This document shows, piece after piece, positions 1 through 64,000 of a stretch of DNA of 64,000 nt. Below the pieces are notes generated by a model. It worked only from the letters and a program-made list of their open reading frames with translations, ran no database searches and was not told the DNA's origin. Numbering within the stretch: the first letter of the stretch is position 1; each line of letters opens with the position of its first letter. This DNA comes from Halobaculum gomorrense (GTDB lineage Archaea; Halobacteriota; Halobacteria; Halobacteriales; Haloferacaceae), in assembly GCF_900129775.1 (NCBI RefSeq), contig NZ_FQWV01000005.1:124001-188000 (forward strand), given 5' to 3'. A program made the translations under genes and the position numbers.

Positions 1-29
1 AGTATCTAGTACTAGACATACTCACTTAG

Positions 30-46
30 CCGAGCACACGGCTCGG
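30..46. repeat. Short hairpin downstream of the pilin gene
   Basis: Arms CCGAGC and GCTCGG flank a 5-nt loop. The first 22 bases of the window also form an imperfect palindrome centred on TCTAGTACTAGA (5-16). On the minus strand both lie downstream of the pilin stop codon, so they could be a terminator, but no T-run accompanies them. Confidence 0.35.
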
Positions 47-177
47 TGAAAGTAAAATCCGAGAGGTTGAGTGAACTAGGTGGCCAGCCTAACCAGAAAA
101 CCGAACGCAGCCTATCACTCAGTTATTGATGACTCTCAGCAACATCGAGACAAATAATCAAATCGTTGAAATTCCTT

Positions 178-576
178 CTACGGGGCAGTCTCTTCAGCGA
201 GCGTTTGAGACGTGTCACCATTCTCAGCAGTCCAAATCACGCGGACGTACTCACCAGAAGTGTAATTCGCTGTTTTGCTGGTTCCAGCGGACACCTCTGT
301 CCCGAATGAGACAGTCTCATTGGGAGTGGACAGCGTGACGTTGTCCGAAGCAGGGATCGTTGAGCCACCAGTGTGGGTGGCAGTCACGTCCATTGCCGTG
401 TTGTTGTAATCAAACTGGAAGTTCGCGTTCGGTGCGGTCTGCTGCACGCTGTTCCCCAAACCGAGGACGAACGACCCGATAACCGCCGCGAGGATCACTG
501 TGATAGCGACCATCAGGATAACCCCGATCACCGGGGAAACGGCACGGTCGTCGTCGAATAGGTTTTTGAAGTCCAT
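178..576 (-). CDS. Archaeal type IV pilin
   Basis: This is a 132-aa pilin subunit of the archaeal pilin N-terminal-domain family. Its start reads MDFKNLFDDDRAVSPVIG, followed by a long hydrophobic helix (about residues 13-38). This is the class III signal that the prepilin peptidase PibD cleaves, here most likely just before AVSPV, leaving the helix to pack in the pilus core. The rest is a short polar, threonine-rich beta domain (Ig-like by family knowledge). A TATA-like stretch lies about 75-85 bp upstream. The gene stands alone, downstream of the Rep operon on the same strand. It may be element cargo or a chromosomal adhesion pilin; no other pilus genes are visible. Confidence 0.85.
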   Translation of the reverse strand: MDFKNLFDDDRAVSPVIGVILMVAITVILAAVIGSFVLGLGNSVQQTAPNANFQFDYNNTAMDVTATHTGGSTIPASDNVTLSTPNETVSFGTEVSAGTSKTANYTSGEYVRVIWTAENGDTSQTLAEETAP

Positions 577-647
577 GGTTTCTCTCGTACACAGCGAGCG
601 ATCAGTACCGCCAACCTCCCTGTGTTGGTTACAACTTGGCTGTCCGC

Positions 648-660
648 TAATATATACTTA
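648..660 (-). promoter_or_regulatory. TATA-like promoter of the pilin gene
   Basis: On the minus strand TAAGTATATATTA stands out from its surroundings and lies upstream of the pilin start, implying an untranslated leader of roughly 45 nt. The call rests on composition and position only. Confidence 0.4.
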
Positions 661-724
661 GTGTTCCAGTTATCACGAGTGAAAACAAACGTTCTACAGC
701 AGCTGCTATGTATTTTGAAAGTCT

Positions 725-743
725 GGTGGGCAAAGAGCCCACC
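725..743. repeat. Perfect hairpin downstream of rep
   Basis: Arms GGTGGGC and GCCCACC surround loop AAAGA in the AT-rich spacer between rep and the pilin gene. Together with the next hairpin it could be a terminator or a rolling-circle replication origin element. Confidence 0.5.
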
Positions 744-757
744 TGGACTGTGGAACA

Positions 758-778
758 GGGCAGGTAATGACTCTGCCC
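758..778. repeat. Second hairpin downstream of rep
   Basis: Arms GGGCAG and CTGCCC are separated by a 9-nt loop, 15 bp from the preceding hairpin. Between 577 and 857 there is no credible ORF; the stretch holds the pilin promoter and these two hairpins and is visibly AT-richer than its neighbours. Confidence 0.45.
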
Positions 779-857
779 GGCTGTATCTTAGATGTATTAT
801 AGTATTAATTCTATTGTTCTGATTATGGTTTCTGAGACACAATGGTGCGATACGGGG

Positions 858-2789
858 CTAATAGTATCGTTGCTCCGGCGGATCCGGTCGTTCACCAGCG
901 TACTGCATCGCCTCTCGTGGGTCACGGCGTTTGCTCAGCGGATGGTACATTAGAACGTGATCTGCAGCTTCGGGGTCTTCGAGCCCGTGAGCAACCAGAT
1001 GGCCAGCCATCATCCGTGGATTGTGTGTAGCGAAGTTGCACTTACCGCAGCGCCAAGTTTCACCAGATGCGAGCGGCTTCGACAGTCGGGTTTCCTCGCG
1101 GATCTGTTTCTCCGGAAGGTGCAAAGTCACCATATCTACACCGCCGTCGCCAGGAGTGTGTTCCTCACCGTCGGCGTCGATAATCGCCTCCAGCTCCCAC
1201 TCCGGTTCGAGCGGGTCAGGTCGAGTGAACCCCTTTGATTCGGGACCGGTATCACTTCCGTTGAGGAGATCGGCGACGAACTCGATGTGTGTCGGGTGAA
1301 TGTCGAGGCGACCGAGCAGCGCGACCGGGGAGATCGAGGCGGACGGGTGCGCATCTATCCAGCGAGTCACACGGTCGCGGGTCCGAGCCCGAGCGAGGCT
1401 TTCGCCAGCTCGCCCAGCTGCTCGTGCGTCCGCCCAGAGTTCGTCGAGTGACGGCGGCGAGTCATTATTTGGTGGACCGTCGGGGAGGACCGCACGGAGA
1501 TCGTCGTCGAAGACTGGTTTACTCATCCGTGACTGGTCGATCGCCCAGCCGGAGCCACAGCAGCGACAGACGACATCCGAGCCGTTTGCTTCTGACCAAC
1601 GTACCGATTCTCCGTGTTCTTTGGATTGGGACGCCGATTCAGACTCGGCACGCTGCTGGCAGGCGTCCGCGGCGATCGCCTGGTTGACCGTCTGTGAGCG
1701 GGTGGTACGCTGGCGGGCAGTCGACCAGTAGAGCGTCCCCCACGCGAGATATTCGATCGGCCGTTCTTCGAGCCGTTCGTCGTACGAGCCGCCCATGTAC
1801 GCGGCGAGGTAGGACCCGAGGTTCCCAACCTCCATGTTCACCGAGATGCAGCCGTCGTCTTCCTCCTGGTAGGAGTCGATCGCGTCGTAATCGTGTGCGC
1901 TCTTCCCAGCCGGTTCGCACACGTCCAAGTGCTTGTCTATCACGCGCTCCAGTTCGGACCCGATCCGTTCGGCGTCGAGGCCGGCGGCGTCGAGGTACGT
2001 CCCGACGTGGATGTGGGTGTAGCAAGCGTTCACGCCGGAGCCGTCGCCGAGTCCGTGAGGTTCTGCCTGGAGCCAGTACCCCCACTGGTCGGAGTCTAAC
2101 CCGAGGTGATATTCCATCACGTTGCGGAGCGTGTCGCGCACGCCGTCGTATGAAAACGAGTCGTGTACGGCGTCGAGGTGGTCAACGGGCGAGAGGCGAT
2201 CACCGTTCGGCGTCGAGGACGCGGAGAGCGTGATCATCGCGGTCGCGGGGCGGTCCCACGCGGCGACAGCTTCACCGCCAGACGGACGTTCGCCGCCGCC
2301 CATTTGCCGTTCGAGCGCGCGAGCCCGGGCGTACTGTTTCGCGTGATATTCCTTTCCCCAGGCATCGGTGAGCGGCAGTTCGAACGAGTCCTCTCCGTTC
2401 GAGAAGCGAGCAAACATCCCGTCGTAATCGAGATGCGCCGTGAGGAACGCAGCGAGCGCATCCGCCCAGGTGCCGGCCTCCCGCTTCACAAGCGACGTGG
2501 TACAGAAGGCCGACTCGCCGAAGGTGTCGGGTTCGACCCACTCGTCTGCCCACTCGGCTTCGGTGACGATCCGGCGGAGGCTCCGACCGTGTGAGCGAGA
2601 TAGCGGGAGATCGGCCAACTTGGGATACTCTCGGCGGAACTCGGAGACGCGCTCGTGGACGATCGCGAGAACGCTATTCCCGGCTGAATCGGGAGTAGCG
2701 GGCGTTACAGAGTTAGTCTCCTTGGAAGGCCAAGACGCACCGCTGGTTGGGGTGGGTGCGTCTCCGGCAGATGGAATGTCGCTACTCAC
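858..2789 (-). CDS. HUH-type rolling-circle replication initiator with C-terminal zinc finger
   Basis: This 643-aa protein probably nicks one strand at the element's origin to start rolling-circle replication. Residues 185-191 (MITLSAS) resemble Rep motif I. THIHV gives the His-X-His metal site (His259, His261), and YLAAY supplies two candidate nucleophilic tyrosines (Tyr327, Tyr331), as in two-tyrosine Reps. The long N-terminal part has no motif I recognise. A CRCC pair lies near residue 410, and the C-terminus carries a C2H2 finger (CGKC, then two histidines in MAGHLVAH). The start codon overlaps the upstream zinc-ribbon gene by 8 bp, making it the last gene of the operon. Related Reps occur on haloarchaeal plasmids and pleolipovirus-like proviruses. 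Fold and role are well supported; substrate and host element are inferred. Confidence 0.75.
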   Translation of the reverse strand: MSSDIPSAGDAPTPTSGASWPSKETNSVTPATPDSAGNSVLAIVHERVSEFRREYPKLADLPLSRSHGRSLRRIVTEAEWADEWVEPDTFGESAFCTTSLVKREAGTWADALAAFLTAHLDYDGMFARFSNGEDSFELPLTDAWGKEYHAKQYARARALERQMGGGERPSGGEAVAAWDRPATAMITLSASSTPNGDRLSPVDHLDAVHDSFSYDGVRDTLRNVMEYHLGLDSDQWGYWLQAEPHGLGDGSGVNACYTHIHVGTYLDAAGLDAERIGSELERVIDKHLDVCEPAGKSAHDYDAIDSYQEEDDGCISVNMEVGNLGSYLAAYMGGSYDERLEERPIEYLAWGTLYWSTARQRTTRSQTVNQAIAADACQQRAESESASQSKEHGESVRWSEANGSDVVCRCCGSGWAIDQSRMSKPVFDDDLRAVLPDGPPNNDSPPSLDELWADARAAGRAGESLARARTRDRVTRWIDAHPSASISPVALLGRLDIHPTHIEFVADLLNGSDTGPESKGFTRPDPLEPEWELEAIIDADGEEHTPGDGGVDMVTLHLPEKQIREETRLSKPLASGETWRCGKCNFATHNPRMMAGHLVAHGLEDPEAADHVLMYHPLSKRRDPREAMQYAGERPDPPEQRYY

Positions 2790-3228
2790 CGGTCCACCGG
2801 GTGAGAGTGACCTGCTTCGTGGCTACCGGGGAACCACCATCCGCGCGCGTTGCTCGCGCACGGCCTGGAGCCGACCGCCGCTCGTTTTCGGTCGTCCCGG
2901 TCGGGACTCCCTCATGCGCTCGGGCTGCGCGGTCGGGGGCAAGCCCCCGCTCCGCGTCGGCTCCGGCCTCGGCGCCGCTCGGGGCGCTCGCGGCGCCGCG
3001 GGCGGCCTCCGCCTCTCCCTCGCTTTGAGAGGTTGTGAGGTCGAGCGGGGCTGCGGCGATTGCCCAGCGGAGCGACGGGAGTCGGTAATCGACGGGTTCC
3101 CGACGGAGATCGGGGACGCGGAAACAGTCGGGGCACTCCCGGTACCGAGCGTGATCCGCTCGCTCGTCGGCAAGCGTGAACAGCTGACAGCTCCGACACT
3201 GGTACTCGATGTACTCGGTGTCGGTCAT
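2782..3228 (-). CDS. Zinc-ribbon protein with low-complexity tail
   Basis: This 148-aa ORF lies directly upstream of rep and overlaps it. The N-terminal 35 residues hold a zinc ribbon (CRSC, then CPDC about 20 residues later). The remainder is Ala/Gly/Arg/Glu-rich with no recognisable fold and is encoded by a GC-rich, hairpin-rich stretch (about 2890-3040) unlike the surrounding element. The tail may be an insertion that happened to stay in frame, or a disordered linker. The function is unknown; small zinc-ribbon proteins of this type are common in haloarchaeal viruses and plasmids. The start overlaps the end of the preceding ORF by 4 bp, which suggests translational coupling. Confidence 0.6.
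   Translation of the reverse strand: MTDTEYIEYQCRSCQLFTLADERADHARYRECPDCFRVPDLRREPVDYRLPSLRWAIAAAPLDLTTSQSEGEAEAARGAASAPSGAEAGADAERGLAPDRAARAHEGVPTGTTENERRSAPGRARATRADGGSPVATKQVTLTRWTGE
2934..2949. repeat. GC-rich perfect hairpin inside the zinc-ribbon gene
   Basis: Arms CGGGGGC and GCCCCCG are separated by AA. A second hairpin (GTCCCG-GT-CGGGAC) lies at 2894-2907. Both sit in the GC-rich segment coding for the low-complexity tail. Confidence 0.5.
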
Positions 3229-3449
3229 TCCTCGGCCCTCCAGCGTCCGGACGGGATGTACTCAGCGTACCACTCGGGGGGCGCGCAGCAGCGACACATC
3301 CCGAGCCGGGAAGCGGGATGCTGCTCGCGAGTGACGAACTTCTGGTTGCATCCCTTACAGCGGAGGACGATCGCGACCGAGGGGAGCGGAACCGACGGGT
3401 TCCACTGACTGCCGGGGTTCGGCGGGTCGCCCGGGAGACGAGGCGACAT
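3225..3449 (-). CDS. Small zinc-ribbon protein
   Basis: This 74-aa ORF has two cysteine pairs (CKGC near residue 31 and CRCC near residue 52), consistent with one bound zinc. A Pro-rich N-terminus precedes the ribbon. The ATG shares one base with the stop of the upstream ORF (TGATG) and its end overlaps the next ORF, so it is an internal gene of the compact rep operon. I recognise no specific family. A DNA- or RNA-binding accessory role in element replication or copy control is possible but unproven. Confidence 0.6.
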   Translation of the reverse strand: MSPRLPGDPPNPGSQWNPSVPLPSVAIVLRCKGCNQKFVTREQHPASRLGMCRCCAPPEWYAEYIPSGRWRAEE

Positions 3450-3595
3450 CAGTAGTCACCCCGCACGTCGGAGATCGCCGGGCGGTCGGAGCCGTCACCA
3501 CGTCGACGACAGACCGGGCAGCGGTCGGTCCGGGGCGGGTCGGGTTCGACCATCCGGACGCCGCAGCGTCGACACCGATACTCGGTGCCGTTCAT
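3449..3595 (-). CDS. Very small zinc-ribbon protein (48 aa)
   Basis: The reading frame encodes a 48-aa protein starting MNGTEYRCRRCGVRMV, with a second pair in RCPVCRRRG: a minimal CxxC-CxxC zinc ribbon with a basic patch. The start overlaps the stop of the upstream ORF (ATGA) and the stop overlaps the next ATG (TGATG), which supports a real operon member despite its size. The function is unknown. It resembles the one-ribbon proteins that populate haloviral and plasmid operons. Confidence 0.6.
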   Translation of the reverse strand: MNGTEYRCRRCGVRMVEPDPPRTDRCPVCRRRGDGSDRPAISDVRGDY

Positions 3596-3720
3596 CGCGA
3601 CACCTCCTCGATCGCGGAGCGGACCTCGGAGTCGGTCGCCTCCGTCGACGGGTGAGGGAACCGGGTGCGAGTCGCTGGATCGTAGAGGTCGCTCGCAGGA
3701 ACAAACCGCAGCTCACGCAC
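3592..3720 (-). CDS. Small hypothetical protein, first gene of the rep operon
   Basis: A 42-aa ORF begins at GTG with MRELRFVPASDLYDPATRTR, has an acidic C-terminal half, and ends at a TGA overlapping the next ATG. No family is recognised. Support comes from the unbroken chain of overlapping starts and stops leading to rep. The GTG is overlapped by an 18-bp inverted repeat that could control expression. A stop codon lies only three codons upstream in the same frame, so this start is nearly forced. Confidence 0.5.
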   Translation of the reverse strand: MRELRFVPASDLYDPATRTRFPHPSTEATDSEVRSAIEEVSR

Positions 3721-3736
3721 GGGGGATCACCCCCGT
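3719..3736. promoter_or_regulatory. Inverted repeat at the start codon of the rep operon
   Basis: Arms ACGGGGG and CCCCCGT flank ATCA. The palindrome overlaps the GTG start of the first operon gene, a position suited to a repressor operator or an RNA hairpin limiting initiation. Confidence 0.45.
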
Positions 3737-3814
3737 ATTTGCGAACAGATTTGGCAGACGGCGGAGGGCCGCAACGTGGATCCCGTTTGGCTCCTCAGAA
3801 AGTGGGGGGTTCGG

Positions 3815-3868
3815 CGAAGGTTCAAACGCCGGATTCGGTATCGAGAGGGCCTGTACTGCGAACCTTCG
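3815..3868. repeat. Spaced 9-bp inverted repeat between the rep operon and the tRNA
   Basis: CGAAGGTTC (3815-3823) and its reverse complement GAACCTTCG (3860-3868) are separated by 36 bp in the noncoding strip next to the tRNA 3' end. Integrase or excisionase arm sites often look like this; a transcribed stem-loop is the alternative. Confidence 0.45.
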
Positions 3869-3896
3869 GTTGGAGGTGGAACGGGCGGCGAAGGAA

Positions 3897-3971
3897 TGGG
3901 CGCTGCAGGATTTGAACCCGCGGCAACTTGGTCCGAAGCCAAGCACTCTGTCCAGACTGAGCTAAGCGCCC
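3897..3971 (-). tRNA. tRNA-Arg (anticodon TCG)
   Basis: The minus strand folds as a full cloverleaf. Acceptor GGGCGCT pairs with AGCGCCC, followed by discriminator A. The D arm is GCTC/GAGT. The anticodon stem CTTGG/CCAAG carries loop CTTCGGA, giving anticodon TCG for CGA codons. The T arm GCGGG/CCTGC (one G-U pair) carries loop TTCAAAT. No CCA is encoded and no intron is present. Its 3' end borders the integrated element and is the likely attachment core. Confidence 0.93.
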
Positions 3972-4306
3972 GCACCAGTGAATATCTGACAGTCCCGCTT
4001 AAGTCCCGCGCTTCGAGTTGGTGGTCCGAGGCGAAAGTATATATGTCACACTCGTTTGCCATCGACTGGCGACGACGGCCACCAACGGTCGGGGCGGAGG
4101 CGGGCAGTCGGTCGGGCGTTGGTTCCACGTTGGGTTGGGTCCCGGTGTCGGGCTCTCCGGGTGGCCGCAGATCCACTGTCGGAATAGTGGCACCGGGACG
4201 TTCGGGCATCACCGCCCGAACACTCTCATTCCGTAGCTCGTCGTTCCTGGCGATCGCCGGCTCCGTCCCGCGCCCTTTATTTCCGACCGGCCGGTGACCG
4301 CGAACG
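3972..4306. promoter_or_regulatory. Divergent intergenic region, tRNA-Arg / DGGGP synthase
   Basis: No gene is visible in these 335 bases. CTTAAG at 3999-4004 is positioned about 28 bp upstream of the tRNA 5' end. CCTTTATTT around 4270-4280 lies about 30 bp upstream of the lipid-synthase ATG. A third TATA-like stretch, AGTATATATG (about 4036-4045), has no obvious gene. Confidence 0.5.
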
Positions 4307-5152
4307 ATGGACGCGACACGGACGGTCGGCGGCTACCTCGAACTCGCCCGCGGCGGCAACGCGGTCGCGGCAGGTGCGCTCACGTTCGTCGGATCGTTCG
4401 TCGCTGGCGGACTCGACAGCCCGTGGGCCGTCGCACTCGCGGTGGTTGCGACCACGGCGGCGACGGGCGCGGGCAACGCGGTCAACGACTACTTCGACCG
4501 CGACATCGACGCCGTCAACCGACCGGATCGACCGATCCCGAGCGGTCGCGTCTCCGCCCGCGCCGCCGCCGCGTTCGCGACTGGGCTGTTCCTGATCGCG
4601 ACCGGAGCCGCGCTCTCGCTTCCGCGGCTGGCGCTGGCGATCGCGGTGGTGAACCTTCTGGCGCTGCTGGCGTACACGCAACTGTTCAAGGGGCTGCCGG
4701 CGGTGGGGAACGTCGTCGTCGCGTACCTCACCGGCTCGACGTTCCTGTTCGGTGCGGCCGCGGTCGGCCCCGTCGCGCCGCCGACGTGGACGCTGTTCGG
4801 GCTGGCGGCCACGGCGACGTTCGCGCGCGAGGTGGTGAAAGACGTGGAAGACGTTGCGGGCGACCGCGAGGAGGGGCTCCGAACGCTTCCCATCGTCGCC
4901 GGCGAGCGCCCGGCGCTGGCGCTCGCGACGGTCGCGATGGCGACGGCGGCGCTTGCGAGTGCGCTCCCGTACATTGACGGCACATTCGGCGCGGCGTACC
5001 TCGCGATCGTCGTACCCGCGGACGCCGCGATGCTTGGGGCGACCGCGTGGGGATTTCGGGACCCGCGAGCGGCCCAGCGGTGGATCAAACGCGGCACCTT
5101 CCTCGCGGCGGCCGCGTTCGTCGCGGGGCGAGCCGCGACGGTGCTCGGGTGA
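4307..5152 (+). CDS. Geranylgeranylglycerol-phosphate geranylgeranyltransferase (DGGGP synthase)
   Basis: This 281-aa UbiA-superfamily membrane prenyltransferase adds the second geranylgeranyl chain to geranylgeranylglyceryl phosphate, the second ether-bond step of archaeal membrane lipid synthesis. The first aspartate-rich motif is NDYFDRDIDAVNRPDRPIP (about residues 63-81), the hallmark of archaeal DGGGP synthases. The second (KDVEDVAGDREEG, near residue 180) follows. About eight hydrophobic helices are visible. A TATA box 30 bp upstream of ATG implies a nearly leaderless transcript. A related UbiA enzyme, MenA, lies further along, but its motif context differs and it sits among men genes. 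Confidence 0.9.
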   Translation: MDATRTVGGYLELARGGNAVAAGALTFVGSFVAGGLDSPWAVALAVVATTAATGAGNAVNDYFDRDIDAVNRPDRPIPSGRVSARAAAAFATGLFLIATGAALSLPRLALAIAVVNLLALLAYTQLFKGLPAVGNVVVAYLTGSTFLFGAAAVGPVAPPTWTLFGLAATATFAREVVKDVEDVAGDREEGLRTLPIVAGERPALALATVAMATAALASALPYIDGTFGAAYLAIVVPADAAMLGATAWGFRDPRAAQRWIKRGTFLAAAAFVAGRAATVLG

Positions 5153-5305
5153 GCGCCGGGTGCGGTCACGTCGTCCATCCAATCATAAAGAATAATACCG
5201 GCTCACGGCAACAACCCTATAGTTGGATGACTTCAGGCGAGACGGAGCGAACGACGAGCCCGCGAGAGCGCGCCGTCTCCGCCGACGCGTCTGCGAGGGC
5301 TTCCG

Positions 5306-5914
5306 ATGTATGAGGTCGAGGCGCTCGGGACTGAGATCGATCCCGGGTCGAACGTTCTCCTCACCGGACCGGCGCTGAGTGGAAAGCGCGGACTCGCGCT
5401 CGACGTGCTCGCGGAGGGAACGCGCAACGGCGAAGGCGCGATCATGGTGACGACAAAGGACTCGGCCGATCGGCTCCTCTCGCAGTTCGAGAAGCGCGAG
5501 CCATACGAGGGCCGTCCCATCGCCGTCGTCGACACGGTCACCCGGCAACAGGGCGTCAACGACGTGCGCGACAGCGACCGGATCAAGTACACCTCCTCAC
5601 CGGTCGACATGACCGGCATCGGGATCAAGCTCTCGTCGTTCCTGGAGGCGTTCTACAAGGATCGCGGTATTCGGAAAAACCGCGTGATGGTGCACTCGCT
5701 GTCAACTCTCCTCATGTACTCGGACCTGCAGACCGTGTTCCGGTTCCTCCACGTGTTCACCGGGCGGATCCAGAGCGTCGACGGGCTCGGGCTGTACTGC
5801 ATCGACTCGACGGCCCACGACGACCAGACGATGAACACGCTGAAGCAGCTGTTCGACGGAATCGTCGAGACCAGCGAGGACGCCGAGCCCTCTGTCCGGT
5901 TTGCGAACGCCTGA
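5306..5914 (+). CDS. RecA-superfamily ATPase, haloarchaeal HTR-like/RAD55-type
   Basis: A 202-aa protein with a Walker A-like loop (GPALSGKRG, about residues 20-28) and later hydrophobic strands ending in VMVHSLSTLL (Walker B region) fits a single RecA/KaiC-like ATPase domain. Haloarchaea carry many such short proteins near signalling genes; their partners are mostly unknown. The Gly-Lys of the P-loop is retained but Thr/Ser is replaced by Arg, so ATP hydrolysis may be weak. It stands alone between the lipid synthase and a CoA-binding protein, in its own transcription unit. Confidence 0.65.
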   Translation: MYEVEALGTEIDPGSNVLLTGPALSGKRGLALDVLAEGTRNGEGAIMVTTKDSADRLLSQFEKREPYEGRPIAVVDTVTRQQGVNDVRDSDRIKYTSSPVDMTGIGIKLSSFLEAFYKDRGIRKNRVMVHSLSTLLMYSDLQTVFRFLHVFTGRIQSVDGLGLYCIDSTAHDDQTMNTLKQLFDGIVETSEDAEPSVRFANA

Positions 5915-5981
5915 CTCGCGAACGCCTGTGGCCGGGGTCGGCGCACGAACGCTTTTGTCCCGAGACGGCGCATCTCCGAGT

Positions 5982-6404
5982 ATGCCGCTCACCGACGACG
6001 ACGGCCTGCGCGAACTGCTCTCGATGGACCCCGTCGCGGTCGTCGGCTGTTCGAGCACGCCCGGCAAGGCCGCCCACGACATCCCGAAGTACCTGCAAGC
6101 ACACGGCTACGAGGTGATCCCCGTAAACCCATACGCCGACGAGATCCTCGGCCATGAGGCGTACGACTCGCTCGCGGACGTGGAATCGGAGGTCGAGCTC
6201 GTCGACGTGTTCCGCCCGGGCGAGGAGGTGCCCGGCATCGTCAACGACGTGGTCGCACGCCGCGAGGACCGCAGCGACGTTCGGGCGATCTGGCTCCAGT
6301 TGGGGATCACCCACGACGAAGCGCTCGCGCGCGCCGAGGACGCCGGTCTGCTCGCGACGCAGAATCGCTGTATGAAGGTCGAACACGGCCGACTGATGGG
6401 GTAG
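5982..6404 (+). CDS. CoA-binding domain protein (YccU type)
   Basis: This 140-aa single Rossmann-fold protein of the CoA_binding_2 family has the nucleotide loop VVGCSSTPGKAAHDIPKYL near the N-terminus, followed by IPVNPYADEILG and VFRPGEEVPGIV. Family members bind CoA or a similar nucleotide; no reaction is established for the stand-alone form. I start at ATG 5982 rather than the longer upstream reading because a TATA-like ACGCTTTTG lies about 30 bp before it and the family begins here. The C-terminal NRCMKVEHGRLMG is typical. Confidence 0.82.
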   Translation: MPLTDDDGLRELLSMDPVAVVGCSSTPGKAAHDIPKYLQAHGYEVIPVNPYADEILGHEAYDSLADVESEVELVDVFRPGEEVPGIVNDVVARREDRSDVRAIWLQLGITHDEALARAEDAGLLATQNRCMKVEHGRLMG

Positions 6405-6483
6405 GAGAGGGAACGCCTCCCCGTCCGACCGTCGGCCCGTGCGTCCACTCACCGGACCGACCGCCACTCCGTGTAGCCGTCGG

Positions 6484-6768
6484 TCAGAACGACTGCTCGT
6501 CGTCGCGTCGCTCGCCCCCGTTGCCGCGGTCGTCGTAGCGCTTCCGCCCGACGAACGCGTCGTCTACGAGGCCGGCCACGGTGTCGTGAAGCTCCCCTGG
6601 TGAGGCGAACTCGGTCGTCTCGGTCCGCTCGAGCACCGCCCCGACCGTGGTGTCCTCGCCGTTCGGTGCCTCCAGCCGGACATCGCCGACGCGGTCGTCG
6701 ACGGTCTCGCGGTCGACCGGGAACGAGAGACGGTCGTCGAACGCCTCGCGCGCTTCCGAGAGCTGCAT
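6484..6768 (-). CDS. DUF5789-like small haloarchaeal protein
   Basis: A 94-aa acidic protein begins MQLSEAREAFDDRLSFPVD and ends in a charged tail. The length, N-terminal MQLSE/REA pattern and the VLERTETTEFASPGELHDTV block match the DUF5789 family, which is found almost only in haloarchaea and has no known function. It lies convergent to the CoA-binding gene and divergent from menD. The family name is from memory. Confidence 0.6.
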   Translation of the reverse strand: MQLSEAREAFDDRLSFPVDRETVDDRVGDVRLEAPNGEDTTVGAVLERTETTEFASPGELHDTVAGLVDDAFVGRKRYDDRGNGGERRDDEQSF

Positions 6769-6880
6769 GTGTCACAAGACGTGGTCGCGCCTGAAGTATC
6801 TGGTTTCCGGCGGCGCGTCGATCTCGTCCGGCCGGTCTAGTGCCGGAGGGAACCGTCGCGGGACGGTCCGGTGACGCGCG

Positions 6881-6890
6881 GTTTATCAGG
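6881..6890 (+). promoter_or_regulatory. TATA box of menD
   Basis: GTTTATCAGG is centred about 28 bp upstream of ATG 6912, consistent with leaderless transcription. It decides the start codon against a longer in-frame extension to 6840. Confidence 0.6.
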
Positions 6891-6911
6891 GCGCCGGTCG
6901 AAGCCGCCGCC

Positions 6912-8714
6912 ATGACCGCCCACGCCCCGAACCGGAACGCGCTGTGGGGTCGCGTCGTCGCCGACGAGCTCGCGGCGGCGGGCGTCGACGCCGTCTGCGT
7001 CACCCCCGGGTCGCGCTCGACGCCGCTGACCGTCGCGTTCGCAGAGCACCCCGATATCCACGTGTTCTCGCACCTCGACGAGCGCGCGTCCGCGTTCTTC
7101 GCGCTCGGCCGCGCCCGGCGAACCGGCGAGGTGACGCCGCTGGTGTGCACCTCCGGCACCGCCGCCGCGAACTTCCACCCCGCGGTGATGGAGGCGGCGA
7201 ACTCGCGGGTGCCGATGCTGCTGCTCACTGCCGACCGACCGCCGGAACTGCGCGACTCGGGCGCGAACCAGACCGTCGATCAGGAGAAGCTGTACGGCGA
7301 CGCCGTCCGCTGGTACAAGGACCTCCCGGAGCCGGAGGCCGACGACCGGAAGCTCCGGTCGCTGCGCACGGACCTCGCGCGGGCCGTGTCGACCGCGGAG
7401 GGGACCCCCGCGGGGCCGGTCCACCTGAACGCCCCGTTCCGCAAGCCGCTGGAGCCAGTGGAGGTCGAGGGCGACGTACCCGACGACCTGCCGACGCTCG
7501 CCGCGGAGGGACGCGACGGCGACCCGTTCGTCTCCACGACCGCCGGTCACCCGATGCCGGATGACCGCGACCTCGAGCGACTCGCGCGAGCGCTCTCGGT
7601 CGAACGCGGGCTGATCGTCGCCGGGCCGGCCGACCCGCCCGGCCCGGACCCGCAGGCCGTCACCGCGCTGGCGCACGCGACCGGCTTCCCCGTGCTTGCG
7701 GATCCGCTCTCCGGGCTCCGCTTCGGCTCCTCGGCCCGCGTCGCGCCGATCCTCGGCGGCTACGACGGCTTCCTCGCTGAGGGCACGCCCGACGGGTGGC
7801 CCCACCCCGAGGTCGTGGTACGCTTCGGCGCCTCGCCGACCTCGAAGTCCCTCCGGAAGTACCTCGCGGACACCGACGCGCGCCAGCTGCTCGTCGACCC
7901 CGCCGGCGGCTGGCGCGAGGCGGAGTTCGCCGCGACCGACCTGGTCGTCGCCGATCCGTCGCGGCTGTGCGGCGCGCTCTCGCGGCGGGTCGGGCAACGC
8001 TGCGGGGCAAGAGCGGGGAGCGCGTCCGACTCCACCGCGTGGCGCGAGCGCTGGGAGGCCGCCGAGGCCGCCCACTGGGACGCCGTCGACGCTACCGTCG
8101 ACGGGGACCGCTTCTTCGAGGGGCGCGTCCTCGCCGACGTAGCCGAGTTGGCGCCCGAGCCGTCGACCGTGTTCGTCTCGAACTCGATGCCCGTGCGCGA
8201 CGCCGACCGGTTCGCCGCGCCCGCGGCGACGGGGCTGACGATGCTCGGGAACCGCGGCGCCTCCGGCATCGACGGCATCGTCTCGACGGCGCTGGGCGCC
8301 GGGTCAGCGACGACGGACGACCTGACGATCGTCACCGGCGACCTGGCGTACTACCACGACATGAACGGGCTGCTCGCGCTGGCGCGCTGTGACGTGGACG
8401 CGACGGTCGTCCTGATCAACAACGACGGCGGCGGCATCTTCCACATGCTCCCCATCGAGGAGTTCGACCCGCCGTTCACCGGACAGTTCAAGACGCCCCA
8501 CGGCCTCGACCTCGAGGCGACCGAGGACCTGTACGACCTCTCGTTCGCGCGCGTCGACGGCGACGACCGGGAGGGCTTTCGCGACCTGTACCGCGAGAGC
8601 GTCGCGAGCGCCGGAACGGACGTGATCGAGGTCGCGAGCGACGCGGCGGCGAGCCACCGCGTTCGCGAGGACATCGCCGACGAGGTTGCCGGGCGCGTCG
8701 CAACCCTGGACTGA
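6912..8714 (+). CDS. menD: SEPHCHC synthase (MenD)
   Basis: This 600-aa thiamine-diphosphate enzyme condenses 2-oxoglutarate-derived succinic semialdehyde with isochorismate, the first committed step of menaquinone synthesis. The N-terminal Pyr domain holds VTPGSRSTPLTVAFAEHPD and an ERASAFFALG block. The C-terminal PP domain holds NRGASGIDG and, near the end, TGDLAYYHDMNGL and NNDGGGIFHML, the ThDP/Mg region. The longer upstream reading is rejected: GTTTATCAG lies about 28 bp before ATG 6912, giving a leaderless start. It heads a men region with menB, menA and menC on the same strand. Confidence 0.93.
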   Translation: MTAHAPNRNALWGRVVADELAAAGVDAVCVTPGSRSTPLTVAFAEHPDIHVFSHLDERASAFFALGRARRTGEVTPLVCTSGTAAANFHPAVMEAANSRVPMLLLTADRPPELRDSGANQTVDQEKLYGDAVRWYKDLPEPEADDRKLRSLRTDLARAVSTAEGTPAGPVHLNAPFRKPLEPVEVEGDVPDDLPTLAAEGRDGDPFVSTTAGHPMPDDRDLERLARALSVERGLIVAGPADPPGPDPQAVTALAHATGFPVLADPLSGLRFGSSARVAPILGGYDGFLAEGTPDGWPHPEVVVRFGASPTSKSLRKYLADTDARQLLVDPAGGWREAEFAATDLVVADPSRLCGALSRRVGQRCGARAGSASDSTAWRERWEAAEAAHWDAVDATVDGDRFFEGRVLADVAELAPEPSTVFVSNSMPVRDADRFAAPAATGLTMLGNRGASGIDGIVSTALGAGSATTDDLTIVTGDLAYYHDMNGLLALARCDVDATVVLINNDGGGIFHMLPIEEFDPPFTGQFKTPHGLDLEATEDLYDLSFARVDGDDREGFRDLYRESVASAGTDVIEVASDAAASHRVREDIADEVAGRVATLD

Positions 8715-8750
8715 GTCGACGGGCCGTCGCCGAAGCGGGTCGGGCCTTCC

Positions 8751-8981
8751 TCAGAGACCGATCTTCCCGACGCCGCCCGCGGTGGTGGCGACGTACGCGC
8801 CGTCGGGGCCGGCCGCCGGGGTCGGCGGGTAGTCGCCGGGGATCGTCGCCCGCCACAGCTCGGTCCCGTCGTCGGTTCGCGGAGTTCTCGTGCGTCCGCC
8901 CTCGGGGCCGACGTAGCCGGCGAGTCCGACCCCGAGAAGCGCGCCGCCACAGAGGCCGAGCGCGTCGCGTCTGGAGGGCAT
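8751..8981 (-). pseudogene. Truncated propeller-like (PQQ-repeat) secreted protein remnant
   Basis: A 76-aa ORF has an N-terminus like an exported haloarchaeal protein (MPSRRDALGL, then a hydrophobic Gly/Leu helix), a short linker, and then a single blade-like segment (ELWRATIPGDYPP, AAGPDGAYVATTAGGVGKIGL) of the kind found in PQQ-binding beta-propellers. Intact relatives would have several blades, so this looks like a gene that lost its middle or end. It sits antisense between menD and menB. A genuine small protein cannot be excluded. Confidence 0.45.
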
Positions 8982-9097
8982 CGTTCCCGGAGTTCACTCC
9001 AGCCGACATGGCTCTTGTGGGGAGCGAGCGAACCGAAGCGCGGCGTCGCCGCCGGCGACACGCGCACCTTTTTGCGCGTTCGTGCCGCGCATCCGGT

Positions 9098-10039
9098 ATG
9101 AGCGACGCAGACGACCCGACCGCCGTCTCGGAGATATTCGACCCCGACCGCTGGGAGCCGGTCGACGGCAGCGACGAGTTCGACGACATCACCTATCACC
9201 GCGCGGTCGACTCGCCGACCGTCCGCGTCGCCTTCGACCGCCCGGAGAAACGGAACGCGTTCCGGCCGGGCACGGTCGACGAACTGTACGCCGCGCTCGA
9301 CGACGCCCGCAAGCGCGCCGACATCGGCTGTGTCCTCCTCACCGGGAACGGCCCCTCCTCGAGGGACGGCGGCTGGGCGTTCTGCTCGGGCGGCGACCAG
9401 TCCGTGCGCGGCGAGTCGGGGTACGAGTACCGCGACGACGACGAGGCCGACGAGTCCGACGACGAACTGGTTCAGGAGGCGAAGGCGGGCCGCCTGCACA
9501 TTCTGGAGGTCCAGCGGCTCATCCGGTTCATGCCCAAGCCCGTCGTCGCGGTCGTGCCGGGGTGGGCCGTCGGCGGCGGCCACTCCCTGCACGTGGTCTG
9601 CGACCTCACGCTCGCCAGCGACGAGCACGCGAAGTTCCTCCAGACGGACCCGGACGTGGCGAGCTTCGACGGCGGCTTCGGCTCGGCGTACCTCGCGAAG
9701 CAGGTCGGCCAGAAGAAGGCGCGGGAGGTGTTCTTCCGCGGGAAGACCTACTCCGCCGAGGAAGCCGTCGACATGGGGATGGCCAACGAGGCGATCCCGC
9801 ACGAGGAACTGGAGGACGTGGCGCTGGAGTGGGCCGACGAGATGACGAGCAAGTCGCCGACGGCGATGCGGATGCTGAAGTACGCGTTCAATATGACCGA
9901 CGACGGCATGGTCGGCCAGCAGGTGTTCGCTGGCGAGGCGACCAGACTCGCGTACATGACGCCGGAGGCGCAGGAGGGGCGGGACGCGTTCCTCGAAGGC
10001 AGGGAGCCGGACTTCTCCGGGTACCCCTGGCACTACTAA
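9098..10039 (+). CDS. menB: 1,4-dihydroxy-2-naphthoyl-CoA synthase (MenB)
   Basis: This 313-aa crotonase-fold enzyme cyclises o-succinylbenzoyl-CoA to the naphthoyl-CoA ring in menaquinone synthesis. MenB-specific features are the NGPSSRDGGWAFCSGGDQS block (oxyanion hole plus the GGDQ motif), the insert with SGYEYRDDD, and the C-terminal PDFSGYPWHY. The start at 9098 follows a pyrimidine-rich CTTTTTGCG element about 30 bp upstream. It is co-directional with menD, from which it is separated by an antisense remnant, and lies upstream of menA-menC. Confidence 0.93.
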   Translation: MSDADDPTAVSEIFDPDRWEPVDGSDEFDDITYHRAVDSPTVRVAFDRPEKRNAFRPGTVDELYAALDDARKRADIGCVLLTGNGPSSRDGGWAFCSGGDQSVRGESGYEYRDDDEADESDDELVQEAKAGRLHILEVQRLIRFMPKPVVAVVPGWAVGGGHSLHVVCDLTLASDEHAKFLQTDPDVASFDGGFGSAYLAKQVGQKKAREVFFRGKTYSAEEAVDMGMANEAIPHEELEDVALEWADEMTSKSPTAMRMLKYAFNMTDDGMVGQQVFAGEATRLAYMTPEAQEGRDAFLEGREPDFSGYPWHY

Positions 10040-10170
10040 CGAACCGCTTTTCACGGGGGCCTCGCGAGCCTCCGGCGCGCTCGACCCCCGCCAAAACCCG
10101 TTCATGACAAAAGGCCGCTCGCTCGGCCTCCGGCCTCGCTCGCGGTACAATTACTGGTGCTTTCCACACC

Positions 10171-10239
10171 GCCTCCGCGACAGCACCGCTACCGCCTCCG
10201 CGACAGCACCGCTACCGCCTCCGCGACAGCACCGCTACC
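10171..10239. repeat. Three tandem copies of a 23-bp unit
   Basis: The unit beginning GCCTCCGCGACAGCACCG is present at 10171, 10194 and 10217 with no visible mismatch, just outside the end of the CMD-family gene. The period is not a multiple of three. The remaining bases between menB and this gene hold nothing recognisable. Confidence 0.85.
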
Positions 10240-10244
10240 GGTAC

Positions 10245-10790
10245 CTACTCCCGCGGATCCCACCCCGCGAACTCGTCGCCCCCCTCCAATTCCACGTCGA
10301 GCGCGTCGAGGACGCCCGCCAGCGCCGTGTAGCCGTTCGCCAGCGACGCGACGCCGACAGCCGTCGAGTCGTCGCGGGCGGCGACGAACTCGTCGTGGAG
10401 CGCGTCGTCGACCTCGCGGCCGAGTGCGGCGTGGGCGTACCGCAGCAGCAGCGCCTCGTCGTCCCCAAACGCGTCGAAGTCGCCGTCGGCGATGGCGGCC
10501 ATCTCGTCGTCGGCGACGTCGGCCTCGCGGCCGATCCGGACGTGCTGGTGCCACTCGTAGCGACAGCCGTTCTCGGCGGAGGCGAGCAGGATCACGAGTT
10601 CCCGCTCGCGCTCATCGAGGCCGCTGGACTCCCACAGCGACGAGAGGAACGCGCGGGTCCCCGCCAGCACCTCCGGGTTGTTGCCGAGGGCGGCGTAGAC
10701 GTTCACGGGGCGTCCCTGAAGCTTCGAGACGACGAGGTCGCGGTACTCCTCGGGCAGGTCCTCCGGGTCGACGTACGGAACGCGGGCCAT
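10245..10790 (-). CDS. Carboxymuconolactone decarboxylase-family protein
   Basis: This 181-aa protein is of the CMD/AhpD-like fold. The helical core contains LVILLASAENGCRYEWHQHVRIGREADV, matching the family's conserved E-(x)-C/Y-W-H region; the usual second cysteine of AhpD (CxxC) is absent, so a peroxidase role is unlikely. Homologues in this group are often called gamma-carboxymuconolactone decarboxylases, without demonstrated substrate. The start is taken at ATG 10790 (MARVPYVDPEDLP) rather than a far-upstream in-frame reading that runs antisense through menA. It interrupts the men genes on the opposite strand. Confidence 0.8.
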   Translation of the reverse strand: MARVPYVDPEDLPEEYRDLVVSKLQGRPVNVYAALGNNPEVLAGTRAFLSSLWESSGLDERERELVILLASAENGCRYEWHQHVRIGREADVADDEMAAIADGDFDAFGDDEALLLRYAHAALGREVDDALHDEFVAARDDSTAVGVASLANGYTALAGVLDALDVELEGGDEFAGWDPRE

Positions 10791-10883
10791 GGCCGTCGGT
10801 CGGCGGCGGGGGACAAAACCGCTCGCACCGGTGAGGGACCGGGAAGCCCACCCTTCTTGCCCCGTCCGCCCCAGTCCCCGCCA

Positions 10884-11831
10884 ATGAGCACGGAGACGAG
10901 TCAGCCGGACATCTCCAGACGCCGGGCGTGGGTGATCGCGGCGCGCCCGCAGACGATGCCGGCGGCGCTGGCGCCCGTCCTCGTTGGAACCGGACTGGCC
11001 GTCCGCGACGGCGTGTTCGCGCCCCTGCCGGCGCTCGTGGCGCTGGTCGGCGCGGCCCTGATCCAGATCGGGACGAACTTCGCGAACGACTACTACGACG
11101 CCGAGCGAGGCGCCGACACCGCCGACCGCGAGGGATTCACCCGAGTGACGGCGGGCGGGCTCATCGACCCCGCCGAGGTGAAGCGCGCGATGTGGCTCGC
11201 GTTCCTCGCGGCGATCCTCGTCGGCGCGTACCTCGTCGCCGTCGCCGGGGTGCCGATCATGATCGTTGGGCTCGTCTCGGTGGCGATGGGGGTCGCCTAC
11301 ACCGGCGGGCCGTACCCGCTCGCGTACCACGGCCTGGGCGACGTGTTCGTGTTCGTCTTCTTCGGCCTCGTCGCCGTCACGGGCACTTATTACGTGCAGG
11401 CGGCCGCCGCGCTGGGCGTCGAGTTCCTCACGCTCGTCCCGCGCGCGGAGCTGGTCCCCGTCGCCGCGCTCGTCGCCTCGCTGCCGATCGCCGCCATCTC
11501 GACAGACATCCTCGTCGTCAACAACCTCAGGGACAGAGAGGAAGACGCCGAGGCGGACAAGAACACGCTCACGGTCCGGTTCGGCTACGGCTTCTCGCGG
11601 GCGCAGTTCGTCCTCCTGCTCGCGATGGCGTACGCGATCCCACCGGTGTTCGCCGCCTCCACCGGTGACCTCACCGTGTTGCTGCCGTTGGCGACGTTCC
11701 CGCTCGCCGTCCCGCTCACGTGGACTGTCCTCACGGAGACGGCGGGCGACGCCCTCAACCCCGCGCTGGAGCGGACCGGGAAGCTGCTCGCCGCGTTCGC
11801 GGCGCTGTTCGCCCTCGGGCTGGCGCTGTGA
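10884..11831 (+). CDS. menA: 1,4-dihydroxy-2-naphthoate polyprenyltransferase (MenA)
   Basis: This 315-aa UbiA-family membrane enzyme attaches the polyprenyl tail to dihydroxynaphthoate, giving demethylmenaquinone. The first Asp-rich motif is NFANDYYDAERGADTADR (about residues 71-88) and the second is NNLRDREEDAEADK. About nine hydrophobic segments are present. The MenA subfamily is supported by the ARPQTMPAALAPVLVGTG start and by overlap with menC. The stop TGA overlaps the downstream GTG, so menA and menC are translationally coupled. Confidence 0.92.
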   Translation: MSTETSQPDISRRRAWVIAARPQTMPAALAPVLVGTGLAVRDGVFAPLPALVALVGAALIQIGTNFANDYYDAERGADTADREGFTRVTAGGLIDPAEVKRAMWLAFLAAILVGAYLVAVAGVPIMIVGLVSVAMGVAYTGGPYPLAYHGLGDVFVFVFFGLVAVTGTYYVQAAAALGVEFLTLVPRAELVPVAALVASLPIAAISTDILVVNNLRDREEDAEADKNTLTVRFGYGFSRAQFVLLLAMAYAIPPVFAASTGDLTVLLPLATFPLAVPLTWTVLTETAGDALNPALERTGKLLAAFAALFALGLAL

Positions 11832-12898
11832 GCGTCGTCGCCCTCCGGGAGTTCTCGCTCGACCTCGCGGCGCCGCTGGCGACGGCCGCGGGCGACATCG
11901 AGGCCAGGGAAGGACTGCTCGTCCGGGTCGACCTCGGCGGCGAGACCGGCGTCGGCGAGGCGACGCCGCTGCCGGGGTGGACCGAGTCGCTCGCCGACTG
12001 TCGCGCGGCGCTCGAACGCGCCCGCGACGAGGGAACCCCGCCGGTCGCAGCGACGCCCGCCGCGCGCCACGCGGTCACGCTGGGGTACCGCGACGCGTTC
12101 GCGCGGCGGGCGCGTCGGCCGGTCGCGGCGACGCTGGCCCGCGAGCCGGCGGGCGCGGGCGGTGACGACGGTGACGGCGCCGCCGCCTCGATCCCCGCGA
12201 ACGCGACCGTCGGCGACGCGTCCGTCGCCGACACCGTCGCCGCCGCGGAGGCCGCGGTCGAGTCCGGCTACCGCACGGTGAAACTGAAGATCGGCGCGAG
12301 GTCGGTCGCGGAGGACGTCGAGCGGGTCCGCACGGTCGCGGACGCGGTGAGCCCTCTCGAAGGCGACGAGGCGGTCGCGCTCCGGGCCGACGCCAACGGC
12401 GCCTGGGGTCGTGCGACCGCGCGCGAGGCGCTCCAGGCACTCGATGGCCTCGTCGAGTACGTCGAACAGCCGCTGCCCGCCGCAGACCTCGCGGGGCTCG
12501 CCTCCCTCCGCGGCGCGGGCGCGCCCGTCGCGCTCGACGAGTCGCTGACGCGGTACGGCGTCGGCGAGGTGATCGAGGCCGCCGCCGCAGACGCGGTCGT
12601 GCTCAAGCCGATGGCGCTGGGCGGTCCCTCGCGGGCGTTCGCGGCCGGACGTGCGGCCGCGGCCGCCGGTGTCACGCCGGTCGTCACGACGACCGTCGAC
12701 GCGGCGGTCGCGCGGACGGCGGCGGTCCACGTTGCGGCCGCGCTCCCCGGCGGCGACGAGCGCGCCCACGGCCTCGGCACGCGGGACCTCCTCGCCGCGG
12801 ACCTCCTCGCCGCGGACCCGGTCCCCGTCGAGGGCGGCCGGGTCGACGTTCCGACCGAGCCGGGGCTGGCCGGCGACGCGTTCGACGGCGTCATGTGA
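11828..12898 (+). CDS. menC: o-Succinylbenzoate synthase (MenC)
   Basis: This 356-aa enolase-superfamily enzyme dehydrates SHCHC to o-succinylbenzoate. It opens at a GTG overlapping the menA stop. The N-terminal capping domain includes GVGEATPLPGWTES. The barrel has VKLKIG (the KxK catalytic motif), the metal ligands in LRADANGAW and EQPLPAADL, ALDESL, and the late VLKPMALGG lysine region. Order and overlap show one menA-menC unit. No menF, menE or menH appears in the men block itself. Confidence 0.9.
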   Translation: MSVVALREFSLDLAAPLATAAGDIEAREGLLVRVDLGGETGVGEATPLPGWTESLADCRAALERARDEGTPPVAATPAARHAVTLGYRDAFARRARRPVAATLAREPAGAGGDDGDGAAASIPANATVGDASVADTVAAAEAAVESGYRTVKLKIGARSVAEDVERVRTVADAVSPLEGDEAVALRADANGAWGRATAREALQALDGLVEYVEQPLPAADLAGLASLRGAGAPVALDESLTRYGVGEVIEAAAADAVVLKPMALGGPSRAFAAGRAAAAAGVTPVVTTTVDAAVARTAAVHVAAALPGGDERAHGLGTRDLLAADLLAADPVPVEGGRVDVPTEPGLAGDAFDGVM

Positions 12899-12937
12899 GT
12901 GACCCGTCTGACTCCCGCCCCGTTGCGTCCCGTCGCC

Positions 12938-13450
12938 TCACTCCTCGACGACCTCGACGACGCCGACCATGCCGAGGGTCCTGTGCGGGGTGCAGTAGTA
13001 CTTCGTTACGCCCGGCTCGGAAAACTCGCGGGAGAACGTCGCGCCTTGGGCGGCGTAGTACGGGCTCTGGAAGCCACCGTCCTCGTCGACGACGTTGTGA
13101 CGGCTGCCCGCGCCGGTCCATTCCCAGGTGACGGTCGTTCCCGGGGAGACGCGGACCGCCGCCGGGTCGTACGCGAAGCCGTCGCCGGCGCCGACTCGCA
13201 CCGTCGCCTCGTCGGCGCCCGTCCGGTCGGCGACGCTCCCGTCGTAGCCGCTCGCATCCGCGAGCCAGCCGTCGTACCGCTCGGTTCCCGCGTCCCCGCC
13301 GGCCCCACCGCCGCCTCCATCGCCGTCGCCGTTCGCACCGGTGCAGCCGGCGACGCCCGCCGCCGCGGTCGCGCCGACGGCCGCGAGAAGTCGCCGCCGC
13401 GTCGTCGCCGGTCGGCCGCGGACGCGTCCGGTCGTCGTCGGATCGCTCAT
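12938..13450 (-). CDS. Halocyanin-like blue copper lipoprotein
   Basis: This 170-aa membrane-anchored cupredoxin is a mobile electron carrier on the outer face of the membrane. TTRRRLLAAVG is a twin-arginine export signal and VAGC a lipobox with Cys36 as the lipidated residue, followed by a Gly/Asp linker. The copper site is complete: His118 (SRHNV), Cys153 and His156 (YYCTPH), and Met161 (TLGM). It could link quinol oxidation to a terminal oxidase, which fits the neighbouring menaquinone genes, but that link is inference. The start is the ATG at 13450; the longer in-frame reading has no supporting signal. Confidence 0.88.
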   Translation of the reverse strand: MSDPTTTGRVRGRPATTRRRLLAAVGATAAAGVAGCTGANGDGDGGGGGAGGDAGTERYDGWLADASGYDGSVADRTGADEATVRVGAGDGFAYDPAAVRVSPGTTVTWEWTGAGSRHNVVDEDGGFQSPYYAAQGATFSREFSEPGVTKYYCTPHRTLGMVGVVEVVEE

Positions 13451-13588
13451 GCATGGCCGTCGGCACCGCACGGCCATGACGCCACCGACTCGCGGCCGCG
13501 CTGCGGCGCCACGGACCGCTCGCGCGCGTCCACCTTCGTGAACGACCGGGAAAGACTTTAGCCGGGACCGGCCGTCCGACTCGATGGT

Positions 13589-15145
13589 ATGACAAACCTC
13601 ATCACGAACGTCGCGTCGACCGCCGAGGAGCACCCTGACGAGACCGCAGTCTGGTACGACGGCACGGATATCAGCTATCGAGAGTTTTGGGGGCAGACGG
13701 GGGCGTTCGCGTCCGGGCTCGCCGACGCCGGCGTCGAGGCCGGCGGGCGGGTGGGGATCTACCTGCCAAACCTCCCGCAGTTCGTGATCGGCTTCCACGG
13801 GACGCTGCGAGCCGGCGGCGTCGTCGTCCCGATGAACCCGCAGTACAAGTCCCGTGAGATCGACCACATGCTCTCCGACTCCGGCGCCGAAGTGGTCGTC
13901 ACCCTGCCGGATCTAGCGGAACACGTCGCGGAGGTACGCGACGAGACGGACGTACACACCGTCGTCACGATCGGCCAGGCGGTCGAGGGGACCGTCTCTT
14001 TCGAAGAGTTCCTCGGCAACCCCGCCTTCGAGACCGCCGACCGCGCTGACGGCGACATCGCCTGCCAGCCGTACACCTCGGGGACGACCGGAACGCCGAA
14101 GGGCGTGCTGCTCACCCACGACAACCTCGCGTCAAACGCGGAGATGTCCGCCTCGTTGGTCCCGGACGGGATCTCCACCGACGACAAGCAGCTGGGTGTC
14201 CTCCCGCTGTTCCACATCTACGGGATGACGGTCGTGATGAACGCGACGCTGTTCGACGGCGGGGCGTACTACCCGCTGCCCGCGTGGGACGCCCAGCAGG
14301 CGTTCGACCTCATCGAGTCCCAGGAGCTGACGCTGATGCACGGCGTCCCCGCGATGTACAACGACGCGATCAACCAGCCCGACGCCGCCGAGCGCGACCT
14401 CTCCAGCCTCCGGCTGTGCGGCGTCGGCGGCTCCGGCATCCCCGTCGAGGTGCTGCGTCGCTTCGAGGAGCTGTTCGACGTAAAGATCTACGAGGGGTAC
14501 GGGCTCACCGAGACCAGCCCGGTCACGCACTTCAACACGCCCGAGAAGGGCCGCCGCGTCGGCTCGATCGGCAAGACGCTCCCCGGCGTCTCGGCGATGA
14601 TCGTCGACGACGACTTCGAGACGATCCCGCCCGTCGACGAGGGACCGGTCGACGAGGACGAGGTAGATCTCGACGAGGTCACGGGCGAGGTCGTCGTCAG
14701 CGGGCCGAACGTGATGCAGGGGTACCACAACCGCCCGGAGGCGAACGAGGAGGTGTTCACCCAGCACGACGGCAAGCGCTGGTTCCACACCGGCGACATC
14801 GGCTACCACGACGCGGACGGCTACTTCTACATCGTCGACCGCGAGAAGCACATGATCAACACCGCCGGGTACAACGTCTACCCGCGGGAGGTTGAGGAGT
14901 TGCTCTTCGAGCACGAGGCGGTCGCCGACGCGGCGGTCGTCGGCATCCCGGACGACCGCCGCGGCGAGACGGTGAAGGCGTTTGTCGTCCCCAAGCCGGG
15001 CGCCGACGTGACGCCCGAGGCGATCAAGCAGTTCTGCCTCGACAACCTCGCGGAGTACAAGCATCCCCGCGAGGTGGAGTTCGTCGATGAACTGCCGCGG
15101 ACGACGACCGGGAAGGTCCAGAAGTTCGAGCTTCGCGGCGAGTAG
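13589..15145 (+). CDS. Acyl-CoA synthetase (AMP-forming)
   Basis: This 518-aa ANL-superfamily ligase activates a carboxylic acid through an acyl-adenylate and transfers it to CoA. The P-loop is PYTSGTTGTPKGVLLTHD (residues 161-178); the A5 motif YEGYGLTETSP, the A7 region RWFHTGDIGY, the hinge IVDREKHMI, and the C-terminal catalytic lysine in PRTTTGKVQK are all present. The enoyl-CoA hydratase just downstream suggests fatty-acid or aromatic acid oxidation. Because menE is missing from the adjacent men block, an o-succinylbenzoate-CoA ligase role is an alternative, but sequence reading alone does not separate the two. Confidence 0.85.
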   Translation: MTNLITNVASTAEEHPDETAVWYDGTDISYREFWGQTGAFASGLADAGVEAGGRVGIYLPNLPQFVIGFHGTLRAGGVVVPMNPQYKSREIDHMLSDSGAEVVVTLPDLAEHVAEVRDETDVHTVVTIGQAVEGTVSFEEFLGNPAFETADRADGDIACQPYTSGTTGTPKGVLLTHDNLASNAEMSASLVPDGISTDDKQLGVLPLFHIYGMTVVMNATLFDGGAYYPLPAWDAQQAFDLIESQELTLMHGVPAMYNDAINQPDAAERDLSSLRLCGVGGSGIPVEVLRRFEELFDVKIYEGYGLTETSPVTHFNTPEKGRRVGSIGKTLPGVSAMIVDDDFETIPPVDEGPVDEDEVDLDEVTGEVVVSGPNVMQGYHNRPEANEEVFTQHDGKRWFHTGDIGYHDADGYFYIVDREKHMINTAGYNVYPREVEELLFEHEAVADAAVVGIPDDRRGETVKAFVVPKPGADVTPEAIKQFCLDNLAEYKHPREVEFVDELPRTTTGKVQKFELRGE

Positions 15146-15250
15146 GGACGCGGCGAGCGGAGCGGATCGGCGCCGTTCGCGAGGGTCTTCGCAGACTCTC
15201 CCCGGAAACGGCGGGGAAACGGCCATTACCCGGGCCTCCGTCGCCCCGGT

Positions 15251-16060
15251 ATGGCAGCCACGACGGAGTTCTCCGACGGTCTCGTTCGACTCGAACGCGA
15301 CGACGGCGTCGCGCGCGTCCTCCTGAACGACCCCGACCGCCGCAACGCGCTGTCGGTCGGGATGACCGACGGCATCGAAGCCGCCCTCGACGCTCTGGAG
15401 GGCGGCGATACCCGCTGTGTCGTCGTCGAGGGCGAGGGACCGGCGTTCTGCGCCGGCGGCGACATCGACTCGATGGTCGAGCGCCAGGAGTCCGACGAGC
15501 CCGTCGACCACGCGGTCCGGCACGTGATCCAAGAGATCGGCCGGTGCGTGAAGCGGCTCTACGAGTGCGAGTTCCCAACCCTGGCGAAGGTCGACGGCGC
15601 CGCCTTCGGCGCGGGCGCGAACCTCGCCATCGCCTGCGACGTGACCGCGCTCCACGAGGACGCACAGATCGGGTTCGGTTTCCGCGAGGTCGGCCTCGCG
15701 GTCGACTCGGGCACCTCCTATCTCCTGCCGCGGCTCGTCGGCGAGAACGTCGCGAAGGAGCTCGTCTACACCGGTGAACTGCTGAGTGCCGAGCGCGCAG
15801 AGGAGCTGGGCGTCGTCAACCACGCCGTCGCGGACGAGGAGTTCGAGGCGCAGTTCTCGATGCTGGTGGAGCGGATCGCGTCCGGACCGACGGTCGCGCT
15901 GCGGACCTCCAAGCGCCTGCTGCGCTCGGAGTTCGCGACGCTCGGAGAGGCGATCGAACACGAGGCGGGCGCACAGGCGGCCGTCTTCGACACGCACGAT
16001 CACGCCGAGGGCGTGTCGGCGTTCACCGAGAAGCGTCAGCCGGAGTTCGAGGGACGGTAG
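15251..16060 (+). CDS. Enoyl-CoA hydratase/isomerase family protein
   Basis: This 269-aa crotonase-fold protein has the oxyanion-hole elements GPAFCAGGDIDSM and VDGAAFGAGANLAIACD, then FGFREVGLAVDSGTSYLLPRLVG. The second catalytic Glu seen in bona fide hydratases is replaced (LAVDSG carries Asp), which is common in isomerases and side-branch family members. It lies about 100 bp downstream of the acyl-CoA synthetase on the same strand, so the pair probably acts in acyl-CoA catabolism. The precise substrate cannot be told. Confidence 0.82.
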   Translation: MAATTEFSDGLVRLERDDGVARVLLNDPDRRNALSVGMTDGIEAALDALEGGDTRCVVVEGEGPAFCAGGDIDSMVERQESDEPVDHAVRHVIQEIGRCVKRLYECEFPTLAKVDGAAFGAGANLAIACDVTALHEDAQIGFGFREVGLAVDSGTSYLLPRLVGENVAKELVYTGELLSAERAEELGVVNHAVADEEFEAQFSMLVERIASGPTVALRTSKRLLRSEFATLGEAIEHEAGAQAAVFDTHDHAEGVSAFTEKRQPEFEGR

Positions 16061-16155
16061 AGCCGCTACGGTCCGCATTCGTCGACTCCGTTCGTACGAC
16101 TGCATCCGGCTCGGAGAGCGAAACGTAGAAGGGAGAACCCGAGAACACTGGTGGC

Positions 16156-16491
16156 ATGGCCGAGTACACCGTGGAGTTCGTCGGCACCGACGAGACCATC
16201 GAGGTGTCCGACAAGCAGACCATCCTGAACGCCTGCATCGAGGAGGGCATCGCGCAGGAGTACTCCTGCCGCGTCGGGATGTGTCTGGCGTGCACCGCCG
16301 AGATCGTCGAGGGCGAGGTGGCCCAGCAGGCGGCCGTCGCCCGCGCGCTCACCGAGGAGGAGGCCGAAGACTACGCGCTCACCTGCATGGCGCGCGCGCA
16401 GTCCGACCTGAAGCTCGACCGCGGCAAGTACCCCCCGAGCATCGAGGACGACGCCGCCTCGACCGCCGGCGCGGCCGCAGACGACGACTGA
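16156..16491 (+). CDS. Plant-type [2Fe-2S] ferredoxin
   Basis: This 111-aa soluble electron carrier has cluster ligands Cys38, Cys43 and Cys46 (SCRVGMCLAC) and Cys77 (LTCMAR), the standard pattern of plant/cyanobacterial-type ferredoxins. The acidic C-terminal tail is haloadaptive. It lacks the helical N-terminal insertion of the classical Halobacterium ferredoxin, so it is one of the shorter paralogues. Its partner reductase is not in the window. Confidence 0.9.
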   Translation: MAEYTVEFVGTDETIEVSDKQTILNACIEEGIAQEYSCRVGMCLACTAEIVEGEVAQQAAVARALTEEEAEDYALTCMARAQSDLKLDRGKYPPSIEDDAASTAGAAADDD

Positions 16492-16536
16492 GTTTTCACC
16501 ACAACAGTTTCGTCGGTTGGTTCGAAACGCGATACT

Positions 16537-17607
16537 GTGGATAAAAACCGCGGGGCCAGGAGCGTTCTCGCGGCCTTGGCGGCAGCCATCCCCGGCCTGG
16601 CGATACTGCACCTGGTAGTCGACAACGACTCCCTGCTCGTCGAGGCGGCGGAGGTGTCGATACTACTCGTGTTCGCGGGCGTGTCGACGTTCGTCTCGTA
16701 TCGCGTCTCCGGCGAGCGTCTCGACGCGGCGCGTGCGAGTCGGATCGCGGGCGTGAGCCTCGGATCCGGACTCGTCGTCGGCGTGCTGTCGGCGGTGTAC
16801 GTGCTCGCGCGCTTTGCGGCCAACGAGCCGATCACGGAAGCGTGGTTCGTCCTCTCGATCGGGTGGAGCCTCGGATCGAGCGCGGGCGGTGTCGTCGGCT
16901 ACTACGTCGAGCGCGTGCGCGCCGAACGCGCCGAACAAGCCCAGTTGAGCGGACGACTCACCGTTCTCCAGCGGGTGCTCCGGCACAATATCCGCAACGA
17001 AGTGAGCGTGATCCGCGGGATCACCTCCTCTGGCGTCGAGTCGACCGACGATCCGGCGCTCGCGTCCGACTTGCGGACCGTGATCGACCACGTCAACCGC
17101 GTTCACCGACTTTCGGAGAAGGCGCAGACGCTCACCGACCTGTGGAACGTGGACGGGACCGTCGAGACGGACCTGGCCGCCGTCGTCCGCGAGGAGGTCG
17201 GTCGCTTCGGCGACACGCACCCCGAAGTCGACCTGGAGGCAACGATCCCGGATCGCGCGGTCGTCGTCGCACACCCGGCGGTGAGCGTGGCCGTTCGGGA
17301 GGCGCTCGATAACGCCGTCACCCACAACGACGATGACATCTCGATTTCCGTGTCCGTCGTCAACGACGGGGCCCAGACGACCGTCGAACTCGTCGATGAC
17401 GGGACGAGCGTTCCGCGCGAAGAGATCGAAGCGATCGAAGCGTTACACGAGTCTCCGCTCAGACATGTCACCGGCCTCGGACTGTGGGTGATGTACTGGG
17501 TGATGGACCTCTCTGGCGGGAGTCTGGACATCGAAAACCGCGACGCGTGCGGCGTTCGGGTGCGGATGCGGTTCCGCTCGGTGGGGCGCGACGCCGAGAC
17601 GGCTTGA
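16537..17607 (+). CDS. Membrane sensor histidine kinase
   Basis: This 356-aa protein has four hydrophobic segments in the first 125 residues, a short coiled linker (YYVERVRAERAEQAQL), then a DHp helix with phosphoacceptor His150 (LRHNIRNEV) and an ATPase domain (N box REALDNAVTHN, G box TGLGLWVMYW). The GTG start fits because the first membrane helix follows at once; no ATG lies nearby in frame. No extracytoplasmic sensor domain is evident, so the membrane bundle itself probably senses. The response regulator is not adjacent. The arrangement is typical of haloarchaeal orphan kinases. Confidence 0.85.
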   Translation: MDKNRGARSVLAALAAAIPGLAILHLVVDNDSLLVEAAEVSILLVFAGVSTFVSYRVSGERLDAARASRIAGVSLGSGLVVGVLSAVYVLARFAANEPITEAWFVLSIGWSLGSSAGGVVGYYVERVRAERAEQAQLSGRLTVLQRVLRHNIRNEVSVIRGITSSGVESTDDPALASDLRTVIDHVNRVHRLSEKAQTLTDLWNVDGTVETDLAAVVREEVGRFGDTHPEVDLEATIPDRAVVVAHPAVSVAVREALDNAVTHNDDDISISVSVVNDGAQTTVELVDDGTSVPREEIEAIEALHESPLRHVTGLGLWVMYWVMDLSGGSLDIENRDACGVRVRMRFRSVGRDAETA

Positions 17608-17648
17608 CCAGCGCCGGAGCGGAGAAGCCTCACTCGACTGCCGTCCCG

Positions 17649-17730
17649 TCACCGGTGCGCGTCCATCCACTCGACCGCGAAGTCGACGAGCGGCCGAATC
17701 CGGCGCCCCGACCGCTCGGTCAGATGTCCC
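17649..17730 (-). pseudogene. Possible C-terminal remnant of a winged-helix regulator
   Basis: On the minus strand a short frame reads LTERSGRRIRPLVDFAVEWMDAHR-stop (split here as LTERSGRRIRPLVDFAVEW plus MDAHR), resembling the C-terminal helix of HxlR/MarR-type regulators. No upstream body of the gene exists; the frame is broken within a duplicated CGACCGCTCGGTC segment. Treat it as a faint fossil. Confidence 0.3.
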
Positions 17731-17753
17731 CTCCTCGACCGCTCGGTCCCCCC

Positions 17754-18992
17754 CTACCCGACCGCGCAGTTGTTCGGCCCCAACTCGGCCTCGAACGCCT
17801 CCTCGTCGTCCATCGACTCGACCCCGAGGTTCGTTGCGAGGATCCGCTCGATGTTGGCCGGGCGCGACGGGAGCGACGACGCGACGCGGTCGACGAACGC
17901 CGCCCGGTCGAGTCCGAGCACGTCGAGGTCACGAAGCGCCGACAACGGCGCGGCGTAGGCGTCGCCGCGAGCGTCGGCGAGGTCGGCGAAGTGTCCCGGG
18001 GCGACGACGGTGTCGTCGGGGAGCGCTAGCAGGCGGTCGTGCAGCGTCTCGTACGCCCGCTCGGCGAGAGATCGCGCGCCGTCGTCGCCAGCCTCCAAGT
18101 CCGGCCGGCCGACGCTCCGGAGGAACAGCGCGTCGCCGGTGAACAGCACGTCGCCGGCGGCGGGATCGTCGCGGTGGAGGCGCAGGCAGGTCGACTCGCT
18201 CGTGTGCCCCGGGGCGTGGATCGCCGACACCTCGGCGTCGCCGACTCGGAGCGCGTCGCCGTCGGCCAGCAGCGTCGCCTCGAACGCGAGGCCGCGCTCG
18301 GTCGCGCCCGCCGGGAGCACCGCCTCGGCGTCGCCGCCGGTCGCCTCCCGAACCGCGCGGACGCCGCTGACGTGATCGGCGTGGACGTGGGTGTCGACGG
18401 CGTACCCGAGCCTCCCGCCCGACTCGGCCGCGTCGGCGACGTAGCGCTCCGCGAACGCGCGCAGCGGGTCGACGACGAGCGCCTCGCGGGCGTCGCGATC
18501 CGTGCCCTCGCGGCCGTTCTCCCCGCCCGCGACGACGAGGTACGCGAGACAGCCCGAGGAGGGGCGCTGGTACTGGATCACGGTCAGGCCGTCCCGCTTG
18601 ACGAGCGGCTCAGCGAGGTACGTCTCGGCCCACGCGTCCATGCCCCCCGCGAGGTTCACCGCGTCGACGCCGGCGGCGGCGAGCGTCGTCGCGACCTCGG
18701 CGCTCGCCCGTCCGCGGCCGCAGACGACGACGATCGGCTCCCGGAGGTCGTCGGGCAGCGGCGCGGTCGGCTCGCCCCGGGCGTTCGCGGCGACGAACCG
18801 GACGTGCGGGACGTGTCGGGCGGTCACGCTCGCGCCGTCGACGCGCCACGCCTCGTACTCGGGGCGGTCGCGTACGTCCAGCACGGACACCGGTTCTCCG
18901 TCGCGCAGCAGGCGCGCGAGCGCGGCCGGTCCGAGCTTGCCACCGGGGTCGCCGCCGAGCGAGCCCGCGTCGGCCGGGTCGGTGTCGCTCAC
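17754..18992 (-). CDS. Rhodanese - metallo-beta-lactamase fusion hydrolase
   Basis: In this 412-aa protein the N-terminal third is a rhodanese domain (SVLDVRDRPEYEAW; active-site loop VVVCGRGRASAEV with Cys), followed by an MBL-fold domain with the iron/zinc motif DTHVHADHVSG, a further GHTSEST and the late GH of VVAPGHFADL. MBL/rhodanese fusions of this type include persulfide dioxygenases that oxidise glutathione- or CoA-bound persulfides, so sulfide detoxification is plausible. The domain order (rhodanese first) differs from the commoner order. It overlaps no neighbour and precedes an ASCH protein on the same strand. Confidence 0.82.
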   Translation of the reverse strand: MSDTDPADAGSLGGDPGGKLGPAALARLLRDGEPVSVLDVRDRPEYEAWRVDGASVTARHVPHVRFVAANARGEPTAPLPDDLREPIVVVCGRGRASAEVATTLAAAGVDAVNLAGGMDAWAETYLAEPLVKRDGLTVIQYQRPSSGCLAYLVVAGGENGREGTDRDAREALVVDPLRAFAERYVADAAESGGRLGYAVDTHVHADHVSGVRAVREATGGDAEAVLPAGATERGLAFEATLLADGDALRVGDAEVSAIHAPGHTSESTCLRLHRDDPAAGDVLFTGDALFLRSVGRPDLEAGDDGARSLAERAYETLHDRLLALPDDTVVAPGHFADLADARGDAYAAPLSALRDLDVLGLDRAAFVDRVASSLPSRPANIERILATNLGVESMDDEEAFEAELGPNNCAVG

Positions 18993-19001
18993 GGCCCCGC
19001 C

Positions 19002-19316
19002 TCACTCCCGCGGCTCGAACGCGTGTTTCACGACCTCGCTGTCGTCATCCCACTCGAACTCCTCGTGGACGCGGGCGAGCCGGTCCCTGTACGCGTCCAG
19101 ATCCTCGGAGCCTTCGGCGCGCGCGTCCGCGTCCGTGAGGTCGCCGAGGGTTCGGTGTTCGATCGCGGTCACCTCGAACGTCGTCCCGTCGATCTCGAAG
19201 GTGTCGCCCTCCTCGGCGTAGGCGTGCCCGCGGTGGAGTTGGGTGACCTCGCCCTCCGCGGCCATCCGCTGGACGTGTCCGTTCGGCAGGATCGCAGACG
19301 CGTCGATGTGAGCCAT
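19002..19316 (-). CDS. ASCH-domain protein
   Basis: A 104-aa protein has the beta-barrel pattern of ASCH/PUA-like domains: GEVTQLHRGHAYAEEGDTFEIDGTTFEV (binding groove strands) and later DLTDADARAEG, a widespread signature of the family. ASCH proteins are thought to bind RNA or modified nucleosides; some are amidohydrolases. It ends 9 bp before the start of the rhodanese/MBL gene, so the two are co-transcribed. It is divergent from the rubrerythrin-like gene. Confidence 0.75.
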   Translation of the reverse strand: MAHIDASAILPNGHVQRMAAEGEVTQLHRGHAYAEEGDTFEIDGTTFEVTAIEHRTLGDLTDADARAEGSEDLDAYRDRLARVHEEFEWDDDSEVVKHAFEPRE

Positions 19317-19375
19317 GGGGAACTGTTGGTGTCGACCGGGGGAAACGTTAACGCCGCGCTCGGCGACCGATCGCT

Positions 19376-20062
19376 ATGAACCCGGACGCCGAGTCCCTTC
19401 GCGAGACGGTCGAATCGGCGAAGGCCACCGAGTTGGAGCGGCTGGGCTCGAACAAACTGCTCGTCGCGCTCACCGACGCGACGCTCGACCCGGCCGCCGT
19501 GCTGCGGGCGGCTGCCGACTCCGAGCACGCCGCCCACACCACCTTCGCCGGGTGGGCGGCCGACGCACGCGACGGTGATGCGCGTGACGAAGATGCACGC
19601 GACGGCGCCGACGCCGACGCCGCGGCGCTGTTCGAGTGGCTCGCCGAGCGCGAGCGCGACCACCGCGAGCGCGTGCTCGACTCGCTTTCGGCGATGGGCG
19701 AGGATCACGACCCGGCCGACGGCGGCACGATGCACGAGTACCTCCGGGCGCGCGACGACGCAGTCGAGCGCGTCGCCGCCGGCGCCGTGGGCCGGGGGCT
19801 CGTCAGCGACCGGACGCACCTCCAGATCGTCTCCTTTTTGGTCAACGAGGGCGATGAGGCGCGCGCGGACCTGTTTCGCGACCTCCGGGCGGAGACCGAG
19901 GCGGAACTGGAGCGGGGACTGGCGCTTTTGGACGAGCGCTGTGACGCCGACGGCGACTGGGAGCGCGCGCGGATGGTCGCCGAGTACGTCGTGCAGATCG
20001 CCTACGACGACTACGCAGACGCCCTGGAGGGGATGGGGATCGACGTGAAGCCGGTGTGTTGA
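19376..20062 (+). CDS. Rubrerythrin/ferritin-like family protein
   Basis: This 228-aa, highly acidic, largely helical protein includes ADSEHAAHTTFAGW and LAERERDHRERVLDSL, giving ExxH pairs that could coordinate a di-iron centre, and VNEGDEARADLFRDL. Haloarchaeal homologues are annotated as rubrerythrin-family proteins. The C-terminal rubredoxin domain of true rubrerythrins is absent, so peroxidase activity is uncertain. A tandem acidic repeat (DARDGDARDEDARDGAD) interrupts the helices. It is a single-gene unit divergent from the ASCH gene. Confidence 0.65.
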   Translation: MNPDAESLRETVESAKATELERLGSNKLLVALTDATLDPAAVLRAAADSEHAAHTTFAGWAADARDGDARDEDARDGADADAAALFEWLAERERDHRERVLDSLSAMGEDHDPADGGTMHEYLRARDDAVERVAAGAVGRGLVSDRTHLQIVSFLVNEGDEARADLFRDLRAETEAELERGLALLDERCDADGDWERARMVAEYVVQIAYDDYADALEGMGIDVKPVC

Positions 20063-20188
20063 TCGCGACACCGTTACGATTCTCGAAACCGCGCCGCGGC
20101 CGCGGTACATCCCCGTGCAAAACCGCACGACTGCGACCCGATCGGCGAGCCGAGCGATTGAAGGGACGCGCCGACGGCGTATTCGGTG

Positions 20189-21127
20189 ATGCGTCACGAC
20201 CACCTCCTCTCGGCGGGCCAGCTCACCCGGGGGGACATCGAGGCCGTCCTGGACCGCGCGGCCGACCTCGCCGACGACCCGGGAGCCGTCGGCGAGCGCC
20301 ACGCCGACCGCCTGCTCGCGCTGTGTTTCTTCGAGCCGAGCACGCGCACGAAGATGTCGTTCGACACCGCCATGAAGCGCCTCGGCGGCGACACCGTCGA
20401 CATGGGACCCGTCGAGTCATCGTCGGTCAAGAAGGGGGAGTCGCTGGCCGACACCGTCCGCGTCATCGAGGGGTACGCCGACGGGATCGTGTTGCGCCAC
20501 CCCAGCGAGGGCGCCGCGAAGCTCGCCTCGCAGTTCGTCGACGTGCCCGTCGTCAACGCGGGCGACGGCGCCGGACAACACCCCAGCCAGACCCTGCTCG
20601 ACTTGTACACGATGCGCGAGCGCGCCGGGCTCGACGACCTGACGGTCGGGATCATGGGCGACCTGAAGTACGGTCGGACGGTCCACTCGCTGGCGTCGGC
20701 GCTCACCAACTTCGACGCGCGGATGCACTTCATCAGCCCCGAGTCGCTGCGACTCCCGCACGGGGTCCAGTTCGACCTCCACGACGCCGGCGCGCGGCTC
20801 AGGGAGCACACCGACCTCGACGACGTGCTCAGTGAGTTGGACGTGCTGTACGTCACGCGCATCCAGCGTGAGCGTTTCCCCGACGAGAACGAGTACCAGC
20901 AGGTCGCCGGCGAGTACCAGATCGACGCCGGAACGCTGGAGCGTGCGCGCGACGACCTCACAGTGATGCACCCGCTCCCGCGCGTCGACGAGATCGCCCC
21001 CGACGTGGACGCGACCGACCACGCCGCGTACTTCGCGCAGGCGCACAACGGCGTCCCGGTCCGCATGGCGCTGTTGGACGAGCTCCTCGGCGGGGACGCC
21101 GCGACCGACGGAGGTGCGGGCCGGTGA
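20189..21127 (+). CDS. pyrB: Aspartate carbamoyltransferase catalytic subunit
   Basis: This 312-aa enzyme makes carbamoyl-aspartate, the second step of de novo pyrimidine synthesis. Carbamoyl-phosphate is bound by [12 protein letters not shown] (residues about 48-59), the 80s loop [21 protein letters not shown], and the aspartate-binding [10 protein letters not shown] near the end. A GTG sits directly before the ATG; the ATG is chosen. The final TGA overlaps the pyrI start, so the two subunits are coupled. Confidence 0.95.
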
Positions 21128-21591
21128 GCGACCCGGAGCGGGAACTCCGCGTCTCGAAGATCCGCAACGGGACCGTCATCGACCACATCTCCGGCGGCCA
21201 GGCGCTCAACGTCCTCGCGATCCTCGGAATCGACGGCAGCGAGGGCGTCGGCGTCTCCATCGGGATGAACGTCCCCTCGGACAAGCTCGGGACGAAGGAT
21301 GTCCTGAAGGTGGAGGACCGCGAGCTGAGCCAGGGCGAGGTCGACGTGCTCTCGCTGCTCGCGCCGGAGGCGACGGTCAACATCGTCCGGGAGTTTGAGG
21401 TCGTCGAGAAGAAGCGCGTCGAGCGACCCGAGCGCGTCGTCGGCCTGCTCACCTGCCCGAACCACAACTGCATCACGAACCAGGACGAGCCCGTCGAATC
21501 CGCCTTCGAGGTCGTCGACGACGGTGTCCGCTGCGAGTTCTGCGGGGAGATCGTCCGTGAGGACATCGGCGACCACCTGGCGGTTCACTGA
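21124..21591 (+). CDS. pyrI: Aspartate carbamoyltransferase regulatory subunit
   Basis: This 155-aa subunit binds nucleotide effectors and controls PyrB allosterically. The N-terminal allosteric domain ([16 protein letters not shown]) is followed by a zinc domain with CPNHNC and CEFCG, four cysteines holding one zinc at the contact with the catalytic chain. The GTG start overlaps the pyrB stop (GTGA), which favours equal synthesis of the subunits. Confidence 0.95.
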
Positions 21592-21698
21592 CGCCGACGA
21601 CCGCCGCCGACGCCCGCCGGCCGCGCGTTCCGTTCCGATCCCGTCCGTATCCGTCCGTATCGACCCGCGTTCCGAGCCCGCGAGCGCGACCCGTCGTC

Positions 21699-21733
21699 AA
21701 GTATATTAACTGGTTGTATTACTAGGTAGTCAC
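21699..21733 (+). promoter_or_regulatory. thiC promoter with imperfect direct repeats
   Basis: AAGTATATTAA (21699-21709) is a strong TATA box about 30 bp before the thiC ATG. Between them lie ACTGGTTGT and ACTAGGTAGT, an imperfect direct repeat that could bind a regulator. No thi-box riboswitch fits in this short leader. Confidence 0.5.
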
Positions 21734-23206
21734 ATGCCACGAACGCAGCTCGAACGGGCGCGGGCCGGCGAGACGACGCCGTCGATGGAGCGCGTCGCCG
21801 AACGGGAGAACCGAGAGGCCGAAGCGGTCCGAGCGGCCGTCGCCGACGGGGAGGCGGTGATCCCCACGAACCACGCACACGAGGCGCTCGACCCGATGGT
21901 GATCGGCGCGGACTTTGCGACGAAGGTGAACGCGAACATCGGCGCGAGCGAGGACGCGAGCGACCCGGCCGGCGAGTTGGAGAAGCTCCACACCGCGGTC
22001 CATCACGGCGCGGACACGGTGATGGACCTGTCGACGGGCGGTCCGCTCGCGGAGATCCGCGGGTCGATCCTCGACCACTCGCCGGTGCCGGTCGGGACCG
22101 TGCCGATCTACGAGGCGGTGGTGCGGGCGGGCTCGCCCGAGGCGCTCACGACCGACCTCCTGCTCGAGGTGATCAGCGAACAGGCCGCACAGGGCGTCGA
22201 CTACATGACGATCCACGCGGGCGTACTGATGGAACACCTCCCCCTCACCGACGGCCGGGTCACGGGGATCGTCTCCCGGGGCGGGTCGATCCTCGCGGAG
22301 TGGATGGAGGCACACGGCGAGCAGAACCCGCTGTACGTCGCCTTCGACGAGATCTGTGCGGTCCTCCGCGAGCACGACGTGACGATCTCCCTTGGCGACG
22401 GGCTCCGACCCGGGAGCGTCGCCGACGCCTCCGACGCCGCGCAGTTCGCCGAGCTGGAGACACTCGGAGCACTGACCGACCGGGCACAGTCGGCGGGGGT
22501 GCAGGTCATGGTCGAGGGGCCGGGGCACGTCCCGCTGGACCAGGTGGCCGCGAACGTCAAGCGACAGCGCGAGGTGTGCGACGGCGCGCCCTTCTACGTG
22601 CTGGGACCTCTCGTCACAGACATCGCCCCGGGGTACGACCACATCACCTCGGCCATCGGCGCGACCGAGGCGGCCCGCGCGGGCGCCGCGATGCTGTGTT
22701 ACGTGACGCCCAAGGAGCACCTCGGCCTCCCCGACGCGGACGACGTCCGCGACGGACTGGCCGCCTACCGTATCGCCGCGCACGCGGCCGACGTGGCGAA
22801 CGGGCTCCCCGGCGCGCGCGACTGGGACGACGCCCTCTCGGCGGCCCGCTACGAGTTCGACTGGCGGCGACAGTTCGACCTCGCGCTCGACCCCGAGCGC
22901 GCGCGTGACTTCCACGATCAGACGCTTCCGGGCGACAACTACAAGGAGGCGCGTTTCTGCTCGATGTGCGGCGCCGAGTTCTGCTCGATGCGGATCGACC
23001 AGGACGCCCGCGAGCGCGACGGCGGGATGGAGCGGACCGACCACGAGGTCGACCTGGCCGCCTCGCCGGCGGCCGCGACGAACCTCCCGCCAGCGGGCAC
23101 CCACGACACGAGCCGCACGCCCGCATGGCCGCCCGACGGCGCGGACTCCGACGACGCCGATCGGTCGGCGGGCCCGGTCGACGAACGGCCTGAGGCCGAC
23201 GACTGA
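21734..23206 (+). CDS. thiC: Phosphomethylpyrimidine synthase
   Basis: This 490-aa radical-SAM-like enzyme rearranges aminoimidazole ribotide to HMP-phosphate in thiamine synthesis. Diagnostic blocks are [57 protein letters not shown], and the C-terminal cluster site CSMCGAEFC. The start is fixed by the TATA box 30 bp upstream. A disordered, proline-rich acidic tail of about 60 residues follows the cluster, longer than in bacterial ThiC. Confidence 0.96.
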
Positions 23207-23344
23207 CCGACCACCTCGACACCGTCCGGGGACACGCGGTCGGGAGGACACGCCGGCATGGCCATCCGGGGAGGCGCTCGGACCGTGAGCCGCCGCGGTG
23301 TCGCATCGAAAACCACTATCCCGGTCGGGCCGCCACTGTGGCCC

Positions 23345-24175
23345 ATGGACCCGATCGACACGCTCCGCCGCCCGGAGTACACCGGCGAAAACCGGTGCGC
23401 GCCGTGTACCGCTGTCAACGCAGCCGCCGTCGCCGTCGCCGCCGCGGTCGCCGGGGCCCGGCGCCGCTCGCTCGCCGTCCCCGTGCTCGCGGTCGGCGCC
23501 GCGCTCATCTACCTCCGGGGGTACGTCGTCCCCGGGACGCCCGAGTTCGCCCCGAAGCTCGTCCGGTCGCTTGGATTAGAGGATCAGTTCCGGCACGTCG
23601 CCGCCGACGGCGAGTCGGAGCGGCAGCGCGAGTCCGACGACCTCGTCACCGACACCGACCCGCAGGAGCTGCTCGGCGCGATGTTCCACCACGGCGTGCT
23701 CGAGGAGGGCGAGAGGGACGACGACGCGCTGTACCTCTCCGAGGCGTTCGAGACCGCCTGGCGCGAGGAGCTGGCCGACCTGCGCGCGGCCGACTCCGGA
23801 GACTTGGTCGCTGCGACCGCCGAGGTCGTCCCCTTCGAGGCGGAGGGCGAGCGCAGGTACGGCGGCGTCTCCGTCGAGGGCGAGGAGGGCGTCGTCTGGC
23901 TCCGGCCGACGAACGCTACGGGCGACGTGGCCGCGGTGCGCGCGATGGAGCGCGTCGGGGTGCCGGAGTCGCTGCGAGCGCCCGCGACGACACCGCTGCG
24001 GCTGTTCACGCCGGAGTGTCCCGCCTGCGGCGGCGACCTCGAGGAGCGCACCGTCGACGACGGCTGCTGCGGCGGGACGATGGGAATCGAGGACACGCCG
24101 ACTCGCGACGTGCTCGCCTGTGTCGACTGCGAGGCGGAGGTGCACGTCTTCGACGGCGACGAGGAAGCGGCGTGA
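23345..24175 (+). CDS. Membrane protein with C-terminal zinc-binding cysteines
   Basis: This 276-aa haloarchaeal protein of unknown function has two adjacent hydrophobic segments (about residues 20-65) and a preceding CAPC, so the N-terminus is a short membrane anchor. The remainder is an acidic cytoplasmic domain ending in three cysteine clusters: CPACGG, DGCCGG and CVDCEAEV, likely one or two zinc sites. I start at ATG 23345 (MDPIDTLRRPEYTG) because the upstream extension has non-haloarchaeal composition. It stands alone downstream of thiC with no sign of co-transcription. Confidence 0.7.
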   Translation: MDPIDTLRRPEYTGENRCAPCTAVNAAAVAVAAAVAGARRRSLAVPVLAVGAALIYLRGYVVPGTPEFAPKLVRSLGLEDQFRHVAADGESERQRESDDLVTDTDPQELLGAMFHHGVLEEGERDDDALYLSEAFETAWREELADLRAADSGDLVAATAEVVPFEAEGERRYGGVSVEGEEGVVWLRPTNATGDVAAVRAMERVGVPESLRAPATTPLRLFTPECPACGGDLEERTVDDGCCGGTMGIEDTPTRDVLACVDCEAEVHVFDGDEEAA

Positions 24176-24271
24176 CCGGTGACGGCGGTTCGTGGACCCG
24201 GGGTCCGGTCGCCCGGCTCGCGCCCCGGCGATGGCGGAAACGATTAGTGCCCGCCGCCTGAAACATCGGGT

Positions 24272-24382
24272 ATGTCCGGCAAATCCAAAATCGTCGTGCT
24301 GTTCGGTGTCGTCGTCCTCCTGTACGTCCTGTTCAGTTCCAACACCGAAGCCGTCGAAGTCGAAGTCGAAAGCGAGGACTGA
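24272..24382 (+). CDS. Small single-span membrane protein (36 aa)
   Basis: The frame encodes MSGKSKIVVLFGVVVLLYV followed by LFSSNTEAVEVEVESED: a basic tip, one transmembrane helix and an acidic tail. GATTAGTG about 27 bp upstream could serve as a TATA element for a leaderless transcript. No family is recognised. Such mini-proteins are conserved among haloarchaea; this one is short enough to escape automatic gene calling. Confidence 0.6.
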   Translation: MSGKSKIVVLFGVVVLLYVLFSSNTEAVEVEVESED

Positions 24383-24463
24383 ACGCGACCCGCTCGAGGC
24401 CCGCCCCGTCGCGGCGACCCCGTCTTCCGAAACACGTACCCTCGCGAGTGGCCAAGCAGGGGT

Positions 24464-25327
24464 ATGACCGCGTACGGCGTCGTCACCCGCAACGCCGAGG
24501 AGACGGAGTGGCCCGATTTCGACCTCGCCTTCTACGAGGTGAAAGACGTGACAGGTCGCTCGGCCGAGCCGATCGAGACGGCCGTGAACATGGTGTCGTG
24601 CTTCGGGGACAACGCCGCCGCGGAGGCGAACCCCGACCTCGTCCCCGTCGACGCAGAGGGTCGGCCGGCGACCCGCGATCGGACGTACTTCGACTGGGCG
24701 TACATCTGTCCGACCCACGAGGAGTACCGCCGCGGCCTGCTGGAGATCGTCGAGGACTGCGCGGCCGTCAACGGCGACGTGCGGCTCGACGACGTTGGCT
24801 TCCCCCGGGAAGGCTTCTGTCGCTGCGACCGCTGCGAGCGGCAGTTCGCGCGCAGCGACCACGACGAGTGGGCCGACTGGCGCGCCGAGGTGATCACCGG
24901 GTTCGTCGCCGAGGCGACCGAGCGGATCCCCGGGCGCGCGTATCTCACGCTGTACCCCGACCCGTACCCGGGACACCTGTCCGACCGCGCGGGGCTCGAT
25001 CTGGACGCGCTGGCCGACCACGTCGACGAGTTCGTCGTCCCGCTGTACGACACAAACTACGGGACGACGTACTGGCTGGAGACGATCGCGAAGGGGTTCC
25101 GGAGCCGGCTCTCGGGGCTGGACGTGGACTTCTCCGTCGAACTGTACGCGGTGAATGTCGACATCGACGCGCTGAATCACGCCGCGGAGGTCGCCGCCGA
25201 GTACGGGACGGACGTGTTCTTCGGCTACGACGCGAGCCAGGCCGTGGCGGCGCTGCGGCGGATGAAGGCGGACGAGCGAGACGGTCGGAGCTACGGGGAC
25301 GGCGAGTCCGACTCCGGCACCGAGTAG
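24464..25327 (+). CDS. Conserved haloarchaeal protein, likely TIM-barrel
   Basis: This 287-aa soluble protein has alternating strand/helix segments and acidic residues at strand ends (DDVGFPREG, VVPLYDTNYG, LYAVNVD, FFGYDAS), which suggests a glycoside-hydrolase-like barrel. A CRCDRCERQF cysteine cluster in the middle may bind metal. No named family is recognised from sequence alone, and no catalytic pair can be assigned. It is monocistronic, with a short spacer to an oppositely oriented small membrane gene. Confidence 0.6.
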   Translation: MTAYGVVTRNAEETEWPDFDLAFYEVKDVTGRSAEPIETAVNMVSCFGDNAAAEANPDLVPVDAEGRPATRDRTYFDWAYICPTHEEYRRGLLEIVEDCAAVNGDVRLDDVGFPREGFCRCDRCERQFARSDHDEWADWRAEVITGFVAEATERIPGRAYLTLYPDPYPGHLSDRAGLDLDALADHVDEFVVPLYDTNYGTTYWLETIAKGFRSRLSGLDVDFSVELYAVNVDIDALNHAAEVAAEYGTDVFFGYDASQAVAALRRMKADERDGRSYGDGESDSGTE

Positions 25328-25336
25328 CTGGAATCG

Positions 25337-25462
25337 CTACGACAACGGCCCGTAGGCGAACGCCCAGATCACGACGATCGTCAGTAGGAAGACGAAGCCG
25401 GCGACGCCGGCCAGCACGAACAGCATCCCGCCGGTCTCCGTCTTCTGCTCCTGGTCAGCCAT
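25337..25462 (-). CDS. Small membrane protein (41 aa)
   Basis: Starting at the ATG at 25462, MADQEQKTETGG is followed by one long hydrophobic helix and the ending AFAYGPLS. The longer upstream reading is basic and unlike a haloarchaeal protein, so the short start is preferred. No family or function is recognised. It is convergent with the preceding hypothetical gene. Confidence 0.55.
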   Translation of the reverse strand: MADQEQKTETGGMLFVLAGVAGFVFLLTIVVIWAFAYGPLS

Positions 25463-25623
25463 ACGGGATCGAGGGGCTGCGGGCACATAGGTGGCGCGCC
25501 GAGCCGGTCGTACGCTTCGAGTCCGAACGCTCGTCACGTCCCCCAGCCCTGTCGCCGGCGACCCGTCGCATCAGTATTCGCGTCGCGAGTGAATCTTTTC
25601 ACCCGGGCTCTCCTACCCCAGGT

Positions 25624-26865
25624 ATGACTCTCTACGACCGTCTCTACGAGCTGTATGCGGAGTTCGACACGGAGACGCTCCGTGCGTACCGCGAGTTCGT
25701 CGATCTGTTTCCACCGCTGGACTCGCGCGTCGCGCTCGACCGATGGGACGAGGCGAACAGCGACCTCGCGGACCGCCGCGAGCGCATCGAGCGGGCGTTC
25801 GGCGACGGCGGGTCCACGCTCGCGGAGGTGGGGGCGATGGCCGACCGGGAGTCGTCGTTCACCGCCCTCGACCTCCACGGGAAGTACGGCCGTGCCCCCA
25901 ACGCGCTCGTGCTCGACGTGGACGAGACCCTGCGCTCGGCGGGCGACACGGACAACGAGATCCCACGCGAGACGCTCCACCTGCTCACCGAGTTCGTCGA
26001 GCGCGGCGTCCCGCTCGTGATCTGCACGGGCCAGACCCTGGAGAACGTCAAGGGCTTTCTGATCCAGGGGCTCGGCAACGAGTTGGTCCACTCGGGCGAC
26101 GTGTCCGTCGTCTACGAGGCCGGCGCGGGCGTGTTCACGCCCGGCAGCGGCGCCGACACCAAGCGGCTCCTGTACGACGACCTCGCGGAGGACGTCCGCG
26201 GCGTCGTCGACGACGTGCGCGACGGCGTGCTCCGCGAGGCGCCCGAGCGTGTCCGGCGCGGCTGCCACCTCCAAGGCAATGAGTTCAACGTCACCCTCAA
26301 GCCAAACTACGAGACCGGAAGCGACGACGCCGAGGCGGTGATCGACGAGGCGATGGTCCACCTGCTCGACCTCGTCGGCGGGGCCGCCGGCGAACGCCTC
26401 GACCTGGACGGCGGCCCCGCGGCCGCGAGGGCGTACTACGCCGCGGACGACCCCGAGATCGCCGGCGCGATCGATCGAGCGGGCGCGACCGCCGACGGCG
26501 ACGTGCCGGACGCCGCGGCGACGCTGTTCGACCGGCTTGAGGTCGCCCTCTACCGCGCGGACGCGGCCGAGTTGGCCGCCGCTGACCTCCACAAGGCCGC
26601 CGGCGTCGAGGCGTCGCTGGACGTGCTCGGTGTCGACGATCCGTTCGTCTGCGTCATGGGCGACTCGAAGTCCGATCTCCGGGTGATGGAGTGGGCCGAC
26701 GAGAGCGGAGCCGGCGTCGCGGCCGCGCCCGAGCACTCCTCGCGGAACGTGCTGGACCACGTGCGCGCGACCGACGACCTCGTGTTCGCGCCCGGGGCCG
26801 CCGCCGACGTGCTCCGGACGATGTACGCGTGGCGGTGTCTGGCGGACCTGAACGGGTCTGAGTGA
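25624..26865 (+). CDS. HAD-superfamily hydrolase with N-terminal helical region
   Basis: A 413-aa protein. After a helical region of 90 residues the HAD core begins with LVLDVDETL (nucleophile Asp98, acid/base Asp100), VICTGQTLEN (motif II), a cap-sized insertion, DLHKAAGVEAS (motif III lysine) and VMGDSKSDLRVM (motif IV). The layout matches Cof/trehalose-phosphatase-like HADs that dephosphorylate sugars or nucleotides; the substrate is unknown. The start follows a TATA-like TTTTCACC region. It is separated by about 50 bp from arginase on the same strand. Confidence 0.78.
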   Translation: MTLYDRLYELYAEFDTETLRAYREFVDLFPPLDSRVALDRWDEANSDLADRRERIERAFGDGGSTLAEVGAMADRESSFTALDLHGKYGRAPNALVLDVDETLRSAGDTDNEIPRETLHLLTEFVERGVPLVICTGQTLENVKGFLIQGLGNELVHSGDVSVVYEAGAGVFTPGSGADTKRLLYDDLAEDVRGVVDDVRDGVLREAPERVRRGCHLQGNEFNVTLKPNYETGSDDAEAVIDEAMVHLLDLVGGAAGERLDLDGGPAAARAYYAADDPEIAGAIDRAGATADGDVPDAAATLFDRLEVALYRADAAELAAADLHKAAGVEASLDVLGVDDPFVCVMGDSKSDLRVMEWADESGAGVAAAPEHSSRNVLDHVRATDDLVFAPGAAADVLRTMYAWRCLADLNGSE

Positions 26866-26915
26866 GCGACCGTCGACCCCGCCGTTTGAAGCCCCCCGCC
26901 GGCCCTCGTAGTGGC

Positions 26916-27818
26916 ATGACCGTCCGGATCATCGGCGCGCCGACCGACTACGGCCAGGACCGCCGCGGCGTCGACATGGGACCGTCCGCTATCCGCTATG
27001 CGGGGCTTTCGGACGCGCTGTCGTCCGCGGGCGTCGACGTGGCCGACGCCGGCGACCTCAGGGTTCCGCGCGCCGAGGAGCGCGACCCCAACTCCCGCCA
27101 GCCGAGCGAGGGGAACGCGAAGTTCCTTCAGGAGATCGAGGAGGTCACGACCGCGCTCGCCGACGGCGTCGCCGACAGCGTCGCCGCGGGGGAGACGCCG
27201 CTCGTGTTGGGCGGCGACCACTCGGTGGCGATCGGGTCGCTGCGCGGGAGCGCCCGCGACGCCGAGATCGGCGCGGTCTGGTTCGACGCCCACGGCGACT
27301 ACAACACGCCGACGACCTCGCCCTCCGGCAACGTCCACGGGATGCCGCTTGCGGCGGCGCTCGGCTACGCCGAGTGGGACAGCGTCGACTGGGCGAACGC
27401 CACGGGCCTCCGCGAGGAGAACGTCGCGTACGTCGGCCTGCGCGCGCTCGACGACAGCGAGCGCGCCGCCATCCGCGACTCCGAGATGACCGCCTACACG
27501 ATGTCAGACATCGACGAGCGCGGTATCACCGACGTGGTCGAGGCGGCGCTGTCGGTCGCCGGCGACGGCGTCGACGGCGTCCACGCCAGCCTCGACATGG
27601 ACTGGCTCGACCCGACAATCGCCCCCGGCGTGGGGACGCCCGTCCGCGGCGGCGTCACCTACCGGGAGGCACACCACGCGATGGAACTCCTCGCCGAATC
27701 AGACGCCCTCCGCTCGATGGAGGTCGTCGAGGTGAATCCAGTTCTCGACGAATCGAACGAAACGGCGTCGCTCGCGGCCGAACTCACGTCCAGCGCGTTC
27801 GGAAAGCGGATTCTGTAA
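26916..27818 (+). CDS. rocF: Arginase
   Basis: This 300-aa manganese enzyme hydrolyses arginine to ornithine and urea. [19 protein letters not shown] is the arginase-type N-terminus. Metal ligands are His102 (GGDHS), Asp124, His126 and Asp128 (DAHGDYN), and Asp227/Asp229 (SLDMDWLDP). The loop [11 protein letters not shown] with His141 matches arginases and differs from agmatinases, though a related amidinohydrolase substrate cannot be excluded. The length is exactly the bacterial arginase size. Confidence 0.88.
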
Positions 27819-27880
27819 GCGGTCGAGCGCGGTTCGGGCGCACCCGACAGATTCACACTCGGCTCCCACCAGCCACCCGT

Positions 27881-28516
27881 ATCCGCTGGAGCGACGCCTC
27901 GACCGACGACGACCTCCTTACCTACAGCCACGACTACGCCGCGTCCGCGGTCGCGACGTATGACTACCGGATCCCGTCGCTGTCGGTCGTCACGGACTGG
28001 CGAGTCTCTGGGCGCGCCAAGCGCCGGGCGGCGGTCGTGAGCCACCCGAGGGTCCCCGGCGCCGCCGTCGGCGATCCGCTCGACTGGGAGGCGGTTCGAC
28101 GTGAGCACGGCGACCGCCTCCCGGGGCCGGACTCGCAGTTCGCGTCGCTTCGGGAGTGTCACCTCGTCTGTTCGCGCCGCGCGGCCGACACCTACGGCGA
28201 GGCGGAGTGGCGGCGCGTCCTCCGGCACGAACTCGTCCACGTCGAGCAGTTCGCCCGGTTCGGCGCGACCGGCCACGGCGCGTGGTTCCGCAACCGGGCG
28301 GCGGCAGTGAACACCGACCGCCACTGCCCCGCCTTCTACCGCGGCCGGTACCTGATCCGGTGTCGGGGATGCGAGACGGTCGTCGCGGATCGGTGCCGCC
28401 GCTGCCGGACGACGCGACTCGCGGCCCTCCCGGTGAGGGACCAACGCGACCGGCTCGCGCCCACCGACTGCTGCGGCGCGTACTACGAACTGGCGGACAG
28501 GCGGGAGGAGAAGTGA
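27881..28516 (+). CDS. SprT-like zinc metalloprotease domain protein, start unclear
   Basis: The open frame encodes a SprT fold: helix TDDDLLTYSHDYAASA, then RAKRRAAVVSHP, the zinc/catalytic motif HELVHVEQF, a later H in TGHGAWF, and a C-terminal ribbon (CRGC, CRRC). SprT/Spartan proteins cleave DNA-protein crosslinks. No ATG, GTG or TTG occurs in frame upstream of the conserved domain start; the first canonical start is GTG 28037, which would remove the first helix. The coordinate given is the domain boundary, not a proven start. A mutated start or an N-terminal frameshift is likely. Confidence 0.6.
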   Translation: MRWSDASTDDDLLTYSHDYAASAVATYDYRIPSLSVVTDWRVSGRAKRRAAVVSHPRVPGAAVGDPLDWEAVRREHGDRLPGPDSQFASLRECHLVCSRRAADTYGEAEWRRVLRHELVHVEQFARFGATGHGAWFRNRAAAVNTDRHCPAFYRGRYLIRCRGCETVVADRCRRCRTTRLAALPVRDQRDRLAPTDCCGAYYELADRREEK

Positions 28517-28553
28517 CTGCGCCGGGGGCGGTTACGGAAGTGCAAAGAGAAAG

Positions 28554-28573
28554 CCCCGCCCTGCAGGGCGGGG
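28554..28573. repeat. Left-end hairpin of the IS element
   Basis: A 20-nt perfect palindrome with arms CCCCGCCCTG and CAGGGCGGGG, adjacent to GATGAATCC. It corresponds to the subterminal hairpin recognised by TnpA in related complete elements. Confidence 0.75.
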
Positions 28574-28666
28574 ATGAATCCGACAATTGATGACGCAATA
28601 CACCGACGATCGCACGGCCTGATATTCTAACAGTTTCTTAAGATAGTACAGTCAATTACAGCTGTA

Positions 28667-30005
<1,339 letters not shown>

Positions 30006-30008
30006 TCG

Positions 30009-32513
30009 TTACTCGCCCTCGGCGTCGGTCGCGTCGACGCTCCGCTCGGCGGAGACGCGCTCGGACGGGTGCACGTCGATGGCGGCGACCGTGTCGCCTT
30101 CGTCCAGGTCCATCACGGTGACGCCCATCGTATTGCGGCCGATGGTCGAGATGTCCTCGACGCGGGTCCGCATGATCTGCCCGCCCGCGCTCATCGCGAA
30201 CAGGTGATCGCCGTAGGTGACCGCCTCGACGGCGCACACCGGCCCGTTGCGTTCGTTCGTCTTGATGTCGATGAGACCTTTCCCGTTGCGGCTCTGGGTC
30301 CGGTACTCCGCCAGATCGGTGCGCTTCCCGTAGCCGTTCTCGGTCACGGTGAGCACCCAGTTGTGCTCATCCTCGTTGATGGCCGCGACGCCGGCGATGC
30401 GGTCGTCGCCGGTGAGCTTGATCCCGCGGACGCCGCGGGCGGTGCGGCCCATCGCGCGCACCTCGTCCTCGTCGAAGCGGATCGCCATCCCGTCGCGGGT
30501 GCCGATCACGAGGTCGCGCCCGCCGTCGGTCACCTCAACGTCGACGAGGGCGTCGCCGTCCTTCAGTTTGATCGCGCGGATCCCCGTCGAGAGGATGTTC
30601 TCGAACTCGTCGCCGGCGGTCCGCTTCACGTAGCCGCCCTCGGTGACCATCGTCAGGTACTCCTCGCCGTCGAGGTCGTCGCAGTTGACGACGGCGGTCA
30701 ACTCCTCGCCGTCGTCGAGGTCGAGAACGTTCACCGCCGACTTCCCGCGGGCGGTGCGGCCCATCTCGGGCACCTGGTACGTCTTCAGCTGGTAGACGCG
30801 GCCCTTGTCGGTGAAGCACAACAGGTAGTCGTGCGTGGACGCGAGGAACACCGAGGAGACCCGATCGCCCTGCTTCAGGTCGGCGCCGATGATCCCCTTG
30901 CCGCCGCGGTTCTGGGCGCGGAAGTCGGCCGCGGGCATCCGCTTGATGTAGTCGTCTTCCGAGAGGATGACGACCGACTCCTCCTCCGGGATGAGGTCCT
31001 CGTGGGTGACCGATCCCGTGTCCTCGACGAAGCCGGTTCGGCGCTCGTCGTCGTACCTGTCTTTGATCTCGCGTAGCTCCGACTTGATCACGTCGAGCAG
31101 TTCCTGCTCGGAGTCGAGGATCTCGTTCAGCCGCTCGATGGTCGCCTGCACGTCCTCGTACTCGTCTTCGATCTCGGCGGCCTCCATCGAGGTGAGCGAG
31201 CCGAGCTGCATCCGGACGATGTGCTCGGCCTGCTCCTCGCTGAAGTCGTAGGCGTTGCGCAGCGCCGTCTTCGCGGCGTCGCGGTCCTCGCTCTCACGGA
31301 TCGTCTCGACCACGTCCTCGACGTTCTCGAGGGCCTTCAGTCGCCCCTCGAGAATGTGCGCGCGGTCCTCGGCCTCGTCGAGATCGAACTGCGAGCGCCG
31401 GGTGACGACCTCCTTGCGGTGGTCGACGTAGTGTTCGAGCGTCTCCTTCAGCGTCAGGACCTTCGGCTGGCCGTCGACCAGCGCGAGGTTGATGACGCCG
31501 AACGTCGACTCCAGGTGGTGCTCCAGCAGCTGGTTCTTGACGACCTCGACGTTCGCGCCGCGCTTGAGCTCGATGACGACGCGCACGCCCTCGCGGTCGG
31601 ACTCGTCGCGGAGGTCGGCGATCCCCTCGATGACGCCCTCGTTCACGTCGTTCGCGATGCGCTCGACGATGCGCGCCTTGTTCTCCTGATAGGGAAGTTC
31701 GGTGACGACGATGCGCTCGCGGTCGTTGCCGAACTCCTCGACATCCATCTCCGCACGGACTCGCACCCGGCCGCGCCCGGTGGTGTACGCCTCCCTGACG
31801 GAGTTTCGCCCGACGATGTTCGCGCCCGTCGGGAAGTCCGGCCCCTTCACGTGCTCCATCAGGTCCGCGACCGTGGCGTCAGGGTCGTCGATCAGCTCGA
31901 TCGTCGCGTCGATCACTTCGCCGAGGTTGTGCGGCGGCACCTTCGTCGACATGCCGACCGCGATGCCGGTCGAACCGTTGACCAGCAGGTTCGGGTACGC
32001 GGCCGGGAGCACGTCCGGTTCGGTCAGCCGGTCGTCGTAGTTGGACGAGAAGTCGACGGTATCCTTCTCGATGTCGTCGAGCAGTTCCTCGGCGATGTTC
32101 GACATCCGCGCCTCCGTGTACCGCATCGCGGCGGCGGGGTCGCCGTCCATCGAGCCGAAGTTCCCCTGGCCGTCGACCAGCGGGTAGCGCATGGAGAACT
32201 CCTGGGCCATGTTGACCAGCGTGTCGTAGATGGCTTGGTCGCCGTGCGGGTGGTAATCGCCCATCGTCTCGCCGACCACCGAGGACGACTTCCGGTGACT
32301 GGTGTTGGAGGTGACGCCCATCTCGTGCATCGCATAGAGGATGCGCCGGTGAACGGGCTTGAGTCCGTCCCGCACGTCGGGCAGCGCGCGACCCGCGATG
32401 ACCGACATCGCGTAGTCGATGTACGACTGCTCCATCTCGTCCTCGATGCGGACGCGGTCGACTTGGGCCGCCCGCACGTCGTCGGGGTCCACGTCGGGTA
32501 CGTCGGAGCTCAT
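30009..32513 (-). CDS. gyrA: DNA gyrase subunit A
   Basis: This 834-aa subunit breaks and rejoins DNA during negative supercoiling. The catalytic Tyr132 lies in [10 protein letters not shown]; the quinolone-pocket region reads [15 protein letters not shown], with Gln at the position of E. coli Ser83 and Asp retained at 87. The C-terminal beta-pinwheel contains the repeated GRTARG blocks ([20 protein letters not shown]). It lies 88 bp downstream of gyrB on the same strand. Its stop is about 4 bp from the inferred right end of the IS element. Confidence 0.96.
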
Positions 32514-32601
32514 CGAGACGCCTCCGTCGTCCCGTGGTCGGATCGCGTCGCTCCAGTCGCTCGCGTCGTCGGTGTCGCGTCGGTCATTGTCGTCTTCTGC
32601 A

Positions 32602-36148
<3,547 letters not shown>

Positions 36149-38554
36149 ATGACGTCGTTCCAGTCGCAACTCGGCGAGGACCAGGGGATCGCCGACGAGC
36201 TGGCAGAGGGCCAGCGGGAGATCTCCATCGCCGAGTTCTTCGAAAAAAACAAGCACATGCTCGGGTTCGACTCGGGCGCCCGCGGGCTGGTCACCGCCGT
36301 CAAGGAGGCCGTCGACAACGCGCTCGACGCCTGCGAGGAGGCGGGCATCCGCCCCGACATCTACGTCGAGATCAGGGAGGTGGGCGACTACTACCGCCTG
36401 ATCGTCGAGGACAACGGCCCCGGGATCACGAAGGAACAGCTCCCAAAAGTATTTGGAAAATTATTGTATGGTTCAAGATTCCATGCTCGTGAACAAAACC
36501 GCGGTCAACAGGGAATCGGCATCTCCGCGGCAGTGCTGTACTCCCAGCTCACCTCCGGCAAGCCCGCGAAGATCACCTCCCGCCCGAAGGGTGAGGCCGA
36601 TGCGCAGTACTTCGAGCTGATCATCGACACCGATAGCAACGAGCCCGAGATCAAAGCCGAGCGGACCACCTCCTGGGACCGCTCGCACGGCACGCGCATC
36701 GAAGTGGAGATGGAAGCGAACATGCGCGCGCGCCAGCAGCTCCACGACTACGTCAAACACACCGCAGTCGTCAATCCCCACGCGCGCCTCGAACTCCGCG
36801 AGCCGGGGCTCGACGAGCCGCTGAAGTTCGAACGCGGCACCGACCAGCTCCCCGCCGAGACGAAAGAGATCCGCCCGCACCCCCACGGGGTCGAACTCGG
36901 GACGCTGATCAAGATGCTGGAGGCGACCGAGAGCTACTCAGTCTCCGGGTTCCTCCAGGAGGAGTTCACCCGCGTCGGCAAGAAGACGGCCGACAAGGTG
37001 ATCGACAACTTCCGTGACCGCCACTTCGGCCGCGAACTCGGCTGGAGCGCCGACGAGGACGCCGTCGAGGCGGCCGTCGCGGAGGCGGTCTCGAACAAGG
37101 GCGCGGACGCGACCGACTTCTTCGCGAGCGAGGTCGCGAGCACGCTTGGCTCTCGGGAGCGCACGAGCCACCACGAACTCGTCGAGGTCGTCGACAACGT
37201 CGCCGACGCCGCAGAAGGCGAGTTCGACACGCGCTTTGGCGGCACGGTCCGTGACAACGCCGTCGAGGCCGCGTGGGCGACGATGACCGCCTACGACGAG
37301 GAGGTCGACGAGGACGAGCTCACCGGCGACCTGTACGGGCTCGTCGACGAGGCCACCTCGACCCGAAAGGACGACGCCGTCGTCGCCGGGATGGCCGAGC
37401 GCCTCGCCCGGCGGTTCGCCGCCGGCGACGAGCGGGTGCGCGCGACGCACGCCGGGGTGCGCGCGCTCGTGGACGAGGCGGCCGACGACACCGAAGAGTT
37501 CGACGACGCCACGTTCGGCGACACGGCCCGCGAGAACGTCGTAGAGGCGCTGTGGTCGCGGATGGTCACCGTCCCCGACGACGCGCCGAAGGTGCGCGAG
37601 ACGGCCGCCGAGCGCGACACCGCCAGCGAGCTGCTGGAGTCGATGCGCGAGACGGACATCCTCGCGCCGCCGACGGACTGCCTCGCGCCGATCACCGACG
37701 AACTCGTCGAGGCCGGCCTGCGCAAGGAGTTCGACGCGGACTTCTACGCGGCGGCGACGCGCGACGCCGAGGTCCACGGCGGCGACCCCTTCATCGTCGA
37801 GGCCGGCATCGCCTACGGCGGCGAGTTGGAGGAGGGCGGACAAGTCGACCTGCTCCGGTTCGCCAACCGCGTGCCGCTCGTCTACCAGCGGGGCGCGTGT
37901 GCGACGACAGACGTGGTCAAGCGGATCGGCTGGCGCAACTACGGGCTCGACCAGCCCGGCGGCTCGGGGATGCCGAACGGTCCCGCCGTCATCATGATCC
38001 ACGTCGCCTCCACGAACGTCCCCTTCACCAGCGAGTCGAAGGACGCGCTCGCGAACATCCCCGCCATCGAGGACGAGATCGAACTCGCGGTCCGGGAGGC
38101 GGCGCGCGAGCTCAAGAGCTATCTGAACAAGCGCCGCTCGATGCAGAAGCGCCGCGAGAAACAGGACGTGCTCGGGCGCATCCTCCCGGAGATGGCCGAC
38201 AAGGTCGCGGAGGTGACCGGACGCGAGCGCCCGAACATCGAAGGCGCGATGGCGCGCATCATGAACAACGTCGGCGTCGAGCGCGAGCGCGACGGCGACA
38301 CCGTCCGCCTCATCGTCGAGAACCACTCCGACCGCACTGAGGAGCCGGACGTGACCGATATCGTCTCCGCGGAGCCGACGGACGTGCCCGAGGAGGCGAC
38401 CGTCGTCGACCTCGACGGCGAGTGGTTCGTGAAGTGGAACCCGAGCGTGCCCGGCGGCGAGGAGGCGGTGCTCGAGTACACCGTTGCCGGCGACGCCGAG
38501 TTCGACGTGAACGTCGATGGCATCGAGACCGAGAAGCTGACCGTGAACGCCTGA
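36149..38554 (+). CDS. top6B: DNA topoisomerase VI subunit B
   Basis: This 801-aa GHKL ATPase subunit of the type IIB topoisomerase relaxes and decatenates DNA with subunit [17 protein letters not shown] and [22 protein letters not shown] are the ATP-binding motifs; [16 protein letters not shown] is the lid; the transducer Lys lies in a later SESKDAL block. An acidic insertion of about 200 residues between 330 and 560 (repeating [17 protein letters not shown]-like units) lengthens it over the usual size. ATG 36149 follows a TATA box by about 34 bp. Two bases separate it from top6A. Confidence 0.95.
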
Positions 38555-38555
38555 T

Positions 38556-39671
38556 ATGAGCGCAGACACACCCGAATCCGACACCAAGCTGAATGAAGCG
38601 GAGGCCCGCGAACAGCTGATCGATCTGGCGGCCGACATCTACGACCAGTTCGAGCGCGGCGACATCCCGCAGATGAGCCTGCCGACGCGGACGAAGAGCA
38701 ACATCGTCTTCGACGAGGACAGCGGCGTGTGGGTGTACGGCGACCGCACGTCCACCCGCTCTGCCAACTCCGTGCGCGGCGCTCGAAAGCTCCTGAAGGC
38801 GGCCTACACCGTCGAGTTCCTCGCCCAGCAGTTGGACGAGGACCGCTCGTCGACCCTGCGGGAGCTGTACTACCTCTCGGAGTCGTGGGACTCCGACGAG
38901 GCGGGCTTCTCCGACCAGGACGAGTCGAACCAGCTCGTCGAGGACCTGGAGATCGTCTCGGGCGTCACCCGCGAGGACTTCCACATGCGCCCGGAGGAGT
39001 CCGGCGCGACACTGATGGGGCCGCTGGAGCTGCGCGAGCAGACCCGCCGCGGCGAGCGCGATATCCACTGCCAAGAGGACGTGGGCGAGGGGGGCTACCA
39101 GATCCCCAACAACCCCGACACGATCGAGTTCCTCGACCACGACATCGACTTCGTGCTGGCGGTGGAGACCGGCGGCATGCGCGACCGGCTCATCGAGAAC
39201 GGCTTCGACACCGACTACAACTGTCTCGTCGTCCACCTGAAGGGCCAGCCGGCGCGCGCGACCCGGCGGATCACCAAGCGCCTCCACGACGAGCTCGACC
39301 TCCCGGTCGTGGTCTTCACCGACGGCGACCCGTGGTCGTACCGCATCTACGGGTCGGTCGCGTACGGCTCCATCAAATCCGCGCACCTCTCGGAGTACCT
39401 CGCGACGCCGGAAGCCGAGTACGTCGGCATCCGCCCGCAGGACATCGTCGACTACGACCTCCCGACGGACCCGCTGGCCGACTCCGACGTGAACGCCCTC
39501 GAATCGGAGCTGGAGGACCCGCGCTTCCAGACTGATTTCTGGGAGGAGCAGATCGAGCTTCAGCTCGACATCGGCAAGAAGGCCGAACAGCAGGCGTTGG
39601 CCGCGCAGGGGCTCGACTTCGTGACGGACACGTACCTGCCGGACAGGCTCGGCGACATGGGCGTCATCTGA
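38556..39671 (+). CDS. top6A: DNA topoisomerase VI subunit A
   Basis: This 371-aa Spo11-like subunit cleaves both strands. The catalytic tyrosine is in [10 protein letters not shown] (Tyr105/Tyr106); the Toprim fold supplies Glu in AVETGGM and the DxD of FTDGDPWSY. The [14 protein letters not shown] helix and DTYLPDRL ending are conserved in the family. Two bases separate it from top6B, so the two are co-transcribed. Confidence 0.96.
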
Positions 39672-39699
39672 GGACCGGGCAGACGCTCGTCGACGGGCG

Positions 39700-40476
39700 C
39701 TACTCGGTCGACTCGTCGAGCGCGACGGGGATTGTCCGCTTCGCCACGTCGCTCGCGAACCCCGCGGAGTCCGCTTCGAGGAACGCCTGCGTGTTGTAGT
39801 GGATCGGGACAACCAGATCCGGGTCCATCCGTGCTGTGAGGTCGGCCGCCTCGGGCCCGCCCATGCAGACAGAGCCGGAGATGTTGGCGAGAAACAGCGA
39901 CACGTCCAGCTCGGCGAACGCGTCGAGCGCGTCGGAGTCGCCGGGCCAGAACACCGAGGTGCCGATCGCGCCGACCGTGAAGCGGTAGCCCACGCCGAAC
40001 CCTTCAGGGTGCGGCACGGAGCCGTCGTCGGCGGCGTGGGGGCCGTCCGGTTCGTTGTACGCCGGCATCGACCACACGTCGCCGACGCCGTCGACGGCGA
40101 CGTGGTCGGCCTCGCCCACCCGGACGACCTCGAACGGCAGGTCGTCGACGGGCGTCACGTCGCGGTCGATGCGCGCGGCGTCGACGCCTTCGTACACGAC
40201 GACGGTGGCGTCGTCGGCGGCGACGCGTTCGATCCCCTCGGAGTCGTAGTGGTGGTCGTGGGTGACGACGACGAGGTCGGCGTCCATCGGCCGGTGGTCG
40301 GTCGCTCGCGGGTGGGCGGCCTGCTTCGGGTTGCCGCCGCCCGGGGGGGTCCACTCGCCGGTGAGCACGCCGTAGCGGCCGGGGTCGGTGTAGGCGACGG
40401 TGCCGTCCTCGCTCTCGACGCGCGCGGTGGCGTAGCCGTACCACGTGACCCGCAGGTCGTCGTGTCGAACGGTCAT
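39700..40476 (-). CDS. UlaG-like metallo-beta-lactamase-fold hydrolase
   Basis: This 258-aa protein has THDHHYDS (HxHxxD-like, here HDHHYDS) and late VPIHYNT, giving a metal centre. VTWYGYATARVESEDG at the N-terminus and the missing C-terminal extensions of RNase J/glyoxalase place it in the UlaG-like/unknown-function group. The substrate is unknown. The start is taken at ATG 40476 (MTVRHDDLRVTW); the in-frame extension upstream has no support. It is convergent to top6A. Confidence 0.8.
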   Translation of the reverse strand: MTVRHDDLRVTWYGYATARVESEDGTVAYTDPGRYGVLTGEWTPPGGGNPKQAAHPRATDHRPMDADLVVVTHDHHYDSEGIERVAADDATVVVYEGVDAARIDRDVTPVDDLPFEVVRVGEADHVAVDGVGDVWSMPAYNEPDGPHAADDGSVPHPEGFGVGYRFTVGAIGTSVFWPGDSDALDAFAELDVSLFLANISGSVCMGGPEAADLTARMDPDLVVPIHYNTQAFLEADSAGFASDVAKRTIPVALDESTE

Positions 40477-40501
40477 GCCTGGGGGTGCGGGCGGGAGGCG
40501 C

Positions 40502-40705
40502 CTATACGTACCGCTCCGCGAGCGGGCCGGCCGAGAAGCCGAGGGTGAACACGAGGAGCACGGTGGCAAGCGCCGCGAGGCGGAGCGTCGCCGACAGCGA
40601 GGAGCCGCCGGCGGCGACGGCGAGGGTCGCGATAACCGCCGCGGCGGTTGCAGCGCCTAGTAGCACTTGGAGCGGGTACTCCGCGAGGAGGCGAAGAGCG
40701 TCCAT
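40502..40705 (-). CDS. Small two-span membrane protein
   Basis: This 67-aa ORF starts MDALRLLAEYPLQVLLGAA and contains two hydrophobic helices separated by a short polar turn (GGSSL). It sits between the ligase and MBL genes on the same strand. No family is recognised; the hydrophobic pattern argues it is a real product. The longer upstream reading overlaps the ligase end out of frame and is rejected. Confidence 0.6.
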   Translation of the reverse strand: MDALRLLAEYPLQVLLGAATAAAVIATLAVAAGGSSLSATLRLAALATVLLVFTLGFSAGPLAERYV

Positions 40706-40739
40706 ACCCCTCGCAGGATCGCGCCGGAGTAGTGTCTTG

Positions 40740-42605
40740 TCACTCGTCGCCGACGAGCCGTCGGACTCGCTGGAGACCGTCGGCGTCCGCGGGCGCCTTG
40801 TCGTCGCGGACCGCAAGGAAGCGCGGGAACCGGAGCGCGTACCCGGAGTCGTACCTCGGCGAGGTTTGGATCTCCTCGTAGCCGACCTCAAAGACCACTG
40901 CGGGGGCGAGCGTCACGGTCTGGCCGGACTCCGTGCGCACGTGCGGCTCCAGCAGGTCGGTGAGGTCGGCCAACTCCTCGTCGGTGATGCCGGTCGCGAC
41001 GTTGCCGACGGTCGCGTACGCTCTCTCGTCGTCGTCACTGTCGTCGACGCGGACGCTCACCTCGAAGGTGCCAAACAGCTCCGCGCGGCGTCCTTCGCCC
41101 CACTCGGCACCGGTGACGACGAGATCGAGCGTCTCCACATCGGGCTTGCGCTTGAGCCACTCCCTCCCGCGGGTTCCGGGGTCGTACGTCGATTCGGGGC
41201 GCTTCAGCATCACACCTTCGTGGCCGGACTCAAGCGTCTCGGACTCGAACGCTTCGATCTCCGCGGCGTCGTCGGAAACGAGCAGTTCCGAGACGCCGTC
41301 GTCGAGCGCCTCGCGGAGGCGGTCGTGGCGCTCGGCCAGCGGCGCGTCGAGCAGGTCGTCGCCACCGGCGTGGAGGCAGTCGAACGCGCGAAGCTCGACG
41401 CGCACCTCCTCGCGCATCCGTTCCACGTCGTGTTTGCGACGGAAGCGTCGGAGGATCTCCTGAAACGGGAGCGGCTCGCCGTCGTCGTCGACCGCGACCG
41501 CCTCGCCGTCGAGGATCGCCGGCGGGCTCGCGTGCTCGCGCACGTGCTCGACCAGCTCGGGGAGCGCGCCCGTCACGTCCTCCATGTTGCGCGAGTAGAT
41601 CGAGACGGGGCCGCCGGCGTCGCCGGCACCGACGGCGCCGCCGGACCGGTCGTCCGGCTCGTCGGCGGCTCGGTCCTCGTAGTGGATCTGCACCCGCGCG
41701 CCGTCGTACTTCGTCTCGACGGCGACGGCGCCCCACGCGTCGAGCGCGTCGGCGACGGTCCCCGCCTGCGCGAGCATCGAGCGGACGGGTCGGCCGACCG
41801 ACAGGGAGACGCCCCGCAGCCCCGCCTCGCCCTCGTCGCGGGCGAGTTTGGCGACCCGGCCGTGATCGTTCGTCACCTGCAGCGCGCGCTCGACGAGTCC
41901 GACCACCTCCTCCGTGCGGTCGTCCTCGCCGCGCTCCTCGGTCGGTGTCGTTACGGACGCGTTGAGGAACGCCTCGGCGGTGGCGTCGCGGAGGGTGCCG
42001 GAGCCGACGCCGATCCGCATCTCCCCGAGGACGAGCCTGGCGAGGTACCTCGCCTCCGTGGGGTCGGCGCGCGTGAACAGGCCGAACAGGGCGTCCTCGC
42101 GGAACGACTCGCTCCCGCCCCCGGTCGCTTCCGCGACGGCGACCAACTCCCCGTACACCTCTCGGACGGTGAGGGCGCTTCCGCCGGCGCCGGGAGCGTC
42201 ATCACCGCCGCCGGCGAACGCGGCGAGTCCCGTCTGTCCGCCGAGGTCGAGGTCGGCCGCGACGGCGCCGATATCGCCGGTCTCCGCGAGCCGCTCCTCG
42301 ATGTCGTCGGCGGTGACGTTCGCGCCGGCCGCGCGGGCCAGCGCCGCGTGACACAGCGACGGCCCGACCGAGAGGGTCCGCTCGTCCCAGCCGGGAAACA
42401 CCGCCCCCCGGAGAAAGCGCGCGACGATCGGCAGGTCGTCGTCCGCGTCCGTCCCGTCGGCTGTCGCCGTCTCACCGCCGGCCGAGCGGTGCTCGGGACC
42501 GTCACCGGCAGCCGCGAGCGCGTCCGCGACGAGCGCAACGGTTGCCAGGTCCCCCGGCTCGGCGGCCATCTCGTCGGCGCGATCGGCGAACGTGGCGAAC
42601 TTCAT
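40740..42605 (-). CDS. ATP-dependent DNA ligase
   Basis: This 621-aa ligase seals nicks in replication and repair through AMP-lysine. The active site is ETKYDGARVQIHY; motif III is ILDGEAVAVD; motif IV GHEGVMLKRP; motif V EWLKRKPD. The N-terminal DNA-binding domain and C-terminal OB fold are present. Length matches archaeal LigA-type enzymes. Haloarchaea also carry an NAD-dependent ligase elsewhere by family knowledge. The protein is acidic throughout, including inserts at residues 39-56 and around 290. Confidence 0.95.
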   Translation of the reverse strand: MKFATFADRADEMAAEPGDLATVALVADALAAAGDGPEHRSAGGETATADGTDADDDLPIVARFLRGAVFPGWDERTLSVGPSLCHAALARAAGANVTADDIEERLAETGDIGAVAADLDLGGQTGLAAFAGGGDDAPGAGGSALTVREVYGELVAVAEATGGGSESFREDALFGLFTRADPTEARYLARLVLGEMRIGVGSGTLRDATAEAFLNASVTTPTEERGEDDRTEEVVGLVERALQVTNDHGRVAKLARDEGEAGLRGVSLSVGRPVRSMLAQAGTVADALDAWGAVAVETKYDGARVQIHYEDRAADEPDDRSGGAVGAGDAGGPVSIYSRNMEDVTGALPELVEHVREHASPPAILDGEAVAVDDDGEPLPFQEILRRFRRKHDVERMREEVRVELRAFDCLHAGGDDLLDAPLAERHDRLREALDDGVSELLVSDDAAEIEAFESETLESGHEGVMLKRPESTYDPGTRGREWLKRKPDVETLDLVVTGAEWGEGRRAELFGTFEVSVRVDDSDDDERAYATVGNVATGITDEELADLTDLLEPHVRTESGQTVTLAPAVVFEVGYEEIQTSPRYDSGYALRFPRFLAVRDDKAPADADGLQRVRRLVGDE

Positions 42606-42683
42606 GCCCGCTCAGAGTCGGGCGGCGAGAATAACTCCGACGACTCGCAATGGTCCGGGCCCGGACCGCCGTCCGGGTGCCGC

Positions 42684-43199
42684 TCACCCGGACGAAAGCT
42701 CGTCCAGCCCCGAGTCCAGATCTTCGGCGGACGGATCGGCGGCGTCGCGGCGGATCGACAGCTGTTCGTCGAGCCACCGCTCCTGCTGCTCTTGCCCGCC
42801 GATCCCAGCCAGCGGCTCGATCGTCTCCGCGCCGGCCGCGGTCATCCGGCTGAGGAGCCCGCCGCGCTCCTTCAGCGCGTCGCGCATCGGCCGGTCCGCG
42901 AAGACGACGACGCGCTCGTACTCGTGTTTGCGGACGCGGGAAGCCACGTCCGCGACGGCCTCCATCGACCACCGCGCCTGCGCTGCCGGCTCCAGCTCGG
43001 TGAACTCGCGGTCGACCCCCTCGACCTCCTCGTCCGGGTCGACCACGCCCTGCCCCTCCGCGAGGACGACCCATTCGTCGCTGACGAGCTCGGCGAGCTC
43101 GGCCTTCTTCGTGAAAAACGCCGTCGCGTACCGGTCGACGGCTTTTCCCCTCCCCCGGAACGGACAGGCACCTGCCTGCACGAGCCCAAACGTCTCCAT
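42684..43199 (-). CDS. DUF6884-like haloarchaeal protein
   Basis: This 171-aa protein starts METFGLVQAGACPFRG and contains KAVDRYATAFFTKKAEL, VLAEGQGVVDPDEEV and VFADRPMRDALKERG. The pattern (short Rossmann-like sheet, small ligand pocket) resembles DUF6884 proteins, a family of unknown function; the family name is from memory. TTTATAAA lies 26 bp before the ATG, so the transcript starts at or within a few bases of the start codon. It shares this promoter gap with the divergent glutamate-cysteine-ligase-like gene. Confidence 0.65.
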   Translation of the reverse strand: METFGLVQAGACPFRGRGKAVDRYATAFFTKKAELAELVSDEWVVLAEGQGVVDPDEEVEGVDREFTELEPAAQARWSMEAVADVASRVRKHEYERVVVFADRPMRDALKERGGLLSRMTAAGAETIEPLAGIGGQEQQERWLDEQLSIRRDAADPSAEDLDSGLDELSSG

Positions 43200-43220
43200 A
43201 TCGACCGATCCCTGAATATA

Positions 43221-43228
43221 TTTATAAA
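43221..43228 (-). promoter_or_regulatory. TATA box of the DUF6884-like gene
   Basis: TTTATAAA within CTGAATATATTTATAAATC is centred about 26 bp from the minus-strand ATG at 43199. The palindromic core might also serve the plus-strand gene. Confidence 0.6.
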
Positions 43229-43302
43229 TCTTGGTTCTCGATTCCGATAGGCGCGAACGAGTGCCCGACGGCTTGAAGAGTGCCGCGGGACCATCGGGGG
43301 AC

Positions 43303-44877
43303 ATGACTGACGCCGACCGGGATCTGGCCGCGCGGATCCGGGGCGTGTTGGAAACGGACCCCGAGGAGTTCCGCCGGCGGGCGGAGGCCGACGCGGAGAC
43401 GGTGAAAGCGGAGCTTCGCGACGGCACGTTCGACAATCACCAGTCGATCATCGGACTCGAATACGAGTTCTACGCGGTCTCGGAGGGTCGCTGGCGTGGG
43501 AGAGACCGCGACTGGGAGCGGACCGACGGCGCCGCCGGCGACGTGCCGCACCTCAGCAGGGTTCCTCGTCGCCTGCTCGAACTCATCGGCTTCGAGAAGG
43601 AGTTAGGCCTGCACAACGCGGAGATGACGACCAGCCCGCAGCCGCTCAACGCCGCCGGCGTGCGCGCGCAGGTCGCGGAGGTCCGCGCGCGCCTGCAGGC
43701 CGCTCAGGAGACCACCGACGCTGAGGGAATGCGCCTCGTCTCGGACGCGATGTGGACCGTCCCGCCGGTCGGCGAGACCGCCCGCGAGTACCTCGCCGAC
43801 TCCATCGAAGACGACGGCGTCCGCATCGCGACCAACATGAGCGACGCCGTCCGCTATCACGCGATGGCCAACGGTCCCGGTCCGGGGACGTTCGCCGTCG
43901 ACGCCCCGCACGTCGACTTGGCGGCGGATACGGTGATGCCCGAGAGCCTGATCACCTCCATCCAGCCCCACTACCAGGTCGCCAGCGCGGAGGACATCCC
44001 CCGCTATCACACCCTCGCGCTCCGGGTCGCGGGCCCGCTGCTCGCGCTCGGCGTCAACGCTCCGTTCTTCCCCCTGGACCTGTACGCCGACGACGCGAGC
44101 GCGGAGGCGATCCTGGCGGACGGCTGGCACGAGAACCGCGTCGCCGTCTTCGAGTCCGTCCTCAACGAGGAGGGCGCCGAGAAGGTGGCATTCCCCGAGG
44201 ATCTCGACAGTGTCGAAGAGGCGGTCGACCGCGTCGCCGCCGACCCGACAATCGTGCCGATGCCGGCGACCGACGGCGACCGCTTCGACGACGCGTTCGC
44301 GACGCTGCGCCGCAAGCACGGCACCTACTGGCGGTGGGTGCGTCCCGTCTTCGACGGCGCTACCCGGTCGGCGGCGAACGCGCGAATCGAGTTCCGGCCG
44401 ATCCCCGCACAGCCGACCGTCCACGATTCGTTCGCGTTCCTGGCGGCGTTCGCCGGCTTGCTGGAGAGCCTGCCCCGGCGACGCCACCCGGTGTACGACC
44501 TCGACTGGGAGACCGCCCGCGACAACTTCTACGCGGCGGTTCGCGACGGCATCGACGCCGACCTCTCGTGGATCACGACTGACGGCGTCGAGACGACCGA
44601 CGCCGACGCGATCTTCGGGGACCTGCTGTCGCACGCCGAGGCCGGACTCGAGGATGTCGGCCTCTCGGAAGCCGAGGCGGAGTCGTACCTCGACCCGCTC
44701 CGCTGGCGCGCGAGGACGAGACTCACGCCCGCCGCGTGGAAACGTCGCCGGGTCCGCGAGCGTCTCGACGACGGCGCCGACTTCGCCGAGGCGGTTGGCG
44801 CGATGCAGCGGACGTACGTGGAGCGCCAGCGGGAGACGCTGTTCGAGGGGACGTTCGCCGACTGGATCGTCGAATAG
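43303..44877 (+). CDS. Glutamate-cysteine ligase-like protein (GCS2 superfamily)
   Basis: This 524-aa protein has IGLEYEFYAVSEG, LGLHNAEMTTSPQPL and the late ARIEFRPIPAQPTVHDSFAF, matching the glutamate, metal and ATP regions of glutamate-cysteine ligases. It is longer than the haloarchaeal GshA used for gamma-glutamylcysteine, which suggests a distinct paralogue; the amine substrate is unknown. The start is ATG 43303. An in-frame GTG at 43261 is possible. Confidence 0.65.
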   Translation: MTDADRDLAARIRGVLETDPEEFRRRAEADAETVKAELRDGTFDNHQSIIGLEYEFYAVSEGRWRGRDRDWERTDGAAGDVPHLSRVPRRLLELIGFEKELGLHNAEMTTSPQPLNAAGVRAQVAEVRARLQAAQETTDAEGMRLVSDAMWTVPPVGETAREYLADSIEDDGVRIATNMSDAVRYHAMANGPGPGTFAVDAPHVDLAADTVMPESLITSIQPHYQVASAEDIPRYHTLALRVAGPLLALGVNAPFFPLDLYADDASAEAILADGWHENRVAVFESVLNEEGAEKVAFPEDLDSVEEAVDRVAADPTIVPMPATDGDRFDDAFATLRRKHGTYWRWVRPVFDGATRSAANARIEFRPIPAQPTVHDSFAFLAAFAGLLESLPRRRHPVYDLDWETARDNFYAAVRDGIDADLSWITTDGVETTDADAIFGDLLSHAEAGLEDVGLSEAEAESYLDPLRWRARTRLTPAAWKRRRVRERLDDGADFAEAVGAMQRTYVERQRETLFEGTFADWIVE

Positions 44878-44995
44878 CGCGGCGACCGGCACGCTTCAGG
44901 ATCACCGGGCGGTCCCGGCCGGAACGCCGTGCGGACGCCGCCACGCCGTCGGGTCGTCCCCTCATCGAGTTGTCCACTCCTCGGACGCCCGCGAG

Positions 44996-45412
44996 TCAAC
45001 AGCCGATGTGAGTGGTCGAATTCGGGCCGTCCTCGTCGTCTCGGCCTCCCTCGTGTCGGTAGGTGTTTCGCTTGTCTGTGAGACACACGTCGCCGTCGTC
45101 GACGGCGATCTCGACGGCGGTCAGTGTCGTCCCCGCAGCCTCGCCGTTGTCGCAGTCGCCCGCGCAGGCGTCGAACATCGACCCGTGCTTCGGACGGATG
45201 ATCTCCCCGTCCCGCATCGCCGCGCCGCGGCCCCGGTCGAGCCGATGGTACTCGTGGGGGCAGACGTTGACCCACGCGCGGACGCCGGGCTTCTCGTCAC
45301 ACCGGACCAGGATCACCTCGCGGTCGGTGCCGTGGAGGTCGCTGACGGTGAACAGGTGCGAGCCGCGCTCCGGTACCTCGTCGATCGACGTGATCCGCGC
45401 GCCGGGGGCCAT
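44996..45412 (-). CDS. Rieske-type [2Fe-2S] protein with one ligand replaced
   Basis: This 138-aa Rieske ferredoxin-like protein is normally an electron carrier. The first pair is intact (Cys51-x-His53 in VCPHEYHR), but the second CxxH reads IIRPKHGSMF with Arg73 in place of Cys, so only His76 remains. The codon is CGT, one base from TGT. Nearby Cys83 and Cys87 (DACAGDC) are unlikely to substitute. The start at 45412 (MAPGARITSID) is preferred over the longer upstream reading. Confidence 0.75.
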   Translation of the reverse strand: MAPGARITSIDEVPERGSHLFTVSDLHGTDREVILVRCDEKPGVRAWVNVCPHEYHRLDRGRGAAMRDGEIIRPKHGSMFDACAGDCDNGEAAGTTLTAVEIAVDDGDVCLTDKRNTYRHEGGRDDEDGPNSTTHIGC

Positions 45413-45504
45413 CGATCGGGCGTTCGCTGCCGGGGTGCAAAAACGTCGGTACCCCGTCGCTTCGGGGGCAGAGCGGCGGATCGGAGTCGCAAAGAAGGGA
45501 GCGC

Positions 45505-46230
45505 TTAGGCGGTGAGTTCGCCGATCTCCTTGTGCTTCGTGATCTCGACGCCCTCGTCGGTTACGACGCACATATTGATCCCGTTGCCGGAGGCGGTGTC
45601 GCGCTCGACGGCGGACTTGATCGCGCGGGCGGCGACGCGCTTCGCGTCCTCGATGGACATGCCTTCGTCGTACTCCTGTTCGAGCACGCCGAGCGCGAAC
45701 TGCGAGCCGGAGCCGGTGACGGTGTACTCCTCCTCGGTCATGCCGCCGGCGGCGTCGATGGAGTAGATGTGGGCGCCCTCGTCGTCGATGCCGCCGAGGA
45801 TGGGCTGGACGATGAAGAACGCGCCCGAGCGCAGGAGGTTGCCGGTGAGCGTCGACAGCGCCTGCATGCTCATGTCTTTGCCGCGGCGGGTCTCGTAGAG
45901 GTTCGTCTCGGCCTTCAGCGTCTGGATGAGGTTCTGCGCCGCCGAGACCGAGCCCGCGATGGTGAGCGCGCCCGTCGGGTGGATCTGCTCGACCTTCTGC
46001 ACGTCCTTCGAGGAGACCATGCGACCCAGCGAGGCACGCATGTCGGTCGCGAGCACGACGCCGTCCTCCGTTCGCAGGCCGACGGTCGTGGTTCCGGTCT
46101 TCATCTCGCCTTCGCCGGTCGCCTGTGCGCGGCGCTCGTCGGCGTTGGGGAACTCCCCGAGTTCCGGCCCGAACACGGTTTCGTCGCCGCCGATGGCGTC
46201 GAGGTCCGCGAGGTCACTAGATGGTCGCAT
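45505..46230 (-). CDS. psmB: Proteasome beta subunit
   Basis: This 241-aa catalytic subunit of the 20S proteasome degrades proteins inside a stacked-ring chamber. A 46-residue propeptide ends MKTG; autoprocessing exposes Thr47 (TTTVGLRTEDG). Lys79-region DMRASLGRM and the SAVERDTASGNGI loop complete the active site. GCATTTATCAG about 27 bp upstream of ATG 46230 gives a near-leaderless transcript and rules out the longer reading. No alpha subunit is nearby; a PAC2-family gene is 12 kb away. Confidence 0.95.
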   Translation of the reverse strand: MRPSSDLADLDAIGGDETVFGPELGEFPNADERRAQATGEGEMKTGTTTVGLRTEDGVVLATDMRASLGRMVSSKDVQKVEQIHPTGALTIAGSVSAAQNLIQTLKAETNLYETRRGKDMSMQALSTLTGNLLRSGAFFIVQPILGGIDDEGAHIYSIDAAGGMTEEEYTVTGSGSQFALGVLEQEYDEGMSIEDAKRVAARAIKSAVERDTASGNGINMCVVTDEGVEITKHKEIGELTA

Positions 46231-46316
46231 TACACATCGATTGGGCGGCGCCGCTGATAAATGCACCCTTTGAGGAACTCAGCCGACGCGACGCCATCTC
46301 CCGGTCTCGGCGACCG

Positions 46317-46520
46317 CTACTCGTCGGCGGACTCCCCTGCGGCGTCGACAACTGCCTCGTAGGCGTCGTGAATGCGGGAGACCATCGCTCCCATCGGGAG
46401 TCGCACTCCGACCTTGCGGGTGAGGAGGACGAGCGGGAACGCGAGGATCCCCGTGAGCACGGTCAGGTGGTGGAGCGCGTGAACGCCAGCGCGGTGGGCG
46501 GCTCGGACGGCGTGAGTCAT
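46317..46520 (-). CDS. DUF7535-like small membrane protein
   Basis: A 67-aa ORF starts MTHAVRAAHRAGVHALHHLT, has one hydrophobic helix (VLTGILAFPLVLLTRKVGV), and an acidic tail. It resembles a haloarchaeal family of about this length; the family name is from memory and the function unknown. The longer upstream frame is basic and unsupported. Confidence 0.55.
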   Translation of the reverse strand: MTHAVRAAHRAGVHALHHLTVLTGILAFPLVLLTRKVGVRLPMGAMVSRIHDAYEAVVDAAGESADE

Positions 46521-46874
46521 ACCGGTATCACCTGGTGGAGCCGTCCCCACTGATAAGCGTGTCGGCTCGCTCGGGAACGCCGATCTGGTCGCTGTCATGC
46601 GGTTCTCCCGTCGACCAGGGGACCGAGGATCGTCGTCCGGTTCCCGCCGCTGAGAGTCGGACGTTTCGACGGATTGACGCACGGGTTGCTCATAACCTAT
46701 GGCGAACCCGCAGGTTCGGTGCGCGTTCCCATCCCGTCGGCGTCGAGCGCGGAAATGGAAACAGTGAACCGACTCGCGCGGCTACTGAGCGGCCGTAATG
46801 AGACGGAGTCGGTCACCGACGACGCGCGCGCGCCGAACCAACGGGTTATTGTCCGCACGCCGGGGAGGTGTGCT
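46521..46874. promoter_or_regulatory. Intergenic stretch upstream of the UPF0212 gene
   Basis: These 354 bases contain no convincing gene. GGTTATT (46844-46850) is centred about 27 bp before the UPF0212 start. The remainder shows nothing recognisable. Confidence 0.45.
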
Positions 46875-47237
46875 GTGAGCAACTATCTCGTCGCGCTCGA
46901 GGCGGCCTGGTTGGTGCGAGACGTGGAAGCGATCGACGACGCGATCGGCGTGGCGGTCAGCGAAGCGGGCGGGCGACTCAACGAGGCGAACAAGGAGTTC
47001 GTCGACGTGGAGGTCGGCGCGACGCCGTGTCCGGCCTGCGGGGAGCCGTTCGACTCGGCGTTCATCGCCGCGTCGACCGCGCTCGTCGGACTGATGCTGG
47101 AGATCGAAGTCTTCAACGCCGACAGCGAGGAGCACGCCACCCGCATCGCCAAAAGCGAGATCGGCGGCGCCCTCCGCGACGTGCCGCTCGACGTGATCGA
47201 CGTGATCGAGACCGAGGCGGACGACGAGGACGAGTAG
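46875..47237 (+). CDS. UPF0212 (DUF555) family protein
   Basis: This 120-aa protein has the signature NYLVALEAAWLVRDVEAIDDA and TPCPACGEPFDSAFIAA, nearly invariant in archaeal UPF0212 proteins, whose function is unknown. The CPACGEPF pair may bind zinc. The GTG at 46875 is chosen because GGTTATT lies 27 bp upstream and the family starts there; the longer open frame to 46674 is basic and not part of the family. Confidence 0.85.
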   Translation: MSNYLVALEAAWLVRDVEAIDDAIGVAVSEAGGRLNEANKEFVDVEVGATPCPACGEPFDSAFIAASTALVGLMLEIEVFNADSEEHATRIAKSEIGGALRDVPLDVIDVIETEADDEDE

Positions 47238-47285
47238 GCCGCGACGACGGGTGAACGTCCCCGGCCCGCGACCGAACGCTTTTTA

Positions 47286-47300
47286 ATTACCTCGGGTAAT
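47286..47300. promoter_or_regulatory. Palindromic operator overlapping the HTH-CBS promoter
   Basis: ATTACC-TCG-GGTAAT is a perfect inverted repeat overlapping the TATA-like TTTTTAATT about 26-30 bp before ATG 47310. A DNA-binding dimer here would block TBP, which suits autoregulation by the HTH protein encoded downstream. Confidence 0.6.
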
Positions 47301-47309
47301 CACTCGGGT

Positions 47310-47849
47310 ATGGAACTCCCGACGCCGCAGGACCTGCGCGAGCGGCGGACCTCGCTCGATCTGACCCAGAGCGCGCTCGCCGAACGCGCAGACGTGTCGC
47401 AGCCGCTCATCGCCCGCATCGAGGGCGGGGACGTGGACCCGCGACTGTCGACGCTCCGGCGCATCGTCGAGGCGCTCGACGAGGTCGAGGGCGACGTGGT
47501 TCGCGCCCGCGACATCATGCACGAGTCGGTGATCAGCGTCGCGCCAGACGACTCCGTGCGCCACGCCGTCGACCTGATGGAAGAGGAGGCGTACTCCCAG
47601 CTTCCGGTGATCCAAAACGGAACTCCCGTCGGCTCGATCTCCTTCTCGGACGTGAATCAGGCCGGCGAGGACGCCGCGGATCTCCCGGTCAGCGAGGTCA
47701 TGTCGGAGTCGTTCCCGCCGGTGAGTCCGGGCGCCACCGTCGACGAGATCCGGAATCTCCTGGAGCATTACAAGGCGGTCGTCGTCACCGACGGTGGCGA
47801 CGCCGTCGGGATCATCACCGAGGCGGACCTGGCGGCGCAGCTGTCCTGA
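47310..47849 (+). CDS. HTH-XRE and CBS-pair transcriptional regulator
   Basis: This 179-aa protein has a helix-turn-helix at residues 5-55 (LRERRTSLDLTQSALAERAD) followed by two CBS repeats (about 66-115 and 127-177), which bind adenine nucleotides or SAM-like ligands. The combination implies a ligand-switched regulator; relatives exist throughout archaea with few known targets. The palindrome at its own promoter suggests autoregulation. It is downstream of the UPF0212 gene but separately promoted. Confidence 0.85.
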   Translation: MELPTPQDLRERRTSLDLTQSALAERADVSQPLIARIEGGDVDPRLSTLRRIVEALDEVEGDVVRARDIMHESVISVAPDDSVRHAVDLMEEEAYSQLPVIQNGTPVGSISFSDVNQAGEDAADLPVSEVMSESFPPVSPGATVDEIRNLLEHYKAVVVTDGGDAVGIITEADLAAQLS

Positions 47850-47912
47850 GCGGGTCCCGAACACGAGCCGTCGGTGCGGTCGTGCGCTCCCCCTTGCGGG
47901 CGCGTTCGACCG

Positions 47913-49085
47913 TTATAGCGAGTTCTTGATCTTCTCGAAGAAGCCCTCGCTCACATCGATCTCTTCGCCGCCGGCCTCCGCGAACTCCTTGAGCGCCTCG
48001 CGCTGCTCGCTCGTGAGGTCGTCGGGGGTGACGACCTGCACCTGCACGTAGAGGTCGCCGTTGCCGCGGCGGCGCAGCCGGGGCATCCCCTTCCCCTTCA
48101 GGCGGAACGTCTCGCCGCTTTGGGTGCCCGCGGGCACCTCGAACTCGACGCTGCCGTCGAGCGTCTCCAGTTGCACCGTGTCGCCGAAGACGGCCTGCGG
48201 GAACGAGACCGGCTCGGTGAGGTGGAGGTCGGCGCCGTCGCGCTCGAAGCGGTCGTCGCCCTCGACGCGCACTTCGATGAGGAGGTCGCCGTCGCGGGCG
48301 CCGGGCTCGCCGGGGGCGCCCTCGCCGTCCATCCGCAGCGTCTGGCCGTCTTGGATCCCCGCGGGCACGTCCACGGTGAGGGTGGACTCCTCGCGGGTGA
48401 TCCCCGAGCCGTCGCAGACGGCGCAGTCCTCGGAGTACAGTTCGCCCTCGCCCTCGCACTGGGGACACGCGCCCCGCTGTTGCACGCGGCCGAGCGGCGT
48501 CTGCTGCACCTGTGTCACCTGCCCGCGGCCGTCGCACTGCGGACACGTCTGCACGTCGGCGTCCTCGGGGTGTCCCGACCCGTCACACTCTTCACAGCGG
48601 GTCGGCCGCGCGACGGAGAACTGCTTGGTGACGCCGTTGTGGGCCTCCTGCAGGGTGATGTCGAGGTTCGTCCGGAGGTCCTTCCCGGGGCGCGGGCCGC
48701 CGCGGCCGCCGCCCCCGCCGCCGAAGAACTCCTCGAAGATGTCGCCGAGGCCGCCCATGCCGCCGCCGCCCATGCCGCCCCCCATCCCGCCGAAGGGGTC
48801 TCCCCCCATGCCGCCGGCACCCGCTCCGCCGGGGCCGCCGTCGAAGCCGCCGCGCTTCTCGGCCTGCTCGAACTGCTCGTGGCCCATCTGGTCGTACGCC
48901 TGGCGCTTCTCTTCGTCGGTGAGGACCTCCTTGGCCTTCTTGACCTGCTTGAACTTCTCCTCAGCGTCCTCGGCGTCGCTGACGTCCGGATGGTACTCCG
49001 TGGCCTTCTGTCGATACGCCTGTTTGATCTCCTCCTCGGAGGCGTCTTGGGAGACCCCGAGCACGTCGTAGAAGTCCTCGCTCAT
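47913..49085 (-). CDS. dnaJ: Chaperone DnaJ (Hsp40)
   Basis: This 390-aa co-chaperone stimulates DnaK ATPase and delivers clients. J domain with HPD at residues 32-34; a Gly/Phe region extraordinarily rich in GGMGG repeats; four zinc-binding repeats (CEECDGSG, CPQCDGRG, CPQCEGEG, CAVCDGSG); then C-terminal substrate-binding domains. It lies 291 bp downstream of dnaK on the same strand; the gap contains repeated CGCTTCGCTCG but no gene, and dnaJ could have its own heat-shock promoter there. Confidence 0.96.
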   Translation of the reverse strand: MSEDFYDVLGVSQDASEEEIKQAYRQKATEYHPDVSDAEDAEEKFKQVKKAKEVLTDEEKRQAYDQMGHEQFEQAEKRGGFDGGPGGAGAGGMGGDPFGGMGGGMGGGGMGGLGDIFEEFFGGGGGGRGGPRPGKDLRTNLDITLQEAHNGVTKQFSVARPTRCEECDGSGHPEDADVQTCPQCDGRGQVTQVQQTPLGRVQQRGACPQCEGEGELYSEDCAVCDGSGITREESTLTVDVPAGIQDGQTLRMDGEGAPGEPGARDGDLLIEVRVEGDDRFERDGADLHLTEPVSFPQAVFGDTVQLETLDGSVEFEVPAGTQSGETFRLKGKGMPRLRRRGNGDLYVQVQVVTPDDLTSEQREALKEFAEAGGEEIDVSEGFFEKIKNSL

Positions 49086-49376
49086 TCGTTGGTCGTACGT
49101 TCGTCGCTCGTGCTATTTCAATCGCGTGGCTCGCGGGAGGACTGATCGGGACGGGTCGCGCGGGGCGTGGGCCGCCGCGAGGGCCCGCCGGGACTGGCGC
49201 CCTCAAAGCGTGCGTGGAAACGGAAAAAGGGGTCAGCTGGCTCCGGCAACGCGCTCCTCGGACGCTTACGCGTCCACGTCGCCGTTCTCGTCCACTTCAG
49301 ATACCTCGCTTCGCTCGGTTTCTGAAACTACGAAGGACTCGCTTCGCTCGTCCGTCGGGCCTCGGACGGGACGAGT
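49086..49376. other. dnaK-dnaJ intergenic spacer
   Basis: These 291 bases hold no ORF of haloarchaeal character. CTCGCTTCGCTCG occurs twice (about 49309 and 49339). No clear TATA box is visible on the minus strand. Co-transcription from dnaK or a cryptic dnaJ promoter are both possible. Confidence 0.4.
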
Positions 49377-51290
49377 CTACGACTCGTCCTCGTCCTCGAC
49401 GTCCTCGAAGTCGGCGTCGACGTACTCCTCGTCGTCGCCGTCGGCGGCCGCGCCTGCGCCGCCGGGGCCCTGACCGCCCATGCCGCCGGGACCGGCGCCC
49501 GCGGCGCCCTCGGGGCCGCCCGCGCCACCGGGCCCGGCCTGGGCCTGCTGCTGGTACATTTGCTTGCCGATCTCCTGGAGCGCCTCCGAGAGCGACTCGG
49601 TGGCGTCCTCGATCTCCTCGGTCTCGGCGTCCTCGTCGGCGAGCACGTCCTCAAGCGCCTCGATCTCCTCGCGGATGTCCGACTCGAGGTCGTCGTCGAC
49701 CTCCTCCTCGTTCTCCTCGAGGAGCGTATCGGCGCGCTGGACTGCGCTCTCGGCCTCGTTGCGGGCCTCGATCCGGCGGCGACGTTCCTCGTCCTCCTCG
49801 GCGTGCTGTTCGGCCTCCTCTTGCATCTGCTCGATCTCCTCGTCGGAGAGGCCGGCGCCGCCCTCGATGGTGATCGACTCGGCGTTGCCCGAGCCCTGGT
49901 CCTCGGCCTCGACGTTCACGATGCCGTTCTCGTCGATGTTGAACGACACCTCGATCTGGGGTGTTCCCGCGGGCGCTGGCGGAATGCCGGTGAGCTGGAA
50001 CTCCCCGAGCAGCTCGTTCTCCTCGGCGATCTCGCGCTCGCCCTGGAAGACGCGCACCTGCACCGAGGTCTGGTTCGCCGCCGCGGTCGTGAAGATCTTC
50101 GACTCCTCAGTCGGGATGGTCGTGTTCTTGTCGATGAGCCGCTCAAAGAGGCCGCCCTTCACCTCGATCCCGAGCGACAGCGGCGTCACGTCGAGCAGCA
50201 CGAGGTCGTCCACGTCGCCCGAGAGCACGCCGCCCTGGATGGCCGCGCCCAGCGCGACCGCCTCGTCGGGGTTGACATTCTTTTTCGGCTCGGAGCCGAG
50301 GATCTCCTCGACCTTCTCTTGGACCTGCGGCATCCGGGTCGAGCCGCCGACGAGGATCACCTCGTCGATGTCATCGGCGTCGTAGCCGGCGTCCGAGAGC
50401 GCCTGCTTGGTCGGCTCGACCGTGCGCTCGATGAGGTCCGAGGTGATGCTCTCGAACGTCGCGCGGGTGATCTCGGTTTCGAGGTGGACGGGACCGGAGT
50501 CGGTCGCCGTGATGAACGGGAGGTTGACGCTCGCCTGCTTTCGGGAGCTGAGCTCGATCTTCGCCTCCTCGGCGGCGTCCTTCAGCCGCTGGAGCGCCTG
50601 ACGGTCCTCGCGGAGGTCGATGCCGTGGTCGTTCTCGAACTCGTCGGCGAGGTGGTCGATGATCGCCTCGTCCCAGTCGTCGCCCCCGAGATCGTTGTCC
50701 CCGTTGGTGGCGACGACCTCGTAGACGCCGCCGCCCAGATCGAGCACAGACACGTCGAAGGTGCCACCCCCGAGGTCGTACACCATGACAGTCTGGTCGG
50801 ACTCGTCGTCAAGGCCGTACGCCATCGAGGCGGCGGTCGGCTCGTTGACGATCCGTTCGACCTCGAAGCCGGCGATCTCGCCGGCGTCCTTCGTCGCCTG
50901 GCGCTGCTTGTCGTTGAAGTACGCGGGGACCGTGATGACCGCCTTCTCCACGTCGTCGCCGAGATACTCCTCGGCGTCGCGCTTGATTTTCTGGAGGATC
51001 ATCGCCGAGATCTCCTGGGGCGTGTAGTCCTCCCCGTCGATCTCGACGGTGTAGCCCTCGTCACCCATGTGCCGCTTGATCGACTGGATCGTGCGGTCGG
51101 GGTTCTGGACGGCCTGGTTCTTCGCGGGCTTGCCGACGAGGCGCTCGCCGTCGTCGGTGAACGCGACGACGGACGGCGTCGTTCGGTCGCCCTCGCCGTT
51201 CACGATGATCTCTGGGTCGTCCCCCTCCATCACCGCGAACGCCGAGTTCGTGGTCCCGAGGTCGATCCCGAGGATCTTGTTGGTCGCCAT
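49377..51290 (-). CDS. dnaK: Chaperone DnaK (Hsp70)
   Basis: This 637-aa ATP-dependent chaperone folds and protects proteins with DnaJ and Grp[18 protein letters not shown] is the phosphate-1 motif; [17 protein letters not shown] phosphate-2; [10 protein letters not shown] the adenosine motif; then the substrate-binding domain, helical lid and a Gly/Pro/Ala-rich acidic tail. ATG 51290 is chosen over GTG 51299 because GTTTAACGG (about 51317-51325) puts transcription start near 51295, downstream of the GTG. Confidence 0.97.
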
Positions 51291-51461
51291 CTTGGCCACG
51301 AATAGCGCCGCGAGTCCGTTAAACGTTACTAGACAGAGCGTACCGCGGTCTTCACCGATCCCAACGCTGTATTGCGATTCGTCGCATCACGGAGTCGGTC
51401 GAGTGACAACGCTTATCACGAACCGCGGGTCGACCCGGCGGGGACCGGTCGTGGGACCCGG

Positions 51462-52163
51462 CTACTCCAGTGCGCCCGGACCCTCGCACAGCGCGGCGAC
51501 CGCGTCGGCGACGATCGCCGTCCGCCCCGGCGACGCGAAGCACTCGTGGCCCCCGTCGTACAGGCGGATCCGGTCGGCCGGCAGGCGCTCGCCGATCGCG
51601 GCGGTGCCGACGAGACCGTCGGTCAGCGTGCAGAAGGCGACTTCCCCGTCGCGCGCGGTCGGCAGCGACGACTGCGCGCGCCTGACCTCGCGCGCGAACG
51701 ACGGCGACAGGCCGATCGGCTCGCGCGCGCTCGGCTCCGCGAGCTCGCCCAGCGTCTCCCGATCCGGCTCCACCGAGACGAGTGCCCGCCCCGTCGGGAG
51801 CGCCCCGAGCACGCAGAACGGGATCCGCTGGCTCGGGTGGAGGCCCCACCACGGACTGAGGTGGACGGCCCGCTCGGGTAGCACGTCCGCCTCGATTGCG
51901 TGGGCGGCGATCAGCCCGCCGGTGCTGTGCGAGAGCAGGCGGTCTGCGGCCGGCCCGTCGTCGACTGCGGCGGCCAGCGGGTCGAGATACTCTCTCTCGA
52001 AGTCCCGCACGTTCGTCGGGATCTCGACGGCGCGAGTTCGGAAGCCGGCGTCGGCGAGCGCGTCGAGCAGCCAGCCGACCGCAGGCTGGTCGGGTGTGTT
52101 CCCCCACCCCATCACGAACCACAGCGGCTCGCCGTCGACGGGACCGTGGACGGTGACGTTCAC
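51462..52163 (-). CDS. Alpha/beta hydrolase
   Basis: This 233-aa protein has the nucleophile elbow LLSHSTGGLIAAH (Ser about residue 79), an oxyanion residue region WFVMGWGNTPDQ, and a late GGHECFASP histidine; Asp of the triad probably lies in RIRLYDGGH. The substrate is unknown; short-chain hydrolases of this type often act on esters or thioesters. It lies between grpE and dnaK on the same strand, an unusual guest in the chaperone cluster, separated from both by real gaps. Confidence 0.78.
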   Translation of the reverse strand: MNVTVHGPVDGEPLWFVMGWGNTPDQPAVGWLLDALADAGFRTRAVEIPTNVRDFEREYLDPLAAAVDDGPAADRLLSHSTGGLIAAHAIEADVLPERAVHLSPWWGLHPSQRIPFCVLGALPTGRALVSVEPDRETLGELAEPSAREPIGLSPSFAREVRRAQSSLPTARDGEVAFCTLTDGLVGTAAIGERLPADRIRLYDGGHECFASPGRTAIVADAVAALCEGPGALE

Positions 52164-52223
52164 ACCGGCGCCTCTCGCGGCGGTGACTAAACGGTACGCC
52201 TCCGGACCGTCGCTGCGGGATGC

Positions 52224-52853
52224 CTACTGGCCGTCGCTGACGGTCACCTGCGCCGCCTCGATCACCTTCTCGGCCATTTCGTACCCCTGCTTGTACACGT
52301 CAGCGATGGTGCCATCCGGGTGCTCGGAGTCGACTCGCATCATCACCTCGTGTCGCTCGGGGTCGACTTCCTGCCCGGGCTCCGGGTCGATCACGTCGAC
52401 GTTCTCGTCGGCGAGGACCCGGTCGAACGTCTCCAGCGTGGACTCGACGCCCGGACGGATGTCGGCGTCCTCGTCCTGGTCCAGCGCGCGCACGAGGTTG
52501 TCGCGGACCTCGGTCAGCCGTGTCACGAGCGACTCCGTCGCGCGCGCCTTCTCTTGCTCCTGGCGCTTCTTGGCCCGTTTCTTGTAGTTCTGGAAGTCCG
52601 CCTTCGTCCGCCGCAGGCTCGACTCCAGTTCCTCGACGCGCTCGGCCGACTCGACGGCCTCGCGTTCGAGCGCGGCCACCTCCTTCGCCAGCGCGTCGTC
52701 GTACTGCGCCACCTCGTCGGCCAGCGCGGTCGCGATCGCGTCGTCGCCGTCGCGCTCGGTCGACTCCGCGGATGCGCTCCCGCCGTCAGCGTCGGCTGCG
52801 GCGTCGGTCGCGTCCTCCGGGTCGTCGTGTCCGGCGTCGGCCTCGTCGCTCAT
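52224..52853 (-). CDS. grpE: Nucleotide exchange factor GrpE
   Basis: This 209-aa homodimer releases ADP from DnaK. A 50-residue acidic N-terminus precedes a long coiled coil (EVAALEREAVESAERVEEL), then LRRTKADFQNYKKRAKKRQ and the C-terminal beta domain with VDSEHPDGTIADVYKQGYEM, the family signature. The gene order grpE, hydrolase, dnaK, dnaJ on one strand supports one stress cluster. Confidence 0.93.
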   Translation of the reverse strand: MSDEADAGHDDPEDATDAAADADGGSASAESTERDGDDAIATALADEVAQYDDALAKEVAALEREAVESAERVEELESSLRRTKADFQNYKKRAKKRQEQEKARATESLVTRLTEVRDNLVRALDQDEDADIRPGVESTLETFDRVLADENVDVIDPEPGQEVDPERHEVMMRVDSEHPDGTIADVYKQGYEMAEKVIEAAQVTVSDGQ

Positions 52854-52973
52854 ACCCCACCGAAGCGGTCGCGCGGAAATACGGATTGCGGATCCGGGCG
52901 TGGACGGCGCCGACCGCCGACCGTCGGCGGCGCCGTCCCGCTCGGCGTTCGCCCCTCGCGCCTCCTGCCGGTT

Positions 52974-53168
52974 CTACTCGGTGTTCTCGGTGGCGTCTCG
53001 AAGGTCGTCGATCCGACTCGACAGCACCGACAGCGCCGCGTCGGCGTCTATGTACCCTTGGTCGTACTCGCCGTACACGTCGTCGGCGCCCGCGAGGAAG
53101 GCGGCCACCGCCTCGTTCAGCTCGGCTCCGTTCGGTTCGGTTTCCTCGCCGCCGGTGTCGTCGCTCAT
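52974..53168 (-). CDS. Small acidic haloarchaeal protein upstream of grpE
   Basis: A 64-aa ORF starts MSDDTGGEETEPNG and ends DLRDATENTE. It is predominantly helical and acidic with a YGEYDQGYIDADAALSVL stretch. It sits 120 bp upstream of grpE on the same strand and could be co-transcribed with the chaperone genes. No family is recognised. Confidence 0.55.
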   Translation of the reverse strand: MSDDTGGEETEPNGAELNEAVAAFLAGADDVYGEYDQGYIDADAALSVLSSRIDDLRDATENTE

Positions 53169-53297
53169 ACCCGTCGCTACGGGGTTCCACCTTGTGTGGC
53201 TTGCGGGCGCCCGGGTCCCGTGGCGCCGGGTGCCCGCGGGCCGACCCGAGGAGCAGTCGACGGCGGACTTATCTGCCGCCGGCCGCGACCTCCGCGC

Positions 53298-54644
53298 GTG
53301 CCGCCGGTCACGCTCACCTACGAGGACGGGACGGTCCGGGTCGCGGGCGCGCCCGCCGAATCGCTTCCCGGGATGGAGGCGGACGCGCGCTCGGCGACCG
53401 GTCGGGCGCCGGCCCACCGATACCGGGAGATCCGCGAGGCGCTCCGCGAACGCGGCCGCGACGTGGACGACCGCGTGCTCGATCTTCCGGCGCTCCCGGC
53501 GCTCGACTCCGGGTACGTCCTCAGAGAGTACCAGCGCGAGGCGCTCGACGCCTGGGAGGCGTCCGACCGGCGCGGCGTCCTGGAACTCCCGACGGGAAGC
53601 GGGAAGACCGTGATCGCGCTGGCGGCGATTGTCGCCGCGGCGACGCCGGCGCTCGTCGTCGTGCCGACCGTCGACCTGCTGGAGCAGTGGCACCGCGAGC
53701 TCTCCGCCACGTTCGACGCGCCGGTCGGTCGCCTCGGCGGCGGCGAGCAGACCGTCGAGGCGCTCACCGTCGCCACGTACGACTCGGCGTACCTCCGCGC
53801 CGACGAGCTGGGCGACCGCTTCGGCCTGCTCGTCTTCGACGAGGTCCACCACCTCGGCGGCGAGGGCTACCGCGACATCGCGCGGCTGTTCGCTGCGCCC
53901 GCCCGGCTGGGCCTGACCGCGACGTTCGAGCGCCCCGACGGCGCCCACGAGGCGGTCGCGGAGCTTGTCGGCCCCGTCGTCTACGACCTGGACCCCGACG
54001 ACCTCGCGGGCGAGCACCTCGCCGAGTACGAGGTGCGTCGGGTCGAGGTGGAGCTGACCGCCGCCGAGCGCGAGCGCTACGAGGCGGCGCAGGGCACCTT
54101 CGTCGACTACGTCCGCGACGCCGGCATCCGGTTCACCTCCGGCTCCGACTACCAGGAGCTCGTCAAGCGCTCGGGGACCGACCCGCGCGCCCGCGAGGCG
54201 CTGCTCGCCAAACAGCGCGCCCGCGAGGTGATGATGAACGCCGACGCGAAACTCGACCGCCTCGCCCGCATCCTCGACCGCCACCGCGGCGAGCGCGTCA
54301 TCGTCTTCACCGCCCACACCGCCCTCGTCTACCGAATCTCGGAGCGGTTCCTGATCCCGGCGATCACGGCCGAGACCGGGACCGACGAGCGACGGGAGAC
54401 GCTCTCGCGGTTCCGCGACGGCACGTACTCGCGGGTCGTCGCCGCGAACGTGCTCGACGAGGGGGTCGACGTGCCGGAGGCGAGCGTCGGCGTCATCCTC
54501 TCCGGCAGCGGCTCCGAGCGGGAGTTCACCCAGCGGCTCGGTCGGATCCTCCGACCCGGGGCCGACGGGACGAAGACGGCGACGCTGTACGAACTCGTGA
54601 CGAGCGAGACGGCCGAAGAACGGGTCGCGCAACGGCGGCGGTAG
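53298..54644 (+). CDS. XPB/Rad25-like DNA helicase
   Basis: This 448-aa SF2 helicase has Walker A ELPTGSGKTVIAL (motif I), FDEVHHLGG (motif II), LTATFERPDG (motif III region), and motif VI TQRLGRILRPG; the N-terminal DRD-like part precedes the core. Archaeal XPB opens DNA bubbles and is partnered by Bax1 nuclease, encoded downstream at 55252. The GTG start gives VPPVTLTYEDGTVRVAG. The thumb-like helical insert between the RecA lobes is short. An antisense lipoprotein gene separates the pair. Confidence 0.9.
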   Translation: MPPVTLTYEDGTVRVAGAPAESLPGMEADARSATGRAPAHRYREIREALRERGRDVDDRVLDLPALPALDSGYVLREYQREALDAWEASDRRGVLELPTGSGKTVIALAAIVAAATPALVVVPTVDLLEQWHRELSATFDAPVGRLGGGEQTVEALTVATYDSAYLRADELGDRFGLLVFDEVHHLGGEGYRDIARLFAAPARLGLTATFERPDGAHEAVAELVGPVVYDLDPDDLAGEHLAEYEVRRVEVELTAAERERYEAAQGTFVDYVRDAGIRFTSGSDYQELVKRSGTDPRAREALLAKQRAREVMMNADAKLDRLARILDRHRGERVIVFTAHTALVYRISERFLIPAITAETGTDERRETLSRFRDGTYSRVVAANVLDEGVDVPEASVGVILSGSGSEREFTQRLGRILRPGADGTKTATLYELVTSETAEERVAQRRR

Positions 54645-54704
54645 GAGCCGTGGTCGACGGGTCGGTGACGGCGGGCTTCCAACCGGCGCGAACCGGTCCC
54701 GGCC

Positions 54705-55118
54705 TCAGACGATCTCGACGCGCATCGACCCGTTCCGGCTGAAGCGGTCGAACGACAGCGATGTCGCGACGGTGACCTCGGTTCGCTCGCCCGAGGCGAC
54801 GGTCACCTCCTCGGAGACCGTCTCCTCGGATTCCTCCCCCTCGACGGTGACGCTCGCGGTGACGATCACGGTCCCCGTTCGCCGCTCGGCGCCGCGGTTC
54901 TCGACGGTGACGCGGACGAGCAGGTCGCCGTCGTCGCCCTCCACGTCGGCGAAGTCGGTGACGACGAGCCCCTCGCCGGCGCCCGCCGTCGCCTCCGGCG
55001 AGCGCGGCGGCGTCAACGGTCCGGACGGCTCGGCCGGATCCGCGCAGCCGGCGAGCGCGGCGACGCCGCTGGCGACGGCGAGGCGTGCCCCCGTCGCGAG
55101 CAGGCGCCTGCGATTCAC
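54705..55118 (-). CDS. Twin-arginine secreted lipoprotein, unknown function
   Basis: This 137-aa protein has signal MNRRRLLATGARL and lipobox LAGC (Cys25), so it is exported folded and anchored. The mature part is a small Ig-like (CARDB-type) fold: LLVRVTVENRGAERRTGTV and EEVTVASGERTEV. Such domains bind carbohydrates or proteins at the cell surface; its partner is unknown. It interrupts the XPB-Bax1 gene pair on the opposite strand. Confidence 0.8.
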   Translation of the reverse strand: MNRRRLLATGARLAVASGVAALAGCADPAEPSGPLTPPRSPEATAGAGEGLVVTDFADVEGDDGDLLVRVTVENRGAERRTGTVIVTASVTVEGEESEETVSEEVTVASGERTEVTVATSLSFDRFSRNGSMRVEIV

Positions 55119-55251
55119 ATCTCCTCGGTTTCGCGGATCCGGTATGAGCCTTGCCCATCGCGGCGTCCGGTCAGGTCGGTCCGTCGGTCGGTTCCGGGTG
55201 GCAACACCGCCGCGGCTTTACCGCCCCGGACGGTACGTCCGCCGACGACCC

Positions 55252-56775
55252 GTGATCACGAAAGACCTCCTGCGCGTCAGCCGCCGCGGCGGCTACCGGC
55301 CGCAGTTCGTCGCCGGCGACCCCGACGCGCGTCGCCTCGCCGCGCGCGTGGTCGGCGTCTACCAGGGCCACGTCGGCGAGCGACGGAGCGACCTCGACGA
55401 CGCGCTGGAGGCGCTGGAACGGGAGGCCGACGACTACAAGCTCGTCCGCGGGCTCGCCGCGCTGCTCGATCGGGAGGCGACGTTCGAGACGCGCGCGCCG
55501 CTCCCCCCGCGGCGCGCCCGTCGTGTCGCCTTCGAGGCTGCGGAGACCGTGGGCGCGGCGAGCGCCGAGGAGCGGGCGACGGTCCTCGATCGCGCGGGCG
55601 ATCGCCTCGGGGTCGATCCCTCGGAGATCGATTCGTCGCTGTACGCCGACCGCGACGCGAATCGGGTGCTCGCCGCGTTCGATCCGCGTTGGGACCCCGA
55701 GGAGCTGCTCGTCCAGTACGACCTCTCGCTGGCGCAGACGGCGCTGTTCGACGCGACGGAGGTGCGCGTCCGGTCGACGGACCCGAAGGCGCTCGTCTCC
55801 GCCGCCAAGCGCCTCGGACTCCTGTACGAGATCCGCGTGCGAGAAGACGGGGGCCCCACGGACCGCGAGGTGGTGATCACCGGTCCGGACGCGCTGTTCC
55901 GCCGGACGCGACGCTACGGGACCGCCTTCGCCCGACTCCTGCGCACCGTCGCCGCGACCGCCGACGAGTGGACGCTGGCGGCGGACATCGACGACCGCGG
56001 GCGCGAGTACCTGCTCGAACTCGACGACGGCGACGTGTCCGTGCCGGGCGTCGAGCCGCTCGCCGAGCCCGCCTTCGACTCCGGCGTCGAGGCCGACTTC
56101 GCCGCCCGCTTTCGCGCGCTCGATCTCGACTGGGACCTCACCAGGGAGCCCGAGCCCCTCCGTGTCGGGGCGAGCGTGATGATTCCTGATTTTGCGTTCG
56201 AGTATCGCCACGCCGACTTCCGCGTCTTCTTCGAGGTCATGGGCTTCTGGACGCCCGAGTACGTCGAAAAGAAGCTCGCCCAGCTCGCGGACGTGGAGGA
56301 CGTGGAGCTGGTGGTCGCCGTCGACGAGAGCCTCGGCGTCGGCGAGGAGATCGCCGCCCGCGACCACCGCGTCGTCACCTACTCGGGGACCGTCCGCGTG
56401 AAGGACGTGGTCGACGTGCTCCGCGAGTACGAGGCGGATCTGGCCGCCGAGGTGGCCGCCGACCTCCCCGCGGAGGTGGCCCCCGAGGCTGACGCGGTCG
56501 CGGTCGCGGACGTGGCCGCCGAGCACGGTGTTCCGACGGACGCGCTCGACGACGTGGAGTTCCCGGAGCACCGGCGGGTCGGCTCGACGCTCGTTCGGCC
56601 CGCCGTGCTCGACCGCGTCGGCGACGAGATCGAAGCCGGGATGGCGTTCGCTGAGGCCGAAGACGCCCTCGCCGACGCGGGCGTCACCGACGCGAGCGCG
56701 GCGCTGTCGGCGCTCGGCTACCGCGTCGAGTGGGACGGGTTGAGCGGCGGGACGGTCCGCGAGAAGTCGCCGTAG
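55252..56775 (+). CDS. DUF790/Bax1-type nuclease, XPB partner
   Basis: This 507-aa protein starts MITKDLLRVSRRGGYRPQFV, typical of DUF790. The N-terminal helical region resembles the Bax1 domain that binds XPB; the later VMIPDFAFEY, FFEVMGFWTPEYVEKKLAQL and VELVVAVDES supply PD-(D/E)xK-like residues for strand cleavage. In Sulfolobus and Archaeoglobus, Bax1 and XPB form a bubble-processing helicase-nuclease. The GTG start follows a CGGCTTTACCG stretch, and the longer in-frame reading runs antisense through the lipoprotein gene. Confidence 0.85.
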   Translation: MITKDLLRVSRRGGYRPQFVAGDPDARRLAARVVGVYQGHVGERRSDLDDALEALEREADDYKLVRGLAALLDREATFETRAPLPPRRARRVAFEAAETVGAASAEERATVLDRAGDRLGVDPSEIDSSLYADRDANRVLAAFDPRWDPEELLVQYDLSLAQTALFDATEVRVRSTDPKALVSAAKRLGLLYEIRVREDGGPTDREVVITGPDALFRRTRRYGTAFARLLRTVAATADEWTLAADIDDRGREYLLELDDGDVSVPGVEPLAEPAFDSGVEADFAARFRALDLDWDLTREPEPLRVGASVMIPDFAFEYRHADFRVFFEVMGFWTPEYVEKKLAQLADVEDVELVVAVDESLGVGEEIAARDHRVVTYSGTVRVKDVVDVLREYEADLAAEVAADLPAEVAPEADAVAVADVAAEHGVPTDALDDVEFPEHRRVGSTLVRPAVLDRVGDEIEAGMAFAEAEDALADAGVTDASAALSALGYRVEWDGLSGGTVREKSP

Positions 56776-56792
56776 CGCGGCGATCGGTTCCG

Positions 56793-57332
56793 TTACTCCC
56801 CGAGGTCGGGGAGTTCTTCTTGATACCCCTTCGGCACCACCGACCGAAGTTCGTCATAGAGGTACAGTCCCACGCCGATCGGCACCTGATCGCCCGCGAG
56901 TTCGTGCGTCGCGATCAGATACCCCCAGTCGCCCTCCCACTCGGGGAGCTCCTGATCGTGGCCCGCGGCGAACGCCGTCGCCTGCCCCGGCGACAGCTCG
57001 ATCACGTTCTCCGTCGCGAGGTGGCCCCACTTCCGGACGGCCGTCGTCGTCGGCTTCCAGTGCTCCTGGCGGGTGCGCAGGACGGTCATCCCGACGCCCT
57101 CGAGCTCCTGCGGGCTGGGAAGGTCGTCCGCGAAGACCCAGATCTTCCCCTTCCCCTTCTCCCAGAAGGTGTGGTTCGCGAACGTCTCCGGCGCGAGTCC
57201 GAAGCGCTCGGCCCACCAGTCGAGCACCTCCTCGCGGGTCGCGCGCCCCTCGACCTCGCGTTCGTCGGCGGTCGCCGGCAGCCGGTCGAACTGACTCCCG
57301 TCGTTGCCGGGGGCGCCCTCGCCGTCGCTCAT
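56793..57332 (-). CDS. PUA-like partner of RNA methylase (NOL1/NOP2/fmu type)
   Basis: This 179-aa protein contains WWAERFGLAPETFANHTFW, KIWVFADDL and the C-terminal ELSPGQATAFAAGHDQ and VGLYLYDELRSVVPKGY. It resembles the C-terminal RNA-binding domain of RsmF/NOP2 methylases, present here as a separate chain. Its ATG overlaps the stop of the methylase gene (ATGA), which argues for a physical or functional partnership in rRNA/tRNA modification. A haloarchaea-specific DUF name also exists; I do not rely on it. Confidence 0.72.
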   Translation of the reverse strand: MSDGEGAPGNDGSQFDRLPATADEREVEGRATREEVLDWWAERFGLAPETFANHTFWEKGKGKIWVFADDLPSPQELEGVGMTVLRTRQEHWKPTTTAVRKWGHLATENVIELSPGQATAFAAGHDQELPEWEGDWGYLIATHELAGDQVPIGVGLYLYDELRSVVPKGYQEELPDLGE

Positions 57333-58270
57333 GCCGACACCCCCTCGTCTTCCCCACCCACCCGGAGCTTCGCGAGGAAGAACCCGCCCGTGTCGTTGTG
57401 GTGGGGGTAGATCCGCGTCGCCTTCGCAACGCTCGGGTCGAACTCCTCGCCGTGCCACTCGGTCACGCCGTCGACCGACTCCAGCGGGCAGTCCCACTCG
57501 ACGACCCGGCAGTCCTCCTCCCGGAGCACGTGATCGAGCACGGCCTCGTTCTCCTCGGGGGCGAAGGTGCACGTCGAGTAGACGACCGTGCCGCCTGGGC
57601 GCGTCGCCTGCACCGCGCGGCGGAGGATTCCCTTCTGGATGCCGGCGACCTCGTGGACGTGATCGAGCGTCCACGTGTCGAACGCGTCCGGATTCTTTCG
57701 GATCGTCCCCTCACAAGAACAGGGCGCGTCGACGAGCGTCGCGTCGAACTCCTCGAAGTCGAACCCGTTGAGCGAGTAGTTTCGCGCGTCCTGCTGGTCG
57801 ACGAGGAGGTTCGTCACGCCCAGTCGCTCGGCGTTGTGCCGCAGCGCCGACAGCCGACCGAGGCTGGTGTCGTTGCCGACGAGGACTCCCGAGTCGTCCA
57901 TCAGCGCCGCGAGTTGGGTGGTCTTGCTCCCCGGCGCAGCGCAGGTGTCCCACACGCGCATTCCGGGCTCGTGACCGAGCGCCATCGCGGGGAGACACGA
58001 CACCTCCTCTTGCCCGTGGACCCAGCCGTGGGCGTACGGCCACGTCGTCCCGGGCGAGCGATTGGCCATGCGGAACAGCCCGTCGTGCCAGTCGACGCGC
58101 TCGTAGTCGGTCCCCTCCTCGTCGAACGCGCGGGCGACGCGGTCGGCGTCGGCCGCGAGCGTGTTGACGCGTACGACCGACGGGAGCGGCCGCTCGCAGG
58201 CGGCCCGCAGCGCCGCCTCGTCGTCGACGAGCGAGGCGTACCGGTCGAGCACGCCGCCGTCATCGTTCAT
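57329..58270 (-). CDS. NSUN/RsmB-family RNA m5C methyltransferase
   Basis: This 313-aa SAM-dependent enzyme methylates cytosine C5 in RNA. SAM motif I is VWDTCAAPGSKTTQLA; the two catalytic cysteines lie in VDAPCSCEGT (motif IV) and YSTCTFAPEENE (motif VI). The N-terminal domain holds the typical VVRVNTLAADAD. The target may be tRNA (Trm4-like) or rRNA; the adjoining PUA-like chain could set specificity. The start is ATG 58270; upstream extensions overlap the divergent PAC2 promoter. Confidence 0.9.
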   Translation of the reverse strand: MNDDGGVLDRYASLVDDEAALRAACERPLPSVVRVNTLAADADRVARAFDEEGTDYERVDWHDGLFRMANRSPGTTWPYAHGWVHGQEEVSCLPAMALGHEPGMRVWDTCAAPGSKTTQLAALMDDSGVLVGNDTSLGRLSALRHNAERLGVTNLLVDQQDARNYSLNGFDFEEFDATLVDAPCSCEGTIRKNPDAFDTWTLDHVHEVAGIQKGILRRAVQATRPGGTVVYSTCTFAPEENEAVLDHVLREEDCRVVEWDCPLESVDGVTEWHGEEFDPSVAKATRIYPHHNDTGGFFLAKLRVGGEDEGVSA

Positions 58271-58363
58271 ACGCACGAATCTGCGCCGCCGCGGTTGTCC
58301 CTTTCGGACCCCCACGGCGCCACCGCGACCAAGATTTATGCTGTGAAGCGGACCACTACCCGT

Positions 58364-59122
58364 ATGGCGCACATCGACGTGGTCTCCGAGCGCGAGTTTG
58401 ACGACCCGGTGCTCATCGAGGGGTTGCCAGGCGTCGGGCTGGTGGGGAAGATCGTCGCCGATCACCTCGTCGAGACGCTCGACATGGAGCTGTACGCGAC
58501 CGTCCACTGCGACGCGCTCCCGCCGGCGGCCGCCTACGGCGATGGCGACCGAGCTGTCACGACTCCGGTCAGGCTGTACGCTGCGCCCGCGGAGGACCTG
58601 CTCGTCCTCCAGTCGGACGTGCCGATCTCGCCGAGCGCGGCCGAGGAGTTCGCCGGCTGCATCGAAGGGTGGTTCCGCGAGGAGGGCGTCGTGCCGCTGT
58701 ACATCGCCGGGATGGGTCGCGCTGGAGACGCGAACGAAGACGGGGAGGCGTCCGCCCACCCGTCGCTGTGCGGCGTCTCGGTCGGCGACGGCGCGGCGCT
58801 GTTGGACGAGATCGGCGTTCCGGAGCCGGAATCGGCGGGGCTCGTCTCGGGACCCACCGGTGCGCTGCTCGCGCACGCGCTCGAAACCGACCTCGCGGCG
58901 GTCGGCCTCATCGCCGCGGTCGACCCGCAGTTCCCCGATCCGGCCGCGGCGCGCGTGGTGCTGGAGGGAGCCGTCGAGCCAATCTCTGGGATCGACGTCG
59001 ACGTCGAGACGCTCGACGAGCAAGCCGAACGCATCCAGCAGGCGAAAGCGCAGCTCGCCGCGCAGATCCGCCCGCAGGACGAGAACGTGACGCAGGCGCA
59101 GGCGCTGCGGATGTACCAGTGA
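58364..59122 (+). CDS. PAC2-family proteasome assembly chaperone homologue
   Basis: This 252-aa protein opens MAHIDVVSEREFDDPVLIEGLPGVGLVGKI, the PAC2 signature with GxPGxGxVG, and continues with YIAGMGR and VSGPTGALLAHAL. The family is named for eukaryotic proteasome assembly chaperones; archaeal members have no settled role. GATTTATGC lies about 27 bp upstream, so the transcript is leaderless and the longer reading is rejected. The C-terminal helices (LDEQAERIQQAKAQLAAQI) suggest a coiled coil. Confidence 0.85.
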   Translation: MAHIDVVSEREFDDPVLIEGLPGVGLVGKIVADHLVETLDMELYATVHCDALPPAAAYGDGDRAVTTPVRLYAAPAEDLLVLQSDVPISPSAAEEFAGCIEGWFREEGVVPLYIAGMGRAGDANEDGEASAHPSLCGVSVGDGAALLDEIGVPEPESAGLVSGPTGALLAHALETDLAAVGLIAAVDPQFPDPAAARVVLEGAVEPISGIDVDVETLDEQAERIQQAKAQLAAQIRPQDENVTQAQALRMYQ

Positions 59123-59200
59123 CCGGCCGAGGGGTCAGCGTCCGCACCCCCTCCGCCGTCCGGGCGGACCGCTTCGGTATCCGGACCGCGATGCTCGACC

Positions 59201-60012
59201 GTGCCTGCCGACACCGTCTGTCTCACGTTCGACTTCGACGCCGTCTCGCCGTGGATCCACATGGACGACGGCGGCCGCAACACGCCGACGAACCGCTCAC
59301 GGGGGCTGTACGGCGCCGAAGTCGGCGTCCCGAACGTCCTCGCGTTCCTCGCCGAGCGCGACCTCCCGGCCACGTGGTTCACGCCTGGCCACACGATCGA
59401 CAGTTTCCCCGAGGTCGCCGCCCGCGTCGCCGACGCGCACGAGGTGGCCCACCACGGCTGGAGCCACACGCCGCCGGGCGACTACGAGTCGAGGGCCGCC
59501 GAGCGTGCTGACATCGAGCGCGGGATCGCGTCGATCGCGGACCTCACCGGGTCGCCGCCGGCGGGCTACCGCTCGCCGTCGTGGGACTACTCCGAGCACA
59601 CCGTCGACCTCCTGCTGGAGCTCGGCTTCGACTACTCCTCCTCCGGGATGGCCCGCGAGTTCGAGCCCTATCGCGTCTGCCGGGACGAGGCCCTCGTCGA
59701 CGAGCCGTACGATCCCGGCGAGACGGTCGACCTGGTCGAGGTGCCGGTGCGTGGGCGCGCGACGACTACCCGCCGCTGGCGTTCTCCGGACAGCGCGGCT
59801 ACACCGGCGAGCGGGTCGTCTTCGACGACTGGACGGCGCAGTTCGACCACGCGCCCGCCGACGGCGTGTTCGTCCTGACGATGCACCCGCAGGTGATCGG
59901 TCGCGAGGACAGACTGGCGAAGTTGGGGAAGTTCGTCGACCACGCCCGGGAGGCCGGCGCTGCGTTCGCCGAGGTCCGCGAGGTCGCCGCCCGAGCCGGC
60001 GACGCGATCTGA
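59201..60012 (+). pseudogene. Polysaccharide deacetylase, frameshifted
   Basis: The first frame gives TVCLTFDFDAVSPW (catalytic Asp pair), ATWFTPGHTIDSFP, EVAHHGWSHTPPG (metal His) and GYRSPSWDYS, then loses the family at about 59750. The remainder continues in another frame (ARDDYPPLAFSGQRGYTGE, VLTMHPQVIGR) to a stop at 60012. One missing base near GGTGCGTGG explains it. The start is GTG 59201. Family enzymes de-N-acetylate or otherwise deacylate polymers; haloarchaeal substrates are unknown. A sequencing error is possible. Confidence 0.8.
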
Positions 60013-60062
60013 GCGGTCGCCGCCGACGCGGTCGCCGACCGCGCAGTCGACGGAGCCGGATT

Positions 60063-60860
60063 CTACTCGCCGATCAGTCCGCGGATGCGCTCGACGTACT
60101 CGGCGAACCCGGGGTCGGTCCGCTCGCGGGGACGGTCTAGACCCACGTCAACGACCTCTCGGACCCGTCCGGGGTCGGCCGCCATGACGACGACCCGATC
60201 GGCGAGCGTCACCGCTTCCTCCACGTCGTGCGTGACGAACAGCACCGTCTTTCGGGTCGCCTCCCACACCTCCAGCAGTTCCTCGTGGAGCATCGCCCGC
60301 GTCTGGGCGTCGACGGCGCCGAACGGCTCGTCCATCAACAGGAGTTCGGGGTCGACCGCGAGCGCGCGAGCCAGGGCGACCCGCTGTTTCATTCCGCCGG
60401 ACAGCTGTGGCGGGTAGCTGTTCGTGAACCCGTCGAGTCCGACGAGGTCGATCAGCTCGTCGACGCGATCCGCCCGCTCCGACTCGTCCATGTCGGTCTG
60501 TTCCAGCCCGAAGCCGACATTGCCGCGGACGGTGCGCCACGGGAACAGGTGGTACTCCTGAAACACGATCCCCAGGTCCCGGCTCGGCCCGTCGACGGGG
60601 TCGCCAGAGAGGGATACCTCGCCGTCGGTCGCCTCCTCCAGCCCCGCGATGATTCGGAACAGCGTCGTCTTCCCGCAGCCGGAGGGCCCGACGATACAGA
60701 CGAACTCACCGTCGGTCACGTCGAACGACACGTCCGCGAGCGCGTGGACGGGACCGTCGTCGCCGGCGTACGTCTTCGAGACGCCGTCCACGGCGACGCG
60801 CCGGGCGGGCGTCGCCCGCGACCCGTCGCCGTCGTGGTCGCGTCCGCTCACGCGCGCCAC
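60063..60860 (-). CDS. ABC transporter ATP-binding protein (NitT/TauT type)
   Basis: This 265-aa ATPase powers import. Walker A is VGPSGCGKTT (residues 58-67), signature LSGGMKQRVALARAL, Walker B LLMDEPFGAVDAQT, and switch His in VTHDVEEAV. It belongs to the SsuB/TauB/NrtD clade that imports nitrate, sulfonates, taurine or thiamine precursors. It overlaps the permease gene by 13 bp, completing a three-gene operon (substrate-binding protein, permease, ATPase). Confidence 0.93.
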   Translation of the reverse strand: MARVSGRDHDGDGSRATPARRVAVDGVSKTYAGDDGPVHALADVSFDVTDGEFVCIVGPSGCGKTTLFRIIAGLEEATDGEVSLSGDPVDGPSRDLGIVFQEYHLFPWRTVRGNVGFGLEQTDMDESERADRVDELIDLVGLDGFTNSYPPQLSGGMKQRVALARALAVDPELLLMDEPFGAVDAQTRAMLHEELLEVWEATRKTVLFVTHDVEEAVTLADRVVVMAADPGRVREVVDVGLDRPRERTDPGFAEYVERIRGLIGE

Positions 60861-61648
60861 CCCAGGATCCGGTCTTCCGCGGCCTGAAACAGCGTGTCGA
60901 GCACGAGGTAGACGAGGCTCATCACGAGGATGTACGCGATCACCACGTCGACCGCGAGGTTCGACGCCGCGGTGAGGATCCGGTTGCCGACGCCGGCGAC
61001 GCCGATCGTCTCGGCGGCGATGATGAGCATCCAGCAGCGCCCCACGCCTGTCCGCACCCCCGTGAGGATCTCCGGGGAGGCCGACGGGAGCACCACCTTC
61101 CGGATCAAGCCGAGATCTGAGCGAACGCCGAGCGACCGCGCCACGTCGAGCAGGTCGTCGGAGACCGACCGCACGCCGCCGTACGCCGCGTAGTAGTTAA
61201 TCCAGAAGGCGCCCGCGGCGACGATGAACGCCGCGCCGACGTGGTTGATGCCGAACCACGCGATCCCGAAGCCGGTCAACGCGAGCGGCGGCACCGGACG
61301 GAGAAGTCGCACGAGCGGCGCGGCGCCGTCCTCGGCGGCGTCGCTCCACCCGAGCAGGACGCCCAGACCGACCCCCAGGGTCGTCCCGACGACCGTCCCG
61401 AGCAGCCAGTGCTGGACGCTGCTCGCGAGCGCATCGAGCGCTCGCCCCGACCGCACCTCCGTGAGGAATGTCTCTCCCGTCGCGAGCGGCCCTGGGAGCA
61501 CGTAGTCGGGGTTGAAGCGCGCGGCGACGGCCCACACGAGGACGAACGCCGCCACGCCGGCGAGCCCGCGCAGTGCGCGGCGGGCGCCGGCACCTCCCTC
61601 GCGGGGATCGAACCGGTCGGCGAGTTCGGTCTCCAGGTCCGCACTCAT
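60848..61648 (-). CDS. ABC transporter permease (NitT/TauT type)
   Basis: This 266-aa inner-membrane subunit has about six hydrophobic helices and the EAA-like loop SPEILTGVRTGVGRCW that contacts the ATPase. The N-terminal acidic tail (MSADLETELADRFDPREGG) is cytoplasmic. It lies 4 bp from the substrate-binding protein gene and overlaps the ATPase gene. Confidence 0.92.
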   Translation of the reverse strand: MSADLETELADRFDPREGGAGARRALRGLAGVAAFVLVWAVAARFNPDYVLPGPLATGETFLTEVRSGRALDALASSVQHWLLGTVVGTTLGVGLGVLLGWSDAAEDGAAPLVRLLRPVPPLALTGFGIAWFGINHVGAAFIVAAGAFWINYYAAYGGVRSVSDDLLDVARSLGVRSDLGLIRKVVLPSASPEILTGVRTGVGRCWMLIIAAETIGVAGVGNRILTAASNLAVDVVIAYILVMSLVYLVLDTLFQAAEDRILGWRA

Positions 61649-61651
61649 CCG

Positions 61652-62719
61652 TCAGTTCCCCGTGACTGCGTCGTACGGATCGTAATCGAACACCTGATCC
61701 ATCGTCAGTCGCTGGTCCGTCTTCCCCAGTCGCTTGGCGTACTCCGCGAACACCTTCGTCCCCGATCGGATCTCGTGGGGGTTCGAGATGAAGTTCGACA
61801 GCGGGGAGGCCATCGCCCGCTTCGCGATCGACACCGGGAGGTTCTGCTCGCCGATGACCGCGCTGGCGTGTTCGGCCGCGGCGTCCGGGTTCGCGTTCGT
61901 GAACGCCGTCGCGCGGACGTGCTGCTCGACGAACTGCTCGGCGAACGCCGTGTTCCGGACCTCGTCTTTCATCAGCGTCACCGCCGCCGGCTGGCCGGGC
62001 ATGAACTCCCCGGCGAGCGCGAGCGGACTGTACGGCAGTCCCTCGGCCTCGACGCGGGTGGGCACCGGCTCCATGATGCTCGTCCCGTCGATCTCGCCGT
62101 TCGCGAGCCCCTGGAACACCGCTGAGGCGCCGCCCAGACCCAGCACCTCGGCGGCCGTCCCCGGCTCCAGTCCGTGTTCGTCGATCAGCCAGTAGCGCAG
62201 GAGGATGTCGGGGACGGACCCCTCGGGGAAGGTGCCGAAGGAGAACGTCGAGCCGGTGTCCGCCCTCCACTGCTCGAAGGCGGCCTTCGGGTCGTTCTGC
62301 TCCCACAGCGGGTGGAAGTCCTCGTGGGCCATGATCGCCATCGGCTCGACGACGTTGGCGGCGACGACCTCGGCGGGGATCCCCCGGTCGATGACGATCA
62401 TCGCGGGGACGATACCGAACATCGCCACGTCGATGTCACCGGAGGCGAACGCCTTCACGATCGCCGGGCCGCTCGGGAACTGCTTGCCCTCGACCTCGCG
62501 GTCGATCTCGTCGAAGTAGCCCTCCTCCTGCATCACGAAGTACTGCATGTCCGGGTAGATCGGCATGTAGGCGACCGTTACGGGGCCACCCTCGCCGCCG
62601 CCGCCGAGGCAGCCGGCGGCGCCCGTCAGCCCCGCGGCGCCCGCTGTGCCCAGCCCCTTCAGATACGACCGTCTGCTCGGACCGGTCGCGGGTCCGTCCG
62701 CGCGTGCGTGGTTCGTCAT
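61652..62719 (-). CDS. ABC transporter substrate-binding lipoprotein (NitT/TauT type)
   Basis: This 355-aa receptor is exported by the twin-arginine route (SRRSYLKGLG, Arg16-Arg17) and lipid-anchored at Cys37 (AAGC). The mature periplasmic-binding fold has VTVAYMPIYPDMQYFVMQE and SGPAIVKAFASGDIDVAMFG, typical of the NMT1/SsuA group. The ligand is not readable from sequence: nitrate, sulfonate, taurine or thiamine-precursor transporters share this architecture. It heads the operon and probably uses a promoter between 62720 and 62890. Confidence 0.9.
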   Translation of the reverse strand: MTNHARADGPATGPSRRSYLKGLGTAGAAGLTGAAGCLGGGGEGGPVTVAYMPIYPDMQYFVMQEEGYFDEIDREVEGKQFPSGPAIVKAFASGDIDVAMFGIVPAMIVIDRGIPAEVVAANVVEPMAIMAHEDFHPLWEQNDPKAAFEQWRADTGSTFSFGTFPEGSVPDILLRYWLIDEHGLEPGTAAEVLGLGGASAVFQGLANGEIDGTSIMEPVPTRVEAEGLPYSPLALAGEFMPGQPAAVTLMKDEVRNTAFAEQFVEQHVRATAFTNANPDAAAEHASAVIGEQNLPVSIAKRAMASPLSNFISNPHEIRSGTKVFAEYAKRLGKTDQRLTMDQVFDYDPYDAVTGN

Positions 62720-63077
62720 ACCTGTTCGAACGGCCCTGCCCCGCTTGCCCCCCGCGCCCCCGGTAACTTCCGTTCCTGTCGAAGTCGATTCTGATCGGCG
62801 CGATACGCCTTGAGACGCGGTCGGTGGACCGCTACGGCGGCAACCGCACGGGGACAGCGTGTCACAGAAAAAAGTAATATTTGCTTGTATTGTCGAAGCG
62901 CCGGCGAGGGTCGACCGTGCAGGCGCGAGAGCGCGGTCGATGACGCCGATACCCGTCGCGTGGACTCGCTGCGGGGCGCGTGCGTGTCCCTATCGGCAGA
63001 ACGCGAGGCGGGCGGTCCCGTCGACGACGCGGACGCGTGGGGAAACGACTAACACCGCCGCAGCCGCGCGTTCCCAC
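62720..63077. promoter_or_regulatory. Divergent intergenic region, ABC operon / aminotransferase
   Basis: These 358 bases hold no convincing gene. An AT-rich island AGAAAAAAGTAATATTTGC (about 62872-62890) contrasts with the GC-rich surroundings and is the best promoter or regulator site for the transporter operon, about 150 bp from its start. Other parts show nothing recognisable. Confidence 0.4.
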
Positions 63078-64000
63078 ATGACGACGTTCTCCGATCGCGT
63101 GGAGCGGATCTCCATCAGCGGCATCCGCGAGGTGTTCGAGGCCGCCGGCGACGACGCCATCAATCTCGGGCTCGGGCAGCCGGACTTCCCGACGCCCGAA
63201 CACGCCGGACGGGCTGCGATCGACGCCATCGAGGCCGGCGACACCGACGGGTACACCGGCAACAAGGGGACCGAGGCGCTACGCGAGGCGATCGCCGAGA
63301 AGCACGCCCGCGACCAAGGCGTCGACGTGCCCCCCGGCGACGTGATCGCGACCGCGGGCGGCAGCGAGGCGCTGCACCTCGCGATGGAGGCGCACGTGGA
63401 CGCCGGCCAGGAGGTCCTGATCCCGGATCCGGGGTTCGTCGCCTACGACGCCCTGACGAAACTCGCGGGCGGCGAGCCCGTGCCGGTCCCGCTGCGCGAG
63501 GACCTGACGATCGACCCGGCGGCGATCGAAGAGCGCATCACCGACGACACCGCCGCCTTCGTCGTCAACTCCCCCGGCAACCCCACGGGGACCGTCTCCT
63601 CGGAGGCGGACGTACGGGAGTTCGCCCGCATCGCCCGCGAGCACGACGTGCTGTGCGTCTCCGACGAAGTGTACGAGCACTTCGTGTTCGACGGCGAACA
63701 CCGCTCGCCGATCGAATACGAGCGCGACAACGTCGTCGTCGTCAACGCCGCCTCGAAGACGTACTCGATGACCGGCTGGCGCCTCGGGTGGGTCACCGGC
63801 GCGAGCGACCGCATCGAGCGTATGCTGCGCGTCCACCAGTACGTGCAGGCCTGTGCGTCCGCGCCCGCCCAGTACGCCGCCGAGGCCGCGCTCTCGGGGC
63901 CCCAGGGCGTCGTTGACGAGATGCGCGCGGCCTACGAGCGCCGGCGCGATCTCGTGGTCGACGGCCTCGCGGACGCCGGGCTCGACTGCCCGACCCCGCA
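63078..64000 (+). CDS. Class I/II aminotransferase (partial, right edge)
   Basis: This PLP enzyme transfers amino groups; 307 residues are visible before the window ends. INLGLGQPDFPTP and GYTGNKGTEALREAI are the N-terminal signature; NSPGNPTGT binds PLP phosphate; SDEVYEHFVF holds the pyridine-binding Asp; Lys227 (NAASKTYSMTGWRLGW) forms the Schiff base. The clade (aspartate/aromatic aminotransferase-like) is broad; the substrate is undetermined. About 70 residues of the C-terminus should be outside. Confidence 0.88.
   Translation, partial: MTTFSDRVERISISGIREVFEAAGDDAINLGLGQPDFPTPEHAGRAAIDAIEAGDTDGYTGNKGTEALREAIAEKHARDQGVDVPPGDVIATAGGSEALHLAMEAHVDAGQEVLIPDPGFVAYDALTKLAGGEPVPVPLREDLTIDPAAIEERITDDTAAFVVNSPGNPTGTVSSEADVREFARIAREHDVLCVSDEVYEHFVFDGEHRSPIEYERDNVVVVNAASKTYSMTGWRLGWVTGASDRIERMLRVHQYVQACASAPAQYAAEAALSGPQGVVDEMRAAYERRRDLVVDGLADAGLDCPTP

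Follow-up and report, generated by a model that had tools for sequence, protein, structure and literature searches.

Arginine at a cluster-ligand position of a Rieske-type ferredoxin gene in Halobaculum gomorrense, probably an early step of gene loss

The window analyzed here is a stretch of 64,000 nucleotides from Halobaculum gomorrense (contig NZ_FQWV01000005.1), whose genome assembly comprises 3.2 Mb in 16 contigs. It belongs to the genus of Halobaculum saliterrae and H. litoreum; orthologous places in the congeners G004 and G008 share their coordinates with named records of these two species. It contains a gene for a small Rieske-domain protein, P0001, with a proteasome beta subunit gene directly upstream and a convergent gene on the other side (Table 1). 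The convergent gene, searched from position 43303, gave no Pfam or NCBIfam match; its product may be glutamate-cysteine ligase-like. None of the neighbors identified is an oxygenase gene.

Table 1. Position of the Rieske gene, its neighbors and the codons discussed in the text (window coordinates)
Feature	Coordinates	Strand	Remarks
Rieske-domain protein P0001, 138 aa	44996..45412	-	ORF from ATG (at 45412) to TGA; Pfam PF00355; AF2 model
Codon 51, TGC = Cys, first inner ligand	45260..45262	-	Intact
Codon 53, CAC = His, first outer ligand	45254..45256	-	Intact
Codon 56, CAT = His	45245..45247	-	Gln in 163/165 other loci
Codon 73, CGT = Arg, second inner cluster ligand position	45194..45196	-	Cys in 165/165 other loci
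Codon 76, CAC = His, second outer ligand	45185..45187	-	Intact
Codon 134, ACT = Thr	45011..45013	-	Ser in 154/154 other loci with a match extending this far
Codon 138 (last), TGT = Cys	44999..45001	-	Phe or Leu in 33/33 other loci read to the stop
Proteasome beta subunit gene, directly upstream of the Rieske gene	45508..46266	-	Pfam PF00227; synteny
Convergent conserved neighbor gene	43231..44877	+	Present in 10/10 congeners, 75-86% identical

P0001 belongs to the Rieske family by descent, since it scores 30.8 bits against the Pfam model PF00355, above the curated cut-off of 20.3. The AF2 model, made with 49 sequences (pLDDT 85.6, pTM 0.80), predicts a fold resembling that of Rieske ferredoxins, with the final 12 residues disordered. 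The top PDB structure matches of the model in a Foldseek search are the Rieske ferredoxins of oxygenases (5bok, 3gce, 2qpz, 1vck, 1vm9), and a profile search agrees, whereas phmmer with the single sequence found no match among PDB sequences. The predicted fold carries no information on cluster binding. Identity with the small subunit of nitrite reductase, NirD (TIGR02378), was rejected at 17.6 bits, far under the cut-off of 74.65. Two further Rieske proteins are encoded in the same genome, each with all four CHCH ligands.

The C-terminal tail is strongly conserved in the P0001 family, with approximately [ST]S[ST]SHxxF/L at the extreme end (window 44999-45025; tails of L004-L038). It falls in the stretch that is disordered in the AF2 model, where pLDDT is under 50, and is possibly a docking tail.

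A functional Rieske [2Fe-2S] protein has four ligands in the pattern CxH ... CxxH. In P0001 the two motifs read C51-P-H53 and R73-P-K-H76; the ligands C51, H53 and H76 are there, and the first ligand position of the second motif is occupied by Arg. The residue lies in the context ...EIIRPKHGSMFD..., and the letters acg on the + strand at 45194-45196 read CGT on the coding strand. The initial annotation had reported this codon as an arginine one transition away from cysteine. When the codon was re-read from the ORF, its coordinates and residue number were found to be correct, and a misread frame or position was ruled out. The nearest relative, G009, carries TGT, so a single T-to-C transition separates the two codons, as had been proposed.

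Among the matches listed and aligned, position 73 is Cys in all 165 other homologous loci (TGC in 86 and TGT in 79), and the same holds for the eight congeneric orthologues (4 TGT, 4 TGC). The loss of one cluster ligand claimed earlier is thus borne out, and Arg73 is private to this genome (0/165). A clade bearing Arg73 was rejected on the same count; the case of orthologues consistently having Arg, which the initial annotation had named as speaking against its own reading, does not occur in the sample examined. Arg73 is real in the printed sequence and unique in that sample; for the base in the living strain, the assembly is the only witness. The homologue set was extended by 132 of the best-scoring places listed in the survey of the order, none of them already in the set. 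Weaker survey matches were not taken, and a diverged ligand-less homologue may therefore have been missed. The counts disregard L033 and L034, which coincide with L007 and L011, and also L002 and L003, which represent two other Rieske subfamilies; L037, which coincides with L017, is still among the 165 loci.

The other ligands are conserved to a similar degree, with Cys51 and His53 in 165/165 other loci and His76 in 164/165. The sole exception at His76, L030:1495-1902 in genome G055, has H76R together with G77R in an open frame and a Pfam Rieske score of 20.0, just under the cut-off of 20.3. G079 (L194) and G146 (L191), which have the same genus label as G055, keep all four ligands. Judging from the sequences compared, the loss of H76 in L030 is independent of the change to Arg73. 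Ligand loss is rare in this family, since it occurs in only 2 of the 166 loci, affecting different ligands in different haloarchaeal families of the order.

Position 73 is not the only site at which P0001 departs from its relatives. It differs from columns that are at least 95% conserved at three positions (Q56H, C73R and S134T), with F138C besides, and at least three such departures are found in only 3 of the 166 sequences, P0001 included (L027 with 4, L001 and L196 with 3 each). In gap-free columns, P0001 has 5 private changes among 75 genus-invariant positions, and seven flanking genes on the same contig have 13 in 1793, where six congeners range from 5 to 34. In the comparison with the flanking genes, these 13 stand beside counts of 12 versus 111 in the six congeners. 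The one-sided Fisher test for a surplus over the flanking genes gave p = 0.044 with C73R and 0.11 without it, and p = 0.017 and 0.044, respectively, when F138C was added. The tests exclude G009 and G006, which are a near-identical pair, and likewise G005 and G010, where the gene is missing; the flanking controls do not include the ligase gene at 40740-42605. The surplus is weak and was picked post hoc, as the site had been chosen for its oddness.

These counts bear on a rival explanation, in which Arg73 stems from faulty sequencing or assembly, or from a mutation that became fixed in the culture taken for sequencing alone, the natural population having Cys73 and an ordinary ferredoxin. Such an origin would agree with a single transition for which the nearest relative has TGT, with the confinement of Arg73 to one genome, and with the constraint that dN/dS indicates along most of the branch. 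However, it leaves aside the further unusual private changes in the same short gene and the fact that congeners do lose the Rieske gene. The absence of surplus private changes in the seven flanking genes (13/1793 columns), which lie within the congener range, also argues against it, since the contig is thus not generally error-ridden; a generally error-rich contig was rejected. We consider an error or culture mutation unlikely.

Selection on the gene was examined in nine taxa with a codon model implemented in our own script, on a tree built from five flanking genes. Omega on the P0001 branch was 0.074 against a background of 0.069, with limits of about 0.031-0.19, and omega = 1 was rejected (2dlnL 19.5), as was neutral drift over the whole branch. 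For psmB, omega was about 0.05 with or without a foreground branch. The low branch omega indicates that the P0001 gene has been constrained over most of the period after its divergence from G009 and G006. The usual marks of a pseudogene are absent: there is no stop, frameshift or lost start in the frame, which runs over 138 aa from ATG to stop, and dN/dS is not neutral, a test that a recent loss would escape. Because the frame is open and branch dN/dS is normal, any relaxation must be recent; if omega was 1 toward the tip of the branch, this final part can span no more than about an eighth of it, given the upper limit of about 0.19. The initial annotation had described the rest of the protein as free of decay. 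This holds for the open frame and the average dN/dS, but not for Q56H, C73R, S134T and F138C, which are rare or unique, nor for the gene within the genus, since a remnant is all that two congeners have.

An open frame, normal branch dN/dS and a confidently predicted fold (pLDDT 85.6) are also what a cluster-free but functional P0001 would show, its fold having been retained for structural purposes or for binding a partner. Against this, Arg73 occurs in a single genome and defines no clade, the conserved C-terminal tail has changed as well (S134T, F138C), and the dN/dS signal may wholly predate the mutation. A cluster-free role is therefore highly improbable.

The genomic surroundings of the Rieske gene bear on its presumed dispensability. 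The proteasome beta gene adjoins the Rieske gene in each of the 8 congeners with a whole copy, and a Rieske remnant in the other 2, and the order proteasome beta, Rieske gene, convergent gene is common to the 8. Outside the genus, neither neighbor was found beside the Rieske gene within the 1.3-4 kb flank of the loci tried. At the same syntenic site, the gene has decayed to a fragment in 2 of 10 congeners (G005 and G010), with the remnants lying between proteasome beta and the convergent gene (L069, about 9317-9424; L070, about 9250-9312). What is left in G005 is some 100 bp from the 5' end, 85% identical to the P0001 gene, with a 2-bp gap, the ATG lost and the rest gone, and in G010 a frameshifted 3' piece remains, 78% identical over 85 bp to G007. 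Since one congener keeps a 5' piece and the other a 3' piece, two separate losses are indicated. The loss in G005 is young, because its sister G004 (support 100) has the whole gene. In the survey of the order, a match to the Rieske gene at E <= 1e-22 was obtained in 299 of 392 genomes; in the others the gene is absent or too diverged to reach this threshold.

Taken with the missing ligand, these observations suggest that Arg73 is probably a recent missense mutation that abolishes the function of a Rieske-type ferredoxin which the lineage can do without, and that ordinary gene loss is here at an early step. The gene would encode a small stand-alone haloarchaeal Rieske-type [2Fe-2S] ferredoxin, which may carry electrons in the cytoplasm to a partner. 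A recent T-to-C transition in this strain would have converted the second inner ligand, Cys73, to Arg; the cluster would then be unassembled or unstable, and a redox-dead apo-form would be made. The lineage would tolerate this if the gene is dispensable, which we infer from its loss in 2 of 10 congeners and the presence of two other four-ligand Rieske proteins in the genome; the recency of the change is likewise an interpretation. The gene would thus be at an early, still full-length stage of loss.

Loss of the cluster is expected because both inner cysteines are essential in the ferredoxin ARF of Sulfolobus solfataricus. Mutants are reported to have shown the two inner cysteines to be essential for cluster assembly or stability, and one outer His could be replaced by Cys (PMC2946596). 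By motif position, residue 73 would correspond to the second inner Cys of ARF. Several observations weigh against the proposed gene loss. The branch has mostly been under constraint (0.074 vs 0.069), which requires the relaxation to be late; G008 also has 5/75 private changes; the surplus over the flanking genes is weak at a site chosen for its oddness; and both the frame and a T-rich element upstream of the gene are intact.

An alternative is that a metal center is kept with changed ligation, Arg73, Cys83 or Cys87 acting as a ligand of a site, [2Fe-2S] or mononuclear, with an altered potential. Cys87 is conserved in 165/165 and Cys83 in 160/165 other loci, and both are retained in P0001 just past the second motif (window 45152-45166); their sites presumably differ from those of the disulfide in respiratory Rieske proteins. 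The normal dN/dS would suit such a protein too. Moreover, an altered ARF is described as having taken a mononuclear Fe(Cys)4 site (PMC2946596), and biotin synthase as having an arginine among the native ligands of its [2Fe-2S] cluster (PMC11138216), so that cluster retention with Arg73 is not impossible. On the other hand, Arg is found in none of the 165 other homologues, the need for both inner cysteines in ARF argues against a substitute, and the accompanying private changes resemble loss rather than compensation. Because Cys83 and Cys87 are also conserved where the set of four ligands is complete, they appear to have another role. Changed ligation is thus very unlikely. The stricter proposal that Arg73 is a true ligand, or that Cys83 or Cys87 has moved in, giving a natural Rieske cluster without 2 Cys + 2 His, has only a very slim chance of being correct. 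We know of no earlier natural Rieske-fold protein whose cluster has anything but 2 Cys + 2 His at the inner iron. A limited search of open-licence literature found no natural ligand-less Rieske protein, and the titles and opening lines of abstracts on Halobaculum genomes mention nothing on the P0001 gene.

Arg73 is therefore most likely a sign of ordinary gene loss, and P0001 is probably no novel type of protein. On that reading its import is small: it would capture a gene on its way out that has given up a cofactor ligand while its reading frame still stands. Domain-based annotation would label P0001 a Rieske [2Fe-2S] protein despite the missing defining ligand. If the cluster were kept after all, the protein would be a natural test of the need of the Rieske fold for its inner cysteines.

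Among known systems, P0001 resembles the haloarchaeal stand-alone Rieske (2Fe-2S) ferredoxins, with which it shares its length, a syntenic position in the genus, three of the four ligands, Cys83, Cys87 and the tail, whereas it differs by Arg at position 73, Q56H, S134T and a Cys as last residue. The model also has a predicted fold like that of the oxygenase ferredoxins 1vm9 (toluene 4-monooxygenase), 5bok (nitrotoluene dioxygenase), 3gce and 1vck (carbazole dioxygenase), with Foldseek E values of 1.5e-5 to 3e-4 and TM-scores by target length of 0.72-0.77. The profile alignment shares the CxH...CxxH spacing (E 6.3e-7 to 1.6e-5 for 1vm9 and 3gce; 4e-4 for 5bok). Unlike these proteins, P0001 is one ligand short and has extra conserved cysteines and the tail. 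ARF of S. solfataricus is likewise an archaeal stand-alone Rieske-type ferredoxin, and by motif position P0001 would have lost the inner cysteine of its second motif; however, the altered ARF is a laboratory mutant with biochemistry (PMC2946596), whereas P0001 is natural and known here from its sequence. The auxiliary [2Fe-2S] cluster of biotin synthase is reported to have Arg as a ligand, but together with three Cys and in an unrelated enzyme (PMC11138216).
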